From: Phaeocystidibacter luteus
GTDB taxonomy: Bacteria > Bacteroidota > Bacteroidia > Flavobacteriales > Schleiferiaceae
Reading direction: 5' to 3'
Assembly: GCF_008933115.1 (NCBI RefSeq)
Contig: NZ_WBVO01000003.1
Span: 186,001-250,000 of the forward strand
DNA length: 64,000 nucleotides
Positions 1 through 64,000 of this stretch are shown here, one piece after another (within the stretch, counting starts at the first letter, position 1; every line of letters begins with the position of its first letter). The translations under genes and the position numbers were made by a program. The notes under the pieces were generated by a model. The model was not told the DNA's origin. It made no database searches and was given only the letters and a program-made list of their open reading frames with translations.

Positions 1-1083
1 GACTTTTACTACCGCTACTTACGTTACGATTGGCGGATGAGTTCCGTTCCTGAAGGTTACCTGTCCGATCGTTTACAGTTGGCTCTCATGGTTTCTGGAA
101 TTGATTGGGACCCTTTCATAAATGGGCAAGATAATAGTCCATTTTGGATTGAAGAAGAGCCGGAGTTTCGTCCTATCTCAGAAGACGGATTTACTCACCG
201 CGTAATTCTTGGGCCATCAAGTGAAAACCCGCATGAAATCTTCTTAAGGGTTTCAAAGATCAATGGAGATTACAGAATTGACTCACTTGACTTCATGTCG
301 GAAGATGTGCTCCGAACCCTTCAGCTATGGAAGGATATGAACCCAGATAGTGCCAACATGTTCCTCGAAGAGGTGATTTCTCATTTCAAATCGGAAGATT
401 GGGACAGAGCCGAAAACTCTGAGTACTATTCTAAACGATATCAAAAAGCGGTGGAGGTGTGGAACCTGCCGGGCATCCCGTTGCTCGGCACTTCTGATTG
501 GGGTCCATATGTGAGGACTTGGAACTATGATATTTACTTCAGTCAAGAAGCGACTTTTACACATGAGATTGGATGGGTAAGCGAAGGAAACTATTGGACG
601 ATACCAGTGAAGGTGATTGTCGAGGATGGGAAATACGTGGTTGATTCAATATCGGAAATAGATGAAGATCGGATGACGGCTATCAACCTCATTGGTACTT
701 ACGTGCTGCTAGATTCCCTCTTCGATAACTGTGTAGAAGCCAAAGTAACTCCAATTGAATTTCTACGTCAGGGTAAGGTCGATCTCGATAGCCTTGTAAT
801 TCATGCGAATATGCGCGAGCTGATGATTGAAGAAGGAGACTCCTTAGTTCCATATATCCCCAATGACTATTTGATCCTCGAATCAAACATTGATCTGGGC
901 CATCTCGCCTACGTTTATTACCCTGAGTTTAACCTCAAGGAAATTGAATTGGATTGGATTCAATTTGAGAATACGTCGACCAAATGTGATTCAATTCAAG
1001 CCGTTCTGTCTAGTTACAGCCTGTTTTACGTTGAGGATTACTCTATGGACGTCATTTTTTTAAAGCCTGTGTTTCTTCCTTAG
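1..1083 (+). CDS. DUF3828-like repeat protein, 5'-truncated by window edge
   Basis: The frame is open to the first base: in-frame codons before the ATG at 37 read DFYYRYLRYDWR with no stop, so the gene probably begins outside the window. At least two related units are visible. Unit 1 has YLSDRL, IDWDPFINGQD and then GDYRIDSLDFMSED. Unit 2 has YYSKRY, SDWGPY and then IPVKVIVEDGKYVVDS. A third, degenerate unit may follow. The 'YL..RL ... D.dPf.ngQD ... iPV.v..e.GkY.iD' pattern resembles the DUF3828 (NTF2-like) family of Bacteroidota envelope proteins. No enzyme motif is visible and the signal peptide, if any, is off the edge. Function unknown. Confidence 0.7.
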   Translation, partial: DFYYRYLRYDWRMSSVPEGYLSDRLQLALMVSGIDWDPFINGQDNSPFWIEEEPEFRPISEDGFTHRVILGPSSENPHEIFLRVSKINGDYRIDSLDFMSEDVLRTLQLWKDMNPDSANMFLEEVISHFKSEDWDRAENSEYYSKRYQKAVEVWNLPGIPLLGTSDWGPYVRTWNYDIYFSQEATFTHEIGWVSEGNYWTIPVKVIVEDGKYVVDSISEIDEDRMTAINLIGTYVLLDSLFDNCVEAKVTPIEFLRQGKVDLDSLVIHANMRELMIEEGDSLVPYIPNDYLILESNIDLGHLAYVYYPEFNLKEIELDWIQFENTSTKCDSIQAVLSSYSLFYVEDYSMDVIFLKPVFLP

Positions 1084-1127
1084 TTGGGTATTCGATCTCA
1101 ATCATGGGTTTCAATGACCATCATCCC

Positions 1128-2120
1128 TTATGCGAAGTCCAAATCCATAGCCAAAAGCTTTTCCATCGCCCCAATTTGATCTCTCAGCTTTCGAAAGAAC
1201 TCGGATCTCTGCTTCTCAGCGCTACCCGAGATCAGCACTCCTAAGTTCGCATGTTGTCGAAAGGCCTTTTCGTAATCTTCACAAAAGTTGGGGTTTGTAG
1301 TATTCACGAAATTGATGCCGTTAAATGCTACCCAGGCCATTCTGTTGGGACCAAGCTTAGCCATGGCTCCATTGGCCATCATGAGAAAATCACATGAGTA
1401 CAGCTCGGCCTTAATCTTTTCCTTCTTCTCATTCTCTCTGGCTCTCGTCTCGCGTTCATCGATAAGCTTGCGCACGTCTTCTAAAACATGCTTTGCATCT
1501 TCTTTGTGTAGTAAGCCAGAACGATAATAGTATTGAATCTGTTCGAACACATTTGCCATAGTTCTTGGAGTCCATATCTCCGAAGTGGGCATGTCGTAAT
1601 ACGTTTGATTCAATTTATACCCAAGCTCCAATAGTTCTTTGGGAACCTTGTTGAAATCGAACACTTCATTACGTTCCATCAAATCGCTACCTGCATCCTT
1701 CAGCCATACTAATATTTTGAATGCTCCAAGGCTTGGAAACCTGAAATAAAAGAATAGCGGAAGGTCTCTAGCCGCATAGTATAAGGTCGCCTCAGGAATA
1801 TTTCGGAGAGTTTCTAGCTGCGCGAGTGTAGTGTGGAAGTAAAGCTCCATGGTTTCGAGCGATACCACCTCTTGAGTTTTTTTGAAAATAACAACCTGAC
1901 TGGGATCTGAATACATGGCCTCGTCAAGCGATATGAGATATCTTTCGCATAGCGTTGTCAGTTCCTCCGTACTAAACGGCGACTTCCCGCTGAGCTTTCT
2001 ATAAGCTGATGCGGTGGAAATACCTAAGTCGGAGGAGATTTGATCTGCTGGTTTGGTGTGCGCTGGAAGTTGACGTTCTAATAGGCGAACGAACTTCGAA
2101 TGAAATTCAGTAGCAGTCAT
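1128..2120 (-). CDS. Helix-turn-helix transcriptional regulator with large C-terminal region
   Basis: A 330-aa protein whose residues about 25-50 form a helix-turn-helix (ISSDLGISTASAYRKLSGK), followed by about 280 mostly helical residues with a charged stretch near 220-250 (ETRARENEKKEKIK) and no recognised domain. The C-terminal part may bind a ligand or mediate oligomerisation (inference). The open frame reaches 2180, but the ATG at 2120 is preferred: the extra codons overlap a perfect 17-bp inverted repeat (2158-2174) that looks like an operator, and the HTH region then begins near the N-terminus. Repeated TTCTCA/TGAGAA sites upstream suggest autoregulation. Transcription is divergent from a putative small RNA. 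I do not recognise a named family. Confidence 0.75.
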   Translation of the reverse strand: MTATEFHSKFVRLLERQLPAHTKPADQISSDLGISTASAYRKLSGKSPFSTEELTTLCERYLISLDEAMYSDPSQVVIFKKTQEVVSLETMELYFHTTLAQLETLRNIPEATLYYAARDLPLFFYFRFPSLGAFKILVWLKDAGSDLMERNEVFDFNKVPKELLELGYKLNQTYYDMPTSEIWTPRTMANVFEQIQYYYRSGLLHKEDAKHVLEDVRKLIDERETRARENEKKEKIKAELYSCDFLMMANGAMAKLGPNRMAWVAFNGINFVNTTNPNFCEDYEKAFRQHANLGVLISGSAEKQRSEFFRKLRDQIGAMEKLLAMDLDFA

Positions 2121-2138
2121 ATTTCTTTTGCGTGTAAA

Positions 2139-2280
2139 GAGAATTCTGGTGAAAAGATTCTCAGAATCTGAGAATTCCAATCACTCCAAGAAGCAAATTA
2201 TCAAAATTTGAGAAAATAGTATTCTGAATTCTCGTTTTTTGAGAATTGATTGCGTTTCGTTCTCATCATTTGAGAATTCA
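2139..2280. promoter_or_regulatory. Cluster of TTCTCA/TGAGAA(TT) inverted repeats, putative operator array
   Basis: Copies seen: GAGAATTCT at 2139-2147; a perfect inverted repeat TTCTCAGA-A-TCTGAGAA at 2158-2174; TTTGAGAAAA near 2207-2216; AATTCTC (2227-2233) facing GAGAATT (2241-2247) across 7 nt; TTCTCA (2260-2265) facing TGAGAA (2271-2276) across 5 nt. All lie between the HTH regulator start and the sRNA candidate. Their number and dyad symmetry suit cooperative binding by an HTH dimer. Binding by the adjacent regulator is inference. Confidence 0.6.
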
Positions 2281-2309
2281 ATACACCAATTCAGGTTACT
2301 TTTACACCA

Positions 2310-2437
2310 GAACCTAGAAACCAAGTTGGCCTCACATCCAAAGAATTATCGACTGACGAAGGTCTCTCACAACCTCTCAACCCGCCAGTCGACCTAAGCG
2401 GAAAAGCCCATCGAAACAAATCGGTGGGCTTTTTTTT
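2310..2437 (+). ncRNA. Putative structured small RNA ending at an intrinsic terminator
   Basis: No ORF occupies this interval. A weak -7-like TACTTTT lies at 2297-2303. The predicted transcript has a 7-bp stem TCGACTG (2349-2355)/CAGTCGA (2386-2392) and finishes in the terminator at 2403-2437, which no coding gene on this strand would use. The operator cluster lies just upstream, so expression could be controlled by the divergent regulator. No known RNA family was recognised; it could instead be an untranslated leader remnant. Confidence 0.4.
2403..2437 (+). terminator. Strong intrinsic terminator
   Basis: Stem AAAGCCCATCGA (2403-2414) pairs with TCGGTGGGCTTT (2421-2432), including one G-U pair, across a 6-nt loop. 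An unbroken T run extends to 2437. It ends whatever is transcribed rightward from the operator region. Confidence 0.85.
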
Positions 2438-2439
2438 GC

Positions 2440-2838
2440 TCATACTTTCAAGGCAACATCTGCATCTAGAAGTCCGTCCGCAAGATGTGTCAGTAAGTTT
2501 CTAATGGCTTCAAATGGCTTCAAATGTGATTTGATCATCGGAATGATGAGGGGCCGGATAAACGGGGAATTGTCATCCCCTCCCCGTTCTCAAGCTACGA
2601 ATCTCCCTGGATCTACTCGTGTGGTAAACGCATACAAACGTTTAGTTATCAACTTCACACAATTGGACAAATTTGTCCACCTGAGAATCAATCGTGAATG
2701 ATTATTCCGTTGTAATTTGAAACCGGGGAGGGGCTAACCAGCCCCCGAGAAGAATCCAGCTCTTCCCAGCATTGATACCATCGTATTTATGTGCCATTCA
2801 CAATGAACCTCTCTGGTGTTCCCAAGTGTTGAGTCCAT
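2440..2838. other. Intergenic region with palindromes and hairpins, no gene seen
   Basis: About 400 bases before the ruvB promoter with no convincing ORF. It holds a tandem copy of ATGGCTTCAA at 2503-2522; a hairpin AACGGGGA (2561-2568)/TCCCCGTT (2581-2588); a perfect 16-bp palindrome TGGACAAATTTGTCCA at 2664-2679 followed by TGAGAATC at 2682-2689; and a GC-rich hairpin GGGGCT-AACC-AGCCCC at 2730-2745 with no T run. The palindrome looks like a regulator site; the rest is unexplained. Confidence 0.5.
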
Positions 2839-2872
2839 TTTGATGGCTGCTAACTATGTGACTTTACTTTTG
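2839..2872 (+). promoter_or_regulatory. Bacteroidota-type promoter for ruvB-queG
   Basis: TTTG at 2839-2842, a 22-nt spacer and a perfect TAnnTTTG element, TACTTTTG, at 2865-2872. This matches the Bacteroidota housekeeping consensus. It leaves a leader of about 50 nt before the ruvB ATG at 2928. Confidence 0.7.
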
Positions 2873-2927
2873 AATAGAGAAACGCACTACCTCCACCTGT
2901 AATCCCGCGATTCCCTACCTTAGCATT

Positions 2928-3953
2928 ATGAACAGAATGCTCGATGGGGACGAAGAAGCTTTCTCTCCCGAAGAACTCGATGTAGAGAAAAAATTACGGC
3001 CCGCCTCGTTTGATGATTTTGCCGGGCAAGACAAGGTTCTTGAGAATCTCCGTGTATTCGTAGCTGCCGCCAAGGGCCGAGGTGAAGCCCTCGACCATGT
3101 TCTCCTTCATGGTCCTCCCGGACTTGGGAAAACTACCCTTGCAAACATCATTTCAAACGAACTTGGAGTTGGTATAAAGGTGACCAGCGGTCCAGTACTC
3201 GATAAGCCTGGTGATCTTGCTGGGCTATTAACCAACCTCGAGGAAAACGACGTTCTGTTTATTGACGAAATCCATCGACTTAGCCCAATCGTAGAGGAGT
3301 ACCTCTATTCGGCCATGGAAGATTTCAAGATTGACATCATGATTGAAACCGGGCCAAATGCGCGAACCGTGCAAATTGGCCTGAATCCATTCACCTTGAT
3401 AGGCGCTACGACACGTTCCGGCCTACTCACTTCTCCTCTTAGAGCTAGATTTGGAATCAATTCACGACTTGAATACTACAATACCGAATTGCTTTCCAAT
3501 ATTGTAGAGCGCAGTGCGGACATCCTCGAAGTTGAGCTAGACCCAAATGCAGCAGTCGAAATCGCGCGTCGAAGTCGCGGAACACCGAGAATTGCCAATG
3601 CCCTACTTCGCAGAGTGCGAGACTTTGCACAAGTGAAAGGAAATGGTGCGATTGATATTGAAATCGCGAAGTACGGCCTCAACGCACTGGATGTGGATGA
3701 GCATGGCTTGGATGACATGGACAACAAAATTTTGTCCGCCATCATCGACAAGTTTAGAGGTGGCCCAGTTGGTCTCACCACGCTAGCTACAGCCGTTTCA
3801 GAGCAAGCGGATACCTTAGAGGAAGTTTACGAACCCTATCTCATCAAAGAGGGATATCTCGTACGCACTCCTCGCGGAAGGATGACTACCGACAAGGCAT
3901 ACAAGCACTTAGATAGAACCAAACCCGCAGATCAACGTGGTCTGTTCGATTGA
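2928..3953 (+). CDS. ruvB: Holliday junction branch migration DNA helicase RuvB
   Basis: A 341-aa AAA+ ATPase, full length for the family. Walker A is [10 protein letters not shown] (residues 61-70), Walker B is FIDEIHR (111-117), and sensor 1 is in GATTRSGLL. The C-terminal winged helix carries [11 protein letters not shown] and the family signature RTPRGRMTT. Hexameric RuvB rings drive branch migration of Holliday junctions bound by RuvA, which is encoded about 7.5 kb downstream at 11509. A promoter lies at 2839-2872. The TGA stop overlaps the queG ATG by one base (TGATG), so the two genes are probably translationally coupled. Confidence 0.97.
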
Positions 3954-4876
3954 TGTCGAACCCAACCGAAAATGCCCAACTTATAAAACGTAGAGCACAA
4001 GAGCTTGGCTTTACAGGGTGCGGTATATCAAAGGCAGAATTTCTAGAAGACGAAGCTCCACGTCTCGAAAGGTGGTTAAATCAAAATCACCACGGTACCA
4101 TGAAGTGGATGGAGAACCATTTTGACAAGCGGCTCGATCCAACTCTTCTTGTCCCAGGGGCCAAAAGCGTGATTAGCTTCACATTGAATTACTTTCCAGA
4201 AAAAGTTCAACATGGTGATGCTCCGAAGATAGCTAAGTACGCCTACGGAGAAGATTATCACTATGTCATTAAAGACAAGCTTCGCGAGCTGATGAATTTC
4301 ATCACGGAAGAGATTGGAGAGGTGGACGGACGTGCTTTTGTGGATTCAGCCCCAGTATTAGATCGCGCATGGGCGGCAAAAAGTGGACTTGGATGGATCG
4401 GAAAGCACAGTTTGTTGCTGACGAAAAAGGAAGGTTCTTTCTTTTTCATCGGTGAACTGATTCTAGATTTAGAACTCACACCTGACCCACCTACCACCGA
4501 TCATTGTGGTTCGTGTACGGCCTGCATGGATGCTTGTCCTACCGAAGCCATCATACAACCCTATGTTGTAGATTCTAAAAAGTGCATCTCGTACCTCACA
4601 ATTGAGTTACGCGATGCCATCCCTGAGAGTTTTGCCGGTGAAATGAATGATTGGGCCTTCGGCTGCGATATCTGCCAGGATGTTTGTCCGTGGAATCGTT
4701 TTTCTAAACCCCACAGCGAACCTCGATTTAATCCCAAACCCGAACTTCTGGATATGAAGCGGGAAGAGTGGATGGAGATAACACGCGACGTGTTCAATGA
4801 AGTTTTTCGTCGCTCTGCAGTTAAGCGCACAAAGTATGAAGGGTTTGTGAGGAATCTTGACTTCCTTCAAAAGTAG
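3953..4876 (+). CDS. queG: Epoxyqueuosine reductase QueG
   Basis: A 307-aa cobalamin-dependent iron-sulfur enzyme that catalyses the last step of queuosine synthesis in tRNA (epoxyqueuosine to queuosine). Two 4Fe-4S cysteine clusters are visible: [12 protein letters not shown] (about residues 184-195) and [10 protein letters not shown] (about 238-247). The N-terminal part has the conserved [12 protein letters not shown] stretch. The ATG at 3953, overlapping the ruvB stop, is preferred to a TTG one codon earlier. The 3' end overlaps the convergent barrel gene by 10 bp. Another queuosine-type enzyme, QueD, is at 41139. Confidence 0.95.
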
Positions 4877-5472
4877 AAGTAGGCCGCCAGCGACATCGTG
4901 ACGGTGCGCGAGCCTTTAATCCAATCGTTGAAGAAGCCAGGAGGGCGTTGAACGATGCGCGTATCCCGAATAGGAGTGAGGCCGTAATGGGAACGAAGAT
5001 TCAATGCGAAGCCTTCAGTTACTTGGTAATTCACCCCGATAATGCTGTTGAGCACAAAGGTGTTGTATGGTGGATCTGGGCCGAATTCACCATAAATGTT
5101 CTCCTCTGAAGTAATCACATTTATGTCACCCGAAATACCTGCCTCAACGCTTATTTTATCCCAGTGATAAACTGCCACGAGAGGAATGGAAATCTGATGA
5201 AGGTCTGTTCTGTAGAGTCCAGATGTATCTGAGACCGGTTCTCTAGACCCTCGCCAGATATATTGAAGTTCAAGGCGTGCCGACCATTTATCGGAGAAAG
5301 TTCGTTTGGCGAAGACGCCGATCTGAACTCCCACGTGGTCATATCCGCCTAGTCCGTCTCCATCAATCTGATTTCCGGTCAAACCGGCAAAGAACCCCCC
5401 ATCAAAATTTTGGCTCCAACCCACAGTTGATGTGAGAAGGAGCCAAAATAGAATCTTTATCCTAACAGCCAT
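4867..5472 (-). CDS. Small outer membrane beta-barrel protein
   Basis: A 201-aa protein with a signal peptide (cleavage after about residue 20, ...VGWSQ), alternating aromatic/polar strands and a C-terminal LAAYFYF typical of barrels inserted by BamA. Length fits an 8- to 10-stranded OmpA/OprF-like barrel. It starts in a TAATG overlap with the Omp28 lipoprotein gene and is the last gene of the TlpA/DUF6029/Omp28 cluster, which suggests a joint role at the outer membrane (inference). Specific function unknown. Confidence 0.8.
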
Positions 5473-6326
5473 TATTGAACGTCTGCTTGTACAACCTGCA
5501 TCACCTCTTGGTTGCTATCATCAATCAAAATGACAACAATTTGCAGATTTGAAGAATCCCAAGTGCCGTCAAGCGGCGTGGTGTATGACTTCGTAAAGCT
5601 TGCGCTATCGGCAATGGCTCCACTCGCGAGGGCCTCGCCCATTGGAGCGGTAATGGAAGCTCGGAAGACATTCTCGTGAATATAATCGGGGTCCCGCGTG
5701 TCATCCGGCAGTAGCTGCGGCGCCACGATTCCATTCTCCTTGAGGTAAACGGCAATTTTATAGGTGCCGTTTTGAGCGCCCATGTAAATCACTTCGGCGT
5801 CAGTTTCAATAGTACCTCCATTGATGGTTGCACTGGCGATGATGTCTGCTATAGCAACTTCATCAATTCGAGTGGCGGTTTCACCAGCCCAAGAGGAGTA
5901 CGTTTTGAAATGGCTGAACCCTGAACCGGTATAATCCACACGGCTTACCATACCGATCGGTTGTGCTGGAATACCTCCGAAGAAAGCGGCAATGTCATCG
6001 CCATCTTGTGTGGTGAAATCGGTTGGGTAATCAGGTGGATTTGGATCCGTAAATGTGGATGCTCCCGAGTGAATAGCCAATGGGATTACTCGCTCTCCAT
6101 ATAGACCAACAATTTGCTCAATTGCTTTAGTCGCTTTTGGGCAGTTCTTGCAACGGTGGCCGGTGAAATCTTCAATAAATACATTTCTATACACCGTATC
6201 GTTTCCTGGAGGTGGATTTACAGGTCCATCTCCCTTAATTGGATCGTCAATTACATCACAGCTAAGCACCCCCAGCGAAAGGATGCCGAAAATAGCCGCA
6301 ACTCTTATCATTCCTCTATTCATCAT
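5472..6326 (-). CDS. Omp28-related outer membrane lipoprotein with CxxC motif
   Basis: A 284-aa protein with a lipoprotein signal (LGVLSC, lipidated Cys about residue 23), a Pro-rich linker, then FIEDFTGHRCKNCPKA with a CxxC (residues 59-62) at the thioredoxin-like N-terminus typical of Omp28-related proteins. GGIPAQPIG further on may hold the cis-proline loop. Omp28 family members are surface or outer-membrane proteins of uncertain function. The CKNC pair suggests thiol-disulfide or metal chemistry. It lies 7 nt after the DUF6029 gene and overlaps the next barrel gene by one base, so it is in an operon. Confidence 0.85.
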   Translation of the reverse strand: MMNRGMIRVAAIFGILSLGVLSCDVIDDPIKGDGPVNPPPGNDTVYRNVFIEDFTGHRCKNCPKATKAIEQIVGLYGERVIPLAIHSGASTFTDPNPPDYPTDFTTQDGDDIAAFFGGIPAQPIGMVSRVDYTGSGFSHFKTYSSWAGETATRIDEVAIADIIASATINGGTIETDAEVIYMGAQNGTYKIAVYLKENGIVAPQLLPDDTRDPDYIHENVFRASITAPMGEALASGAIADSASFTKSYTTPLDGTWDSSNLQIVVILIDDSNQEVMQVVQADVQ

Positions 6327-6333
6327 GCTCCAA

Positions 6334-8031
6334 TTAGAAGTTTGTTGTAACCGAGAGGCTCAAGCCATTACTTGGCGGAACTACTCGACAGATACCTCCA
6401 ACGCAGAAGATACCCGCCTGTTGTCTACCATAGCTCACCTGAATTCGGGTTTGTCCTCTGAAGTACGTAACAGAACCTATTGGGTAGGTCAATTGTAGAT
6501 CGGGATCTGTATGCCCGTAGTTGGAAATTACCTGTGCAGAGAAGAACCAATGTGGGCTCCAGCCGTACTCGAGAAGCAACATGGCCATGTCGCCACGATA
6601 CTGCTCCGAGAATGCGCCTTGTAGCTCCATTCGGATACTGTGACGAGGCTTGAAAGTGTAGATCAATTCGAGAACACCAGCGTTCACGTAGGCGATTTCT
6701 TGAACATCAGGATTGTCCATAATCACTTGGTCTGTAACACCGTCTTCCAATACTGACTTGTTATAAGCGAAGTTGTAATACGAAGCAATCATCTTCCACT
6801 CTTTGGAGATCTTCTTCGTCACAATCACATCAAAGTCGGTGTAATAGTGAACTTGACCTTGCTTGAACCAATCCGTTACATATCCATCAGTACCGGCTTC
6901 GCCGATAGGCTTTGTCTCGTCAATCGGTTCTTTGTAAATACTGTAGGCATCCGCGTAATTTATGGCAACGTGGGTACCGTACTTTCCGCCAAAGAATGAA
7001 CCTCTTTGGAACTTGTAAGCCACTTGAAGCTGGCGACCTACTTCGCCATTGATTTGTGTGGCGTACGGGAATAATGCTGGTAAAGCGTACGTGTGAAGCT
7101 GAGTTGTAGGAGGGAGGTAGTTGATGAAGGCTTCGAACTCCTTACCGTATCGGTCACTCCTAAAACTCATGTTGTCCAATCGCTTGAAGTTTGCGCTAAT
7201 TGCGAATCCTCTTTGTGAATATGACAACTCGGAAAGGAAACCTAGTCCATCGCGGAAGATGAGACCGTTGTCAGCAGACGGATCATTTGCTTTGTAAACG
7301 AACTCAGCATTCCAGTGAAAACCACCCTTTTGGATGGTCAATCGACCTGAACCAGCGCCTACGTTTTCCGGTAAATTGTAAAAAGGGTCATTTGCTTCTT
7401 GATACTTGCTCACGAAGCTACCTCCTACATTGATTCTCCAAGTACTCTCCGCGAAAGAAGGGAAGAGTTCATTCAAGCTGAGGTCGGCATTGATACCACG
7501 CACAACTCCAGGGGCTTTGTCGAAGTAGACACGCTGCTTTCCGAGTACTCCGGTTAATTGGAGACCGGCAACAGGAGTGTATCTAATTCGAACACCGTCC
7601 ATCACGTTGTCGAGACCAAGTCCGCGCTCTTCGTAAGCCCGGAAAATCATACCTGAACCGAACTGTTCATAGAAGTTGCCGACAGTGATGTCGAGATCAT
7701 CTTGAACGTATTGGAGGTATCTATAAGTGATTCCTTCACCTCGAAACCCTTCGGGGTAACCGAGGATTACATTTTGATAGTTTTCGTAACGTACACCAGC
7801 ACGGAAATTTCCGCGGGTGTAGTTGAAGTTTGCAAAACCTTGACCTAGGAAGCGTTCATCTGGATAGAATTCTCCTGCGGGGTCGATGGCTTCATCACGG
7901 ACATAAAGTTGACCGTCGAACTGGAAATTCCCGTGAAGGGTTCCCCAATCCTCAGATTCTCCTTGTCCATCTTGCGCGGTTAGGCTTGCAGAACAAATCA
8001 GGGTCAGTCCTGCAATCAAAAGCTTTTTCAC
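6334..8031 (-). CDS. DUF6029 family outer membrane protein
   Basis: A 565-aa predicted beta-barrel with a signal peptide (MKKLLIAGLTLICSASLTAQ) and long runs of alternating strands. The ending ...LSLSVTTNF has a terminal Phe, a usual barrel C-terminus. The sequence (GNFQFDGQLYVRDEAID, then YEQFGSGMIFRAYEERGLG) matches what I know of DUF6029, a Bacteroidota-specific family of unknown function. It starts with GTG in a GTGA overlap with the upstream TlpA-like gene, so the two are translationally coupled. Neighbours are thioredoxin-fold proteins, which suggests a role in an envelope redox or transport module (inference). Confidence 0.85.
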   Translation of the reverse strand: MKKLLIAGLTLICSASLTAQDGQGESEDWGTLHGNFQFDGQLYVRDEAIDPAGEFYPDERFLGQGFANFNYTRGNFRAGVRYENYQNVILGYPEGFRGEGITYRYLQYVQDDLDITVGNFYEQFGSGMIFRAYEERGLGLDNVMDGVRIRYTPVAGLQLTGVLGKQRVYFDKAPGVVRGINADLSLNELFPSFAESTWRINVGGSFVSKYQEANDPFYNLPENVGAGSGRLTIQKGGFHWNAEFVYKANDPSADNGLIFRDGLGFLSELSYSQRGFAISANFKRLDNMSFRSDRYGKEFEAFINYLPPTTQLHTYALPALFPYATQINGEVGRQLQVAYKFQRGSFFGGKYGTHVAINYADAYSIYKEPIDETKPIGEAGTDGYVTDWFKQGQVHYYTDFDVIVTKKISKEWKMIASYYNFAYNKSVLEDGVTDQVIMDNPDVQEIAYVNAGVLELIYTFKPRHSIRMELQGAFSEQYRGDMAMLLLEYGWSPHWFFSAQVISNYGHTDPDLQLTYPIGSVTYFRGQTRIQVSYGRQQAGIFCVGGICRVVPPSNGLSLSVTTNF

Positions 8032-8510
8032 TCTGCTGCTTCTCTAATCACTTCCATGAGATGGAATTCATCCCCTGGAGCATATTTGTTGCTCGTATAA
8101 ACTAATTCTCCGGCTGAGTTATAAACCATAGTGTGAGGAACGTTATTCACACCCATGGCTCTTTTGAGATCACTGTTTGTATCGAGATATACATCGTAAT
8201 CCCAAGCCTTGGAGTTAACGGTATTGATTACTTGCTGAACCGTACGTGGATCATCGATTGAGATAGCAATGACCTTCACGTTTGTCTCGTCTACGAGGTC
8301 GAGGTAGTATTCAGCTAGAGCGTCGAGTTCCTTTTTACAAGGAGAGCACCACGTAGCCCAAAAACTCACTACAACCGGACCGTCGTGTTCAATGGTAGCG
8401 GCGTCAACTGACTGCCCTTCCATTGTTTTCACTTGAACATTTGGGAAAATTTGTGCCTCAGCGCTGATGGCTGCAATGGCAAAGCTAAGGATGAATAAGA
8501 TTCTCTTCAT
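8028..8510 (-). CDS. TlpA-like periplasmic thioredoxin-fold protein
   Basis: A 160-aa exported protein with a signal peptide (about residues 1-19) and a single thioredoxin fold. The active site is WATWCSPCKKE, with the CxxC at residues 55-58, and the cis-Pro loop is VNNVPHT. It belongs to the TlpA/ResA/DsbE group, which reduces or oxidises periplasmic thiols, often for cytochrome c maturation. Here the partners are outer-membrane proteins (DUF6029, Omp28), not cytochrome genes. A large hairpin separates it from the upstream T9SS cargo gene. Its redox direction cannot be read from sequence. Confidence 0.9.
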   Translation of the reverse strand: MKRILFILSFAIAAISAEAQIFPNVQVKTMEGQSVDAATIEHDGPVVVSFWATWCSPCKKELDALAEYYLDLVDETNVKVIAISIDDPRTVQQVINTVNSKAWDYDVYLDTNSDLKRAMGVNNVPHTMVYNSAGELVYTSNKYAPGDEFHLMEVIREAAE

Positions 8511-8528
8511 GGTGTTGTATTAAATGAG

Positions 8529-8559
8529 GAACACCGACAGATTCGCTCTGCCGGTGTTC
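8529..8559 (-). promoter_or_regulatory. Intergenic 13-bp hairpin between T9SS cargo gene and tlpA-like gene
   Basis: GAACACCG (8529-8536) pairs with CGGTGTTC (8552-8559), extended by CAGA/TCTG across one mismatch, with loop TTCGC. No T run follows in either direction, so it is not a standard terminator. It could be a processing or mRNA-stability element, or a U-less terminator separating the two genes. Confidence 0.55.
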
Positions 8560-8588
8560 ATTATCATTTCAATGTCCGTGCCGAACGC

Positions 8589-10541
8589 TTAGTGCGTTAC
8601 GTTCAAGCGGAGTGTAGATACGTTTTCGTTCTGTTGAACTTTCACCATGTACACGCCAGCTGGAAGGTCAGCAACATTCAATTGAATGCTCTGAGCACCT
8701 GCAGTGATGTCCTTACTGATTGTGCTAACAGCACGACCGTTGATGTCAAGTACAGTTACGTTAACCATGCCAGCCTCAGCAGCTTCGAAAGAAAGCTCAG
8801 CTGAACGGTCAGCAGGGTTAGGGAACAATACTGCATCAGCTACAGTGTTCTCTTCAACACCAATCTTGTTGGCAGCAATGTTCACATCGTCGATGAAGAG
8901 GTTGTTTCCGTAGTCAGAAGTACCCACGAACTTCACGATCAACTCTGTTGAGTTCTGAAGGCTAGCAGGGATGTAAGCAGTAGATGCTTTCCAATCTGTA
9001 GGATCGTTAGCGAAGAATGGGCTTGTGCTTGTTGGCGTTGGAGTTGTGATAAGGTCAGATCCAGACTTCATCCATACAGAAGTCCAAGTCACACCACAGT
9101 CACCAGAAATCAAGATTTCAAGCTTGTCGTTCTCACCGCTGTAAGACTGGTGAGCCCAGTTAAAGTGAATCTTAGCGTTCGCTTCTCCAGAGATATCAAC
9201 CTTAGGGAAGATAAGTTCACCTACTTCACCATTCTGAAGGTAGAAGAATCCAAAGAGCATTGACTTGTTAGAAGCGGCGAAACCACCATACTGACCAGTT
9301 CCGTTGATGAAAGCAGCATCAATTACAGTGTTGTATGTAGTGTTACCGTTCAAGATCATGTTGTTCGGTACGCTACCAGACTGAGCGTTCTCGAAGTTTC
9401 CAGTGAATGGTGAAGGATTCACGATTGGTGAAATCACGTTCACAGAGAAAGGATCGATGTTGTTGTTCAAGCTGTTCACGTCACGTGATCCGTTTGGATT
9501 AGCAACACGAGCTTCGATAGTGTTTGTAGCGAAAGGAAGGTTCGCTTGTGGGAATGTAACTGTCGCAGTTTGGTTCTGGCTAAGGCTACCAGTCCAAGCT
9601 TGAGTTACCCATGCACCACCGTTAATGCGGTACTGAACGTCAGCAGTAGTTGCAGTTGCAGCACTGATGTTTTCAATCTCAAACTCAGGAGTGATTGTAC
9701 CAGCACAAAGGTCGCTGCTAGAACCAGTCGCGTTAGAGATAGTCATGTCAGGAATGTTAGTTGGAGCAGGAACAGCAGGGCTGAATGACGCCTGGTGTAC
9801 GCTCTTGTCTCCGTCTTCCTGAATGTACGCTACTACAGCTACTTCGTTGTAGTTGTAGATGTGCATTGGCAACTCTTCAGCATATGTGAAGGTAGTCGCA
9901 GCACCGTTAGCAGGCCAAGAATCAGCAATAGACATACCAGCAGGGCTTGGGTACATCTTGCGGTTCACATGGTAGAACTCAGTCTCACCATTAGTACCTG
10001 GAGCTGTAGCAAACTGCATATCTTCTTCAATAACAGAAACATGTAGTTTCAATGAACCTGCACTCTGAGAGTTAACAGTGAATCCGTCAACGTTCTGAAT
10101 AGTTACAGTGATGAAGATTGAGTCAAGGTCAGCAGACAAAGTGTGCGAAGTAGTCATGCTAAACGATGAAGTAACAGCGGCTCTTGAAGTCAAGTCGCTC
10201 TGTGTGAAACTTCCAGGGTTGTTACTTCCTGCTCCTGGAGCCAATTGACCTCCGTCCATGCGGCCGTTTGGTGCGCTGGTTACGGAGTAATAAGACCTAC
10301 GATCATCAGAATCTGTAGTCCATCCTAGGTAAATAGGACCAGCAGAAGGAATCGGCACTTGGTGCTTCAACATTACTGCTGTATTCGGGTTTGCTGAGAC
10401 AATTGCATCGAACCCAGGATTGTATTGGGCGCAAGGAGGGCAATTCTCTCCGGTAAATTCTTCAATCAAGACGACGCGGTTCGCCTGACCGAAACTCGCT
10501 AGCGACAAAAGCGCCAACGAAACTGTGTAAAGCTTCTTCAT
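8589..10541 (-). CDS. Omp28-like secreted protein with T9SS type A sorting domain
   Basis: A 650-aa protein. A signal peptide (residues 1-19) precedes VLIEEFTGENCPPCAQYNP, an Omp28/thioredoxin-like start with a CPPC at about 34-37; TSAPNGRMDGG may be the cis-Pro region. The middle (about 270-360) looks like a CARDB/Ig-type domain, and about 390-560 like a MAM-type beta-sandwich with FIDDV. The C-terminal 75 residues (LFPNPADRS ... LPAGVYMVKV) are a T9SS type A sorting domain. The protein is therefore predicted to be exported through SprA and anchored at, or released from, the surface. The ATG at 10541 is chosen over a codon four residues earlier. It shares its thiol motif with the two thioredoxin-fold genes downstream. 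Confidence 0.88.
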   Translation of the reverse strand: MKKLYTVSLALLSLASFGQANRVVLIEEFTGENCPPCAQYNPGFDAIVSANPNTAVMLKHQVPIPSAGPIYLGWTTDSDDRRSYYSVTSAPNGRMDGGQLAPGAGSNNPGSFTQSDLTSRAAVTSSFSMTTSHTLSADLDSIFITVTIQNVDGFTVNSQSAGSLKLHVSVIEEDMQFATAPGTNGETEFYHVNRKMYPSPAGMSIADSWPANGAATTFTYAEELPMHIYNYNEVAVVAYIQEDGDKSVHQASFSPAVPAPTNIPDMTISNATGSSSDLCAGTITPEFEIENISAATATTADVQYRINGGAWVTQAWTGSLSQNQTATVTFPQANLPFATNTIEARVANPNGSRDVNSLNNNIDPFSVNVISPIVNPSPFTGNFENAQSGSVPNNMILNGNTTYNTVIDAAFINGTGQYGGFAASNKSMLFGFFYLQNGEVGELIFPKVDISGEANAKIHFNWAHQSYSGENDKLEILISGDCGVTWTSVWMKSGSDLITTPTPTSTSPFFANDPTDWKASTAYIPASLQNSTELIVKFVGTSDYGNNLFIDDVNIAANKIGVEENTVADAVLFPNPADRSAELSFEAAEAGMVNVTVLDINGRAVSTISKDITAGAQSIQLNVADLPAGVYMVKVQQNENVSTLRLNVTH

Positions 10542-10587
10542 GGAAACAAACAATTAAGGGTTATCGCGGCACAAATTAAGATTTGTT

Positions 10588-10595
10588 TAAATTTG
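10588..10595 (+). promoter_or_regulatory. -7 promoter element for the small T9SS cargo gene
   Basis: A perfect TAnnTTTG (TAAATTTG) lies 42 nt before the ATG at 10638. On the opposite strand TTAATTTG (10572-10579) could serve the divergent gene at 10541. No clear -33 TTG was found for either. Confidence 0.45.
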
Positions 10596-10637
10596 TAACC
10601 ACTCTTTTCAGAGTTTTTTACACTTGAAGTTACGAAA

Positions 10638-11342
10638 ATGAAGAAACTTTACACGCTGATTCTCGCCACCTTACTGGTTTTCGGAGGAAAATTAGGAGCT
10701 CAAACTTTAGAGCTTACACAATACGATGAAACCACAAATGCCAACTCTACTTATTTACACGAAGTAAAGGCGCACGTGACTGTTACCAATAACGGAGCTG
10801 AAGCAACTTACCACGTTGCTCGCATTGACAACGGTTATTCGAGTATCGCAGATAGCAACTATTTCTGCTGGGACCTATGCTACGGCGTTGGTACGGATAG
10901 CAGCAATTTTGGAGGCGTGACTATCCCTGCAGGTGGTCGCAACACAGACTTCTACATCGGTGTATATGTAAGAGGGAACAATGTTTCAGGAAATGATTCT
11001 TTGGTTTACCGCTTTTACAATACGGCAGACCCAAGCGATTACCTCGATGTAACGTTCCAGGTAAACGTTTCACCTACCATCTCAACAATCGAAGTTGAAG
11101 CGAAGGATGTGAATGTATATCCAAATCCAGCAAGTGACTTTATCAATATCAGCCTCCAGAACATGTCTGAAGGTACAGTTAGGTTAGTAAACCTTGCTGG
11201 CGTTACCGTGAAGTCACAGTCTTTCTCTGGATTGACAGACATGAGAATGGATGTGCGTGAATTGCCAGCAGGCGTGTACATGCTACAAACCATTTCCAGC
11301 GGAAATCTACAAGACACTCAGCGAATTGTAATCTCTAGATAA
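10638..11342 (+). CDS. Small secreted protein with T9SS type A sorting domain (FCWDLCY motif)
   Basis: A 234-aa protein. The signal peptide (MKKLYTLILATLLVFGG) resembles that of the divergent cargo gene (MKKLYTVSL). A domain of about 120 residues carries YFCWDLCYGVG, two cysteines flanking aromatic residues, then an Ig-like VTIPAGGRNTDFYIGVYV section. The last 75 residues (VYPNPASDF ... LPAGVYMLQT) form a T9SS type A sorting domain. Small CTD proteins with an FCW..CY motif recur in Flavobacteriia as far as I know, without an assigned function. The gene ends at a strong terminator. Confidence 0.85.
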   Translation: MKKLYTLILATLLVFGGKLGAQTLELTQYDETTNANSTYLHEVKAHVTVTNNGAEATYHVARIDNGYSSIADSNYFCWDLCYGVGTDSSNFGGVTIPAGGRNTDFYIGVYVRGNNVSGNDSLVYRFYNTADPSDYLDVTFQVNVSPTISTIEVEAKDVNVYPNPASDFINISLQNMSEGTVRLVNLAGVTVKSQSFSGLTDMRMDVRELPAGVYMLQTISSGNLQDTQRIVISR

Positions 11343-11364
11343 GATTCTTCGCAACTCAATATAG

Positions 11365-11393
11365 AAGGGGCTCGATATTCGAGTCCCTTTTTT
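11365..11393 (+). terminator. Intrinsic terminator after small T9SS cargo gene
   Basis: AAGGGGCTCGA (11365-11375) pairs with TCGAGTCCCTT (11379-11389), with one G-U pair and a 3-nt loop, followed by a T run to 11393. Confidence 0.85.
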
Positions 11394-11439
11394 ATTTCCC
11401 GCCATTTTAAATTTCTTTTAACACGGTGTACGATTTTCA

Positions 11440-11447
11440 TACTTTTG
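11440..11447 (+). promoter_or_regulatory. -7 promoter element for ruvA-sprA
   Basis: A perfect TAnnTTTG (TACTTTTG), 61 nt before the ruvA ATG. No good -33 TTG was seen. It is the only promoter-like element between the preceding terminator and sprA, so ruvA and sprA are probably co-transcribed. Confidence 0.6.
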
Positions 11448-11508
11448 GCGTTTTCCAGCCGCGCCGATGTCGAAGTCGCTGCCTTAGAAAGATTTAAAGA
11501 CAACCTGA

Positions 11509-12087
11509 ATGTACCATCATCTCAGAGGACGCCTCGTTGAGAAGAATCCAACCTTTGTGGTCGTAGAATGCCATGGAGTGGGGTATTACGTGAATATTTC
11601 GCTGAGCACCTATGCTCAAATTGGCGATGATGAAAACGTAATGATCTACACTCATCTCGCAGTTCGAGAAGACGCACACGTGTTGTACGGATTCGCTCAC
11701 GAAAGTGAAAGGGAAATCTTTAGACTACTCATCAGTGTTTCGGGGGTCGGTGCGAATACCGCCAGGATGATCCTCAGCTCTCTTTTACCTGACGAAGTGG
11801 AAATGGCAATCAGGTCAGAAAATATTGCACTGTTAAAAGGCGTTAAAGGCATCGGAGCAAAGACGGCCCAACGCATCGTTGTTGATCTCAAAGATAAGGT
11901 CGGCCTTTCGTCTGAATCAGGTTCGATTTCGACGTCAGTCTCGTCATCTAGAGAAGAAGCAATTGTCGCATTGGAGGTGCTCGGATTTTCGCGTAAAGCC
12001 ATCGAGAAGGTGGTAAGCGCGCATCTTGCACAGGAGCCAGAGGCTTCCGTAGAACTGATTATTAAAAACGCCCTTCAGAAACTATAG
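11509..12087 (+). CDS. ruvA: Holliday junction branch migration protein RuvA
   Basis: A 192-aa protein with the RuvA three-domain layout. The N-terminal OB fold has LRGRLVEKNPTFVVV and ends in VREDAHVLYGF. The tandem helix-hairpin-helix region has LISVSGVGANTARMIL and LKGVKGIGAKTAQRIV. A C-terminal helical domain binds RuvB. RuvA tetramers hold the four-way junction for RuvB (gene at 2928). Its stop is 2 nt before the sprA TTG. The ruvA-sprA adjacency is conserved in Flavobacteriia. Confidence 0.96.
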   Translation: MYHHLRGRLVEKNPTFVVVECHGVGYYVNISLSTYAQIGDDENVMIYTHLAVREDAHVLYGFAHESEREIFRLLISVSGVGANTARMILSSLLPDEVEMAIRSENIALLKGVKGIGAKTAQRIVVDLKDKVGLSSESGSISTSVSSSREEAIVALEVLGFSRKAIEKVVSAHLAQEPEASVELIIKNALQKL

Positions 12088-12089
12088 GC

Positions 12090-15000
12090 TTGAGACTATC
12101 TGTCGCAAAACCTTTATTGCCTATCCTCATAGCGCTTCCTTTGCTCTGGTCCTTCAGTACCTCGAGCGAGTTCGTGTCTGGATATGAAGCCCCCTCTGCC
12201 ATCGCGTTAGTCGATACGGGCGACCCCGACTCCCTCATCTATCCTATTCCAGACGGAGAGTCCGGCGGCGTATACCTCAACGATCCATCAAATGTCCGCG
12301 AAGAGGTTACTTTCGATCCCGCAACAGGTTTCTACACCATTCAGAAGTACATCGGGAACGTACCATATGGCGATCCCATCATTCTTACCTCACAACAGTA
12401 TTATGATCGCGTTTTCACTGAAATCGATCAGGAGTACTTCCCGGAAAGAGTCGAACAGACCTCTAGAGCTACTTCCAGCGGGGGTAGCGGTGACGACAGA
12501 GAAAGTGACGGCCTCATCCCAGATATCCAAATCAACAGCGAAACCTTCGCCGATATCTTTGGAGGGAATACCATCGAAATCCGTCCACAAGGTACCGCCG
12601 AAATTAGATTCGGAGGTCGCTATCAGAAAATCGAAAACCCCATCATCCCTGTCCGTAACCAGCGCACTTTCGCGTTCGACTTCGACCAACGGATTCAGAT
12701 GAACATCACCGGAAAGATTGGAGAACGACTCCGATTGAGTACGAACTACGATACCGAGGCAACATTCGCCTTTGAGAACAAGATGAAATTGGAATTCCAG
12801 GGACAGGAAGACGATATCATCAAGAACCTCGAAATGGGTAACGTATCACTTCCTGTGAACTCTTCCCTTATCACTGGTGCACAGAGTCTCTTTGGGGTGA
12901 AGGGTAAGTTCCAATTCGGAAAGACCACAATCACCTCCGTATTCTCAGAACAACGCTCTCAATCACAGTCCCTAAGCATTCAAGGGGGCGCAACTCAGCA
13001 AGAGTTTGAAATCTGGGGCGATCAATACGAAGCAAACCGCCACTACTTCCTCAGCCAATATTTCCGCAACCACTACGAAGAGTGGTTGTCGACCATGCCG
13101 GTGATTAACTCACCCATTCAAATTACCAAAGTTGAGGTTTGGGTTACAAATAGAAGATCGGTAACGCAGGATGTGCGTAACATCGTGGCTTTCATGGACC
13201 TTGGTGAAAATCAGAATGCGGCCTATCGAGACGGCAACCGTCCACTTGGAGGCCCGGATATCTTCCCTGGTTCATCTACTTCAGAGTTCCCTAATAATGG
13301 GGCCAACCAACTTGATCCGGCAGAATTGACGGCCCAATACCCAGGAGTTCGCGATATCGGCGATGTAAATGCCGTCCTGAATTCAGCTGGATTCATCGAG
13401 TCGACCGAATATGTTGAGCTTACCAACGCGAGAAAACTTCAACCTTCGCAGTATAAGCTCGACCCTCAACTAGGTACGATTTCCCTTAATGAGGCACTGA
13501 ATCAAGATGAAGTTCTTGCCGTTGCATTCCAGTACACCGCATTTGGACAAACCTATCAAGTAGGTGAATTCTCCACCGATGGTGTCAATCCGCCAAGCAC
13601 ACTTGTCGTAAAGATGTTGAAGAGTACCATTTTGGATGTGAAGATTCCAATTTGGGACTTGATGATGAAGAACGTTTATTCACTAGGAGCATTCCAAGTG
13701 AGTCGCGAAGATTTCCGTCTTCAGGTTCTTTACATGAATGACGAAACAGGAACGCCAATTCCATTCCTTCCTAATTCAAACCTCGAAGACACGCTACTAC
13801 TCAACGTGATGAAGCTCGACCAGTTGAACTTCAACAACGACCCTGTTCCCGATGGTATGTTTGACTTCGTTGACGGAATCACCATCAATCCTCAAAATGG
13901 TCGACTATACTTCCCAGTACTCGAGCCATTCGGTCAGAATCTTTCAGACAACCTCGATACAGAAGAAGCGAGAGATCAATACGTCTACCAAGAACTCTAC
14001 GATTCAACCCGATTTAGAGCACAAGATCAAACCGCAAAGAACAAGTTCCTCCTCAAAGGTCAATACAAATCCTCCTCAGGTTCCGTCATTCAACTTAATG
14101 CCTTCAATATTCCGCAAGGGTCGGTAACTGTTTCCGCCGGTGGCGCCAAACTAACAGAAGGACAAGATTATACGGTCGATTATAACCTTGGACAAGTTCG
14201 TATCATCAACGAGAGTATCTTAAACTCGGGTGTTCCAATTAACGTGAGCTTTGAGAACAACAGCCTGTTCAACTTCCAAACAAAGACCTTCGCTGGAGCA
14301 ACCTTCGACCACCGTGTCAGCGACAATTTTAATGTCGGCGGGGCAATTCTCCACCTTCGCGAGCGACCGCTAACTCAGAAAGTAAACATTGGCGATGAAC
14401 CTATTGCCAACACTATTTACGGTCTGAATACACAGTACAGCCAAAATGTGCCGGTGCTAACACGCATCGTGGATGCAATTCCTTTTATCGATACCAAAGA
14501 ACCTTCAAGCATTCAGTTCCAGGGTGAATTCGCACACATGATTCCAGGATCTCCAAGCGGAATTAAGATTGGTGATGATGGGGCTACGACGTATATCGAC
14601 GACTTTGAAAGTAGCCAGACGAATATTGATATCCGAGGAGCGACAAGCTGGCTCTTAGCGAGTACTCCGGCCAATCAACCCGCTCTATTCCCCGAAGGTG
14701 ATTTGAGTCAGGATCTAGCGTACAACTACAACCGTGCGAAACTTGCTTGGTACATTATTGATCCAGTTTTTTATGCAGATAATGCGCAAACTCCAGACAA
14801 TATCCGCGCAGACAAGGACATCATTTCCGATCACAGACAACGTCCTGTAGATATACAGGAGGTTTTCCCGAATACGAGTCTCCAACAAGGAACTACTGTG
14901 CGTAACATCGCCATGTTCGACTTGGCGTTCTATCCGAACGAACGTGGCCCGTATAACTTCGAAGTAGAGCCAACGAACTATTCAGCCGGTATAAATGCGG

Positions 15001-18000
15001 ATGGTGAGCTCCGAGATCCAGAATCGAGATGGGGTGGCATCATGCGACCGCTTCAGGTAAATAACTTCGAGGAACAGAACATCGAGTTTATTCAGTTCTG
15101 GATCATGGACCCATACCTTGAAGCAGATGATGCCAACAACCCTGGCGGTGATTTGTACTTCAACCTTGGATCCGTTTCTGAGGATATCTTAAAGGATGGC
15201 CGACAAAGCTTCGAGAATGGATTGGCCGCTGATGGCTCAATTGGGTCACTCGATTCAACGGTTTGGGGTTATACATCGCAAAACCAGCCTATCGTTGATG
15301 CCTTCGACAACGATCCAGATGCGCGTCCGAATCAGGATATTGGTCTCGATGGATTGACCACCGAACAAGAACGCGGATGGTCGTATCAAGGTAGTCAGAC
15401 CTACCTCCAGAGAATTGAGGCGGCTTTCGGAACCGCATCGAACGCATATGCTTCGGCGAACAATGACCCATCTGCCGATGACTTTACCTACTATCGAGGT
15501 CAGGCGCTAGACGATGCCAATGCAGATGTCCTCGAACGCTACAAAAATTTCAACGGTACGGAAGGTAACTCAAGTACAGATCAAGTGGGCGGCTTCCCTG
15601 CGTTCGCGACAAACCTTCCGGATAAGGAAGATGTAAACCGCGACTTGACCTTGAGCAAAACGGAAACTTACTTCCAGTATCGAGTATCACTCAGGAGAGA
15701 AGACCTCCAAACGGTAGGGGAGAATTACATCACCGACATCTACGAAACGAACGCTCCTACGCCAAACGGACAAAGTCGTCCAACCCGCTGGATTCAGTTT
15801 AAGATTCCAATCTTTGAACCCGATCAGCGCATTGGTCAAATCAACGACTTCCGATCTATCCGATTCATCCGTATGATCATGAGGGGCTTTGCCCAGAAAA
15901 CCGTTGTGCGTTTTGCACGTCTTGATCTAGTGAGAGGTGAGTGGAGAAGATACCAATTCGACTTGGCGAACCTCAATGAACAAGTTCCAATTGACGGCTC
16001 CACGAATACTATCTTCAATGTTAACGCAGTAAACCTCGAAGAGAACGGAGATAGAGATCCAATCAACTACGTGCTTCCTCCAGGTATTGAGCGACAGATT
16101 CTATTTGGCAACACTTCAACGGTACAGCAAAACGAGCAGTCGCTTTCTATGTACGTATGCAACCTAGAGGACGGTGATGCCAGAGCGGTTTTCCGCAACC
16201 TCCAGCTGGACATGCGTATGTATGGTAGACTAAAGATGTTTGCCCACGCGGAAGCGGGTTCTGCAAGCGAGATATTGAAGGATGGAGACATCAACCTCTT
16301 CGTTCGTTTGGGATCTGACTACAACAGCAACTACTACGAATTTGAACTTCCACTTACAGTTACCCAGTGGGGCGATAACAATCCGAACAACGTTTGGCCA
16401 ACGGCGAACAATATCGACTTAGACTTCGACGATCTGACCGATGTGAAATTGGAGAGAGATCGTGCGATGCAGGGTGATCCAAACATGAACCGCCAGACGC
16501 TCTACACCGTTTCGCGAGGAGGAGGACAAATCGGCGTACTCGGTAGTCCGAACCTAGGGAATGTTCGAACGGTGATGATCGGTATTCGAAATCCGAAGCG
16601 CGTGTTGAATGGCCCTGATGACGGTCAAGCTAAGTGTGCTGAGGTTTGGGTGAACGAGCTTCGAATGACCGAATTTGACAACCGCGGTGGATGGGCAGCC
16701 AATGCTCGAATGACTGCGAAGTTGGCCGACTTTGCCAACGTTAGCGTTACGGGTAACTATAGTTCGGTCGGATTCGGAAGTCTGGATCAAGGGCCTCAAG
16801 AACGGAATCAGTTTGAGGCGCTCAGCTACAACCTTCAAACAAACGTAGAACTAGGGAAGTTCTTCAACGACGACTATGGAATTCGAGTTCCGGTGTTCTT
16901 CAACTTGAGTGAAGAGTGGAAGAATCCGATGTTCAACCCACTTGATCCGGATATCGAGTTCCCTGTGGCGGTGGAAAACTTAGAGACGCAAGCCCAAAGA
17001 GACAGTTTGAAGCAAGCCTCGCAGGACTACACAATTCGACGTGATGTGAACTTCACAAACGTTCGCAAAGAACGAAGTGGAGCAAGCGGTCGGGCACCTC
17101 AGATTTATGATATCGAAAACTTCTCGGTCAGCTATAGCTTCTCCGAAGTGTACCGCAGAAACATCAATACGAGATTAGATAGGAGGGTTGACCACAGAGG
17201 AACCTTGAACTATACTTATCAAACAAACGCGACTAAGCTGAAGCCATTTGAGAGTATGATCTCGAGCGAGTATCTCGCATTGATTCGGGACTTTAACTTC
17301 CAACTCTATCCACAGCGATTCAGCTTCAGAGGTGACGTGGTGCGCTCCTATCAGCAGCTACAAATGCGTAATGTGGACAACCCTGATCCGAAGTTCGCCC
17401 TTCCAGTGAACTGGAACAAGAACTTCACGATGGATAGAAATTACAACCTCGCTTGGGACTTTACGGAGAGGTTGAAGATGGACTACAATGCGGTACAACG
17501 CGTACGATTCGATGAGCTTGCCGGTCCAATTAATAATCCGAATGCGCAAGAGTTCCTAAATAACAACCTTCGCGACTTCGGACGACCTACACAGTTCCAC
17601 CAGCAGATTAACTTGACGTGGCAACTACCGATTGACAAGATTCCATACCTCCAATTCATCAATGCTAGTGTTCGATACTCGGGTGATTACGATTGGAACG
17701 CCATTTCACTGAGAGCTCAACAGGATACGGCCTTGAACTATGGGAACACCATACAGAACAGTTCAAATTGGCAGGGGAACTTAAACTTGAACATGACCAC
17801 ACTTTATAACAAGTTTGGTTTTATCAATCGCCTTTCTCAACCTTCACAACAGATGCGCAGGAACGGACCTGTTCGTCGTCAGCTTCCGGGAAGCAATCAG
17901 CAGCAGAGTACGTTAGAAGAAGATGAAGACGATGGCAAGGAAGGCTTCGGCATGAAGGCAGCTCGATTTGGAGTTGGGCTCCTTACCATGGTGAAAAACG

Positions 18001-19424
18001 TTACGGGAACATACACCCTTACGGAAGGAACCTTGCTCCCGGGATACCTTCCGGAGCCTGTATTCTTCGGTATGAGCGATGTTAATGGATGGGCTCCAGG
18101 AGTGCCATTCGCCTTTGGTTTCCAAACGCCGGTTGCGGAACAGTTGGCAGAATTGGAACTTTCGGAATCTCCTGGAGAAGGCGACAACATCTATCTCACG
18201 CAAAAGCGAGGTCAGCCTAATCGCTACACAGAGACGCGCAACACCAACTTGCAAATTCGCGGTACGGTGGAGCCGATCAAGGACTTGAGAATTGATCTCA
18301 ACTTTACACGTCAAACCGGATATAACTTTAGCAGTGTGTTCCGATATGTTGGAGATCACCCGGATGACCAAGTCTTACGTGATGCCTACGGCGAAGGATT
18401 CCAGTTTTTGAATCCTATGGCGATGAACACCTACAACATCTCTTGGATTGCATGGGGAAGCGCTTTTGAATCTGCGGGTAGTGAATCGGCTGCTTACGAT
18501 AAGTTCTTGGAGAACCGATTTGTGGCTTCAGAAAGATTGGCGCAAGACTACTTCAATAGTGGACAGGATCCGAACTACCAGCTGATTGACCGCCAGGACA
18601 GTGGCTATGTCGGATACTCCGTTTATTCCCAGCAGGCGATGATTCCATCCTTCATATCTGCTTACGGTGGAGATCCAATTGATCAAGTAGGGTTGAGCTT
18701 GGATGAGCTTCCAAGAATTCCGATGCCGAATTGGCGAGTGAACTACACTGGATTGATGCGTTTGGAATGGTTCAAGGAGAAATTCTCAAGCTTCACGTTG
18801 AGTTCTTCGTACAATTCTACAATGCAGATTGCGAACTATCAGACTAACCTGTTGCGTCAGCAGGCAATCCTAGAAGATCCAACAGTTAATCCGATTGATC
18901 CAACGGGTGATTTTATGCCGGAGAATCAGGTAAGTCAGGTTACGATGTCCGAGAGCTTCCGTCCTCTTGTAGGGTTCAACATGAGAATGAAGAACAACAC
19001 AACCTTCAAGATTGACTACAACCGCGATAGAAACATCTCATTGAGCTTGGCGAACCAACAGATTACGGATACAAAGGGCAATGAATTCACAATCGGCGCC
19101 GGTTACATTATCAAGGATGTGAAGTTCAACTTGATTCGCACTGGTAGAAACCGAACGGCTGTCAACTCTAACTTGGAGTTACGTCTCGATTTGTCGATTA
19201 GAGATAACATCACGGTAATTCGTCGTATTGCGCAGGGTGACGATCAGGTGACAGCGGGTCAGCGTTTGACAACCATCAAGTTTACAGCTGATTACAAGCT
19301 TTCGCGAAGAATCACGGCACAGTTCTACTACGATCAGAACATCGCGACATTCAAAACTTCAAGTGCCTTCCCGACCAACCGTGTTCAAACCGGTATTGCA
19401 GTTCGTTTGAGTTTAGCAAACTGA
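12090..19424 (+). CDS. sprA: T9SS outer membrane translocon protein SprA (Sov)
   Basis: A 2444-aa protein, within the usual 2,300-2,500 range for SprA/Sov, the very large single-chain beta-barrel that carries folded T9SS cargo across the outer membrane and binds PorV. An N-terminal hydrophobic segment (about residues 7-22) is the signal sequence. The rest is dense in Asn/Asp/Gln and aromatic-alternating strands, ending RVQTGIAVRLSLAN. The start is TTG, 2 nt after the ruvA stop; no in-frame ATG or GTG upstream is compatible. The rare start may hold translation low or couple it to ruvA. The downstream order gcvH-vanZ-tonB is also typical of the sprA neighbourhood. Confidence 0.96.
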   Translation: MRLSVAKPLLPILIALPLLWSFSTSSEFVSGYEAPSAIALVDTGDPDSLIYPIPDGESGGVYLNDPSNVREEVTFDPATGFYTIQKYIGNVPYGDPIILTSQQYYDRVFTEIDQEYFPERVEQTSRATSSGGSGDDRESDGLIPDIQINSETFADIFGGNTIEIRPQGTAEIRFGGRYQKIENPIIPVRNQRTFAFDFDQRIQMNITGKIGERLRLSTNYDTEATFAFENKMKLEFQGQEDDIIKNLEMGNVSLPVNSSLITGAQSLFGVKGKFQFGKTTITSVFSEQRSQSQSLSIQGGATQQEFEIWGDQYEANRHYFLSQYFRNHYEEWLSTMPVINSPIQITKVEVWVTNRRSVTQDVRNIVAFMDLGENQNAAYRDGNRPLGGPDIFPGSSTSEFPNNGANQLDPAELTAQYPGVRDIGDVNAVLNSAGFIESTEYVELTNARKLQPSQYKLDPQLGTISLNEALNQDEVLAVAFQYTAFGQTYQVGEFSTDGVNPPSTLVVKMLKSTILDVKIPIWDLMMKNVYSLGAFQVSREDFRLQVLYMNDETGTPIPFLPNSNLEDTLLLNVMKLDQLNFNNDPVPDGMFDFVDGITINPQNGRLYFPVLEPFGQNLSDNLDTEEARDQYVYQELYDSTRFRAQDQTAKNKFLLKGQYKSSSGSVIQLNAFNIPQGSVTVSAGGAKLTEGQDYTVDYNLGQVRIINESILNSGVPINVSFENNSLFNFQTKTFAGATFDHRVSDNFNVGGAILHLRERPLTQKVNIGDEPIANTIYGLNTQYSQNVPVLTRIVDAIPFIDTKEPSSIQFQGEFAHMIPGSPSGIKIGDDGATTYIDDFESSQTNIDIRGATSWLLASTPANQPALFPEGDLSQDLAYNYNRAKLAWYIIDPVFYADNAQTPDNIRADKDIISDHRQRPVDIQEVFPNTSLQQGTTVRNIAMFDLAFYPNERGPYNFEVEPTNYSAGINADGELRDPESRWGGIMRPLQVNNFEEQNIEFIQFWIMDPYLEADDANNPGGDLYFNLGSVSEDILKDGRQSFENGLAADGSIGSLDSTVWGYTSQNQPIVDAFDNDPDARPNQDIGLDGLTTEQERGWSYQGSQTYLQRIEAAFGTASNAYASANNDPSADDFTYYRGQALDDANADVLERYKNFNGTEGNSSTDQVGGFPAFATNLPDKEDVNRDLTLSKTETYFQYRVSLRREDLQTVGENYITDIYETNAPTPNGQSRPTRWIQFKIPIFEPDQRIGQINDFRSIRFIRMIMRGFAQKTVVRFARLDLVRGEWRRYQFDLANLNEQVPIDGSTNTIFNVNAVNLEENGDRDPINYVLPPGIERQILFGNTSTVQQNEQSLSMYVCNLEDGDARAVFRNLQLDMRMYGRLKMFAHAEAGSASEILKDGDINLFVRLGSDYNSNYYEFELPLTVTQWGDNNPNNVWPTANNIDLDFDDLTDVKLERDRAMQGDPNMNRQTLYTVSRGGGQIGVLGSPNLGNVRTVMIGIRNPKRVLNGPDDGQAKCAEVWVNELRMTEFDNRGGWAANARMTAKLADFANVSVTGNYSSVGFGSLDQGPQERNQFEALSYNLQTNVELGKFFNDDYGIRVPVFFNLSEEWKNPMFNPLDPDIEFPVAVENLETQAQRDSLKQASQDYTIRRDVNFTNVRKERSGASGRAPQIYDIENFSVSYSFSEVYRRNINTRLDRRVDHRGTLNYTYQTNATKLKPFESMISSEYLALIRDFNFQLYPQRFSFRGDVVRSYQQLQMRNVDNPDPKFALPVNWNKNFTMDRNYNLAWDFTERLKMDYNAVQRVRFDELAGPINNPNAQEFLNNNLRDFGRPTQFHQQINLTWQLPIDKIPYLQFINASVRYSGDYDWNAISLRAQQDTALNYGNTIQNSSNWQGNLNLNMTTLYNKFGFINRLSQPSQQMRRNGPVRRQLPGSNQQQSTLEEDEDDGKEGFGMKAARFGVGLLTMVKNVTGTYTLTEGTLLPGYLPEPVFFGMSDVNGWAPGVPFAFGFQTPVAEQLAELELSESPGEGDNIYLTQKRGQPNRYTETRNTNLQIRGTVEPIKDLRIDLNFTRQTGYNFSSVFRYVGDHPDDQVLRDAYGEGFQFLNPMAMNTYNISWIAWGSAFESAGSESAAYDKFLENRFVASERLAQDYFNSGQDPNYQLIDRQDSGYVGYSVYSQQAMIPSFISAYGGDPIDQVGLSLDELPRIPMPNWRVNYTGLMRLEWFKEKFSSFTLSSSYNSTMQIANYQTNLLRQQAILEDPTVNPIDPTGDFMPENQVSQVTMSESFRPLVGFNMRMKNNTTFKIDYNRDRNISLSLANQQITDTKGNEFTIGAGYIIKDVKFNLIRTGRNRTAVNSNLELRLDLSIRDNITVIRRIAQGDDQVTAGQRLTTIKFTADYKLSRRITAQFYYDQNIATFKTSSAFPTNRVQTGIAVRLSLAN

Positions 19425-19427
19425 TGC

Positions 19428-19459
19428 TTGCAAGTCAGGGTCGGAATCTCATACATTTG
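19428..19459 (+). promoter_or_regulatory. Promoter for gcvH
   Basis: TTG (19428-19430), a 21-nt spacer and a perfect TACATTTG (19452-19459), directly after the sprA stop. It lies inside a longer open frame and so fixes the gcvH start at 19476. Confidence 0.75.
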
Positions 19460-19475
19460 TGAAAAATTTACACTC

Positions 19476-19856
19476 ATGAATATTCCAGCTGAACTCAAGT
19501 ACTCTAAAGATCACGAGTGGATTCGTGTAGAGGGAGATGTTGCCGTAGTAGGTATTACAGACTTTGCTCAAAGCGAGCTTGGTGATATTGTTTTTGTTGA
19601 TATCGATCAAGAAGGCGAGACGCTCGATTCGGAAGAAGTATTTGGTTCGGTAGAAGCCGTGAAAACAGTTTCTGATTTGTTCATGCCAATTTCTGGAGAG
19701 GTTGCGGAAGTGAACGAACTTCTAGCGGATGAGCCAGAGAAGGTGAACGGAGATCCATACGGTGACGGATGGATGATCAAAATTAAGATGAGTGATAGCT
19801 CGGAGGTGGACGGATTGATGTCTGCTGACGAATACAAAGATCACATTGGGGGCTAA
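19476..19856 (+). CDS. gcvH: Glycine cleavage system H protein
   Basis: A 126-aa lipoyl-carrier protein that shuttles the aminomethyl group between the P, T and L proteins of the glycine cleavage system. The lipoyl-lysine is in [12 protein letters not shown] (Lys about 63), and [12 protein letters not shown] near the N-terminus is characteristic. The frame is open from 19428, but that stretch contains the promoter, and [10 protein letters not shown] is the family-type N-terminus. A strong terminator starts 21 nt after its stop, inside the vanZ reading frame. Confidence 0.96.
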
Positions 19857-20232
19857 GAAAGCATCCTTTAAATATTACACCCCAGTCGTAAGCTGGGGTG
19901 TTTTTATTTTGGTGATGAGCTTATTGCCATCCCAAGAGCTTCCGAATACACTTGTGGAGATGAATGATTTGGTGATTCATGGAGGCATTTATGTGGTGTT
20001 TTCTGCGGCATTAAGTTGGGCATACTTCAAAATGGGTGTGCTAGATTTTCGCAAGACCTTATTTGTGTTATCCAGTTCAATACTCTTTGGGGTATTCATT
20101 GAATTTGCCCAGGCTTCCCTCACTACGTACCGCCATTTTGAGTTTGCAGATATAGGAGCGAATTCAGTCGGAGCCATTCTGGGTTCACTAGTTTCATTTT
20201 TGATTTACAGACGACTTGTAAAGACCGCTTAA
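19846..20232 (+). CDS. VanZ-like family membrane protein
   Basis: A 128-aa protein with four predicted membrane helices. The first contains [20 protein letters not shown], and GVFIEFAQ and [18 protein letters not shown] are the conserved VanZ-like motifs. Molecular role unknown. The only start covering the first helix is TTG at 19846, overlapping the end of gcvH by 11 nt. A textbook intrinsic terminator (19877-19909) lies within codons about 11-22, so full-length mRNA from the gcvH promoter would require read-through. A later ATG (19914) would lose the first helix and is less likely. Confidence 0.8.
19877..19909 (+). terminator. Intrinsic terminator embedded in the 5' coding region of vanZ
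   Basis: A perfect 9-bp stem ACACCCCAG (19877-19885)/CTGGGGTGT (19893-19901), 7-nt loop, then TTTTTATTTT. It follows the gcvH stop by 21 nt and lies fully within the vanZ frame. It probably ends most gcvH transcripts and throttles vanZ. Confidence 0.75.
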
Positions 20233-20281
20233 AAGTTGGTCTGGTTCTTGTGTTCTGTTGAGTGAATCAATATTCCTCATT

Positions 20282-20980
20282 ATGGCACGTAAAGAATCCT
20301 CTGCAAGCCTTGAACGTTATCGAGTGACGTTCTTTATGGTTGGACTAGTGCTCGCTCTCGTGGCAGCTCTCACCACACTCGAATGGACCTTTATCGATAA
20401 AGAGGTGGCTGTATTGCCTCCTGCACCCCGGGATACGGATGTGGTCACAATTATTCCTCAGACCTATCGACAGCAAAGAGAAGTTCCCAAAGAGACCAAT
20501 TACGATCAGGTGAACGACGAAATCTTCACCAACTATGAAGAGCCTTCGTTCGTAGATACTAAGACTGATTTAGGATTGGGCGATGATGATCAATATGCGG
20601 TCATCGAACCTATTCCAGGAATCGACTACACCATTCCGGTCGACGAATTTGCGCTTTCGAGACTTCCGATATACAGCGGTTGTGAAACGGTGAGCGCCGA
20701 CGACAGAACGGAGTGTATGCGAGAATCGCTTCGTCAACAGATTCAAGAAAAATTGAAAATAGACGACTTCAATGTGCCGTACACAACAACAGTTTACATT
20801 GAGTTCGTTGTAGATACACAGGGCAAAATCAGCAGTGTGCAAGTGCTTCGCGCTCCATCGGCACACATTGAGATCCAACTAAAGGAAATCATGATGAATT
20901 TGCCGCCATTTATGCCGGGACAGCGAAATGGACATGACCAGGCGGTTAAGTTGTACTTACCAGTGCGACTTAGTCGATGA
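20282..20980 (+). CDS. TonB-type energy transducer (first of pair)
   Basis: A 232-aa protein with one N-terminal membrane helix (about residues 16-38), an acidic periplasmic linker with few prolines, and a TonB C-terminal domain (VYIEFVVDTQGKISSVQVLRAP). A cysteine pair, PIYSGCETVSADDRTECMR, precedes that domain and may form a disulfide. TonB proteins carry proton-motive energy to outer-membrane receptors. The ATG at 20282 is preferred to an upstream TTG. A second transducer follows 53 nt later. No ExbB/ExbD or receptor is nearby, so the partner is unknown. Confidence 0.85.
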   Translation: MARKESSASLERYRVTFFMVGLVLALVAALTTLEWTFIDKEVAVLPPAPRDTDVVTIIPQTYRQQREVPKETNYDQVNDEIFTNYEEPSFVDTKTDLGLGDDDQYAVIEPIPGIDYTIPVDEFALSRLPIYSGCETVSADDRTECMRESLRQQIQEKLKIDDFNVPYTTTVYIEFVVDTQGKISSVQVLRAPSAHIEIQLKEIMMNLPPFMPGQRNGHDQAVKLYLPVRLSR

Positions 20981-21007
20981 GATGACAAATTATTCTAGGA
21001 ATCCTAT

Positions 21008-21015
21008 TATCTTAG
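21008..21015 (+). promoter_or_regulatory. Weak -7-like element before second tonB
   Basis: TATCTTAG matches TAnnTTTG at 7 of 8 positions, 18 nt before the ATG at 21034. No -33 TTG seen. Confidence 0.35.
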
Positions 21016-21033
21016 CACCAGAAATTTCTTCGT

Positions 21034-21744
21034 ATGAAATCGAGAAAGACAGAAAAAGCAAATCTTGAGTTGAGAAGAGGCCTCTTCCGTGATATCGGAT
21101 TGGTACTCGGGCTTGTAGTGATCTACGGGCTCATGTCAGCTAAGTTCTACCCAGAGAAAGTAAAAGGTCTCGCTATTGAAGGCGGAAACATTGAAGAGGA
21201 GGTAATTCCAATTACCAAGCCTGATATGCCTAAGCCACCACCACCGCCAGAAGCTCCGCCTGAGGTGCTCGAAGTTGTGGAAGATGATATCGAAATCGAC
21301 GAAATCGAGCTCGAGTCAACTGAAGTTTCAGAAGACACTGAGATCGCTTTGATCGAGGAAGTTGCCGAAGCATCTGATGAGGTATTTGACTTTGTTCGTG
21401 TAGAAGCCTACCCAGTATTCCCTGGATGTGAAGGTGAGCCAACAAATGATGACAAGTATCGTTGCTTCGAAACTCAAGTTCGTTCACGCATTGGTGCGGA
21501 GTTCGAGTTCCCTGCTATCGCCCGTCAAATGGGTACAGGTGGTAAGGCGTATGTAAACTTCATCATCGAACGCGACGGAAGCATCTCCAACGTACAAATC
21601 GTTCGTTCTTCTGGTGATGCGAGTATCGACCAAGAAGCGGTTCGCTCTGTAAAGGCAGCCCTTCCTAAAATGACTCCAGCGAAAGTTGGTGGTCGAGCAG
21701 TACGTATGACTTACACAGTGCCAATTAACGCACGTATTCAATAA
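21034..21744 (+). CDS. TonB-type energy transducer (second of pair)
   Basis: A 236-aa protein. A membrane helix (about residues 20-38) is followed by a proline stretch (KPDMPKPPPPPEAPPE), a strongly acidic linker, and a TonB C-terminal domain (GKAYVNFIIERDGSISNVQIVRS ... MTYTVPI). It has the same cysteine-pair layout as its neighbour (YPVFPGCEGEP ... YRCFE) but a conventional Pro-rich periplasmic spacer. It probably works with ExbB/ExbD encoded elsewhere. A terminator follows at 21768. Confidence 0.9.
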   Translation: MKSRKTEKANLELRRGLFRDIGLVLGLVVIYGLMSAKFYPEKVKGLAIEGGNIEEEVIPITKPDMPKPPPPPEAPPEVLEVVEDDIEIDEIELESTEVSEDTEIALIEEVAEASDEVFDFVRVEAYPVFPGCEGEPTNDDKYRCFETQVRSRIGAEFEFPAIARQMGTGGKAYVNFIIERDGSISNVQIVRSSGDASIDQEAVRSVKAALPKMTPAKVGGRAVRMTYTVPINARIQ

Positions 21745-21767
21745 AAGCATAAAGGTATGTACCTTTG

Positions 21768-21794
21768 AAACCTCCCACCTTGGGAGGTTTTTTT
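21768..21794 (+). terminator. Intrinsic terminator after tonB pair
   Basis: AAACCTCCCA (21768-21777) pairs with TGGGAGGTTT (21781-21790) across a 3-nt loop, with a T run to 21794. Confidence 0.9.
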
Positions 21795-21816
21795 ATGCCG
21801 AAAATCGAAGCCTAGA

Positions 21817-22611
21817 ATGGACAAGTACACATCCGCAATCCACGCAACACTAGACGGTGGAAAAGCTATCCTCGACGTTTACCACAAAGAAGAAACTATT
21901 AAAGTTCTCGAGAAGGAAGATAAATCTCCGCTCACGGAAGCCGATATGGCTGCCCATACGGCCATTATGAAATGGCTTGACCAGACGGATATTCCGGTAT
22001 TGAGTGAAGAAGGAAAGTCGATTGCCTTCGAGGAAAGGTCTGCATGGGGAACCCTTTGGGTTGTGGACCCGTTAGACGGAACTAAGGAATTCATCAAAAG
22101 AAATGGTGAATTCACTGTGAACATTGCCTTGGTTGAGAATGGTGTGCCTGTGTTCGGAGTGATTTACGTTCCAGTGAAACACACACTTTATTTTGGCGGG
22201 ACAGCGATAGGATCGTTTAAAGTTGAGCGCATTTCGTCAGATACGCAGTTTGATTCGATGGACGAACTAATGACGGCAGCGACCAAGCTTCCGGGCAATA
22301 CACCAAAAACCTTCACGGTAGTTGGAAGCCGTTCTCACATGAACGACGATACAAAGGAGTACATCGATTCACTTAAGGAGGAGCACGGTGATGTTGAAAT
22401 CATGTCGAAGGGCAGCTCATTGAAGATATGTATGGTCGTTGAAGGCGAGGCGCATGAATACCCGCGTTTTGCTCCGACCATGGAATGGGATACAGCGGCT
22501 GGACATGCCTTGGTTTTAGGTGTTGGGAAGCAGATGGTTATCCCAAGTTCTGGCGAGCCGTTGCAGTACAATAAGCGTGATTTGCTAAATCCTTACTTTC
22601 TAGTAAAGTAG
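21817..22611 (+). CDS. cysQ: 3'(2'),5'-bisphosphate nucleotidase CysQ
   Basis: A 264-aa member of the inositol monophosphatase-like, Mg-dependent, Li-sensitive family. DKSPLTEADMAAH and WVVDPLDGTKEFI carry the metal ligands, and MEWDTAAGHAL is the C-terminal motif. It hydrolyses 3'-phosphoadenosine 5'-phosphate, a by-product of sulfate assimilation, to AMP. No other sulfate-assimilation gene is in the window. The terminator just upstream separates it from tonB, and the ctaB promoter begins within 20 nt of its stop. Confidence 0.93.
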   Translation: MDKYTSAIHATLDGGKAILDVYHKEETIKVLEKEDKSPLTEADMAAHTAIMKWLDQTDIPVLSEEGKSIAFEERSAWGTLWVVDPLDGTKEFIKRNGEFTVNIALVENGVPVFGVIYVPVKHTLYFGGTAIGSFKVERISSDTQFDSMDELMTAATKLPGNTPKTFTVVGSRSHMNDDTKEYIDSLKEEHGDVEIMSKGSSLKICMVVEGEAHEYPRFAPTMEWDTAAGHALVLGVGKQMVIPSSGEPLQYNKRDLLNPYFLVK

Positions 22612-22624
22612 GAACAATATCGTC

Positions 22625-22655
22625 TTGGTAACTGTTCTACTGTGCAGTATCTTTG
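22625..22655 (+). promoter_or_regulatory. Promoter for heme O synthase / oxidase operon
   Basis: TTG (22625-22627), a 20-nt spacer and a perfect TATCTTTG (22648-22655). It overlaps the first codons of the longer open frame and so places the true start at the ATG 22664, 8 nt after the -7 element. Confidence 0.8.
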
Positions 22656-22663
22656 CGGTCCGA

Positions 22664-23572
22664 ATGAAAGAGAGCTCTACCACATATTTGGGTGGGTCGC
22701 GAACTTTACAAGCGCGACTTTCAGATTACACGCAACTTCTCAAGTTTCGACTCACATCGAGCGTCGTTTTCTCGGCCTCTGCTGGATATCTTCTTGCTAC
22801 AGATAGCTTTAACTGGAGCGTGTTCGTTGCGCTGGTTTTAGGAGGCTTCTTAACGGTAGGGGCTTCGAACGCTTTCAATCAGATTTGGGAGAGAAACCGC
22901 GACGCCTTGATGAACCGCACCAAGAATCGTCCATTGGCAGCCGGAAGGATGTCGGTAACCGAAGGCTTAATTGTTAGCACGCTCGCTCTGATTGCTGGCG
23001 CTGTATTGCTCTTTAGGATTAACCCGATGAGCGCATACTTCGGTTTGTTGTCGGTCGGACTATACACCTTGGTGTACACACCGATGAAGGCGCGGACCCC
23101 GTGGGCTGTGTTTGTAGGAGCTTTTCCTGGCGCTATTCCATTCATGCTTGGATGGGTGGCTGCAACAAATGACTTTGATATTGAACCAGGGCTTCTTTTT
23201 GCTGTTCAGTTTTTCTGGCAGTTCCCTCACTTTTGGGCTATTGGTTGGGTTGCGTATGAAGATTATGCAAAGGCCGGGTATTATCTTTTGCCTACACGAA
23301 AGAGAGATCAGACCTCGGCTAATTTGATTATCACCTACACCATCTGGACCATCTTTGTGAGTCTGTTGCCCGTCTTCTCTTTTACTGGAGCTTTGACGCT
23401 AAGTATACCATCTGCAATTGTAGTTTTCCTCTTGGGGTTATGGTTGTTGAGTAAGGCTATAAAGCTCAAGAGAAATCCGGGTAGAGAGGCAGCTCGAAGC
23501 TTGATGCTGACGAGTGTTGGATACTTGCCGCTGGTACAAATTGTTTACGTCCTCGAACGATACTTGTTCTGA
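22664..23572 (+). CDS. ctaB: Protoheme IX farnesyltransferase (heme O synthase)
   Basis: A 302-aa UbiA-superfamily membrane enzyme that attaches farnesyl to heme b to make heme o for cytochrome oxidases. NAFNQIWERNRDALMNRTKNRPL carries the first polyprenyl-diphosphate/metal motif (read in two parts), and WQFPHFWAIGWVAYEDYAKAG is the family signature around the second site. About eight or nine membrane helices. It is the first gene of an operon with oxidase subunits III and IV and assembly factors; the next ORF starts 2 nt after its stop. Confidence 0.95.
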   Translation: MKESSTTYLGGSRTLQARLSDYTQLLKFRLTSSVVFSASAGYLLATDSFNWSVFVALVLGGFLTVGASNAFNQIWERNRDALMNRTKNRPLAAGRMSVTEGLIVSTLALIAGAVLLFRINPMSAYFGLLSVGLYTLVYTPMKARTPWAVFVGAFPGAIPFMLGWVAATNDFDIEPGLLFAVQFFWQFPHFWAIGWVAYEDYAKAGYYLLPTRKRDQTSANLIITYTIWTIFVSLLPVFSFTGALTLSIPSAIVVFLLGLWLLSKAIKLKRNPGREAARSLMLTSVGYLPLVQIVYVLERYLF

Positions 23573-23574
23573 TT

Positions 23575-24159
23575 ATGACTGATGCTACGTTAAAGCAACA
23601 AAGGAAGAGAGCTGCTAAGCCCATGTTGTGGATTGGTATTGCCTCTATGGTGATGATGTTTGCTGGATTGACCTCTGGTTACATTGTTTCTCGATCGTAC
23701 TTGATGGATGAAAGCGGATGGTTGATGTTCGAGATTCCGTCAATTTTCTACGTTTCTACAGCTGTTATTTTGGCGAGTAGCGGTACTATGATGCTCGCGG
23801 TAAAATCCAGTCGGAAGGGTGATTTTTCGGCAACAACCCGATGGATCTTAATCTCTGTGGTCTTGGGAACAGCATTTGGCTTTTTGCAGTTCTTTGGATG
23901 GAACGAACTCTTCAATTCAAACATATTCTTTGCTGGAATTCAAGCGAATACGGCAGGGTCGTGGTTCTACGTGATCACAGGATTTCACCTGCTTCACGTG
24001 GTAGGTGGATGGATAGCTTTGATTGTTACTGCAATTAAGTCAACTATAGGAAAGTACACGGTTAATGACTACCAAGGAGTAGAGATGGCAGCAATTTTCT
24101 GGCATTTCGTGGATATCTTGTGGGTGTTATTATTACTGTTTTTGGCAATAAATCGTTAA
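23575..24159 (+). CDS. Cytochrome c oxidase subunit III family protein, short form
   Basis: A 194-aa protein with five predicted membrane helices. FAGLTSGYIVSR, NTAGSWFYVITGFHLLHVVGGWIAL (read in two parts) and EMAAIFWHFVDILWVLL match heme-copper oxidase subunit III, which stabilises the catalytic subunit and may guide proton uptake. Bacteroidota oxidase operons often encode two successive subunit III-like proteins, a short and a long one; this is the short one. It lies between ctaB and the longer paralogue. Confidence 0.9.
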   Translation: MTDATLKQQRKRAAKPMLWIGIASMVMMFAGLTSGYIVSRSYLMDESGWLMFEIPSIFYVSTAVILASSGTMMLAVKSSRKGDFSATTRWILISVVLGTAFGFLQFFGWNELFNSNIFFAGIQANTAGSWFYVITGFHLLHVVGGWIALIVTAIKSTIGKYTVNDYQGVEMAAIFWHFVDILWVLLLLFLAINR

Positions 24160-24187
24160 ACTTGCAGCGAAATTTAATCCACTAAAC

Positions 24188-25129
24188 ATGGCGACGACTA
24201 CGTCAATGGAAATGCCTCAAGACGAAAAAGTTTGGGGCGGAGGGAACCAGCCGATGGGCGCGAGCTACGGCAAACTAATGATGTGGTTCTTCTTGATTTC
24301 TGATGCCTTGACATTCTCAGGCTTCCTTACCGCATACGGTTTGATGCGATTCAAGTATGAAACTACTTGGCCTATCGCGGAGCGTGTATTTACACACTTC
24401 CCTGGCTTAGAAGGTGATCAACCGCTACTCTACGTAGCCTTGATGACGTTCATCTTGATTATGTCATCCGTGACTATGGTACTAGCGGTACACGAAGGGA
24501 AAAACAACCGCAAAATTCGCGTTGGCCTCTGGATGCTAGCGACCATTGTTGGTGGACTTATCTTCCTCGGATCTCAAGCTTGGGAGTGGTATCACTTCAT
24601 CATTGGAGACAAGGGAGGTATCGAATTGGCTACAACTGAAATTGTACGTCCAGCTGATGCCGATGGCAATTTCCTTACTCTTTCTGAACTCGTTCACGGT
24701 GAAGCTGGTGGCCATGGTCATCACGAACACTTCACTATCAAGCAAGTACAAGATGCGTTTGCTCACGGAGATTACACACTTCGCTTCCCTGGAAAGGATA
24801 AAGAGTACGGTGTGATGAATCCAGACAACCTAATCGCACACGACGAGGCCGTAGAGCTTCTCGCTTCTGCAGATGTGGTTCAAGGTGCAAATATGACACG
24901 CAACGAGTACGGTCATAAGCAGTTCGCAAACTTCTTCTTCTTCATTACTGGCTTCCACGGGTTCCACGTATTCTCTGGAGTAGTATTGAACTTTATCATT
25001 TTCTACAACGTAATGTTGGGGACATACCAAAGAAGAGGACACTACGAAATGGTAGAGAAAGTCGGTTTGTACTGGCACTTCGTCGACCTTGTATGGGTAT
25101 TCGTATTTACCTTCTTCTACCTCGTATAA
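24188..25129 (+). CDS. Cytochrome c oxidase subunit III, long form
   Basis: A 313-aa subunit III-like protein. The first helices contain MMWFFLISDALTFSGFLTAY, and the C-terminal half has FFFFITGFHGFHVFSGV and EKVGLYWHFVDLVWVFVF. A soluble insertion (about residues 150-220, rich in His and acidic residues) separates the helix groups. It is part of an aa3/caa3-type oxidase whose subunits I and II are not in this window. The short paralogue is directly upstream and subunit IV directly downstream. Confidence 0.93.
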   Translation: MATTTSMEMPQDEKVWGGGNQPMGASYGKLMMWFFLISDALTFSGFLTAYGLMRFKYETTWPIAERVFTHFPGLEGDQPLLYVALMTFILIMSSVTMVLAVHEGKNNRKIRVGLWMLATIVGGLIFLGSQAWEWYHFIIGDKGGIELATTEIVRPADADGNFLTLSELVHGEAGGHGHHEHFTIKQVQDAFAHGDYTLRFPGKDKEYGVMNPDNLIAHDEAVELLASADVVQGANMTRNEYGHKQFANFFFFITGFHGFHVFSGVVLNFIIFYNVMLGTYQRRGHYEMVEKVGLYWHFVDLVWVFVFTFFYLV

Positions 25130-25150
25130 TTTTAGATATCCAAGGAAATT

Positions 25151-25474
25151 ATGTCAGATAATCACGCACACGGAGGAACACGCAGATTGTGGATGGTATT
25201 TTTCATCCTTCTCGTCGTAACTACAGTAGAAGTAGCATTGGGTATCATTAAGCCAGAAATCTTGATGGGATCACCTGGTGGTTTCACAAGCTGGTTGAAC
25301 TACATCTTCATCTTGTTGACGTTGTTCAAGGCCTACTACATCGTTGAAACATTCATGCACTTGGAAGGAGAGCGCAAAAGCCTTCGCCTAGCCATCTATC
25401 TTCCAGTACTCATCTTGATACCTTACTTGACTTTCATTCTCCTCGTTGAAGGAAGTGCATTGTTCGCAAGTTAA
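25151..25474 (+). CDS. Cytochrome c oxidase subunit IV family protein
   Basis: A 107-aa protein with three membrane helices. An N-terminal His-rich SDNHAHGG is followed by LWMVFFILLVVTTVEVALG and ILLTLFKAYYIVETFMHLEGE, the bacterial COX4/CtaF pattern. It is an accessory subunit of the terminal oxidase. Its TAA stop overlaps the sco ATG (TAATG), so the two are translationally coupled. Confidence 0.9.
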   Translation: MSDNHAHGGTRRLWMVFFILLVVTTVEVALGIIKPEILMGSPGGFTSWLNYIFILLTLFKAYYIVETFMHLEGERKSLRLAIYLPVLILIPYLTFILLVEGSALFAS

Positions 25475-26202
25475 TGTCATCTGTGTTTAAAAAGATTCAA
25501 CAAAGGGCAGTGCTGGTACTACTACTAGCACTGCCCGTTTCAGTTTATGTGCTCTCAGTTGTCTTCAGCGGTGAGCTCAATTTCAAGGTTCTCGAAAAGA
25601 TCGGACCTAAAGAAGTGGTAGAGAATGCCGACGGCACTTTCGATACCGCTTATTACAAGATTCCCGACTATTCTTTCGTCAATCAGTACGGTGATACAGT
25701 GACACGTGCCGACATGGAAGGCAAAATCTACGTGGCGTCATTTTTCTTTACGACTTGTCCAACCATTTGCCCAAGCATGAACTTTCACCTAAAGGAAGTC
25801 TATTCGCGCTTGAGCTCCTTCAAGGACGTTCGTTATCTATCTCATTCTATTGACCCGACTCACGATAGTGTTCCAGTTCTTCGTCAGTATGCAAGAGATC
25901 TAGGTGTGGAGAACACAAACACCTGGTACTTTGTTACAGGAGATAAAGAAGAGATATTCTCCATGGCCGATGCCTATTTCCTTGCAGCGCAAGAAGATTC
26001 GCTCAGACAAGATCACGGAGGGTACTATCACTCTTCGCAAGTGGTTTTGGTGGATTGGGACGGACATATTCGTAGCCGCAGAGACGATAACGGAAATATC
26101 GTGGGCGCATACGACATCAGCGAAGCCAAAGACATCAAAGCAATTGTTGATGACTTACGCGTACTCACCAAGGAGTATCGCAAGGTGAAAATGGAACGAT
26201 GA
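25474..26202 (+). CDS. SCO1/SenC family copper chaperone
   Basis: A 242-aa protein anchored by an N-terminal helix (about residues 12-30) with a periplasmic thioredoxin fold. The copper/thiol motif is FFTTCPTICPSM (CxxxC), and the distal ligand His is in DHGGYYHSSQ. SCO proteins deliver copper to the CuA site of oxidase subunit II, so subunit II is expected elsewhere in the genome. The first codons contain a perfect 10-bp hairpin (25505-25536). The 3' end overlaps DUF420 by 4 nt. Confidence 0.93.
   Translation: MSSVFKKIQQRAVLVLLLALPVSVYVLSVVFSGELNFKVLEKIGPKEVVENADGTFDTAYYKIPDYSFVNQYGDTVTRADMEGKIYVASFFFTTCPTICPSMNFHLKEVYSRLSSFKDVRYLSHSIDPTHDSVPVLRQYARDLGVENTNTWYFVTGDKEEIFSMADAYFLAAQEDSLRQDHGGYYHSSQVVLVDWDGHIRSRRDDNGNIVGAYDISEAKDIKAIVDDLRVLTKEYRKVKMER
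25505..25536 (+). promoter_or_regulatory. Hairpin inside the sco 5' coding region
   Basis: A perfect 10-bp GC-rich stem GGGCAGTGCT (25505-25514)/AGCACTGCCC (25527-25536) with a 12-nt loop, followed by GTTTCAGTTT. It starts 31 nt into sco and just after the subunit IV stop. It could be a 3'-end stabiliser or partial terminator for the oxidase subunit mRNA. Confidence 0.5.
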
Positions 26203-26729
26203 AAGGACAAGATCAAATCTGGAAGCCAGTAATTATCGCCCTGAGCGTAATTGTACCCTTGGCAGTTGCTGTTTTATTTATGCTGCCGGAGGACATGAAA
26301 CTCAATATGGGATCAGCGGACCTACGCAGTTTGCCATTCTTTCATGCCGCCCTCAATGGCAGCACGGGAATTTTGCTTCTTCTGGGATTGTTCTTCATTA
26401 CAAAAAAGCAAGTCAAGTGGCACCGCTTGAGCATGATGGCAGCATTTGGGCTCTCCTCTGTCTTCTTGATTAGCTATGTAATCTATCACTCTAGTACGCC
26501 TCAGAGCACGTACGAGGGTGAATGGGGGATTATTTATTATCCCATACTCATCTCTCATATAGTCTTATCTATCCCTGTGTTGCCTTTGGCCATGTTCGCT
26601 ATTTACAGAGGCTTGACCAATGAGGTGATGAGACATAAGAAAGTAGTGCGTTGGGCCTATCCTATCTGGCTCTATGTTGCGTTCACTGGAGTGTTGGTAT
26701 ATGTATTCATGGCACCGTATTATGCGTAA
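26199..26729 (+). CDS. DUF420 domain-containing membrane protein
   Basis: A 176-aa protein with four or five membrane helices. LPFFHAALNGSTGILLLLG and WHRLSMMAAF are typical of DUF420, a CtaM-related family associated with cytochrome oxidase assembly. It overlaps sco by 4 nt (ATGA) and the next small gene by 8 nt. The conserved histidines (HAALN, KWHR, ISHI) could bind metal or heme (inference). Confidence 0.9.
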   Translation: MKGQDQIWKPVIIALSVIVPLAVAVLFMLPEDMKLNMGSADLRSLPFFHAALNGSTGILLLLGLFFITKKQVKWHRLSMMAAFGLSSVFLISYVIYHSSTPQSTYEGEWGIIYYPILISHIVLSIPVLPLAMFAIYRGLTNEVMRHKKVVRWAYPIWLYVAFTGVLVYVFMAPYYA

Positions 26730-26961
26730 AAAGGTTGTTTTCATATTCTTCATTCTGGCATTGCTTGCCAGTTACAATGTGGACGCACAATGTGCTATGT
26801 GTAAGGCCGTTGCCGAAAGTAATTCTGGAGCTGGTGGAAGTGTGGCTAACGGTCTCAATAGCGGCATTCTATACCTTATGGTCTTTCCATATTTGATGAT
26901 GGGTGTGGTCGCTTTTTTGTGGTACCGACACAACAAGAAGACTCGCACTCCGCAATCCTAG
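26722..26961 (+). CDS. Small membrane protein of the oxidase operon, CAMC motif
   Basis: A 79-aa protein. The signal peptide or first helix (about residues 4-20) ends at ...VDAQ, then CAMCKAVAESNSGAG carries a CxxC, followed by one transmembrane helix (LYLMVFPYLMMGVVAFLWY) and a basic tail. The ATG at 26722 overlaps the end of DUF420 by 8 nt; earlier in-frame codons lie deep in DUF420 and lack a signal. Position and CxxC suggest a copper or heme thiol role in oxidase assembly (inference). No family name known to me. Confidence 0.75.
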   Translation: MRKKVVFIFFILALLASYNVDAQCAMCKAVAESNSGAGGSVANGLNSGILYLMVFPYLMMGVVAFLWYRHNKKTRTPQS

Positions 26962-26981
26962 GCATTCATTGTCGCTTTCCA

Positions 26982-27013
26982 TTGGTCTATACAGTTTGCA
27001 AATCCTATATTTG
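26982..27013 (+). promoter_or_regulatory. Promoter for tolC-hlyD-tsaB
   Basis: TTG (26982-26984), a 21-nt spacer and a perfect TATATTTG (27006-27013), 35 nt before the ATG at 27049. Confidence 0.8.
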
Positions 27014-27048
27014 TTAGGCTACAGAACTGCTCATGCCAACAGAAACCA

Positions 27049-28473
27049 ATGAAGAAACACGCTTTCCTTTTTCTTCTGTGCCTCATTTTTACGACTGCCT
27101 CTTATAGCCAACAAAAGAAAGAGTGGACATTCGAGGAGTGTGTGAATTACGCACTTGAGAACAATATTGATATCCGCCAGTCACAACAAGATGTGGCCAT
27201 GGCCGACTATAATCGCGATGCAAACATTGCGAATTTTGCTCCCAATTTGACATTATCCGGCGGGTACAACTGGAACTTCGGTCTTTCGATTGACCCCGTT
27301 ACCAACTTGCCTTCACGCGCCGACCGACAAACGGGTAACCTCACCCTGAGCTCTTCGTGGGTTCTGTTCGATGGATTGCGAAATATCAATCAATATCAAC
27401 AGGGTAGAATCGATTATTTGGCATCGACGTATCAGTTATCGGCTATTCGGAATGACGTGACGGTCAACGTGGCGTCCAACTACCTCCAAATCGTAATGAA
27501 CAAAGAGGTATTGACGGTTGCTACGGAGCAGTACAACAATAGCGTTCGCATGTACGAACAAGCTCAAAAGCGTCGAGAAGCCGGAGTGATTGCAGAGGGC
27601 GAACTGCTTCAAGCGGAATCTCAAATGGCTTCGGATGAACAACGAATGGTTGTTGCCGAGAATAATGTGATCTTAAGTCGACTTGCGCTTGCACAATTGC
27701 TTCAACTTGATGACCCTTCGAGCTTTGATGTTTCATCTCCAGAGATGGACTTGCCTGAAGGAGCAATTCTTGCTAGGTCTCCTCAGAGTATTTACGAATC
27801 CGCACGCGAAGTACAACCCGTAATTCAAGCATCACAGCTCAATGTGCAGAGCGCAGAACTCGCTCTGGATCAATCACAAGGTCAGATTTGGCCTACGATT
27901 TCTCTTCGTGCAGCAGTGAGTACGAACTATTCAGATCAGATTCCAACCTTTGATGGGACTCAATCCGTGGTTTCACAAATTGGATATTGGGACGACATGG
28001 GCAATCAGGTTCCAGTTTTTACTCAGGTATCAGTTCCCACAGGCAGAGAAGTGAAGGCTGTAGGTCCTCAGCTCGAGGATAACTTGAATCAATTCGTTGG
28101 CGTAAACCTGACATGGCCGATTTTCAGCCGCTTACAGGTGCGCAACGATATCCGCAGACAAGAATTTCAGGTGACACGTGCGGAGCTTGAACAAGAACGT
28201 CAGGAGAACCAACTTCAGCAAACGATAGAAAGAGCACATGCCGACGCGAAGGCGTCGCTAAAAGCCTATAACGCCTCTACTAAGGCGGCAGATGCAGCCC
28301 AAACGAACTTAGACTTTGCAACAATCCGAAGAGAGGAAGGGGCAATTAGTCAGTATGAGTTTGAAACTGCCCGGAACAATTACCTAGCAGCGAAATCACA
28401 GCAGCTGCAGTCGAAGTACGACTACATCTTCAAGATTCGAGTGCTAGAATTTTACCTAACCAATCAACTCTAA
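27049..28473 (+). CDS. TolC family outer membrane efflux protein
   Basis: A 474-aa protein. The signal peptide (about residues 1-20) is followed by EWTFEECVNYALENN, the usual TolC-family opening, two long alpha-helical barrel repeats rich in Gln/Glu/Ala, and a membrane strand region. It forms the outer-membrane channel of a tripartite exporter with the HlyD-type adaptor encoded 4 nt downstream. The inner-membrane pump is not encoded next to them, so the pair may serve a transporter located elsewhere. Confidence 0.93.
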   Translation: MKKHAFLFLLCLIFTTASYSQQKKEWTFEECVNYALENNIDIRQSQQDVAMADYNRDANIANFAPNLTLSGGYNWNFGLSIDPVTNLPSRADRQTGNLTLSSSWVLFDGLRNINQYQQGRIDYLASTYQLSAIRNDVTVNVASNYLQIVMNKEVLTVATEQYNNSVRMYEQAQKRREAGVIAEGELLQAESQMASDEQRMVVAENNVILSRLALAQLLQLDDPSSFDVSSPEMDLPEGAILARSPQSIYESAREVQPVIQASQLNVQSAELALDQSQGQIWPTISLRAAVSTNYSDQIPTFDGTQSVVSQIGYWDDMGNQVPVFTQVSVPTGREVKAVGPQLEDNLNQFVGVNLTWPIFSRLQVRNDIRRQEFQVTRAELEQERQENQLQQTIERAHADAKASLKAYNASTKAADAAQTNLDFATIRREEGAISQYEFETARNNYLAAKSQQLQSKYDYIFKIRVLEFYLTNQL

Positions 28474-28477
28474 CTCC

Positions 28478-29734
28478 ATGAGTAAGAGAACCTGGATTAT
28501 AATCGGCGTAGTTGCCGTTGCCCTTATTGCCTTGCTCACTTTGGGAAAAGGGAAGAATTCCAATGCCATTTCGGTTGAAACAGGTGAGGTTTCTGTTCGA
28601 ACTATCGTAGAGACGGTTAGTGCGAGCGGTAAGATTCAGCCCGAAGTTGAAGTGAAGATTTCACCGGAAGTAAGTGGTGAGATTATCGCGTTGCCCATTG
28701 AAGAAGGCCAAACAGTTGAGGCGGGTGATCTCTTGGTGAGCATCAACCCTGATCTGTATCGAGCAGCAGTGAATCGTTCAAGAGCTGCTGTAAATTCTGC
28801 ACGAGCCGGCAAATCACAAGCAGAAGCGCAATTTGTGGAGGCCGAGAAAAGTTACAATAGAAGCAAAAGCCTGTTCGAGCAAAACGTGATTTCTCAGGCC
28901 GAGTGGGATGCAGCCCAGCGTGCCTTTCGTGTGGCAGAACTAGGGGTTGAATCTGCTGAATTCCAACTTCAAAGCGCTGAAGCAACCTACAAAGAGGCTC
29001 AAGATAACCTGAAGCGTACGACGATTGTCGCTCCGGTTTCAGGAACTATTTCGGCATTGAATATTGAACTTGGCGAGCGCGTCGTTGGAACTGCACAGAT
29101 GGCCGGTACCGAGCTCATGCGTATTGCAAATTTGAATGATATGGAAGTTCTCGTAGAAGTGAACGAGAATGATATCGTGAAAGTAGGCTTAAACGATACC
29201 GCTACTATTGAGGTGGATGCCTACCTCGGCAAGAAGTTTACCGGTGTGGTTACAGAGATTGCAAATAGCGCGAAGATTGACGGAATGACGGCCGATCAGG
29301 TAACCAACTTTGAGGTAAAGGTTCGCATTCTCAGAGAGTCTTATGTGGATGAGAGCGAGACTCAACCATTTCGTCCGGGTATGACCGCTTCTGTTGATAT
29401 TCGAACCAATCGTAAAGCTGGAATAATTACCGTTCCTATCGAGGCCGTTACGGTACGCGACGATACCGTTTCTATGTCGGCAGCCGAGAAAATTAAGGCA
29501 AAGGTTGACGATTCCAAGGATGACCCTTATGAGGTTGTTTTCGTCCCTGACGGCCGTAAGTCAAGACTCGTAGTTGTGACTACCGGAATTCAGGATGAAA
29601 CTCATATTGAGATTCTTACTGGTTTGGAAGAAGGACAAACCATCATCACGGGTCCATATGAGGCGGTGTCAAAAAGCCTGAATCCAGATGACCTCATTGA
29701 GTACGATGATGAGTCAAACGAAGAAGAGGAGTGA
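28478..29734 (+). CDS. HlyD/RND-type periplasmic adaptor protein
   Basis: A 418-aa membrane fusion protein. An N-terminal membrane helix (about residues 4-20) is followed by a lipoyl half-motif (SGKIQPEVEVKISPEVSGEI), a coiled-coil hairpin rich in Ala/Glu/Gln (about 90-170), the second lipoyl half (TIVAPVSGTISALN), a beta-barrel domain and an acidic tail (DDESNEEEE). It links the TolC channel to an inner-membrane ABC (MacB-type) or RND pump, which is missing here. Its TGA overlaps the GTG start of tsaB (GTGA). Confidence 0.93.
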   Translation: MSKRTWIIIGVVAVALIALLTLGKGKNSNAISVETGEVSVRTIVETVSASGKIQPEVEVKISPEVSGEIIALPIEEGQTVEAGDLLVSINPDLYRAAVNRSRAAVNSARAGKSQAEAQFVEAEKSYNRSKSLFEQNVISQAEWDAAQRAFRVAELGVESAEFQLQSAEATYKEAQDNLKRTTIVAPVSGTISALNIELGERVVGTAQMAGTELMRIANLNDMEVLVEVNENDIVKVGLNDTATIEVDAYLGKKFTGVVTEIANSAKIDGMTADQVTNFEVKVRILRESYVDESETQPFRPGMTASVDIRTNRKAGIITVPIEAVTVRDDTVSMSAAEKIKAKVDDSKDDPYEVVFVPDGRKSRLVVVTTGIQDETHIEILTGLEEGQTIITGPYEAVSKSLNPDDLIEYDDESNEEEE

Positions 29735-30429
29735 CATCCACAGTTTTAAGTATTGAAACCTCTACACTAAACTGTAGCGTAGCCATCCATCAAGATGGTG
29801 TACTTCTGTCCTGTGTGGAAGAGTCTAGCTCGGCATACATCCACGGAGAGAAGCTTCATTTGTTCATTGAGCAATGCGCAGCTGAGGCAAACATCCAACT
29901 CTCGGATTTGACCGCCGTAGGAGTGTCGAAGGGCCCAGGGTCGTATACAGGATTACGCATCGGTGTTTCTGCCGCTAAAGGACTTGCATTCTCTTTGAAT
30001 ATTCCTCTCTACTCTGTTGATAGCCTGGATGTACTTGCGAATTCTGAATTCCTATCTAGACCGAAAGACTCAATAATCCTTGCGAATATTGATGCCCGGA
30101 GAATGGAAATCTATGGAGCCTTTTACGAGGTAGATGGCACTCGAATCACAGAGATTTCAGCCGATATTGTTGAGGAGGATATTTATACCTCTATCCATCG
30201 TGGCCGAAAGGTTGAACTCGCAGGTGATGCACAAGAGAAACTTCTGGAAGTGCTGCCTTCAGAAATTTATGCAGGTTCCAAGTCCGTATTTCCTTCTGCA
30301 AAAGATATGGGAAGCTTGATTCAAGCCAAGATAAAAGCGGGTCGCGAAGAGGACGTAGCTTACTTCGAGCCTTTCTACCTCAAGGATTTTGTGGCAGGTA
30401 AGCCGAGGAAGTCCCCTCTCAACCTTTAG
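29731..30429 (+). CDS. tsaB: tRNA threonylcarbamoyladenosine biosynthesis protein TsaB
   Basis: A 232-aa member of the TsaB/YeaZ family (ASKHA fold). SIETSTLNCSVAI opens the domain, and VSKGPGSYTGLRIGVSAAKGLA (read in two parts) is the diagnostic segment. It partners TsaD and TsaE to make t6A37 in ANN-decoding tRNAs. The start is GTG inside a 4-nt overlap with the hlyD stop, so an essential tRNA-modification gene shares an efflux operon. The 3' end overlaps the convergent tag gene by 11 bp. Confidence 0.94.
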   Translation: MTSTVLSIETSTLNCSVAIHQDGVLLSCVEESSSAYIHGEKLHLFIEQCAAEANIQLSDLTAVGVSKGPGSYTGLRIGVSAAKGLAFSLNIPLYSVDSLDVLANSEFLSRPKDSIILANIDARRMEIYGAFYEVDGTRITEISADIVEEDIYTSIHRGRKVELAGDAQEKLLEVLPSEIYAGSKSVFPSAKDMGSLIQAKIKAGREEDVAYFEPFYLKDFVAGKPRKSPLNL

Positions 30430-30976
30430 GCTTGAAGTCGCAGTCTACAACGTGATCATCAACAATGCCGGTGGCCTGTAGATGTGCGTAAATAGTAGTG
30501 CTACCTACGAATTTGAATCCGCGCTTTTTCATGTCTTTGCTTATCGCATCCGACAATTCTGTTTTCGCGGGCAAATCTCCCATACCTTTAGGATGGTTAA
30601 CGATGGGCTTACCGTCAACCCAATTCCAAAAATACTCAGATAGACCAAGGCCTTCCTCTTGCATCTTCATGACTACTTGGGCATTGTTGATTGCGGCTCG
30701 AATTTTTTGTTGATTTCGAATGATTCCCGCATCGGCTAACAATTCTTCCACCTTGTTTTCATCGTATGCGGCAATGATTTCTGGATGAAAGTTGTCGAAA
30801 GCGCGTCGAAAATTTTCACGTTTCCTAAGAATGGTAATCCAAGATAGCCCCGCCTGGAAGGTTTCGAGGATTAGGAATTCAAACATTCGATGGTCGTCGT
30901 TAAACGGCTGACCCCATTCTTCATCGTGGTATTTCGTGTACAGTGGATCATCGCCACACCAAGCACATCTATTCAT
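30419..30976 (-). CDS. tag: DNA-3-methyladenine glycosylase I
   Basis: A 185-aa helix-hairpin-helix glycosylase that removes 3-methyladenine from DNA. The zinc ligands fall at the same positions as in E. coli Tag: Cys4, His17, His175 (DDHVVDC) and Cys179. Glu38 and Trp46 of the base pocket are present in [14 protein letters not shown]. Length matches the family. It overlaps the upstream DUF255 gene by 4 nt and converges on tsaB. Confidence 0.96.
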
Positions 30977-33021
30977 GGGTTTATAAGTTTGATGGCTTCG
31001 TCAACTTTCTCTACTGGAAGTTGACAAGCTCTTTGTTCACATACAAAGATGCGCGTTCCAAAATCGGCGAAGCGATTCTCAAAGGGTGATTTTTCAGAAT
31101 CTTTAGTTATACCGAGTAAGATGATATTCGGAAGGTAAGTTTGACCAATTTCTGACACTACGGACACGGCTTTTGGTCCGGCAACAACTACTTCTTTGAA
31201 GGGCCCGTGAATATCGAGTGCGGTTTGCGCCCATTGGGTAAATCCTTCCGGATACCTTTCAGCTTGTGACAGGGCAATTTGTGTCATTTCGATAGAACGC
31301 TCTTCCCAATCTGCGTTGCCTCGTGCTCTTCCCAATCGGAACAGATTTGTTGCCATCACGGCATTGGAAGATGGAATCACGTTGTCGTCTGTTTCATGCG
31401 ACCTCGAAATGAGTGATTCGGAGGAGTTGGAGTTGTACCATAAAAGTGGAGAATTCGGGTCATTAAACAGTGCTAATGCCTCAATCAGTAATGCTTCTGC
31501 GCGATCGAGCCAAACTTCATCGGCAGTTAAAGTATGAAGATCGATATATGCCTTAATGGTCAGCGCATAATCATCACAAAAACCATCAATATATCCACCA
31601 TCTTCTCCGAATGCGTGCCATATTTTGCGTCCATCTACAAAGCTTTGATGGAAGGAGGTGCCCAAGGTTATGGCCTGAGTTTTTAGCTCAGCGTTGTTAA
31701 GTGCTAATGCTGAATGCGTGAGTCCGCTTATGAGCAGGGCATTCCAGCTCGATAATTGCTTAGTGTCTACACCCGGCTTTTCTCGTTTTTCTCGTTCAGC
31801 GAACAGGAGCTTCATCCAGTGTGACCACTTTGGGTGCTCGATGGAATTCGAAGCCTTTAGAATCACGTGATTCTCGCCTTCCCATTTCGCTCTATCGTCC
31901 CAAGAAGCGACCGCTTTGAACTCCTCTGCTTCGGAGCCGAGAATGCGGTTCATTTCATCGTTTGTCCAAACGTAGAACTTGCCTTCCTCTCCTTCGGTAT
32001 CTGCATCGAGTGCACTGTAGTAGAGGCCGTTTTCTGAGCGCATTTCGCGCTTCAAGAACTCGGCTGTTTGAAGGATAATATCTGCGTAGGATTCTTTATT
32101 CCACATCCTGAACCCATTGGCGTAGAGTTCCAGTAGTTGCCCATTGTCATAAAGCATCTTTTCGAAGTGAGGGACACGCCATTGAGCATCGGTTGAATAG
32201 CGTGTGAAACCACCACCTACATGGTCGTAGATTCCCCCTTTGGCCATTGCGTCTAGCGTTCTCTCTACTTGGAGTAAAGCCTCATGATCTTGATATTGGA
32301 ACCCATATCTGAGGAGGTATGCGTAGTTATTGGGAAGTGGGAATTTTGGAGCTTTGTTTGGACCTCCTTCTAGTGTATCCCACCGTCTCGACCAATTGTG
32401 TCGCATCACGTGGAAGAGTTCCTCATCTATCGCGGGTGAGTCTTCGGTTGGTGCAATGGTGCTGCTGAGTTGAACACCTTCTTGCAGTTTTTGCGCGTAA
32501 TCTTCGACACTTTCTGGGTCGTCTTTTCGAACCTCTAGAATTCGTTCTAGACTTGCTATCCAGCGGTCTTTCGGGAAATAGGTGCCGCCCCAAATTGGCC
32601 GTCCATCTGGTAGTGCAACAACATTCAAAGGCCACCCGCCTTGACCTGTCATCATCTGTACAGCTCTCATGTAAACTTGATCTATGTCGGGACGTTCTTC
32701 TCGATCTACTTTTATGGATACGAAGTGCTCATTCATAAAAGCTGCGGCACTGTCATCATCAAAAGTTTCGTGAGCCATAACGTGACACCAATGGCAGGTT
32801 GAGTAGCCAACTGAAATGATGATCAGTTTATCTTCCTTTTTGGCTTTCTCTAAGGCTTCATCACCCCAAGGGTACCAGTCCACCGGTTGATGTGCGTGTT
32901 GAAGGAGGTAAGGGCTTGAGCTAGAGGCGAGATGGTTTGACATATGAGAGTCTGAATTTGTACAAGAAAATAGTCCGGTGACTATTGCTACTGCAGGAAA
33001 GAAGGACTTAATTCGCATCAT
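30973..33021 (-). CDS. YyaL/DUF255 thioredoxin-domain protein, probable lipoprotein
   Basis: A 682-aa protein. After an N-terminal signal with a lipobox-like GLFSC (Cys20), the family core begins at [19 protein letters not shown] and the thioredoxin-like domain has [12 protein letters not shown] (CxxC). A long alpha/alpha-barrel (six-hairpin glycosidase-like) follows with [10 protein letters not shown] and [10 protein letters not shown]. YyaL proteins are related to human SPATA20; function unknown. Members are often cytoplasmic, and Met27 would be that start. The in-frame lipobox argues for an envelope form. It overlaps tag by 4 nt. Confidence 0.88.
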
Positions 33022-33112
33022 TGTAATGTGTAGGGTACAACTAACCGCAGTTTTGGTTCATTGGGGCAGGTAGAATTAACGTACAGTTAAGGTAGCTCCT
33101 GTCGAGTGCATC

Positions 33113-33120
33113 TATTTTTG
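33113..33120 (+). promoter_or_regulatory. -7 promoter element for PiT transporter
   Basis: A perfect TAnnTTTG (TATTTTTG), 15 nt before the ATG at 33136. It lies inside the longer frame that starts at 33106 and rules out that earlier start. Confidence 0.65.
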
Positions 33121-33135
33121 CCGAAATTTCCATTC

Positions 33136-35379
33136 ATGGATAACTACCTCATTCTTGTTTACTTGCTTTTCGCCTTGGCGATAGTCGACCTTGTAGTAGG
33201 TGTTAGTAACGACGCAGTAAACTTCCTCAATTCAGCCATTGGCTCTAAGGTAGCGAAGATTCGCACCATTATGATTATTGCCAGTTTGGGAATCTTGGCT
33301 GGAACGCTGTTTTCCAATGGGGTAATGGAGGTTGCAAGAAAGGGCATCTTCGTTCCAGAATTCTTTACGTTCGACAAGATTATGGTCGTCTTCTTGGCGG
33401 TCATGCTCACCGATATTCTGCTTCTAGATTTTTACAATACACTCGGACTACCCACGAGTACTACGGTTTCTATCGTATTCGAACTCTTAGGTGCGGCCTT
33501 TACGGTGGGCATGTTGATTTCCTCTTCGTCGGGTATAGACATTGAGTTTGCCAATTTCATCAAGTTTGATAGTGCCACGAAGATCATAGGCGGAATCTTC
33601 CTGAGTGTTCTGATAGCCTTCACCTTTGGTGTAATTGTCCAATACTTGGTCCGCCTTGTGTTCACCTTCAATTTGGATAAATCATTAAAGAAAGGTGGAG
33701 CTATTTTTGGCGGAATTGCTATTACAGCAATTACCTATTTCTTGCTGTTTAAAGGCGCGAAGAATACGAGCTTCCTCGCAGGAGATGTGAAAGAGTACAT
33801 CTCTCAGAACATCTATGTGCTGCTATTGATTTCTTTCACTTTCTGGACAATTGTAACGCAAACGTTGATGTGGATGGCAAAGGTCAACCCACTCAAAGTG
33901 GTTGTACTTATGGGCACTTTTGCCCTCGCGATGGCCTTTGCAAGTAATGACCTCGTAAACTTTATCGGCGTAGCCGTTGCAGGCTTGCAGTCGTACGAGG
34001 CTTGGTCAGTAGCAGGAGTAGCTGCGGAATCCTTCACCATGGAAGCATTGTCAGAGTCTGTCCAAACCGACATCTCTCTTTTGATTGGAGCTGGGGCTAT
34101 TATGGTAATCACGCTGTGGTTCTCAGGAAAATCAAGAAAAGTAACCGAGACTGAGGTGAACTTGGGTCGTCAGAGTGAAGGTGAAGAACGCTTCAAGCCG
34201 AACTTGGTTTCACGAGCTGTAGTAGGAGGGGTGATGGCTATCGGAAAAGCTTCTAACTCTATGGTGGGAAGTGGAATCAAAGAAAAAATCGGTTCGCGAT
34301 TTGAACCTATGAAGGTGCAACGCGCAGTAGCGGAAAAAGATCAACCCGCATTTGACTTGCTGCGTGCGGCTGTAAACTTGATGGGCGCGAGTATCATTAT
34401 CGCCTTCGCGTCTAATGAAGGATTGCCGCTTTCTACGACATATGTGTCATTCATGGTAGCCATGGGTACGTCGCTCGCCGACCGTGCTTGGGGGCGAGAA
34501 TCTGCCGTATATCGTGTAGCAGGTGTACTCAATGTGATTGGTGGTTGGTTGATGACAGCCATAATCGCCTTTGTGGCATCAGCCATCATTGCTCTTTTGC
34601 TTTATTACACAGGTATTGCTGGAGCATTCTCTGTTGCAGCACTAGCTGGATTGGTGCTTGTTATGAGTCAGCGTAGATTCAAACGCGCTCAAACCGAGAA
34701 GAAAGCAACCGATGCAAAACTTGCTCGTCAGCTTGCCAATATTGATGATGTAATCGCCTCTAGCCGAAAGGAAACAGTTGAGCAGCTTGAAAGTATCAAC
34801 AACCTAGTTTCCTTGAGCATCCGCTCTTTGATAGGACAGAATGGGGACGTTCTGAGTCGAAACCTTAAGCTTCTTGAGAAGCAGTATAATGCCACCTCGA
34901 AGGCCAAGGGTAAACTCATGAAGTTTGTCAAGAAAATGGGCAAAGGACATACTGAAGCTGGCAAGCTGTACATTACTGTTTTTGACTTGATGGAAGAGCT
35001 TCAAAGCAACTCTATTGCGGTCGCTCAGTTGTGTAGAGATCACGTGAACAATCACCACGCTCCGCCGAGTAGGGAGTTTTTAGATACCATGCTCGATGTG
35101 GAAAGTCGTCTTGGGCGGTTCATTGATAATGTCAGCCGTAGTATCGACAATTTGGACTTTACCAATGCCGACAGAATTGCTGAAGAGAAGCGAGATTTGT
35201 TAGACTTTATTTCGGAGAACTTGGATACGCAGGTTACGCTGATTCAAGAGGATGAGGTAACGAGTAGGCTTGGGTCGCTTCAGACGGGACTTCTATTGGA
35301 GACCAAGGACATGGTGGCTATTGGGGCTCGTATGTTGAAGTTGTATACGCGCTATGCGTATCGTGAAGTTGAGGAGTGA
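33136..35379 (+). CDS. PiT family inorganic phosphate transporter with C-terminal helical domain
   Basis: A 747-aa protein. Two PiT repeats are visible: VGVSNDAVNFLNSAIGSKVA with LPTSTTVSIVFELLGAAF in the N-terminal half, and FASNDLVNFIGVAVAG with GLPLSTTYVSFMVAMGTSLA in the second. About 11-12 membrane helices are expected. The last about 210 residues (after RRFKRAQTEKKATDA) are soluble and helical, like the PhoU/DUF47 partner proteins encoded separately in many bacteria. It imports phosphate by proton or sodium symport, and the fused domain may be regulatory (inference). The ATG at 33136 was chosen because of the promoter. Confidence 0.93.
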   Translation: MDNYLILVYLLFALAIVDLVVGVSNDAVNFLNSAIGSKVAKIRTIMIIASLGILAGTLFSNGVMEVARKGIFVPEFFTFDKIMVVFLAVMLTDILLLDFYNTLGLPTSTTVSIVFELLGAAFTVGMLISSSSGIDIEFANFIKFDSATKIIGGIFLSVLIAFTFGVIVQYLVRLVFTFNLDKSLKKGGAIFGGIAITAITYFLLFKGAKNTSFLAGDVKEYISQNIYVLLLISFTFWTIVTQTLMWMAKVNPLKVVVLMGTFALAMAFASNDLVNFIGVAVAGLQSYEAWSVAGVAAESFTMEALSESVQTDISLLIGAGAIMVITLWFSGKSRKVTETEVNLGRQSEGEERFKPNLVSRAVVGGVMAIGKASNSMVGSGIKEKIGSRFEPMKVQRAVAEKDQPAFDLLRAAVNLMGASIIIAFASNEGLPLSTTYVSFMVAMGTSLADRAWGRESAVYRVAGVLNVIGGWLMTAIIAFVASAIIALLLYYTGIAGAFSVAALAGLVLVMSQRRFKRAQTEKKATDAKLARQLANIDDVIASSRKETVEQLESINNLVSLSIRSLIGQNGDVLSRNLKLLEKQYNATSKAKGKLMKFVKKMGKGHTEAGKLYITVFDLMEELQSNSIAVAQLCRDHVNNHHAPPSREFLDTMLDVESRLGRFIDNVSRSIDNLDFTNADRIAEEKRDLLDFISENLDTQVTLIQEDEVTSRLGSLQTGLLLETKDMVAIGARMLKLYTRYAYREVEE

Positions 35380-35903
35380 GAATAGGCCAAAGCTGAATGG
35401 AAGTTCTAGCTTTGGTGAAAGCTTCGAATGGAACGGGGTTTCGAAATAGGGGCCTCCACCTCCTCGCCCAGGAGTAAGTTCGGAATTTCCTGGCCATTTT
35501 CGTGAACCTCAGACCAGATTCGAAAGAAAAATTCAAGAACCGTTTTTAAACGTTTACCCTCCGACTAACTTCGGCGGGAATACCGAACTTGCGATTGGGG
35601 TCGCGGGAAGTGACCCCGGGCAGCTCAACCTCCACGCTTAAAGCCTCCGCACTCGAAGACTCGCCTCACGAAATCCCATCACTCGAACTTTCGCTCACCG
35701 AAGCCCCACCGCCCAGAATCTGACCTCTCGGCATTCCCCTCTCAAAACCTTCCCATTTCCGCACACCTAAACAAAAAAAATCCCCCGCTCTAAAGCAGAG
35801 GATTTCATATTTCAATCTCATTATAACTAAGGGACTAGAGAGCTCTCCAAGTCAAACCCTCTAACCCTCTATTAATCCAATAGTCTATAAGTCCGATAGT
35901 CCA
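35380..35903. other. Intergenic region without genes, repeat-like purine/pyrimidine bias
   Basis: 524 bases with no credible ORF. It has an 8-bp inverted repeat CCAAAGCT (35387-35394)/AGCTTTGG (35408-35415), another CCAGGA (35468-35473)/TCCTGG (35488-35493), and a GGGGTC/GACCCC hairpin near 35597-35616. From about 35635 to 35760 the plus strand is pyrimidine-rich with recurring CTCGAA/CTCACGAA/CTCACCGAA units. The minus-strand terminator of the M20 gene is at 35773-35805. The remainder is unexplained and could be a decayed gene or a dispersed repeat. Confidence 0.5.
35773..35805 (-). terminator. Intrinsic terminator after M20 dipeptidase gene
   Basis: In the minus-strand RNA, AAATCCTCTGCT pairs with AGCGGGGGATTT (two G-U pairs, 4-nt loop), followed by eight U. 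On the plus strand the same pairs would be mismatches, so it is directional. Confidence 0.8.
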
Positions 35904-37292
35904 TTAACCCATCTCCTTCACATACTCCTCAAACCACAGTGGAATCGTCTTGATTCCCATAAAGTAGTTGCGGACACCGTAGTGCTCATTTGGAGAGTGA
36001 ATGGCGTCTGAATCTAGACCAAAGCCCATCAAAATCGATTTTGCCCCAAGCTCTCTTTCAAAGAGTGAAAGGATTGGAATAGAACCGCCTGAGCGCATCG
36101 GAATGGCCTCTTTGCCGAATGTGGCGGACATGGCCTTTGACGCTGCTCTAAATCCTGGGTGATCAATACCCGTCACGTATGGCTCGCCACCATGGTGCGG
36201 ACGTACCTCTACAGTGACACATGAAGGTGCAATACTCTTGAAGTGCTTAGTGAAGAGTTCCGTGATTTCTTCCGGATCTTGATCTGGCACGAGTCGCATA
36301 GAAATCTTTGCTTCTGCGTACGACGCAATAACAGTCTTTGCGCCCTTTCCAATGTAACCGCCCCAAATGCCGTTTACGTCAAGAGTCGGACGAATACTTG
36401 CGCGTTCTATTGTGCTATAACCTTTCTCCCCCCAAACATCAGGCAGATCAAGCGATGCCTTGTAAGCCTCAAGTGAGAATGGAGCCTGCGCCATGGCAGC
36501 TCTTTCTTCATCACTTACTTGCTGCACCTTGTCGTAAAAACCATCGATAGTAATGTGGTTATTCTCGTCATGCAAACTCGCAATCATTTGATTGAGGATG
36601 TTGATCGGATTTGCGACAGCACCACCGTAAAGGCCAGAATGAAGGTCGCGATTCGGGCCGGTTACCTTAACCTCAACATAGCTCAATCCACGAAGTCCTG
36701 TGGTGATTGATGGTTGATCTGGACCAATCATTCCAGTATCGGAAATCAAGATTACATCACAGTTCAACTTTTCTCGATTGCGCTCAACATACCAGCCGAG
36801 GTTGGCCGAGCCTACTTCCTCTTCACCCTCAATCATGAACTTTACGTTGCATGGTACGCCACCATTGTTCATCATGGTCTCGAAGGCTTTGACGTGCATG
36901 AAAAATTGCCCTTTGTCATCACAAGCACCCCTGGCAAAAATGGCCCCGTCAGGGTGGAGTGCTGTCTTTTTAATGACAGGCTCAAAAGGAGGGCTGTCCC
37001 AAAGTTCAATTGGGTCGGCAGGTTGCACATCGTAGTGACCGTAAACCAGGACTGTAGGCAAGGAGCTGTCGACAATCTTTTCACCGTAAACAACGGGCAG
37101 ACCAGGAGTTTCGCAGACTTCTACGTTGTCGGCACCCGCATTTCTGAGATGTTCCGCTACCTTGTCAGCGGCCTTTAGAACATCTTCTTTATAATCAGAA
37201 TCTGCAGAAACAGATGGGATACGTAAAAGCTCGAGAAGCTCGTCGAGCATTCTGTCTTTGTTACCATCAATATAATTGGAGTAAGAACTCAT
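35904..37292 (-). CDS. M20 family dipeptidase
   Basis: A 462-aa dinuclear zinc peptidase. VYGHYDVQPADP holds the first His/Asp ligand pair, FARGACDDKGQ the bridging Asp, and IEGEEEVGSANLG the catalytic Glu and next ligand. SITTGLRGLSYVEV and HSGLYGGAVANP begin the dimerisation/lid domain. There is no signal peptide, so it is probably cytoplasmic and splits dipeptides or tripeptides. It is transcribed alone, with a terminator downstream. Close to eukaryotic CNDP-like M20 dipeptidases in motif content. Confidence 0.93.
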   Translation of the reverse strand: MSSYSNYIDGNKDRMLDELLELLRIPSVSADSDYKEDVLKAADKVAEHLRNAGADNVEVCETPGLPVVYGEKIVDSSLPTVLVYGHYDVQPADPIELWDSPPFEPVIKKTALHPDGAIFARGACDDKGQFFMHVKAFETMMNNGGVPCNVKFMIEGEEEVGSANLGWYVERNREKLNCDVILISDTGMIGPDQPSITTGLRGLSYVEVKVTGPNRDLHSGLYGGAVANPINILNQMIASLHDENNHITIDGFYDKVQQVSDEERAAMAQAPFSLEAYKASLDLPDVWGEKGYSTIERASIRPTLDVNGIWGGYIGKGAKTVIASYAEAKISMRLVPDQDPEEITELFTKHFKSIAPSCVTVEVRPHHGGEPYVTGIDHPGFRAASKAMSATFGKEAIPMRSGGSIPILSLFERELGAKSILMGFGLDSDAIHSPNEHYGVRNYFMGIKTIPLWFEEYVKEMG

Positions 37293-37338
37293 ATGTATGC
37301 TTTTGAAGTGATTGAAATTCGAAGGTACAATGTCTGCT

Positions 37339-38250
37339 CTAGCCTAAAAAGGATCGGGCCTGACCAAACAGAGGAATGGCCAAAATGCTTAGTACGATAA
37401 CTGTCTTTATCGCATAATTGAAACGCGTGTAGCCAACCGGATTTTCTTCATCAGAAGGCTTTAAGATGAAGGCCGTTAAGCCCATTATTCCCGTTAGCGC
37501 TAAAGGGACAAACCGAACCCATCCGATGTTAGAGAGTGCGAACATCGCCGCAGGCATGGCCGATAAGCCAATGAGGCCGTAGATTAGTTGAGTGGTCTTG
37601 TTCACCCCCCAAACGGCAGGAAGCGTCTGATAACCGTAAATCATGTCGCCTTTTAAAGCTTCTACGTCCTTTGTGAGGTTGCGGATAACTTCTACGAAGA
37701 CGAGGAAACAAACGTACAGTACGACATCAATACGTTGTAATCCATAGTAAAAGAATACTGCGAAGAAAGGTAGAATAGATAAGGCTGCAGCCGCTACATT
37801 ACCGAGCAATGTGATCTTCTTGAACTTGTGCGAGTAGAGCCACAATCCAGCAGCATAAACGGCAAAAAAGGCGAATGCTCTTAAGGATATCAGCAATCCA
37901 ATTGCACTGGCTACAAAGTTGAAGAAAAGGTACAACTGAAGTATCTCACTCTTCTTCAAGATGCGTTCGAAAAGCGTTTGATTTGGCCGGTTTACCAAAT
38001 CCTTCTCCATGTCATAATAACTGTTGATGATGAATCCGCTGGCCACAACAAGTCCAGATGCAAGTACAATCAAGTGCAAGCGCCAATCCCAAAGGGTATG
38101 CAGATATTCGCGAGGGTCGTTCATGATGAAGATGCTCGCCAAATACTGCGCGATAATCATCAATAGAATGTTGTACCAACGTACAACCGAGAGAAGTGCA
38201 ATTCCCTTAAGAGTGGTCGAATAGCGTTTCTTTCCGACCACCGTTTTCAA
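37339..38250 (-). CDS. UbiA family prenyltransferase
   Basis: A 303-aa membrane enzyme with about eight or nine helices. FIINSYYDMEKDLVNRPNQ carries the Asp-rich prenyl-diphosphate site, and NLTKDVEALKGD carries the second Asp motif. In Flavobacteriia, genes at this place beside the mevalonate genes are annotated as geranylgeranylglycerol-phosphate geranylgeranyltransferase-like; the actual acceptor is unknown. It overlaps the mevalonate kinase gene by 4 nt and is the last gene of the fabD-mvaD-mvk operon, so it probably consumes the isoprenoids made there. Confidence 0.88.
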   Translation of the reverse strand: MKTVVGKKRYSTTLKGIALLSVVRWYNILLMIIAQYLASIFIMNDPREYLHTLWDWRLHLIVLASGLVVASGFIINSYYDMEKDLVNRPNQTLFERILKKSEILQLYLFFNFVASAIGLLISLRAFAFFAVYAAGLWLYSHKFKKITLLGNVAAAALSILPFFAVFFYYGLQRIDVVLYVCFLVFVEVIRNLTKDVEALKGDMIYGYQTLPAVWGVNKTTQLIYGLIGLSAMPAAMFALSNIGWVRFVPLALTGIMGLTAFILKPSDEENPVGYTRFNYAIKTVIVLSILAIPLFGQARSFLG

Positions 38251-39185
38251 AATCGATAGATAACCTCTGGATTGTGCTCTTCTAACAATGGCAATGCCTC
38301 TTCGTAGTCACGGGTGAAACCGAGTAAGTAGCCTCCGCCACCTGAACCACAGAGCTTCAAGTAATAGGCATTAGAGTCAATACCCTGTTTCCACAAATCG
38401 TGAAACTTGGCAGGAATCATCGGAGAGAAGTTCTCGAGCAACAGGTGGCTCAAGTGCTTGAGGTTTGAGAACAATGGCGACATATCACCTTTCAAGAAGG
38501 CTTGAATACAGGCGTCATTGTATTTTTTAAACTGCTCCTTCATGAGCTTGCGGAAGCCCTCTTCCTTAAGCTTGTCCATGAAGATGTTTACCATTGGTTG
38601 GGTTTCTCCAGGCTGACCAGAGTTGATCAAGAAGATGGCACCTTGTCCGGCTTTTTCAGCAGGAATATCTACAGTACCTAAATCGTCTTTCCCTTGAATG
38701 AGAAGCGGAAGATTCAAGTAGCAAATGGTAGGGTCAATTCCCGAACTCTTCCCATGGAAGAAGCTTTCCATCTGGGCAAATTGTGCCTTGAGTGCAATGA
38801 GACTTTCGCGGTTGATATCTGTTTGAGGATCAACCTTGTCAATCGCATATCTGTCATAAATCGCAGCAACAAGGGCGCCGCTCGAACCAACGCCAAAGCC
38901 TTGCGGAATGCTAGAGTCAAAGAACCAGCCAGCATCAATATCACTTTTGAATGCCGCTAAATCAAGCTTGGCTTTCAATTTGCCTTCTTGTTGAAGACTC
39001 AATAAGTGATTGTGAAACTTGGCTAAGGATTCGTTCGACTTACGTGTGCGTTCGTCTTGCTCTTCTGGAAGCTGAAACGCGCCTTTGTAGTAGTTGTAGG
39101 GGATAGAAAGCCCCATGGCATCTTTGATGATGCCGTACTCTCCAAAGAGGAGAATCTTGGCGTAGAACAATGGGCCTTTACTCAT
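38247..39185 (-). CDS. mvk: Mevalonate kinase (GHMP kinase family)
   Basis: A 312-aa GHMP kinase. YAKILLFGEYGIIKDAMGLSIP is the family N-terminus (read in two parts), IPQGFGVGSSGALVAAIYD the ATP-binding GLGSSA-type loop, and KLCGSGGGGYLLGF the C-terminal motif. It phosphorylates mevalonate in the mevalonate route to IPP, which Flavobacteriia use. It overlaps mvaD and ubiA by 4 nt each. Phosphomevalonate kinase is not in this window. Confidence 0.9.
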   Translation of the reverse strand: MSKGPLFYAKILLFGEYGIIKDAMGLSIPYNYYKGAFQLPEEQDERTRKSNESLAKFHNHLLSLQQEGKLKAKLDLAAFKSDIDAGWFFDSSIPQGFGVGSSGALVAAIYDRYAIDKVDPQTDINRESLIALKAQFAQMESFFHGKSSGIDPTICYLNLPLLIQGKDDLGTVDIPAEKAGQGAIFLINSGQPGETQPMVNIFMDKLKEEGFRKLMKEQFKKYNDACIQAFLKGDMSPLFSNLKHLSHLLLENFSPMIPAKFHDLWKQGIDSNAYYLKLCGSGGGGYLLGFTRDYEEALPLLEEHNPEVIYRF

Positions 39186-40228
39186 TCGTCTAAACGTTTC
39201 GGTCCGCTTCCAACACGGTCGTGAATATAACGACCATCCTTGCAGAACTGTTTTAGTTCTTGCTCAACAAAGGTATGGACTTTTTGTTCTACGTGGGCAG
39301 GGTAGAGCAGGTGTACGTTTGCGCCTGCGTCTAAAGTGAAGTGTACCGGAACCTTTTCCGTTTCTCGGTAGTTTCTAATCTTCTCTAAAATGGCAATGGT
39401 ATTCGGTCTGAAGAGCATATACCCAGGTCTGCTCGTCATCATCATTGCATGTAACGATAAGGCTTCTGCTTCAACTAACTCGCCAAAGCCATTCAAGTCA
39501 CCCGTTTGGAGGTGCTTCTGAATTTCGCTCATGTTAGCCTTTGCTTGCTCGAACCTTGCCTCGGCATATTCATGGCCTACCATTAGACCATGACCTTTCG
39601 TGCTTGAGACGGATTTTTGACCGACCTCAACCAATAGTACCGTGTCGCGATACGTAGTGAAAACGTGTTCCACATGGTGAGGGTACTCCACAGCAAAACT
39701 GTCGCTACTGCCCGGAACTTCTGCATGTTGGCCCCATACAACTAGACCACCATAAACCGATCTGCTGGCGGAGCCACTGCCTAATCGGGAAAGGATAGAG
39801 CAGAATCTGTTGAAATTGTTTTCGTCGAGTGCGCCGTGTTGCAAAGCAATGTCACCCATGCAAAGTGCCAAGGCACTCAGTCCGCTTGCCGAACTCGCTA
39901 TTCCGCTTGAATGAGGGAAACTGTTCGACGTACGAATGATCATTTTGGTGCTGGGGAGAAACGGAAGTAGATCTGCCGTTCTTTGGAAAAAGGTTTCAAT
40001 TTTCGGTCGAAATTCTGGCGAAGGCTCATCATCCACGAAAATTTCGAAATGGAAGGGAGCGCCATCGGCTTCGATTGGTTCCCACTCCACAGTAGTTCGA
40101 GTATGGCAATTGTCCAACGTAAAGCTAATGGACGCGTTCGCTGGAATTTGTCCTGCTTTTTTGCCCCAATATTTAACGAGGGCAATGTTGGAGGGGCTTT
40201 GCCAAGAAACCTTATTCTTTAAACTCAT
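39182..40228 (-). CDS. mvaD: Diphosphomevalonate decarboxylase
   Basis: A 348-aa GHMP-fold enzyme that converts mevalonate 5-diphosphate to isopentenyl diphosphate. SPSNIALVKYWGKKAGQIPA (the substrate-binding start) and FPHSSGIASSASGLSALALC (the nucleotide loop, with the catalytic region around) are unmistakable. LGSGSASRSVYGGLVVW is the third conserved motif. It is embedded in the operon with 4-nt overlaps on both sides. Confidence 0.95.
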   Translation of the reverse strand: MSLKNKVSWQSPSNIALVKYWGKKAGQIPANASISFTLDNCHTRTTVEWEPIEADGAPFHFEIFVDDEPSPEFRPKIETFFQRTADLLPFLPSTKMIIRTSNSFPHSSGIASSASGLSALALCMGDIALQHGALDENNFNRFCSILSRLGSGSASRSVYGGLVVWGQHAEVPGSSDSFAVEYPHHVEHVFTTYRDTVLLVEVGQKSVSSTKGHGLMVGHEYAEARFEQAKANMSEIQKHLQTGDLNGFGELVEAEALSLHAMMMTSRPGYMLFRPNTIAILEKIRNYRETEKVPVHFTLDAGANVHLLYPAHVEQKVHTFVEQELKQFCKDGRYIHDRVGSGPKRLDE

Positions 40229-41100
40229 ACTCCAGCAGTCTCTACCTGAGGAGCAATCTTTTTCACCAATCCTTGAAGAACTCTTCCTGGACCAACTTCG
40301 GTGAAATGGGTAGCACCATCTTCAGCCATCTTGCGCACTGATTGCGTCCATTTTACTGGAGCTGTAAGCTGATGAATGAGGTTCAATTTGATGTCCCCAG
40401 GGTTGCGAACCGCATGGGCTACAGTATTTTGATAGATCGGAGCGATCGGCGTGTTGAAGTCAGTTTCTTCAATGGCCGCGGCTAGTTCTTCACGTGCCAT
40501 TTCCATAAGCGGGCTGTGGAATGCACCGCCAACAGGAAGCATTAAGGCGCGCTTGGCTCCTGCTTCCTTCGCGAAAACGCATGCTTGCTCTACGGCAGGA
40601 ATGTCACCCGAGATTACAAGCTGACCAGGACTGTTGTAGTTTGCCGGTACCACGATACCGTCAATCTTATCGCAAATTTCTTCAACAACATTGTCTTCTA
40701 GACCGAGGATAGCGGCCATGGTAGAAGGCGTAGCTTCACAGGCTCTTTGCATCGCATTTGCGCGCTTTGCAACAAGTTTTAGACCGTCTGTAAAAGACAG
40801 TGCCTCTGCTGCGACAAGGGCAGAAAATTCGCCAAGAGAGTGACCTGCAACCATGTCTGGCTGAAAATCTTTCCCCATCATGCGGGCAGCAATAGTCGAA
40901 TGAATGAAGATAGCCGGCTGTGTTACGTTGGTTTGCTTCAACGCCTCAGCATCTCCTTCAAACATTGTTTTGGTGATATCGAAACCAACAATGTGGTTGG
41001 CTGCTTCAAAAAGTGAACGTGCCTCCGACGATGCGTCGTAAAGGTCTTTTCCCATTCCGGTGAATTGAGAACCCTGTCCAGGGAAAACGTATGCTTTCAT
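40225..41100 (-). CDS. fabD: Malonyl CoA-acyl carrier protein transacylase FabD
   Basis: A 291-aa enzyme that loads malonyl onto ACP for fatty acid synthesis. FPGQGSQFTGMG near the N-terminus and the nucleophile motif VAGHSLGEFSALVAAE (Ser about 88) are present, and the catalytic His lies in GGAFHSPLM. The gene heads a four-gene operon leading into the mevalonate genes, joined by 4-nt overlaps. This links acetyl-CoA-derived fatty acid and isoprenoid synthesis in one transcript. Confidence 0.96.
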   Translation of the reverse strand: MKAYVFPGQGSQFTGMGKDLYDASSEARSLFEAANHIVGFDITKTMFEGDAEALKQTNVTQPAIFIHSTIAARMMGKDFQPDMVAGHSLGEFSALVAAEALSFTDGLKLVAKRANAMQRACEATPSTMAAILGLEDNVVEEICDKIDGIVVPANYNSPGQLVISGDIPAVEQACVFAKEAGAKRALMLPVGGAFHSPLMEMAREELAAAIEETDFNTPIAPIYQNTVAHAVRNPGDIKLNLIHQLTAPVKWTQSVRKMAEDGATHFTEVGPGRVLQGLVKKIAPQVETAGV

Positions 41101-41138
41101 AATCAGTGGTGGATTTATCGATGTAAGGTAAGAATAGC

Positions 41139-41552
41139 TTACTCGCCGTAGTACTCTACGGAGTTGTTTTCAGTTTCAACAAGTCGGATACAATGAAGTT
41201 CAACCCCATGCTTGGCAATTTCGGGTTGTAGAATTTTCCACGCTTCAATGGCAATATTTTCGGTAGAAGTCATTTTCCCACGAAGAAAATCTACATCTAG
41301 ATTGAGGTTCTTGTGGTCAAGCTTATCGGTAACCTTGCCTTGAATGATGTTCTTGAGATCAACGAGGTTCATTACAAAACCCGTGTCTGGGTTCACCTCG
41401 CCCTTTACGGTCACAATCATTTCAAAATTGTGTCCGTGAAAATTCTGATTGGCACATTTCCCGAAGACAGCTTCATTTTGCTCTTCCGACCAATTCGGGT
41501 TGTACAACTGATGGGCCGCGCTAAAGCGCTCACGCCTCTGAATGTAAATCAT
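41139..41552 (-). CDS. queD: 6-carboxy-5,6,7,8-tetrahydropterin synthase QueD / PTPS family
   Basis: A 137-aa protein. The zinc ligands are in RFSAAHQLY and the NFHGHNFEM pair, with the catalytic Cys in FGKCANQNFHGHN. Late motifs are LDHKNLN and PTSTEN-like MTSTENIAIE. It converts dihydroneopterin triphosphate to 6-carboxytetrahydropterin in the queuosine/7-deazaguanine pathway, consistent with queG at 3953. The ATG at 41552 is chosen because the -7 element (41576-41583) lies inside the longer frame. Confidence 0.92.
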   Translation of the reverse strand: MIYIQRRERFSAAHQLYNPNWSEEQNEAVFGKCANQNFHGHNFEMIVTVKGEVNPDTGFVMNLVDLKNIIQGKVTDKLDHKNLNLDVDFLRGKMTSTENIAIEAWKILQPEIAKHGVELHCIRLVETENNSVEYYGE

Positions 41553-41575
41553 GCGAATCGCCTGTTTTGACGCTG

Positions 41576-41583
41576 CAAAGATA
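41576..41583 (-). promoter_or_regulatory. -7 promoter element for queD
   Basis: A perfect TATCTTTG on the minus strand, 23 nt before the ATG at 41552. No clear -33 TTG. Confidence 0.6.
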
Positions 41584-41599
41584 CACATTCTAAATGCGA

Positions 41600-41639
41600 A
41601 AAACCCACGAACTATCTAGCTGATAGACTCGTGGGTTTT
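41600..41639 (-). terminator. Intrinsic terminator after barrel protein gene
   Basis: AAAACCCACGA (41600-41610) pairs with TCGTGGGTTTT (41629-41639), and an inner CTATC/GATAG stem continues it with a short bulge. A U run follows in the minus-strand direction. It may work both ways, but serves the gene ending at 41665. Confidence 0.88.
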
Positions 41640-41664
41640 CCCGAACTCCCTGAATGAGGAGAGA

Positions 41665-42195
41665 CTAGAGTTTATAACCGAGACCCATATTGTAGGTGTA
41701 TGCCCCAGCTCCACCTGGCTGTGATCCCCAAGCGGCTTTAATGTTGAAGTCAAGTTTTGAGGAGAGGGCCGTGTTTAATCCCAGCTGAAATCCAAAAGGA
41801 ACGTATCCAGTAGGTCCCGCTATCGGGTTTCCGCCTTCTTCTACGCTCGAGTTGATTCCAACGTATCCGAAATTCGCTCCTACAAATAGCCCCTTAAAAG
41901 CCCGAGAGAAGTAGAAATCGATACTTCCGCGGAAATCTAATACGTCTCTGTCAACATACCCTGCTCCAGAAGGAATGTCACGACTATACCAAGCCATATC
42001 GCCATTGAGTACCCAACGCTGACTAAGAGGGGCGGAAATACCTACTCCACCACCGAAGTAGGTATAATCGTTTCCCCATTCAATTGGTGCGAGGCCTCCG
42101 CCAAATACGCGGATTTGTGACTTGGTTTCATTGGTTTGGGCAAGGCCCGATAAGCTGATTATGGTGCAGGCTGCGAGAGTAATTAGCTTTTTCAT
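41665..42195 (-). CDS. Outer membrane beta-barrel protein
   Basis: A 176-aa protein with a signal peptide (about residues 1-19, ...LSGLAQ). Strongly alternating strands and Gly-rich turns (VFGGGLAPIEWG, YFGGGVGISAP) are visible, and it ends NMGLGYKL. Size fits an eight-stranded OmpW/OmpA-like barrel. It stands alone between two terminators. Function unknown. Confidence 0.78.
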   Translation of the reverse strand: MKKLITLAACTIISLSGLAQTNETKSQIRVFGGGLAPIEWGNDYTYFGGGVGISAPLSQRWVLNGDMAWYSRDIPSGAGYVDRDVLDFRGSIDFYFSRAFKGLFVGANFGYVGINSSVEEGGNPIAGPTGYVPFGFQLGLNTALSSKLDFNIKAAWGSQPGGAGAYTYNMGLGYKL

Positions 42196-42282
42196 TTTGA
42201 TAGGTTGTTTTGTTTTGCTCCCTCAAAAACAAACGGCATGCCAAAAGATGTCCCTTTATAATTTCAGAGGTTGTTTAAAATG

Positions 42283-42320
42283 AAAAACGCGCGATAAGCA
42301 GTTGCCCATCGCGCGTTTTT
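42283..42320. terminator. Bidirectional intrinsic terminator
   Basis: AAAAACGCGCGAT (42283-42295) pairs perfectly with ATCGCGCGTTTTT (42308-42320) across a 12-nt loop, giving U runs in both directions. It lies 18 nt after the lipoprotein gene stop (minus strand). Confidence 0.88.
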
Positions 42321-42338
42321 AGCTTGTGCGAATATCTA

Positions 42339-42761
42339 TTATTCAGCTGAAGCCTCTTCCTCCATCGCTGCAAGAAGCGGCTTGATCTTTTTACTTTTTT
42401 CGTCTCCTTCTGGATCATCCTTGTAAACTACAATGGCCTGATCTGGGTTCAACTCAGCATCCGTTGTTGTAGCCAAAATGAAGAACTTCGGATATCCTTT
42501 GAGATTGAGTAGGGTGGTAGAACCATCCGTATCCACAATTTTAAACGTGGCACTCTCACTCGCACCTGTTTCTGTGTTCATCAATTTAACATCGATTATC
42601 TCCAGGTAGTCCTTCGCATCCTTTTCAATAACCATTTGATATTGAATACGATTGCCTTCAACCATGCTCTTGGAAGAGTTCACTTGTTTGAACGGTGAAC
42701 ACGAAGCCATCAAAAAGAGGAGGGGTAAGGCTAGGATCAGAAGTCGTGATTGCATTTTCAT
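42339..42761 (-). CDS. Small lipoprotein of unknown function
   Basis: A 140-aa protein with a lipoprotein signal (LFLMASCSPF, lipidated Cys about residue 21), a compact beta-rich domain (IQYQMVIEKDAKDYLEI, VDTDGSTTLLNL) and an acidic tail. No known domain. It is flanked by a terminator downstream and by its own promoter upstream, where the -33 region coincides with a TTTTGAGAATTG sequence identical to one in the regulator's operator cluster. Confidence 0.75.
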   Translation of the reverse strand: MKMQSRLLILALPLLFLMASCSPFKQVNSSKSMVEGNRIQYQMVIEKDAKDYLEIIDVKLMNTETGASESATFKIVDTDGSTTLLNLKGYPKFFILATTTDAELNPDQAIVVYKDDPEGDEKSKKIKPLLAAMEEEASAE

Positions 42762-42788
42762 AATCTACTTAAATAAGTGATAGTCCCA

Positions 42789-42821
42789 CAAATATGGGAT
42801 TTTCCACGTTACAATTCTCAA
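42789..42821 (-). promoter_or_regulatory. Putative promoter of small lipoprotein gene with TGAGAATT site
   Basis: On the minus strand, TTG (42819-42821), a 22-nt spacer and CATATTTG (42789-42796, 7 of 8 matches to TAnnTTTG). The 12-mer TTTTGAGAATTG (42812-42823) covers the -33 element and equals 2237-2248. Confidence 0.5.
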
Positions 42822-43102
42822 AAGAGGACGTCAGCATATTCTGTCTTTTTATCAAAGACACTCTTTGCAAACGGACAAAGCGGTAGAATCTTGAGCTTGT
42901 GTTCTCGAGCACGTTCTACAGCTTTTCCAACCATCTTGTAACCAACACCTTGTCCGCGTAATGATTCATCAACCTCCGTGTGGTCAATAATGAATCGCGT
43001 GGCTCCAGAGTTGATATACGTCATTTCAGCGATGGTTTTCCCATCTTCTTCAACGTACCATCGACCTCCCTTTTCGTGGTGCTCTTCTTTTATTTCAGCC
43101 AT
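42818..43102 (-). CDS. Small GNAT-like N-acetyltransferase (YjdJ type)
   Basis: A 94-aa protein. GGRWYVEEDGKTIAEMTY, FIIDHTEVDESLRGQGVGYKMV (the acetyl-CoA loop RGQGVG; read in two parts) and ILPLCPFAKSVFDK match the short YjdJ/GCN5-related group. The substrate is unknown. The ATG at 43102 is used; an earlier TTG adds six residues inside the TPM gene. It follows the TPM gene by 11 nt and is the last gene of the merR-lemA-TPM operon. Confidence 0.88.
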   Translation of the reverse strand: MAEIKEEHHEKGGRWYVEEDGKTIAEMTYINSGATRFIIDHTEVDESLRGQGVGYKMVGKAVERAREHKLKILPLCPFAKSVFDKKTEYADVLF

Positions 43103-43113
43103 ATCTTTTGCTT

Positions 43114-43860
43114 TTACCAACTTCCCGAGGCGCCGCCTCCACCGAAACCACCACCTCCGCCGAAGCCGCCGCCAAAGCCGCCACCTCCGCCAAAGCCACC
43201 GCCTCCGCCGAAGCCACCCATTCCTCCGATCCAGTAGCCACCGCCCATACCGCGTCTGCCGCCATATGAACCGCCACCGCCACCGCGTCGGAATAAGAAG
43301 ACGAGAATGACAATTACCAGAATAACAATTAAGCCGCCCGGACGTGTACGTCTGGATCTAGCTCGTGGTGTTCCTTCAAACTGGCCATTCAAGACCTGTG
43401 TAATGGCAAGAACGCCGTCGCGAATGCCAACATAGTACTGCTGATCCTTGAAGTTGGGCGTAATGATTTCGTCAATAATGCGCCCCGTCATGATATCGGT
43501 CAATGAACCCTCAAGACCATATCCATTTTGGATGGTGATTTCACGATCATCCATGGCAATCAGCATCAAGCAGCCATTGTCGAATCCACTCTGGCCAATC
43601 TCCCATCTGTCTGCCAACTCCGCGGCGTAAAAGGCGATATCTCCTGGAACTCTATCTACAATATAAATGACGATTTCCGTAGATGTCGTATCCCTATATT
43701 TCTCCAAGAAAACCTCAAGTTGATTTTCCTCAGAACTGGACAGCACATTGTAATTGTCGATAACCTTGCCTTCGCTGTCATTCGGCTTAGGCGGATAGGT
43801 CTGCGCAAATGTGCTTAGGGAAAGGACTACGAGTAAAAGAACATGGATTACTTTCCTCAT
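43114..43860 (-). CDS. TPM domain membrane protein with Gly-rich tail (YgcG-like)
   Basis: A 248-aa protein. The signal peptide (about residues 1-19) is followed by a TPM domain (YPPKPNDSEGKVIDNYNVLS ... TEIVIYIVDRVPGD ... LMLIAMDDREITIQNGYGLEG), one transmembrane helix (LIVILVIVILVFLF) and a tail of GGGGGFGGG-type repeats ending in GASGSW. Proteins of this type occur with LemA and may assist membrane or envelope complexes; TPM domains are linked to photosystem repair in plants. It overlaps the second TPM gene by 4 nt. The low-complexity tail creates Pro-rich antisense ORFs that are artefacts. Confidence 0.9.
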   Translation of the reverse strand: MRKVIHVLLLVVLSLSTFAQTYPPKPNDSEGKVIDNYNVLSSSEENQLEVFLEKYRDTTSTEIVIYIVDRVPGDIAFYAAELADRWEIGQSGFDNGCLMLIAMDDREITIQNGYGLEGSLTDIMTGRIIDEIITPNFKDQQYYVGIRDGVLAITQVLNGQFEGTPRARSRRTRPGGLIVILVIVILVFLFRRGGGGGSYGGRRGMGGGYWIGGMGGFGGGGGFGGGGGFGGGFGGGGGFGGGGASGSW

Positions 43861-44300
43861 AGTTTCCCTTTTGATATGTCGTCCGACAATTCATTCACAT
43901 CATCTTCTTGATAAGGGAAATGCTCCGCAAGGGCGTCTCCGCATTTCAAGATTCCATCTACCATTCCACCCGAAAAGTCGCCTTCTTTGAACTTCGAAAT
44001 AACTGCATCTCGAATGCTGTCCCAAAAGCTCTGTCCAACCTTTTCGTGGATTCCTTTGTCTCCAATCAATGCGAATTGATGGTCGTCTGTAGAAAGGTAG
44101 AACAAGATGCCATTGCGAAGCTCGGTTTTAGTCATTCCCAACTTCTCAAAAGCATAAACGGCGCGCTTGTAAGCGTCGCCGTTTGATTTATGCTCTACAC
44201 GTACTCGAATTTCTCCCGAGGTAGCTTTCTCAGCTTTCCCGATAGCATTCGTGATTTCACTCTCTTGCTCCGGAGTGAAAAAGAAGTGTTGATCACTCAT
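43857..44300 (-). CDS. TPM domain protein, cytoplasmic-type
   Basis: A 147-aa protein without a signal peptide. FFTPEQESEITNAIGKAEK, TSGEIRVRVEHKS and RNGILFYLSTDDHQFALIGD are TPM-domain features, and GDFSGGMVDGI lies near the end. It is the second TPM-domain protein in a row and overlaps lemA by one base (TAATG) and the Gly-rich TPM gene by 4 nt, so it is tightly coupled. Function unknown; a role with LemA at the membrane is likely. Confidence 0.88.
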   Translation of the reverse strand: MSDQHFFFTPEQESEITNAIGKAEKATSGEIRVRVEHKSNGDAYKRAVYAFEKLGMTKTELRNGILFYLSTDDHQFALIGDKGIHEKVGQSFWDSIRDAVISKFKEGDFSGGMVDGILKCGDALAEHFPYQEDDVNELSDDISKGKL

Positions 44301-44908
44301 TATTGCTGAGCGTTATCTCTCAATCTGAGTCCTTGTTCCGAACCTTGCTCCGCTTCAAATCTTGCCTTTGGCTCAAATCCATAGAAGTTTGAAACAATGC
44401 GGTTTAGGAATCCTCTGAGGTAAGTGTTGTATGCGCCAACGTCCTCATTGTAACGAGTTCGTGCGACAGCAATTCGGTTCTCCGTTCCCTCCAGTGAGTT
44501 CATCACATCGCGATAGCCTGCAACAGCCTGAACGTTTGGATAGCGCTCCATCGTAAGCATCAATCTAGATAATGATCCAGAAAGTTGTGACTGTGCCTCT
44601 TGGAATTGAGCCATGTTCGCCTCTGTGAGGTTGTTTGCATCAATCTCTATAGAAGTGGCCTTTGCGCGAGCCTCAATCACACCCGTCAAGATCTCTTTTT
44701 CGAGTTCACCCGACTGCTCAGCTATGTATAATAGGTTGTCGATGAGGTCATATCGACGTTGGTATTGGGTTTCAACTTGCGACCAAGCTGTGTTTACACC
44801 CTCTTCCATTTCTACCATCTTGTTGTAGCGCCCACCAAACATGAACACACCGATGATCCCGAGAAGGGCAACAAATACTACAATACCTATGAGAAGTTTC
44901 TTCGCCAT
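44300..44908 (-). CDS. lemA: LemA family protein
   Basis: A 202-aa protein. One N-terminal membrane helix (about residues 4-24) is followed by long helices with NTAWSQVETQYQRRYDLIDN (the LemA signature), ERYPNVQAVAGYRD and ENRIAVARTRYNEDVGAYN. LemA proteins are membrane-anchored helical-bundle proteins of uncertain function, often next to TPM-domain genes, as here. It starts 1 nt after the merR stop. Confidence 0.94.
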   Translation of the reverse strand: MAKKLLIGIVVFVALLGIIGVFMFGGRYNKMVEMEEGVNTAWSQVETQYQRRYDLIDNLLYIAEQSGELEKEILTGVIEARAKATSIEIDANNLTEANMAQFQEAQSQLSGSLSRLMLTMERYPNVQAVAGYRDVMNSLEGTENRIAVARTRYNEDVGAYNTYLRGFLNRIVSNFYGFEPKARFEAEQGSEQGLRLRDNAQQ

Positions 44909-44909
44909 T

Positions 44910-45245
44910 TTATAATTCGCGTTTTAGTTTCATTAATCGTTCTCTGATAGACATCAAACGGTTTACCACTTCCGCTTCCTGTGCCACATCGTCAGCATTC
45001 TCACGGAGCTTCTTTCGCGCTCCCTCTATGGTGAAGCCCCTTTCCTTTACCAAGTGGAACACCAAGTGAATCTGCTCAATATCCTTGGGTGTATAAGCAC
45101 GGTTTCCCTTGTTGTTTTTCTTGGGATGTAGCTTGGGGAACTCCTTCTCCCAATACCTCAAAAGTGAGGTGTTCACATCAAAAATGTCGGCTACCTCACC
45201 TATCGAATAGTATCGCTTTGTGAGCTCTGGAAGTTTAAAATGCAT
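44910..45245 (-). CDS. MerR family transcriptional regulator
   Basis: A 111-aa protein. The winged HTH has YYSIGEVADIFDVNTSLLRYWEKEFPKL (read in two parts) with wing residues NRAYTPKDIEQIH, followed by a short dimerisation coiled coil. There is no C-terminal ligand domain or cysteine sensor, so it belongs to the short MerR-like group common in Bacteroidota. It is the first gene of the lemA operon. A possible -7 CATCTTTG (7 of 8) lies at 45277-45284. Confidence 0.92.
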   Translation of the reverse strand: MHFKLPELTKRYYSIGEVADIFDVNTSLLRYWEKEFPKLHPKKNNKGNRAYTPKDIEQIHLVFHLVKERGFTIEGARKKLRENADDVAQEAEVVNRLMSIRERLMKLKREL

Positions 45246-45375
45246 CCTCTAAAAATAGCGTTTGTCCACGGTACATCAAAGATGCAGCCTTTTTTTCACA
45301 CGCAGAAATCTGCCAAGTTGTCTTTAGTTGGCATATTCCATCGCCCCAATACATGTATGAATTAATTGGTTGAAT

Positions 45376-45383
45376 TACTTTTG
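45376..45383 (+). promoter_or_regulatory. -7 promoter element for GT2 gene, near-leaderless
   Basis: A perfect TACTTTTG ends 4 nt before the ATG at 45388. The transcript would then start at or within a few bases of the start codon. It also excludes the earlier in-frame ATG at 45370. Confidence 0.6.
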
Positions 45384-45387
45384 CGGC

Positions 45388-46149
45388 ATGATTAAGGACA
45401 AAAAGGTAGTCATCGTATTGCCAGCGTATAACGCGGCTAAGACGCTCGAGCGAACGTACAATGAGATTCCATTTGATATTGTAGACGATGTTGTTCTCGT
45501 AGACGATAAGAGTTCCGACGACACCGTTGAGGTGGGTAAGCGATTGGGAATCAAGCATATCATCTCTCACGAGCAGAACAAAGGATACGGGGGAAACCAA
45601 AAGTCTTGCTACAATAAGGCCGTCGAGATTGGTGCCGATATCGTCGTGATGCTTCACCCAGACTATCAGTACACGCCTCAGCTCATCCAAAGTATGAGTC
45701 ACCTAATCGCCAACGATGTTTATCCGGTTGTCCTCGGCTCACGCATCCTCGGAAAAGGTGCACTCAAAGGCGGAATGCCATGGTATAAGTACGTTGCAAA
45801 CCGCATCCTTACTCTGTTCCAGAATATTTTGATGGGACAAAAGCTATCAGAATACCACACCGGTTACCGCGCGTTCTCACGCGAAGTTCTACAAGCTGTA
45901 GATTTCAATACAAACTCAGATGATTTTGTGTTCGACAATCAAATGCTGGCGCAGATTTTCTACAAAGGTTTTGAAATCGCAGAGATTACTTGTCCAACCA
46001 AGTACTTCGCTGAAGCGAGCTCAATCAACCTCAAACGCAGCTCCATTTACGGATTGGGTGTGTTAAAGGTGAGCTTGCAGTACCGCCTTGCAAAATGGGG
46101 CCTCATCAAGCCAGCTTACTTGCTTAACGCCGGTCGCTCGAAAAAGTAG
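45388..46149 (+). CDS. Family 2 glycosyltransferase, polyprenyl-phosphate sugar synthase-like
   Basis: A 253-aa DPM1-like GT-A enzyme. VIVLPAYNAAKTLERT opens the nucleotide-sugar domain, VLVDDKSSDDTVEV holds the first Asp motif, GADIVVMLHPDYQY a DXD-like position (HPD), and YHTGYRAFSREVL the acceptor region. There are no C-terminal membrane helices. It probably makes a polyprenyl-phosphate sugar donor. The convergent gene encodes a membrane GT39 that could use such a donor, and the two overlap by 34 bp. Confidence 0.9.
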   Translation: MIKDKKVVIVLPAYNAAKTLERTYNEIPFDIVDDVVLVDDKSSDDTVEVGKRLGIKHIISHEQNKGYGGNQKSCYNKAVEIGADIVVMLHPDYQYTPQLIQSMSHLIANDVYPVVLGSRILGKGALKGGMPWYKYVANRILTLFQNILMGQKLSEYHTGYRAFSREVLQAVDFNTNSDDFVFDNQMLAQIFYKGFEIAEITCPTKYFAEASSINLKRSSIYGLGVLKVSLQYRLAKWGLIKPAYLLNAGRSKK

Positions 46150-47774
46150 AATCCATTTTTGCTGTACAAGAATACAGCCTCCGGATACTTTTCTCTGAAT
46201 TCTTGCTCTTTGTTGATTTTTACAGAGATCAACACGGGCTTATCGATTTCTCCATGGAATAGCCACCTTCTACTAGTGGCCGAATCGTTCTGATACGGTT
46301 CTGGTCTATTGTAGAACCATGGCACGTAGGATTTATATCCGTACGTCGTAACGTAGACCTCTTCTCCCGCCCTCTCTTCAAAGAATTCAACATTCGCGTA
46401 CTGGCTAATCCGCTCAATTTTGGCGACAAAAAACACAAGTGCGAGGAGTACCCAAACGCCAGTGCCATAGAAAAGCGCTCTGACGGCGATGAGCCCTTTT
46501 TTCTTTGCCAAAAACAAATAAGTCGAAAGTGCCAGTGCAATCCAAATGGCAGGCACATAGTCAATTGTCGACCACCAAGTTTCAGCCTCCATATTGGCGG
46601 TTGCAAATGGATCAGCTTCCATCAAAGGAAGGATGAGGTCCGGGTGCATGCCGGCATAAGGCAGAGCAATCGAGATGAGCAATACCAAGACCCCAATGAC
46701 TACGACCCCAATGTTCAACCCTCTGGTGATTTCTTTCTTTTCTACTAATCGCCAAAGGGTGAGCGCCGATAAGAAGGTAATCGGATAGTAGGCCATGGAG
46801 CTGTAGTGGATAATCTTCGTGCCTACCAGACTGAAAAGAATGAGTACAACCCAGAAAAGGACAATCATCCAAAGTTGGAAATTAGCGAGATGGGCTGGAA
46901 TGTCTGCTCTTTTCTTGAGGCTCGACAATGCAAAGATGCTCGCTGGGAAACATCCGAAGAGCAACACGACAAAGTGGTACCCAAAGAATCCACTGTGTCC
47001 AGCATCTCCAGTCGTCAAGAGCTCCCACTGTCTAATTGTAAATTCAATGATGAACTCGGGACCGCGAGCAATTAAATCGACCGCAAACCACAATAAGAAT
47101 ACGCCAAGCGCCGACAACGAGAACTTCACGAAGTTGACAAACTTTACAGGTATCACGAACTTGTGAATAAGCGCGTATACGGCATACGTCAAGAATACGA
47201 TGAGGTAGGCTACCGGACCTTTCGTCAGAATTCCAAGACCGATGAAGGCGCCGCCGACAAGTAGAAGCTTCAATCTCGACCAACGAATTTCGAAATCCAT
47301 TTGCCCATCCTTCCAGGAAGATAAAATGAGGAACAGTATTCCGTTGAAGATGAAGAAATTGAAAAACGGATCAATGATTCCACTTTTAAAGTAGAGGAAG
47401 GGCAAGATGCTTCCGAACCAACTCAAAGCCCAGAACAATCCGAATCGCTTATCGACCAAAAAGCGCCCGAGGCGATACAGATACGGCAAAACCAAGGTGC
47501 CTAGAAGTGCATTTGGGAATCGCGCAGCGAATTCATTAACGCCAAAGATCTCCATGGAGGCTGCTTGAAGCCAAAAGAAGAGAGGTGGCTTCTCCGTAAA
47601 CACCTCATAATTGATTTGCATCTTGAGCCAATCGCCCGTGGCGACCATCTCCCGTGCTATTTCGGCGAAGTTGTTTTCATCCCAATCAAAGAGGTGTACA
47701 CCGCCCAAGAAAGGAACGAAGAATACCACCCCAAGGATGAACCAAAAGAGGGGTGACTTGTCGATTCGCTTCAT
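46116..47774 (-). CDS. GT39/ArnT-like membrane glycosyltransferase
   Basis: A 552-aa protein with about 11-12 membrane helices. HLFDWDENNFAEIAREMVAT carries the catalytic Asp/Glu loop of GT-C enzymes, and FTEKPPLFFWLQA and FAARFPNALLGTL are typical of the PMT/ArnT family. It transfers sugars from polyprenyl phosphate on the periplasmic face to lipid A, lipid or protein acceptors; which one cannot be told. The ATG at 47774 is preferred to a codon 7 residues earlier. Its 3' end overlaps the GT2 gene by 34 bp. Confidence 0.9.
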   Translation of the reverse strand: MKRIDKSPLFWFILGVVFFVPFLGGVHLFDWDENNFAEIAREMVATGDWLKMQINYEVFTEKPPLFFWLQAASMEIFGVNEFAARFPNALLGTLVLPYLYRLGRFLVDKRFGLFWALSWFGSILPFLYFKSGIIDPFFNFFIFNGILFLILSSWKDGQMDFEIRWSRLKLLLVGGAFIGLGILTKGPVAYLIVFLTYAVYALIHKFVIPVKFVNFVKFSLSALGVFLLWFAVDLIARGPEFIIEFTIRQWELLTTGDAGHSGFFGYHFVVLLFGCFPASIFALSSLKKRADIPAHLANFQLWMIVLFWVVLILFSLVGTKIIHYSSMAYYPITFLSALTLWRLVEKKEITRGLNIGVVVIGVLVLLISIALPYAGMHPDLILPLMEADPFATANMEAETWWSTIDYVPAIWIALALSTYLFLAKKKGLIAVRALFYGTGVWVLLALVFFVAKIERISQYANVEFFEERAGEEVYVTTYGYKSYVPWFYNRPEPYQNDSATSRRWLFHGEIDKPVLISVKINKEQEFREKYPEAVFLYSKNGFYFFERPALSK

Positions 47775-47849
47775 ATTTCGATTTGTTGTCTCCAAAAGTG
47801 TATTCTTCTAGGCAGTGCGAAATTAACTTTTACTTGGCTAACACCGAAG

Positions 47850-47878
47850 TTGAGCGAATAGAGAAAATCCGATATTTG
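47850..47878 (+). promoter_or_regulatory. Putative promoter of LysM/M23 gene
   Basis: TTG (47850-47852), an 18-nt spacer and GATATTTG (47871-47878; 7 of 8 matches), 23 nt before the TTG start at 47902. Confidence 0.4.
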
Positions 47879-47901
47879 CATCGAAATAATCTCACAACGT
47901 C

Positions 47902-48732
47902 TTGAAACACTTTCTATTAGTAATTGCATCCGCCGCTTCAGTTTTGGCTTTTGCACAGCCGAGGAGATTGGCTGAGATTACGCCTTCAGTTTCAGAAGGA
48001 GCTATTGTTCCTTACCTAAACCCAGACTTCGTTGAGTTCAAAGCCTTTACATGGGCTTGGGATCACAATGAGTGTCATGTAGATTCCATCGATCTTTCAC
48101 TTTCCACAGATACCATCCATTTGAATTGGGTTAACCGTCGCCACCCTGAATTCCATATGCCAGTAGGCGGGGAGCTAAGAAGCCAGTTTGGCTGGAGGCG
48201 ATATCGCTACCACTACGGGGTAGATCTCAAATTGAATCGAGGAGATACAGTTTATGCAGCTTTCGATGGAAAGATTCGCTACGCACGTTACAATTACGGC
48301 GGCTATGGAAATCTAGTAGTTGTTCGACACTACAACGGTGCTGAAACTTACTATGCGCACTTGAGCAAGTTCCTCGTAGATACAAATGATTATGTCAAAG
48401 CCGGGACCCCAATTGGACTTGGTGGTTCAACTGGACGTTCAACTGGGCCTCATTTACATTTCGAGATTCGCTATTTAGGGAATGCCATCAATCCAACGGA
48501 TATCATCAACTTCGAAACTGGCGAACTCGTGAACGAAGACATGGATATTCACAGCGATGTTTTCAAGTACAAGAAGGAAATGCGCGAGCGCAAGTATCAC
48601 CGAGTTCGCTCCGGTGAAACACTTTCTGCCATTGCTCGCAGGTATCACACAAGCGTAAATTCTATCTGCAGATTGAACGGAATCCGTTCAACAGATATCA
48701 TCAGAATTGGTCAGAATCTTCGGGTGAGGTAA
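47902..48732 (+). CDS. M23 metallopeptidase with C-terminal LysM domain
   Basis: A 276-aa protein. The signal peptide (about residues 1-18) is followed by a LytM/M23 domain with zinc ligands in RYHYGVDLKLNRGD and GPHLHFEIRY, then a LysM domain (YHRVRSGETLSAIARRYHTS ... IRIGQNLRVR). It probably cuts peptidoglycan cross-links in the periplasm. The start is TTG; no ATG or GTG gives the signal peptide. Its TAA abuts the TAA of the opposite M23 gene with no gap. Confidence 0.93.
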   Translation: MKHFLLVIASAASVLAFAQPRRLAEITPSVSEGAIVPYLNPDFVEFKAFTWAWDHNECHVDSIDLSLSTDTIHLNWVNRRHPEFHMPVGGELRSQFGWRRYRYHYGVDLKLNRGDTVYAAFDGKIRYARYNYGGYGNLVVVRHYNGAETYYAHLSKFLVDTNDYVKAGTPIGLGGSTGRSTGPHLHFEIRYLGNAINPTDIINFETGELVNEDMDIHSDVFKYKKEMRERKYHRVRSGETLSAIARRYHTSVNSICRLNGIRSTDIIRIGQNLRVR

Positions 48733-49707
48733 TTAGTCGAATGACTGGTTACTCTGCGAACTGATTTCGATGAGGCGATCGTACTCTTCTGGAGTAAGAT
48801 CGTTGTAGAAGAAGTTAATCGGATTGATCTTTGAACCGTTCCGTATCACTTCATAGTGCAAGTGTGGAGCGGTTGATCTTCCCGAGTTTCCAACGTACCC
48901 AATCACATCACCACGCTTCACTTTCTGGCCTCTACGAACCGAAACTCGGCTCATGTGTCCGTACAGTGTTTCGTATCCAAAGCCGTGATTGATTTGCACG
49001 TACCTGCCATACCCCGAACCATTGCGAGTTCGTGCCACGGTTACGGTGCCGTCTCCAGTCGCGTAAATAGGTGTGCCAATTTCCGCAGAGAAATCAAGCC
49101 CGGCGTGAAGCTTCCTCACTTTGTAGATCGGGTGGATTCGATATCCGAATCCCGATGCAATTCGCTTCAAATCAGTATTAGAAACAGGTTGAATGGCCGG
49201 GATAGCGGAAAGGAGTTCTTCTCTGTTTTTAGCCAAAGCGATTACCTCGTCGAATGACCTGCTTTGAACAACTACGCGCTTGGTCAACTCGTCGAGTGTC
49301 ATGGCGTTTTGCTTGAGAAGGTCTGTATAAGTCAAGCCCTCTAGGTGTTCATATCGGTTGGCACCTCCGAATCCAGAGTGACGAACTTCGTTGGGAATAG
49401 GTTCTGCTTCAAAAACTACCCTCCAGATATTGTTGTCTCGATCTTCAAGCTCGGTAACAACGCTGTTGAGGTCTTCCAACCTGTTTTCCATGAGGTTCAA
49501 TTCGAGCTCCATGGCAGCCAGTTCTCGTTTGAGGCGGCGCTCTTTTGGAGAATCGAACAGATTATCTGAAACAAAAAACAAGATTCCAGCAAGGACTATT
49601 GCCGAGAGCAGAAACGCACCAGTGCTGCGAATTCTGTCATTCCAAGTACGCTCAATCTTGCGATATGAAAGTGTTCTTGGGTCGTAATAGTATTTCACCT
49701 TCGCCAT
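48733..49707 (-). CDS. Membrane-anchored M23 metallopeptidase
   Basis: A 324-aa protein. A basic N-terminus, one membrane helix (about residues 28-46), a coiled coil (about 56-95, KERRLKRELAAMELELNL) and a C-terminal LytM domain with RKLHAGLDFSAEIGTP and TAPHLHYEVIRNG. Both zinc-ligand motifs are intact, so it is probably an active DD-endopeptidase. It converges on the LysM peptidase gene and diverges from alaS. Confidence 0.93.
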   Translation of the reverse strand: MAKVKYYYDPRTLSYRKIERTWNDRIRSTGAFLLSAIVLAGILFFVSDNLFDSPKERRLKRELAAMELELNLMENRLEDLNSVVTELEDRDNNIWRVVFEAEPIPNEVRHSGFGGANRYEHLEGLTYTDLLKQNAMTLDELTKRVVVQSRSFDEVIALAKNREELLSAIPAIQPVSNTDLKRIASGFGYRIHPIYKVRKLHAGLDFSAEIGTPIYATGDGTVTVARTRNGSGYGRYVQINHGFGYETLYGHMSRVSVRRGQKVKRGDVIGYVGNSGRSTAPHLHYEVIRNGSKINPINFFYNDLTPEEYDRLIEISSQSNQSFD

Positions 49708-49722
49708 GGGCTATCCTTTTCC

Positions 49723-49730
49723 TATTTTTG
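49723..49730 (+). promoter_or_regulatory. -7 promoter element for alaS
   Basis: A perfect TATTTTTG, 99 nt before the TTG start, leaving an unusually long leader that contains a 25-codon ORF. It also shows that the longer frame from 49545 is not used. Confidence 0.6.
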
Positions 49731-49762
49731 CTGCATTATACGCCTTATCGGCTGGCATCTGA

Positions 49763-49840
49763 ATGTCAAAGTTATTCATTTTTCCACCGAGAGGGCCAGA
49801 TAGTTTTCAACCGACTGAATTACGGTACATTGACAGCTAA
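49763..49840 (+). CDS. Putative 25-aa upstream ORF overlapping the alaS start
   Basis: ATG at 49763 encodes MSKLFIFPPRGPDSFQPTEL plus five residues and stops at 49838-49840, after the alaS TTG (49830) in another frame. It lies wholly inside the alaS leader. Ribosomes finishing it would be placed at the weak TTG. It could be chance; there is no alanine run of a classical attenuator. Confidence 0.3.
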   Translation: MSKLFIFPPRGPDSFQPTELRYIDS

Positions 49841-52430
49841 AGAAATACGTCAGGCATATCTCGACTTCTTCAAGTCGAAAAATCACGAAGTAGTCCCTTC
49901 TGCACCTATTGTGGTGAAGAACGATCCAACCTTGCTTTTTACCAATGCAGGGATGAATCAGTTTAAAGATGCTTTCCTCGGAAATGCAGAACCGAAAGCC
50001 GCCAGAGTGACAGATACGCAAAAGTGTTTGAGAGTATCGGGTAAGCACAACGACCTTGAAGAGGTTGGACATGATACCTACCACCACACTATGTTCGAGA
50101 TGTTGGGCAACTGGAGCTTCGGAGATTATTTCAAGGAAGATGCTATTGCCTGGGCTTGGGAACTTCTAGTAGATGTATTCAAGTTAGATTCTGACCGAAT
50201 CTATGTGACCGTTTTTGAGGGAGATGAATCAGAGAATTTGTCCTCAGACGACGATGCCAAGAACTATTGGCTAAAGTGGGTTTCTGAAGACAGAATCCTA
50301 AACGGAAACAAGAAGGATAACTTCTGGGAGATGGGGGATCAAGGTCCATGTGGCCCATCGTCAGAAATTCATTTTGACCTTCGTCCACAGGAGGAAAGAG
50401 AAAAAGTAGACGGTAAGTCGCTCGTGAATATGGACCATCCCGAAGTGGTTGAGATCTGGAACCTCGTGTTCATGGAGTTCAACCGTAAGGCAGATGGTTC
50501 GTTGGAGCGCCTGCCAGCTCAGCATGTCGATACAGGTATGGGCTTCGAACGCCTGTGCATGATTATTCAAGGCGTTCGCTCAAACTACGATACCGACGTT
50601 TTCACGCCAATCATCTCTCAAATTGAACGACTTTCCGGGAAGAAAAAGACGGATAGCGAGAAGACACTTGTTGCAATGCGAGTCATTGCCGACCATATTC
50701 GTGCGATTGCCTTTGCTATCGCAGATGGCCAATTGCCTTCGAATAACGGTGCCGGCTATGTCATCCGCCGCATCCTTCGCAGAGCTACGCGCTACGCATA
50801 TTCTGTACTAGACCTCAAGCAGCCGTTTATGCACGAGCTGATTGCGGTTTTGGCAAGTGAAATGGGCGATGCCTTCCCAGAAATTATCAGTCAGCAAGGT
50901 CTTGTCGAAAATGTGATTCAAGAGGAAGAAACCTCTTTCTTGAGAACACTAGAGCAAGGCTTGAAGCGACTAGATGACATCATTGAGCAGACGAGCAGTA
51001 CGACAATCGACGGCGTCAAGGCTTTTGAGTTGTACGATACATTCGGCTTTCCGGTAGACCTTACCTCGCTTATACTTCGCGAAAGAGGTTTGGACTTGGA
51101 CCAAGCCGGGTTTGATGCGGAAATGACCGTGCAAAAGAATCGTTCACGTGCCGCTACCAAAATGAGCACGGACGATTGGGTGGAAATTAGAAAAGACGCT
51201 CGCGAGGAGTTTATCGGCTATGATAGCCTCCAGAGTACAGTGCATATCGCTAAGTATCGAGAAGTAAAAACACCTAAGAAAACCTTCTATCAAGTGGTGT
51301 TTGACCACACTCCATTCTATCCTGAAGGTGGTGGACAAGTAGGGGACAAAGGTGTTTTGAGGTCTGATAGTGAGGAGCTTAGAATCTGGGACACCAAGAA
51401 GGAAACCGGAATGATTCTTCATTATATGGATAATCTTCCAGAACAAATTGAAGCCGCATTTAAAGCTGAAGTTGAAGAAGATCGAAGAAGATTAACGGCA
51501 AACAACCACTCTGCTACACACTTGTTACACGAGGCACTTCGCGAGGTTTTAGGTACACACGTAGAACAGAAGGGTAGCTTGGTGAATGAGAAGCATCTTC
51601 GCTTTGACTTCTCGCATTTCCAGAAAGTAACGGAGGCAGAGATTCGAGAAGTAGAAGATTTGGTTAATGCCCGCATTCGAAAGAATCTTCCACTTGAAGA
51701 GTTCCGTCATATCGGAATGGAAGATGCCAAAGAGATGGGAGCTATGGCTCTCTTCGGAGAAAAATACGGAGATACAGTTCGAGCTATTAAGTTCGGCTCT
51801 AGTATTGAACTCTGTGGCGGTACTCACGTGCCTTCTACAGGTGCGATTGGACATTTCAAGATAGTTTCCGAAGGTGCCGTAGCATCTGGAGTTCGTCGTG
51901 TTGAGGCCCTCACAGCCGAGGCTGCAGACGAATGGATGCGCGAACAGCTCGACCGACTTCACGAGATTCAACAGGAACTCAAGGCTTCTGATCCGGTGAG
52001 TGCGGTTCAAGCTTTGAAGAAAGAAAATGCCGAACTGAAGAAGGAAGTTGAGCAACTGTTGAAAGACAAAGCAGGAAACCTGAAAGGGGAGCTGCTTGAC
52101 AAGTCTATCGACGTTAATGGCGTGAAGTTCGTGGCAGAAAAGGTAGCCCTAGATGCAGGGGCGATTAAGGATATGGCATTCGAGCTTCGACAAAAGCACA
52201 ATGACCTGTTCATGCTTCTGGCCACTGAGAATGGCGGCAAGGTTCAGCTGCATTTGTTGATTTCAGACGCGCTCGGAAAAGAGAAAGACTTAAACGCAGG
52301 CAAAATCGTTAAGGAAATTGCTGCCCACGTGAAGGGTGGCGGTGGAGGTGCTCCATTCTTTGCTACGGCAGGTGGAAAAGACCCCGCTGGTATAGAACGT
52401 GCTTTTGAAGCCGCCAAAGACTATCTTTGA
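49830..52430 (+). CDS. alaS: Alanyl-tRNA synthetase
   Basis: An 866-aa class II synthetase of normal length. The aminoacylation core has KCLRVSGKHNDLEEVG, YHHTMFEMLGNWSFGDYFK and WNLVFMEFNR; the editing domain has HSATHLLHEAL and CGGTHV zinc/catalytic residues; the C-Ala domain ends in KGGGGGAPFFATAGG. The family N-terminus (TAKEIRQAYLDFF) fixes the start at a TTG (49830). The open frame before it contains the promoter and has no family similarity. A small ORF overlaps this start. Confidence 0.95.
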   Translation: MTAKEIRQAYLDFFKSKNHEVVPSAPIVVKNDPTLLFTNAGMNQFKDAFLGNAEPKAARVTDTQKCLRVSGKHNDLEEVGHDTYHHTMFEMLGNWSFGDYFKEDAIAWAWELLVDVFKLDSDRIYVTVFEGDESENLSSDDDAKNYWLKWVSEDRILNGNKKDNFWEMGDQGPCGPSSEIHFDLRPQEEREKVDGKSLVNMDHPEVVEIWNLVFMEFNRKADGSLERLPAQHVDTGMGFERLCMIIQGVRSNYDTDVFTPIISQIERLSGKKKTDSEKTLVAMRVIADHIRAIAFAIADGQLPSNNGAGYVIRRILRRATRYAYSVLDLKQPFMHELIAVLASEMGDAFPEIISQQGLVENVIQEEETSFLRTLEQGLKRLDDIIEQTSSTTIDGVKAFELYDTFGFPVDLTSLILRERGLDLDQAGFDAEMTVQKNRSRAATKMSTDDWVEIRKDAREEFIGYDSLQSTVHIAKYREVKTPKKTFYQVVFDHTPFYPEGGGQVGDKGVLRSDSEELRIWDTKKETGMILHYMDNLPEQIEAAFKAEVEEDRRRLTANNHSATHLLHEALREVLGTHVEQKGSLVNEKHLRFDFSHFQKVTEAEIREVEDLVNARIRKNLPLEEFRHIGMEDAKEMGAMALFGEKYGDTVRAIKFGSSIELCGGTHVPSTGAIGHFKIVSEGAVASGVRRVEALTAEAADEWMREQLDRLHEIQQELKASDPVSAVQALKKENAELKKEVEQLLKDKAGNLKGELLDKSIDVNGVKFVAEKVALDAGAIKDMAFELRQKHNDLFMLLATENGGKVQLHLLISDALGKEKDLNAGKIVKEIAAHVKGGGGGAPFFATAGGKDPAGIERAFEAAKDYL

Positions 52431-52433
52431 TTT

Positions 52434-53159
52434 ATGAAGAATTGGACGCTTACACTTTTCGCTCTCGCCCTTTCATTTACGGCGTTTGCGCAACCCAAGG
52501 ATAAACCTATTTATTATACCGACAGTGACGTAGAAAATCACTTCGTGAGCTTTGGGGTTAATTTCGATCCACTATTCACCCAGCGAAGACTGTTCTCGTT
52601 TAACACTTCAGGTGCGAATAACGGACTTACTAGAGAAGATTATCCTGCCACTGGTGGCTTTGGATACAATTGGGGTGGTTATGTTAACTTCAATATCAAT
52701 TCAAGCTTGAGGCTCGGTATTGGTGCAGGTAGAACTCAGCTCAATTTCCGTCTCGACGACTACCTATACGAGAATAATGGGGATACCGCACGCGTAGGAT
52801 TGAATACCTCCACATTGTACAACACGTTCCCCATTCGAGTAGGATTCACGACTCCTATGAACGATGCCTGGGATCTTGAGATTTGGATCCCGATTGCCTA
52901 CAATTCACTTGTGTCTTATACCGAGAACACGACATTCCAAGGCACGGAAATCAATGAAGACCTTACGGAGGAAGCGAGGTCGTCAAACTGGTCGGTAGCC
53001 ATTCAAGTGGGTGGAGCGTTTTACTTCACGGATCAATGGGCCATTACTGGAAGCGCACAATTCCGCTATTTCACAACGCCTATTATCGACAAAACTGACC
53101 GTCCGGCAGAAACTCCGTACGGAACTGGGCTGTCGCTAGGTATCCGTTACCAGCCTTAA
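52434..53159 (+). CDS. Outer membrane beta-barrel protein
   Basis: A 241-aa protein with a signal peptide (about residues 1-19, ...FTAFAQ). Barrel-type strands (VSFGVNFDPLF, NWGGYVNFNI, LRLGIGAGRTQLNF) are visible, and it ends LSLGIRYQP. It begins 3 nt after the alaS stop, so it is probably co-transcribed with it, and overlaps the convergent murF by 4 bp. Function unknown. Confidence 0.78.
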   Translation: MKNWTLTLFALALSFTAFAQPKDKPIYYTDSDVENHFVSFGVNFDPLFTQRRLFSFNTSGANNGLTREDYPATGGFGYNWGGYVNFNINSSLRLGIGAGRTQLNFRLDDYLYENNGDTARVGLNTSTLYNTFPIRVGFTTPMNDAWDLEIWIPIAYNSLVSYTENTTFQGTEINEDLTEEARSSNWSVAIQVGGAFYFTDQWAITGSAQFRYFTTPIIDKTDRPAETPYGTGLSLGIRYQP

Positions 53160-54430
53160 AGAACTGCCAGAAGAGATTCTAGCTGCATTCCTCTCGACCC
53201 CTTCAAAAGGATAGTAGAGTGTTTGATGGGAGCATCTTGTAGTGCTCTAAGACATCCCGTTGTTGTCTTGTGCACTTCGAATGATTCAGGTGTGTGCGAC
53301 TGCGCAAAATGCTCTCCGACAAGAATTACTCTGACAGACTCTTTAGCGCATTGGTCCACAATGGCCTGATGTTCCTTTTCAGCATCTTCGCCTAATTCGA
53401 ACATATCTCCTAAAATCAAAACCTTTGGCGATTTAGCTTCTTCGATGAAGGAGATAATGGAAGCAGACATGCTACTCGGGTTTGCATTGTACGCGTCAAG
53501 CATGATTCGATTTGAATCGGTTTTGCGCCATTCAGATCTGTTATTCGTCGGCTTGTACGCCTGAACGCCCGTCACAATTTCTTCCGATGAAAGCCCGAGG
53601 TGAAGACCTAGTGCCACGGCAGCGCCAATATTCACAGCGTGGAAACTGCCCGTTAGCTGTGATTGAATTACTACTTCTTCAAGAACAACGCTTGCCGGAA
53701 AGTTGATGTCGGTAAAAGACATGGGATAGGTGCTATCTATCGAACCGTAAGTGATTCGCTCAATGCCCTCCGACTTTTCCATTTGCTTTGTGTCGTTGTG
53801 ATTAACCAACGCTACTCGCTTGTTTGATCTGAGGAACTTGTAGAGCTCACTTTTCCCCTTTATTACACCTTCAATACCTCCAAATCCCTCCAAATGAGCT
53901 TTGCCAAAATTGGTGATGTATCCAATGTCAGGTTGCGATATGGAGGAGAGTAGAGCGATTTCCCCTTGATGGTTTGCACCCATTTCCACAATGAGATACT
54001 CAGTGTCTAAGGGAGTACGCAGAATAGTCAATGGAACTCCAATATGGTTGTTGAGGTTGCCGACTGTAGCCTTTACATCATACTTCTGGCTAAGGACTGA
54101 TTTGAAGAGTTCTTTGGCCGTGGTTTTGCCGTTACTGCCGGTAAGGCCAATAACCTTACCTGAAAGCTGATTTCTATGATGTTTGGCCAACTCTTGAAGC
54201 GTGGTGAGAACATCTTTGACTTTGAAGGAAGTGGAACCTTCGGGAAGTTCTACCTCTTCATCTACAACCACGGCTATGGCACCCGCTTCGAGTGCTTGAG
54301 CTGCAAACTTGTTTCCATTGAACGAAGGGCCTTTCAGCGCGAAGAATACTTCACCTGAACTCACGGATCTCGTATCCGTATTCACACCAGAGGCCTTGAG
54401 ATAAGTGGAGTAGAGTTGTTCGATGTTCAT
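53156..54430 (-). CDS. murF: UDP-N-acetylmuramoyl-tripeptide--D-alanyl-D-alanine ligase MurF
   Basis: A 424-aa Mur ligase. The N-terminal substrate domain has TDTRSVSSGEVFFALKG, the ATPase P-loop is GLTGSNGKTTAKEL, and YLIVEMGANHQGEI and YITNFGKAHLEGFGG follow. The C-terminal domain has MLDAYNANPSSMSASI. It adds D-Ala-D-Ala to the muramyl tripeptide in cell-wall synthesis. The frame is open to 54601, but that stretch contains the gldJ terminator, so the ATG at 54430 is the start. A weak -7-like TATTTTGG lies at 54435-54442 on the minus strand. Confidence 0.95.
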   Translation of the reverse strand: MNIEQLYSTYLKASGVNTDTRSVSSGEVFFALKGPSFNGNKFAAQALEAGAIAVVVDEEVELPEGSTSFKVKDVLTTLQELAKHHRNQLSGKVIGLTGSNGKTTAKELFKSVLSQKYDVKATVGNLNNHIGVPLTILRTPLDTEYLIVEMGANHQGEIALLSSISQPDIGYITNFGKAHLEGFGGIEGVIKGKSELYKFLRSNKRVALVNHNDTKQMEKSEGIERITYGSIDSTYPMSFTDINFPASVVLEEVVIQSQLTGSFHAVNIGAAVALGLHLGLSSEEIVTGVQAYKPTNNRSEWRKTDSNRIMLDAYNANPSSMSASIISFIEEAKSPKVLILGDMFELGEDAEKEHQAIVDQCAKESVRVILVGEHFAQSHTPESFEVHKTTTGCLRALQDAPIKHSTILLKGSRGMQLESLLAVL

Positions 54431-54455
54431 TGAGCCAAAATAAAATATTGGGCAC

Positions 54456-54486
54456 AAAAAAAGGCCGTCCGTAGACGACCTTTTTT
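54456..54486 (-). terminator. Intrinsic terminator after gldJ
   Basis: AAAAAAAGGCCGTC (54456-54469) pairs with GACGACCTTTTTT (54474-54486) across a 4-nt loop, with U runs in both orientations. It sits 15 nt after the gldJ stop and before the murF start, so murF is separate from gldJ. Confidence 0.88.
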
Positions 54487-54501
54487 GAATGTTATCATGA
54501 C

Positions 54502-56088
54502 TTACATGCGATAGCGACGGAAGTCGTGGCGAGCAGGAGCCTCGTGACGCTTTTCGCGATCCTCTTCGAGGTTCTGGAAGCCAACGCGGTCCATTGCACA
54601 ACGGAAACCTAGGAAGTCAGTTGCCTGATCTTCTTCGAGGAAACGACGAGTGCCTGGGCTCAACCAGTAAGCACGGTCCTTCCAGCTACCACCCTTGTAT
54701 ACACGGGTAGTGTTGCCAATCATAGTAGTCTGTGCATAGTCGTACATAGCAGCTTGACCTTCTTCTAGCTCGTCACTTTCGTAGTAGATAGAAGATTGGA
54801 TGTCACCGTCAACGTAGTCGCGGTAATCGCTGTATTGATAGTTACGACGATCGAGGTTTTCTTCAACTGTAACGTCGCGCTTTGGAAGCTCACCTGGTAG
54901 ACCAACGAGAACGCTGTCACCATCCTCGGTACGCTCGTACTGCGGTTCGTAGTTTTTAGCGAGGAAGCCATCGTCTTCTTCGTCGAATGCTTGGAATTCG
55001 TTACCACGGAATGCACGGTGATCTTCAACGTCCATTGTAGAAAGTGGACGGTAAACATCCATCACCCATTCTGAAACGTTACCGGCCATATCATAAAGAC
55101 CGTAATCGTTTGGTGGGTAGAAACGTACCTGCATGGTGATGTCGGCTTGGTCGTTCAACCAACCTGGTCCACCCATATTATCGCCATCACCACGTTTGTA
55201 GTTTGCAAGCATGTCGCCACGCTCGTCTTTGCTACCGTTACGGAGTGAAGATCCGTTCCAAGTGTATTTGTTCTGGTCTGTTGAGCGGTCGTATACACGA
55301 GCACCGATGTTACCGTAAGCGGCAAATTCCCATTCCGCTTCTGTGGGTAGGCGGTATTTAGGAAGAAGGATTCCGTCCTCGATTCTCACGCGTCGACCTT
55401 CAGGACCATTAGGGCTATTAGGACGAAGATCTTCGAGACCTTTGTTGTCCTGTAGGGTATAAGGCTCTGAACTGTACAAGTATACTTCAGTGCTGAAGTG
55501 GTCAGTAGATGTCTGATCGTTACTTGGGTTCAAGATTCCTTCGTCAATAAGGATTTGCTCGTTTACGCGATCCGTACGCCAAGCGCAGTAGCGTGAAGCT
55601 TGAATCCAGCTAACTCCAACAACTGGGTAGAAGTTGTATGCTGGGTGACGAAGGTAGTTTTCTACGTATACCTCGTTGTACGACATCTCGTGACGCCATA
55701 CTAGAGTGTCAGGCAAGGCTGCCTCGTATACTTCTGGGTAATCGTACTTGTATACGCGGTCTAACCAGTAAAGGTATTCGCGGTAGTCTACGTTAGTTAC
55801 CTCGTTCTCATCCATGTAGAATGAAGAAACGGTAACACGACGTGGTACGTTGTTCCAGTCTTTGATAAAGTCTTCTTCAACTTGTCCCATCACGAAGTTA
55901 CCCCCTTCGATGAAGACCAAACCAGGACCGGTTTGCTGACCTTCATAGTCGAGATTAACTTGGAAACCACCGCTTTCACGGTCGTTATACGCCATTCCGG
56001 TCGTATTGGAAGATTCGTTTCCGCACGAAGCCAAAAAGAGGCCAGCGACCCCTAGTGACAAATACGATTTCATTGTTCCCAATTTCAT
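54502..56088 (-). CDS. gldJ: Gliding motility/T9SS lipoprotein GldJ
   Basis: A 528-aa lipoprotein (LFLASCGNES, lipid Cys about residue 22) with a formylglycine-generating-enzyme-like fold: GPGLVFIEGGNFVMGQVEED, SSFYMDENEVTNVDYREYLY, VSWIQASRYCAWRTDRVN, LPTEAEWEFAAYGN and YDMAGNVSEWVMDVY. GldJ is an outer-membrane lipoprotein needed for T9SS and gliding, and its absence destabilises GldK. It follows the sprF-like gene by 27 nt and is divergent from porU-porV, a layout known from Flavobacteriia. The catalytic cysteines of true FGE are not evident. Confidence 0.93.
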   Translation of the reverse strand: MKLGTMKSYLSLGVAGLFLASCGNESSNTTGMAYNDRESGGFQVNLDYEGQQTGPGLVFIEGGNFVMGQVEEDFIKDWNNVPRRVTVSSFYMDENEVTNVDYREYLYWLDRVYKYDYPEVYEAALPDTLVWRHEMSYNEVYVENYLRHPAYNFYPVVGVSWIQASRYCAWRTDRVNEQILIDEGILNPSNDQTSTDHFSTEVYLYSSEPYTLQDNKGLEDLRPNSPNGPEGRRVRIEDGILLPKYRLPTEAEWEFAAYGNIGARVYDRSTDQNKYTWNGSSLRNGSKDERGDMLANYKRGDGDNMGGPGWLNDQADITMQVRFYPPNDYGLYDMAGNVSEWVMDVYRPLSTMDVEDHRAFRGNEFQAFDEEDDGFLAKNYEPQYERTEDGDSVLVGLPGELPKRDVTVEENLDRRNYQYSDYRDYVDGDIQSSIYYESDELEEGQAAMYDYAQTTMIGNTTRVYKGGSWKDRAYWLSPGTRRFLEEDQATDFLGFRCAMDRVGFQNLEEDREKRHEAPARHDFRRYRM

Positions 56089-56115
56089 ATGCGTGTGATG
56101 TTTCTCTGCTAGATT

Positions 56116-57096
56116 TTAGAAGGTAGGACACTTGAGTTCTTGTGCCCTTCTTGTTCTTGTGATACACTTGAAACGGTACGAAAGTGAGATTTCGTGTGCA
56201 CCGTTACCGCCTCCACCAAAATTAGAGATAGTGAAGTCGTAGCTATACCCAAACTGGAATGGCCAGTTCGGTGGTGTAATACCCACGATTGCAACAATTG
56301 CATCTGGGTTGGTTTCACTGTTGCGGTAAGCCAAACCACCGGTGATAAATCCACGGTTGAATGAAAGACCAAGTGTAAGCTGACCCACATTACCCTGACG
56401 CTGATACACGACGTTTGGAATTAGGTAGCTCTGTGTGCTATTTGCCAATCGCTTGCGTCCAACAGGGATAGAAGCCCCACCGTGAACGGTCAACTTAAAT
56501 GGCAATTTACTTTCTGTGAAGAATGCTTCGTTTGGTTCTGTCAAGTGGTGACCAGAAACTCCGAAGTAGTAGTTCTCACCATATCCGAGCAATCCTACGC
56601 TGATGTCAACGTGCTGATTGGTTGGCTGATCTGGTGGGATTTCGTTAGTCGGACGAACAAACCCGTAGAAAGGGTCGATTTGATCCGGGAATGTCAACGC
56701 ATTGAAATCAAGTCCACGCTGACGGAACGTTGCTTGGAAACCAGTTAACAAGGTAAACTTGCGACTGATGTTCAAGTGATACGAGTAAATTAAGCTTGCT
56801 TCTGTCAAGTTAAGCGCACCATTAGCAGCTTCGTCTCGCATAACGAGGACGCCTAAACCGCCATGTAGAGCAGACACATATTGGTCGTACGAAGCAGAAA
56901 ATGTTTCGTAAACACCAAGTGTCGGATACTGGTTCCGATAATTGAGAGTGAGCTTAGGGCACTTGTCAACACCCGCAAACGCAGGGTTGAGGTATAGCCT
57001 GTTCGCATAGAACTGGCTAAAGTGCGGGTCCTGAGCAGAGGCCATAAAGCCTGTCAGGAGCATAAGTAGTAATATTCGAGCCGTTTTCCGGTTCAT
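56116..57096 (-). CDS. PorP/SprF family type IX secretion membrane protein
   Basis: A 326-aa barrel protein. The signal peptide (...TGFMASAQ) leads into DPHFSQFYANRLYLNPAFAG, the hallmark PorP/SprF start, then LTLNYRNQYPTLG and strands such as FQFGYSYDFTIS and HEISLSYRF. PorP/SprF proteins help export or anchor particular T9SS cargo such as SprB or type B CTD proteins. The ATG at 57096 is preferred; an earlier codon adds a non-signal extension. It is probably in an operon with gldJ. Confidence 0.92.
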   Translation of the reverse strand: MNRKTARILLLMLLTGFMASAQDPHFSQFYANRLYLNPAFAGVDKCPKLTLNYRNQYPTLGVYETFSASYDQYVSALHGGLGVLVMRDEAANGALNLTEASLIYSYHLNISRKFTLLTGFQATFRQRGLDFNALTFPDQIDPFYGFVRPTNEIPPDQPTNQHVDISVGLLGYGENYYFGVSGHHLTEPNEAFFTESKLPFKLTVHGGASIPVGRKRLANSTQSYLIPNVVYQRQGNVGQLTLGLSFNRGFITGGLAYRNSETNPDAIVAIVGITPPNWPFQFGYSYDFTISNFGGGGNGAHEISLSYRFKCITRTRRAQELKCPTF

Positions 57097-57286
57097 TGAG
57101 CCGCGAGTTTTCGAAACACAATTATACAACAATTTTAACAGCACATCGCCAGTGTCGGGATATTCGGACAGAAATGTGCCTTTGTGCTATATAAGCAACG
57201 CTGAAAGGATTTAGTGCGTATATCGTCCTTACAGAATGTTACTTTGGAGCCGCAATATCTTAAAATTACGAATTGCTTTTGCACCA

Positions 57287-57321
57287 TTGCAACAATTTGA
57301 CGCGTAATAGGTATATACTTG
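57287..57321 (+). promoter_or_regulatory. Putative promoter of porU
   Basis: TTG (57287-57289), a 24-nt spacer and TATACTTG (57314-57321; 7 of 8 matches), 10 nt before the ATG at 57332. Confidence 0.45.
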
Positions 57322-57331
57322 CATACGAAAC

Positions 57332-60300
57332 ATGAAACGGAACCGTTCTCAAATGGCAAAATTGACTGACCCCATGAAATTACTCTCACTAGTCTTAGGG
57401 GCTTGTTTGTCATTTTCTGCTTTTGCTCAAGAATTCCAGTTAGAATGGGAGATTGAGCGCCGTGCAGAAGGAGAACAAGTGTCCGCTCTCACCTTCCAGG
57501 GCGCCACATATAACGAGGTTGGGCTGCCCCAAATCGCCAACGAATACACACTTCCAGTTTCCGGAAATGCCTCACTAGAACTTTTTGCACCAGAGTTCAA
57601 AGAATTGTCTCCACAAGAGATTTCTGCACTAGGTTCTCAAGCTGGATTTATTTCAGAGACCCTATTATTTGATCAGGCCTATACTTCTGATGGAGCATCA
57701 GAATTCATCACCTATAGGCTGACCCCACTCCGACGAAACCCTGAGTCTGGCAAACTCGAAAAGCTCGTAAGCTTTGATTTTATGCCGGTTATACTCAACA
57801 ATCAGTCTTTCAAATCAAGTTCTTGGGCAACTACCTCTGAACTTGCTACTGGCACGTGGATTAAAATGCCTGTCAGTCAATCCGGCCTGCATGTGGTCCA
57901 GGTCGAGGATCTCATATCCGCTGGTATATTGAGCAGCGGAGCATCATCCTCATCACTTCTCGCGTTTCACAATGCTGGAGGTACGCTTCCCGAAGCCATT
58001 GCAGCAGGTAGATACGATGACCTTCGCCAAATCGCGATTCACATTGAAGATGGTGGAGACGGGACACTCGAGTCAGGAGATCAAGTTTACTTTTATGCTC
58101 AGGGTCCAGACGAGATTCGTCAAAATGCCAACAATCCAGGACAACTCACACATTTGAGAAACGTTTATGCGAGAAGGAGTTTTGTCTTCTTCACCCATAA
58201 CCCAACTAGATCAGGATTGCGAGTGGCCATTCAACCTTGGACAGGCGGAGCAGCAACACTGACTTCTCAAGGGTTCGATGAACTCAAATTTCACGAGGAG
58301 GATACCAGAAATATTGTAGGTACGGGTAGGGAATGGTTCGGAGAAGTATTCGACTTCCAGCTGACACATACGTTCAACTTCAAATTCCCAAATAGAATTA
58401 CTTCGGAGCCCGTACGTGTTCGATTCAAGTCAGCTGCATCATCACCTGCTGCAGTTACTCGATTTGAAGTAGAGGAGAGCGGAGTGGCACGCATTTCAAC
58501 CGTGATGAACGCTTCTAATGGGACGTTTTTGTACGCTTCCCAATCCAGCAACACGACCTTCACAAGTACTGCGAACGACATGAATCTCACCATCAGATAT
58601 AGTCGCGGTTCAGCGCCTTCTTCTGTTGGATACTTGGATTACATTTCCGCGCAAGCTCGAAGATCTTGGCAATATTCAAATGGCGGATTTATCGCAAGAG
58701 ATTTAAGCGTGATTTCGTCTGGCGACGTTGTCTCTTATACCGTTCCACAGTCGGATGTCTGGGTGTGGGATGTTACGGAACCGACACGTCCATTCGCTCC
58801 TCAAAGATCTGCCGCAGGTACATGGTCGGCATATGCAGATAGCCTGCGTACCTACATGGTATACGATAAGTCGGATGCCATTTCACTTTCGAACTATTCG
58901 AGGGTAGACAACCAGAATCTACACGGTTTGACAGACGTTGATATGCTCATCGTTAGTCACCCGAACTTTTTATCGGAAGCCCAAAGGTTGGCAGATTTTC
59001 ATGCGACAAACGACAATCTCAAAGTTGAAGTCATTACACCAGAAGTCATCTACAACGAATTCTCAGGTGGTGCTCAGGATGTGACGGCGATACGAGACTT
59101 CGCACGAATGCTGTACAAGCGGAATCAGAATCCGCTCGAGTACCTCCTGTTATTTGGAGACGCCTCCTACGATTATCTCAACAGGGTGCCGAACATGCAG
59201 AACTTCGTTCCGATTTTCGAATCCGTGAACTCTAACTCACTGTATACTTCGTTCATGACCGACGACTACTATTCTTGTCTGGATGACAATGAAGGGGTGA
59301 ACGTCAGCCTGGAGAAAGTGGATTTGAATACAGGGCGACTTCCAGTAAAAACATCAGTCGAAGCTAGAGCCGTAGTTGACAAAATTATCAACTATGCCGT
59401 AGCAGAGAATTCATTCGGGGAGTGGAGAAATCGACTGTGCTTTGTGACCGATGATGTAGACGAAAGTTGGGAAACAGTACTTACCAGAGAACCAGAAGCC
59501 ATATCTCAAATGCTAGATACGGTTCACCCTACATTTAATATCGAGAAGATTTATTCTGACAGCTACTCGCAGGTCAGTACCTCTGGCAGTCAAGCGTATC
59601 CAGATGCGAGAGAGTCATTATTCCGTGCCGTGGAGCGAGGAAACCTTGTGACCGCATACACTGGGCACGGTGGTGAGGTGGGCTGGGCTTCCGAGCGATT
59701 GCTTCAGCTTCAAGATATTGGTAGATGGTCGAATGGAACGGACTTACCGCTCTTCATCACGATTACATGTGAGTTTACAAGATTCGATGATCCTTTCCGC
59801 ACCTCTGCAGGAGAACAAGTTTTCTTGAATCCAGATGGGGGCGCTATTGGATTGATTAGTACAACTCGTGTTGTGTTCGTTCAAGGCGCCATCGATTTGA
59901 ACGATGCCGTTTTCAATACGATGTTCGAACGGGAAAACGGAGAATACCCAACGTTGGGTGACATAGTTCGCAGGTCTAAGAACGAGGTGACGGACGCAGA
60001 CCGTGTTCGATTCAGTCTTATCGGAGACCCAGCACTTCGCCTCAATATCCCGGTTCATGAAGTTGTACTCGACAGCATCAATGGAATAGAAACGGCACTG
60101 GTCGACACCATTCGCGCCAGAGAGACGGTTACTCTCAAAGGACATGTTGATCGCGATGGCGGTGGATTGTTTGCCAATTTCAACGGCGAGGTAGTAGTAA
60201 CCGTATTCGATAAGGCCGTTGATCAGGAAACGAAGCGAAATGACGGCGTAGGCAGTAAAGTCAGTTTCTCTCAACAAGAGAATGTGATCTTTAGAGGTAG

Positions 60301-61135
60301 AGCAACCGTGGAGAACGGCTATTGGAGAATCACTTTTGTGGTTCCGCGCGATATCAACTACACGTACGGTCAAGGAAAGATTTCGCTGTATGCGGAAAAT
60401 GGTGTTACCGATGCTAAAGGCGCGAATAAGACCTTCTATGTTGGAGGTTTGGGAGAGCCAGGATTTACCGATATCGACGGTCCTGAGATTCTTCTCTTCA
60501 TGAATGACACCAATTTTGTGAACGGAGGTTTGACCGACGAGAATCCAATCGGACTCGCACTTCTATATGATGAATCTGGAATTAATGTGGTTGGCAATGG
60601 ACTCGGACACGATGTGATTGGTGTGCTAGATGATGATCCAGCAAACTCATTCAGATTGAACAGTTATTACGAAGGAGACTTGGATACTTATAAATCTGGT
60701 CGGATTGAATATCCTTTCTATGAATTGGAGAATGGCCCGCACACCTTGGATGTTCGTGTTTGGGACGTAATGAATAACGTAAGTGAGGCACGAGTTAACT
60801 TCGTGGTTGCTGATAGAGCGAACCTCGTGATTGAGGATCTTTTCAATTATCCGAATCCGTTCTCTGACTTCACAAGATTTAGTTTTGAGCATAATAGACC
60901 GGATGAAGACTTGGAAGTTGAACTCTTCATTGTAGATTTGACCGGAGGCATCGTGAATCATCAATCACAAGAACTTTCGCCTACTGGGACAAGAACTTTG
61001 AATATGACGTGGGACGGAACCGGAATGAATGGAACAAAAGTTTCAACCGGCTTATACGTTTTCAGGTTGGTTGTTCGTTCGAAGGCAGACGGAAGTCAAA
61101 GTGAAATGAGTGAACGACTTGTTTACTTGAAATGA
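57332..61135 (+). CDS. porU: T9SS C-terminal signal peptidase (sortase) PorU
   Basis: A 1267-aa gingipain-like C25 peptidase. The signal peptide is near residues 15-33 (LLSLVLGACLSFSAFAQ). The catalytic region has DVTAIRDFARMLYKRNQNP, YLLLFGDASYDY, TAYTGHGGEVGWASE (catalytic His) and LFITITCEFTRFDDP (catalytic Cys). A T9SS-like C-terminal sandwich ends YVFRLVVRS. PorU removes cargo CTDs at the surface and attaches A-LPS in species that have it. The start is 57332 by promoter position; Met8 or Met15 are alternatives. It is followed by porV. Confidence 0.94.
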   Translation: MKRNRSQMAKLTDPMKLLSLVLGACLSFSAFAQEFQLEWEIERRAEGEQVSALTFQGATYNEVGLPQIANEYTLPVSGNASLELFAPEFKELSPQEISALGSQAGFISETLLFDQAYTSDGASEFITYRLTPLRRNPESGKLEKLVSFDFMPVILNNQSFKSSSWATTSELATGTWIKMPVSQSGLHVVQVEDLISAGILSSGASSSSLLAFHNAGGTLPEAIAAGRYDDLRQIAIHIEDGGDGTLESGDQVYFYAQGPDEIRQNANNPGQLTHLRNVYARRSFVFFTHNPTRSGLRVAIQPWTGGAATLTSQGFDELKFHEEDTRNIVGTGREWFGEVFDFQLTHTFNFKFPNRITSEPVRVRFKSAASSPAAVTRFEVEESGVARISTVMNASNGTFLYASQSSNTTFTSTANDMNLTIRYSRGSAPSSVGYLDYISAQARRSWQYSNGGFIARDLSVISSGDVVSYTVPQSDVWVWDVTEPTRPFAPQRSAAGTWSAYADSLRTYMVYDKSDAISLSNYSRVDNQNLHGLTDVDMLIVSHPNFLSEAQRLADFHATNDNLKVEVITPEVIYNEFSGGAQDVTAIRDFARMLYKRNQNPLEYLLLFGDASYDYLNRVPNMQNFVPIFESVNSNSLYTSFMTDDYYSCLDDNEGVNVSLEKVDLNTGRLPVKTSVEARAVVDKIINYAVAENSFGEWRNRLCFVTDDVDESWETVLTREPEAISQMLDTVHPTFNIEKIYSDSYSQVSTSGSQAYPDARESLFRAVERGNLVTAYTGHGGEVGWASERLLQLQDIGRWSNGTDLPLFITITCEFTRFDDPFRTSAGEQVFLNPDGGAIGLISTTRVVFVQGAIDLNDAVFNTMFERENGEYPTLGDIVRRSKNEVTDADRVRFSLIGDPALRLNIPVHEVVLDSINGIETALVDTIRARETVTLKGHVDRDGGGLFANFNGEVVVTVFDKAVDQETKRNDGVGSKVSFSQQENVIFRGRATVENGYWRITFVVPRDINYTYGQGKISLYAENGVTDAKGANKTFYVGGLGEPGFTDIDGPEILLFMNDTNFVNGGLTDENPIGLALLYDESGINVVGNGLGHDVIGVLDDDPANSFRLNSYYEGDLDTYKSGRIEYPFYELENGPHTLDVRVWDVMNNVSEARVNFVVADRANLVIEDLFNYPNPFSDFTRFSFEHNRPDEDLEVELFIVDLTGGIVNHQSQELSPTGTRTLNMTWDGTGMNGTKVSTGLYVFRLVVRSKADGSQSEMSERLVYLK

Positions 61136-61155
61136 TAGCTTCCAATCTAACGACC

Positions 61156-61163
61156 TATATTTG
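61156..61163 (+). promoter_or_regulatory. -7 promoter element for porV
   Basis: A perfect TATATTTG, 22 nt before the ATG at 61186. It lies inside the longer open frame that starts at 61132, so porV may have its own promoter besides read-through from porU. Confidence 0.6.
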
Positions 61164-61185
61164 TATCCTCAATCGATATAGAAGT

Positions 61186-62352
61186 ATGAAAATTAAAAGC
61201 CTTATTGCAGGCGCATTAATCCTAGGAGCGCCGTCGGTATCGAAGGCACAGACTGCTTTCGGCGACAATTTGAACGTCGTAACTACCGCGGTTCCAGTAC
61301 TCGCAATTGGTCCTGACGCACGTCACGGTGCCCTTGCGAATGTCGGTGCAGCTACATCAGTTGACGCAAATGCGATGTTTTGGAACACTTCAAAACTTGC
61401 ATTCCTAGAAGAGGGAACGACCGATATCGCCATGAACTATTCTCCATGGTTGAGAAGACTTGTTCCTGACATCAACCTTTCTTACGTCAGTTTCGCTACT
61501 TCCATAGATAAGAATCAAGCTATCGGTGCCTCGATTCGCTATTTCTCGCTAGGTGAAATTACTTTCAGAAACCAGCAGGGCGATTTCCAAGGAACGTTTA
61601 GTCCTTACGAGATGTCGGTTGACGTAGGTTATGCGCTTAAGCTTTCAGAGAACTGGTCATCAGGTATCGCATTGAGATATATCTTCTCAGACCTTACACA
61701 AGGTCAAGCAGCGGGCATCAACCCTGGACAGAGTGTGAGCACCGATTTATCGGCTTACTACCGAGGCGATTTGAAAAACTTGCCTGACGGTCAAAAAGGT
61801 CGATTTCTATTTGGTGCTGCAATTACCAACTTAGGTGCGAAAATTAGCTACAGCGATGGAGGTACTGAAGACTTCTTGCCTACCAACCTTCGCATTGGTG
61901 CGGGTTACGAATGGCAATTAGACGATTATAATTCATTGACTGTGTTGGCTGATGTGAACAGACTTCTTGTTCCGACTGCTCCAGTGAGAGATCCGCAAAC
62001 AGGCGAAGTTCTTGAAGGTCAGGATGACAATGTAGGTGTAATTGCTGGTGTTATTCAGTCTTTCAACCCGAACGCCAAGCCGAGAGGTTGGGAAGAATTC
62101 TGGGAAGAGAATATGTACAATATCGGTCTTGAGTATTGGTACGACGGCATCTTTGCGGTGCGTGGAGGTTATCAGTATGAAGATGTGAACAAGGGAAATC
62201 GCAAATTCTTCACCATGGGTATCGGAATTCGCTACTCTAGTTTTGGATTCGATTTCAGCTACTTGATTCCGGCGAACAGTTCAGTTCGTTCACCACTCGA
62301 GAACACTTTGCGCTTCTCGCTGTTGGTTAATCTCAACGGAATTTCAGGTTAA
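61186..62352 (+). CDS. porV: T9SS outer membrane protein PorV (LptO)
   Basis: A 388-aa FadL-like 14-strand barrel protein. The signal peptide (...SVSKAQ) is followed by AVPVLAIGPDARHGALANVG and DANAMFWNTSKLAF, near-diagnostic for PorV, with YSPWLRRLVPDINLSYVSFA and a late FDFSYLIPANSSVRSPLENT. PorV takes cargo from SprA and presents it to PorU. A TAA/ATG overlap (TAATG) couples it to cdd. Confidence 0.95.
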   Translation: MKIKSLIAGALILGAPSVSKAQTAFGDNLNVVTTAVPVLAIGPDARHGALANVGAATSVDANAMFWNTSKLAFLEEGTTDIAMNYSPWLRRLVPDINLSYVSFATSIDKNQAIGASIRYFSLGEITFRNQQGDFQGTFSPYEMSVDVGYALKLSENWSSGIALRYIFSDLTQGQAAGINPGQSVSTDLSAYYRGDLKNLPDGQKGRFLFGAAITNLGAKISYSDGGTEDFLPTNLRIGAGYEWQLDDYNSLTVLADVNRLLVPTAPVRDPQTGEVLEGQDDNVGVIAGVIQSFNPNAKPRGWEEFWEENMYNIGLEYWYDGIFAVRGGYQYEDVNKGNRKFFTMGIGIRYSSFGFDFSYLIPANSSVRSPLENTLRFSLLVNLNGISG

Positions 62353-62825
62353 TGAAGAAAAATACTTGGTCAGTAGAATACACTTTCGGGAAACTCGAAG
62401 ATTTGAGTGTTGCAGATCGAGCGTTAGTAAATAAAGCATTTGAGAGTAGGGAGCATGCATATGCTCCCTATTCTTTTTATAAGGTTGGCGCAGCTGTACT
62501 TCTGAAAGATGGAGATGTAGTTGTGGGGTCGAACCAAGAGAATGCGGCCTATCCATCAGGGCTATGTGCCGAACGCGTTGCACTCTTCGCGGTTGGTGCA
62601 CAGTTTCCAGGAAAATCGATTGATACACTCGCAATTGCTACTGCGGCGCACGGAGAAGTTCCGGCGACAAGTTGTGGTTCTTGCAGGCAAGTAATGCACG
62701 AGTTTGAACACCGTCAAGAAAAGCCCATCCGGGTCATTTTTGCCGATGAAGAAGGAAATGTGTTGATAACCAACTCTGTAGCCGACTTAATGCCTTTTGC
62801 ATTTGATGCAAAGCGTTTAGGCTGA
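62352..62825 (+). CDS. cdd: Cytidine deaminase
   Basis: A 157-aa zinc deaminase converting cytidine or deoxycytidine to uridine forms. The zinc/catalytic motif is YPSGLCAERVALF (C.AE) with the second ligand pair in TSCGSCRQVMHEF. Placement of cdd between porV and pdhA is shared with other Flavobacteriia. It starts with the ATG overlapping the porV stop. Confidence 0.94.
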   Translation: MKKNTWSVEYTFGKLEDLSVADRALVNKAFESREHAYAPYSFYKVGAAVLLKDGDVVVGSNQENAAYPSGLCAERVALFAVGAQFPGKSIDTLAIATAAHGEVPATSCGSCRQVMHEFEHRQEKPIRVIFADEEGNVLITNSVADLMPFAFDAKRLG

Positions 62826-62843
62826 GTTCCACTCGATTTGTAT

Positions 62844-62851
62844 TAGATTTG
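62844..62851 (+). promoter_or_regulatory. -7 promoter element for pdhA
   Basis: A perfect TAGATTTG, 23 nt before the ATG at 62875. No good -33 TTG. It marks the start of the pyruvate dehydrogenase transcript. Confidence 0.6.
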
Positions 62852-62874
62852 CCATTCGAAACGTACATGTACCT

Positions 62875-63870
62875 ATGGCTAAGAAAAAGCTCACCAAAGA
62901 GGTTTATTTGAAGTGGTACGAAGACATGCTCTTCTGGAGAAAGTTCGAAGACATGTCCTCAGCCCTTTATATCCAACAGAAGATTCGTGGATTCTTGCAC
63001 CTGTACAACGGTCAAGAAGCTGTCCTCGCCGGCGCCCTATTGGCAATGGAAGAAGGAGATAAGATGATTACTGCTTACCGTAACCACGTTCAGCCAATTG
63101 GACTTGGAGTAGATCCAAGGAAAATTATGGCAGAGCTCATGGGAAAGGTTGACGGTACATCTCGCGGTAAAGGTGGTTCCATGCACATGTTTAGCAAGGA
63201 GCATCACTTTTACGGAGGACACGGTATTGTGGGCGGACAAATTCCTCTAGGAGCAGGTTTGGCGTTTGCGGATAAGTACAAAGACGATAAGAATGTTACC
63301 CTTTGCTATATGGGTGACGGTGCCGTTCGCCAAGGTGCCTTCCACGAGACGATGAACTTGGCCATGCTTTGGAACCTTCCGGTTGTTTTCATCATTGAGA
63401 ATAATGGATACGCAATGGGTACGTCGGTGGAGCGCACAGCGAATCACACCGACATCTACAAATTGGGTCTAGGATACGAGATGCCTTGCAAGCCGGTTGA
63501 AGGAATGGATCCTAAAGTGGTTTACGAAGAAATGCAAGAGGCGATTGATCGCGCCCGCGATGGTGGTGGTCCGACCCTTCTAGAGATTCGTACTTACAGA
63601 TACAAAGGGCACTCCATGAGTGATGCCCAGCACTATAGAACGAAGGATGAGGTAGCCGAATACCAAAAGATCGATCCTATCATCACTGTGAAGGATGTGA
63701 TTACAAAGAAGAAGTGGGCTACGGAAGAAGAAATCGCTGAGATTGATCAGCGTGTGAAAGACTTGGTGCAAGAGTGCGTTGACTTTGGCGAACAATCACC
63801 GTTCCCAGATGCAAGCGAACTTTGGAAGCACATCTACGTTCAAGAAGACTATCCATTCATTACCGAATAA
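62875..63870 (+). CDS. pdhA: Pyruvate dehydrogenase E1 component, alpha subunit
   Basis: A 331-aa TPP-dependent E1 alpha. FLHLYNGQEAVLAGA, GGSMHMFSKEHHFYGGHGIVGGQIPLGAGLA (read in two parts), and the TPP motif GDGAVRQGAFHETMNLA ... ENNGYAMGTS are present, with the phospho-loop-like YRYKGHSMSDAQHYRTKDE. It decarboxylates pyruvate and passes acetyl to E2, whose gene begins 24 nt downstream. The E1 beta gene must lie outside the window. Confidence 0.95.
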   Translation: MAKKKLTKEVYLKWYEDMLFWRKFEDMSSALYIQQKIRGFLHLYNGQEAVLAGALLAMEEGDKMITAYRNHVQPIGLGVDPRKIMAELMGKVDGTSRGKGGSMHMFSKEHHFYGGHGIVGGQIPLGAGLAFADKYKDDKNVTLCYMGDGAVRQGAFHETMNLAMLWNLPVVFIIENNGYAMGTSVERTANHTDIYKLGLGYEMPCKPVEGMDPKVVYEEMQEAIDRARDGGGPTLLEIRTYRYKGHSMSDAQHYRTKDEVAEYQKIDPIITVKDVITKKKWATEEEIAEIDQRVKDLVQECVDFGEQSPFPDASELWKHIYVQEDYPFITE

Positions 63871-63894
63871 GCCAAACGGCAAAAGAACAACTCT

Positions 63895-64000
63895 ATGGCA
63901 GTAGTGATTAACATGCCTCGCTTGAGCGACACCATGGAAGAAGGTGTTGTTGCGAAGTGGCACGTGAAAGTGGGAGACGCAATCAACGAAGGCGATCTTC
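63895..64000 (+). CDS. Dihydrolipoamide acetyltransferase (E2), 5' end only
   Basis: An ATG at 63895 opens MAVVINMPRLSDTMEEGVVA followed by KWHVKVGDAINEGDL, running off the right edge. MPRLSDTMEEG is the start of the E2 lipoyl domain of the pyruvate dehydrogenase complex; the lipoyl-lysine is just beyond the window. It is in an operon with pdhA. Confidence 0.88.
   Translation, partial: MAVVINMPRLSDTMEEGVVAKWHVKVGDAINEGDL

Follow-up and report, generated by a model that had tools for sequence, protein, structure and literature searches.

A registered array of operator-type dyads between an HTH regulator gene and a candidate divergent small RNA in Phaeocystidibacter luteus

Introduction

What purpose is served by the dense TTCTCA/TGAGAA repeats that precede the gene for a 330-aa helix-turn-helix (HTH) regulator in Phaeocystidibacter luteus, and which genes are under their control? 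The repeats lie in a 64,000-nucleotide stretch of DNA (hereafter the window), which corresponds to bases 186001-250000 of its contig in a genome of 3.2 Mb. A sequence-only reading of the locus had proposed that the HTH protein binds the repeats, represses its own gene and controls a divergent RNA. Arrangements of this kind are known from other bacteria and from phages. In E. coli, the gene for the transcription factor GcvA lies beside the divergent gene for the small RNA (sRNA) GcvB, which GcvA controls, and lambda cI, P22 c2 and the XRE/Rgg-type PrgX act cooperatively on multiple dyads located between divergent promoters. The comparative analyses described here support the proposed interpretation, and we consider it probable that the region is a shared control region for an autoregulated HTH regulator and a candidate divergent sRNA.

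Results

Reading rightwards, the locus consists of the regulator gene on the minus strand, the repeat array, the candidate sRNA on the plus strand, and a gene from 2928 which we take by eye to be ruvB (Table 1). The repeats are registered copies of one 17-bp dyad with two 6-bp arms and a 5-bp core, and not a loose cluster of hexamers. All three motifs by which the array had been recognized are present, namely the perfect 17-bp inverted repeat, the AATTCTC/GAGAATT pair 7 nt apart (2227-2233 / 2241-2247) and the TTCTCA/TGAGAA pair 5 nt apart (2260-2265 / 2271-2276). Four copies match TTCTCA-N5-TGAGAA with no or one mismatch and are spaced by 40, 31, and 31 bp. The fifth copy, which is the weakest dyad with three of six arm pairs, was missed in the first reading and was recognized via the orthologues described below. 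The array is thus real, with five registered dyads of the type TTCKCA-N5-TGMGAA, and larger than reported.

Table 1. Features of the locus, with positions in the window
Feature	Position	Strand	Basis
330-aa regulator; predicted HTH at residues ~1-72, likely PLD-like fold without HKD at ~76-320	1128..2120	-	ORF, Pfam, AF2, VIA-align
Putative operator site closest to the start of the regulator gene (-23 to -7), TTTGCGTGTAAAGAGAA	2127..2143	.	matching position in both orthologues
Putative operator site TTCTCAGAATCTGAGAA, perfect dyad, 0 mismatches	2158..2174	.	dyad search
Putative operator site TTATCAAAATTTGAGAA, 1 mismatch	2198..2214	.	dyad search
Putative operator site TTCTCGTTTTTTGAGAA, 1 mismatch	2229..2245	.	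dyad search
Putative operator site most distant from the regulator gene, TTCTCATCATTTGAGAA, 0 mismatches	2260..2276	.	dyad search
Putative -7 box TACTTTTA of the divergent transcript	2297..2304	+	TAnnTT(T/A)(G/A) pattern
Candidate sRNA, 5' end inferred; CTCAC modules at 2331-2335 and 2366-2370	~2311..2437	+	box, terminator, modules
Intrinsic terminator of the candidate sRNA, stem 2402-2414 / 2421-2433 followed by a T-run	2402..2437	+	

Such an array does not arise readily by chance. Among 3000 dinucleotide shuffles of positions 2121-2480, 12 contained one site with at most one mismatch and none contained more, compared with four in the real sequence. When any half-site and spacer were allowed, at least four sites appeared in 2 of 300 shuffles, and among 354 overlapping tiles of the window at least three sites were found only in the two tiles covering the array region. 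The TTCTCA hexamer by itself is not enriched in the window (63 occurrences, 56.65 expected), nor is the dyad at up to three mismatches over the whole window (41 versus 44.5). The signal is therefore one of good dyads in register at the array region. A 348-aa ORF downstream of the regulator gene (window 37-1083) gave no Pfam match at the family cut-off.

Orthologues of the regulator were found in two other species of the genus (loci L003 and L004; 75% and 74% identity), in both cases beside ruvB. Absence of the repeats upstream of orthologues had been named as an outcome that would speak against the reading; instead, all three orthologues, including the window gene, carry five sites at -156, -125, -94, -54, and -23 from the ATG (shifted by one base in L003), with a spacing of 31-31-40-31 bp in each. 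When this stretch is compared without gaps, identity in the three species pairs is 72%, 88%, and 67% at the 60 arm positions, compared with 28-32% at the 25 core positions and 29-38% at the 65 spacer positions, which indicates that the DNA between the sites is near saturation while arms and distances have been kept. When the five-site register was slid along the upstream region, the true register ranked top of 87-88 positions in each species, with 25, 25, and 23 of 30 arm pairs, as compared with 17, 21, and 19 for the next best register and means of 8.7-9.2. Individual sites vary: three of the five in L004 deviate from TTCKCAN5TGMGAA at two to three positions, and L003 has one site, TTTGCGAAATACGCAAA, of the TTTGCG type.

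Dyad symmetry and compensated changes are also typical of RNA stems, and the dyads could in principle form hairpins within a long leader, either that of the regulator mRNA or that of the divergent RNA. Of the 30 arm pairs compared between the window and L003, three have changed on both sides yet still pair, 18 are unchanged and nine fall in neither class; the corresponding numbers for L004 are zero, 24, and six. However, the constant spacing, the near-random cores, and the half-sites common to different sites and to unlinked genes favour DNA sites, and the farthest site would be left out of the divergent transcript, being upstream of its -7-like box. We regard the hairpin explanation as very improbable, and treat the dyads as putative protein-binding sites in what follows.

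Which protein would occupy these sites? Conservation of a site does not by itself identify its binding protein, and a different DNA-binding protein might occupy the array and control the regulator gene. The distribution of the dyad bears on this point. A homologue of the regulator is present in 69 of 88 genomes of the taxonomic family of the window, and a profile search of the three genomes of the genus gave seven family members (two, three, and two). These genomes contain 4, 3, and 6 perfect TTCKCAN5TGMGAA sites, compared with 1, 1, and 3 for the reversed pattern, a total of 13 versus five. Eight of the 13 are at the starts of family members and cover six of the seven genes: two upstream of the window gene, one of L003, two of L004, and one of L043, with one more in each of L002 and L044 lying across the presumed start codon. 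The seventh gene, L045, has TTTGCGAAATACGCAAA in place of a perfect site. Since these sites lie at scattered loci with different partner genes, the HTH gene is their common factor, which argues against another binding protein, as does the same kind of dyad in front of most distant relatives (see below); we consider this alternative improbable, and the regulator itself the better candidate to bind the array. In L002 and L044 (paralogue B), the presumed ATG, which is an uncertain assignment, falls inside the proximal dyad, and the regulator may therefore bind over the start of its own gene.

The spacing is also shared within the genus, as the paralogue dyads are 31 bp (L002 and L044) or 40 bp (L043) apart. 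Upstream of the seven genes, generic 6-5-6 dyads are repeated at lags of 31 (six pairs), 40 (four), 71 (four), and 102 bp (two), each expected at 0-0.1 from shuffles. None of these lags is among the 15 strongest in the 44 homologues found in the family outside the genus, where the strongest were 84 and 21 (five pairs each). A matrix built from the 15 orthologous sites was applied in the fixed five-site geometry to 50 loci, that is, to the 51 homologues in the window's family except L014, which has 174 bases of upstream DNA. It gave p≤0.05 in 11 of the 50, three of them training loci, and missed the paralogues L043 (0.08) and L045 (0.09); in L002, L044, L053, and L058 the fit is carried by a pair of sites 31 bp apart. 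Another of the 51, L011 (G018:C23:146539-147528), contains an in-frame TAG that divides it into frames of 136 and 210 codons; it is probably a pseudogene and was omitted from the protein alignment. Upstream of L016 and L019, in two other genomes, there are dyads with a different half-site, TTATCG-N5-CGATAA, which suggests that operator specificity drifts within the family.

No relatives from named genomes were found with the window protein itself as query, and a search with alignment A3 gave 59. Operators were counted in the 41 (L108-L148) that lie outside the window's group and are mostly Flavobacteriaceae; the remaining 18 (L090-L107) belong mostly to the window's own group, several being evidently the same contigs as loci already used, and were omitted. 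A perfect TTTGYGN5CRCAAA is present within -240..+15 in 31 of the 41 (none in shuffles), and a site with at most one mismatch in 35 (about 0.2 of 41 in shuffles), although the 41 are not independent events, as many are closely related Aquimarina species. Dokdonia and Winogradskyella are also among the relatives with related dyads, whereas the one Bacteroidales locus of the set, L145, has no site at up to three mismatches. Sites in the 41 recur at lags of 52 (17 pairs), 40 (nine), and 31 bp (four). The sites at genus members, together with the related dyad in 31 of 41 relatives, indicate that this operator accompanies the regulator family. The recognition helix (xDSAYRR / YDAAHRR versus xASAYRK) seems to covary with half-site type, which is suggestive, but no conclusion is drawn from it because the picture is mixed in paralogue B: L002 and L044 carry both types.

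The description of the regulator as unclassified was nearly right. It has no NCBIfam match, but residues 12-67 match Pfam BetR (PF08667) weakly (E 2.2e-5, 25 bits versus a cut-off of 21.6), over the HTH only. The match covers positions 12-67 of the 148-long model, so that the HTH segment scores above the curated cut-off, yet most of the model is unmatched. PF01978, the winged-helix domain of the TrmB family, was absent from the four Pfam families at E≤1, and a sequence search of solved structures gave no match at E≤1. A phage origin was also considered and rejected, as none of 50,697 phage records contained a relative (tblastn, E≤1e-5).

The AlphaFold2 (AF2) model, made with 50 family sequences, has a mean pLDDT of 90.6 and places HTH helices at residues 3-17, 24-32, 36-44, 51-61, and 65-69. 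Residues 1-72 superpose on lambda-type repressors (VIA 7jvt, 3kz3, and 1lmb) with Z 8.0-8.6 over 71-77 residues (rmsd 2.9-4.4 Å), and the N-terminus is thus predicted to be a five-helix HTH of the lambda-repressor/XRE type. The C-terminal part modelled alone (44 sequences) has a pLDDT of 92.2 and a pTM of 0.90. The 50 VIA-align matches listed for it are proteins of the PLD fold, judged by their titles, and include NucT, Nuc, Zucchini, PLD3/4, FAM83, polyphosphate kinase, and TrmB/TrmBL2; the best has Z 9.3 (rmsd 3.5 Å, 149 residues), near the range that the tool terms common. The leading Foldseek matches agree, with NucT best at E 0.019 and none at or below 0.001. Given these moderate Z and E values, a PLD-like fold for the C-terminal domain is likely and not settled. 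The HxKx4D catalytic motif is absent from all 50 family sequences, which makes PLD catalysis unlikely. Ligand sensing by this domain, as in TrmB, would be the natural alternative.

A DNA-binding domain followed by a PLD-like domain is an order shared with archaeal TrmB/TrmBL2 (VIA Z 6.9-8.4; 5bqt, 3qph, and 2f5t). TrmB is described as having a winged helix (PMC9426492). In contrast, the HTH of the regulator is predicted to be all-helical: residues 1-78 of the AF2 model consist of helices and loops with no strand, hence no wing, and identity to TrmB/TrmBL2 is 7-14% over the aligned part.

On the far side of the array, where a candidate small RNA had been placed, a promoter-like -7 box and a terminator occupy conserved positions in the same gap, and the unit that they delimit is probably non-coding. 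A TAnnTT(T/A)(G/A) box lies 176-177 bases from the regulator ATG in the window (L001), L003, and L004, and 174 bases from it in the paralogue locus L045; the pattern is loose, and both it and the 100-base stretch examined for modules were chosen after viewing the sequences. In the Bacteroidota promoter consensus, a -33 element precedes the -7 box by about 26 bases. A TTG/TTTG at a fitting distance is present in the window (TTTG at 2269-2272), where the farthest operator site covers it, and is absent from L003, L004, and L045. A terminator follows about 270-325 bases from the ATG in all four loci, the range for the window, L003, and L004 being about 270-310. In L045 (G030:C1:1289200-1292000), the unit extends on the divergent strand from about 174 to 325 bases from the ATG, with a strong terminator at about 300-323.

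In the orthologues, the sequence of the putative RNA has changed too far for blastn but retains two CTCAC modules. CTCAC, which also occurs twice in the tested stretch of L045, is the sole 5-mer that each of the four 100-base stretches contains two or more times, and any such 5-mer was found in 0 of 1000 shuffled sets, although for each stretch singly two CTCAC occur in 0.3-7% of shuffles. The four copies align poorly. By blastn, the sRNA body was not found in either of the other species, where the best match (E 0.06) fell on the terminator and at a different genomic place, and within the genus no copy but itself was detected at E≤0.05. No Rfam family reached its gathering score in the whole window; five Rfam matches in 2100-2930 (MIR828, Qrr, and others) scored 10.8-19.4 bits against cut-offs of 40-69, and membership in a known sRNA family was rejected, these being chance matches. 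Between the regulator gene and ruvB, there is no ORF of at least 100 aa in the window, L003, or L004; a 73-aa ATG ORF runs through the candidate unit in L004.

The array might instead serve the regulator gene only, with the downstream stem and T-run forming the end of a ruvB leader (an attenuator). The distances in the other two species would suit such a leader, as ruvB starts 362 (L003) and 378 (L004) bases from the regulator ATG with the T-runs at 310 and 305. In the window, however, ruvB begins about 490 bases past the terminator. Moreover, the like unit of L045, with two CTCAC, a -7-like box, and a terminator, has no divergent ATG ORF of at least 100 aa within 520 bases, and the next long ORF on that strand (188 aa) starts about 575 bases away. 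A ruvB leader is thus unlikely, and a separate divergent RNA, presumably transcribed from the -7-like box, is the reading we prefer. Compared with the other two species, the window has about 430 additional bases between the terminator and ruvB (2440-2927); this segment has a longest ORF of 65 aa and contains a short tandem repeat, ATGGCTTCAA twice, at 2504-2523.

At other loci of the family, the divergent unit is often a secreted-looking protein. A divergent ORF of at least 100 aa accompanies 42 of the 51 homologues; these make up 12 groups, of which the biggest has 18 members and the next eight, one tested member of the latter being Mpo1-like (PF06127). The 41 distant relatives have further groups, many with signal-peptide-like starts by eye. 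The tree places L045 as the sister of L002 (support 98/89). Since L002 has a secreted-looking protein on its divergent side, candidate RNA and protein stand in equivalent positions at the two loci.

Discussion

In the mechanism that we propose, dimers of the regulator would bind the 17-bp dyads, and dimers about three helical turns apart could touch, fill the array cooperatively and silence both promoters until a ligand is bound. The 31-bp spacing within each group of sites, being about three helical turns, suggests cooperativity along one face of the DNA. The two nearest sites (-54 and -23) would serve the promoter of the regulator gene itself, and the three more distant ones (-156, -125, and -94) the sRNA promoter; as the 40-bp step parts these two groups, different thresholds would be allowed. 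The most likely mode of control is repression that is lifted when the putative PLD-like domain at the C-terminus binds a small ligand. Alternatively, activation of the sRNA by the regulator is possible.

This mechanism would be a variant of autoregulated repressors with a divergent target. As in GcvA/GcvB, the regulator gene and the sRNA gene, here a candidate, point away from each other on either side of a control region. Unlike GcvA, which is of the LysR type, the regulator is predicted to combine a lambda-type HTH with a PLD-like fold and is associated with a five-site operator array and an unrelated sRNA. The lambda-repressor-type HTH and the multiple dyads are likenesses to lambda cI, P22 c2, and PrgX, whereas the C-terminal domain is predicted to be PLD-like rather than protease-like or TPR.

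Among the open-licence PMC papers listed by literature searches, none was on this regulator family, judging by titles and abstract openings. As far as these searches go, the family, its operator code, the predicted architecture of HTH and catalytically dead PLD, and an sRNA in the place of a protein partner are new. More tentatively, and with rather less confidence than in the control region itself, it is tempting to speculate that an undescribed and widespread Flavobacteriales family, with a lambda-type HTH and a catalytically dead PLD-like sensor, acts as a local switch from phased arrays, and that evolution has swapped what fills its divergent output slot. In most cases this would be a secreted or membrane protein, whereas at two loci in this genus, that of the orthologues and L045, it would be a novel sRNA class with CUCAC modules that signals to other genes in trans.

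The operator of a common regulator family of marine Bacteroidota can be read from sequence, as TTCKCA-N5-TGMGAA or TTTGYG-N5-CRCAAA at fixed spacing upstream, and this makes tests of binding, ligand, and targets direct, also in Aquimarina or Dokdonia. If true, the joining of a lambda-type HTH to a dead PLD-like domain, and an sRNA in the position that a secreted-looking protein has in a close paralogue, would be useful examples of regulatory rewiring.

A wider regulon was considered and is not claimed here; further targets may exist. The perfect sites away from family members (five of 13) equal the reversed control in number, and by eye no common gene surrounds these five. Relaxed searches of the window's own genome gave 54 TTTGYGN5CRCAAA sites with at most one mismatch versus 36 in the control, and 229 dyads with up to two mismatches versus 180. 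Tandem half-sites 31 bp apart gave 22, 19, and 18 matches versus 0, 3, and 3 for the reversed pattern, which is a poor control for such A-rich half-sites because its make-up differs. One perfect operator-type dyad, L076 (G031:C48:14712-14728), possibly a chance occurrence, lies beside a 123-aa ORF that resembles a small XRE-type HTH protein.
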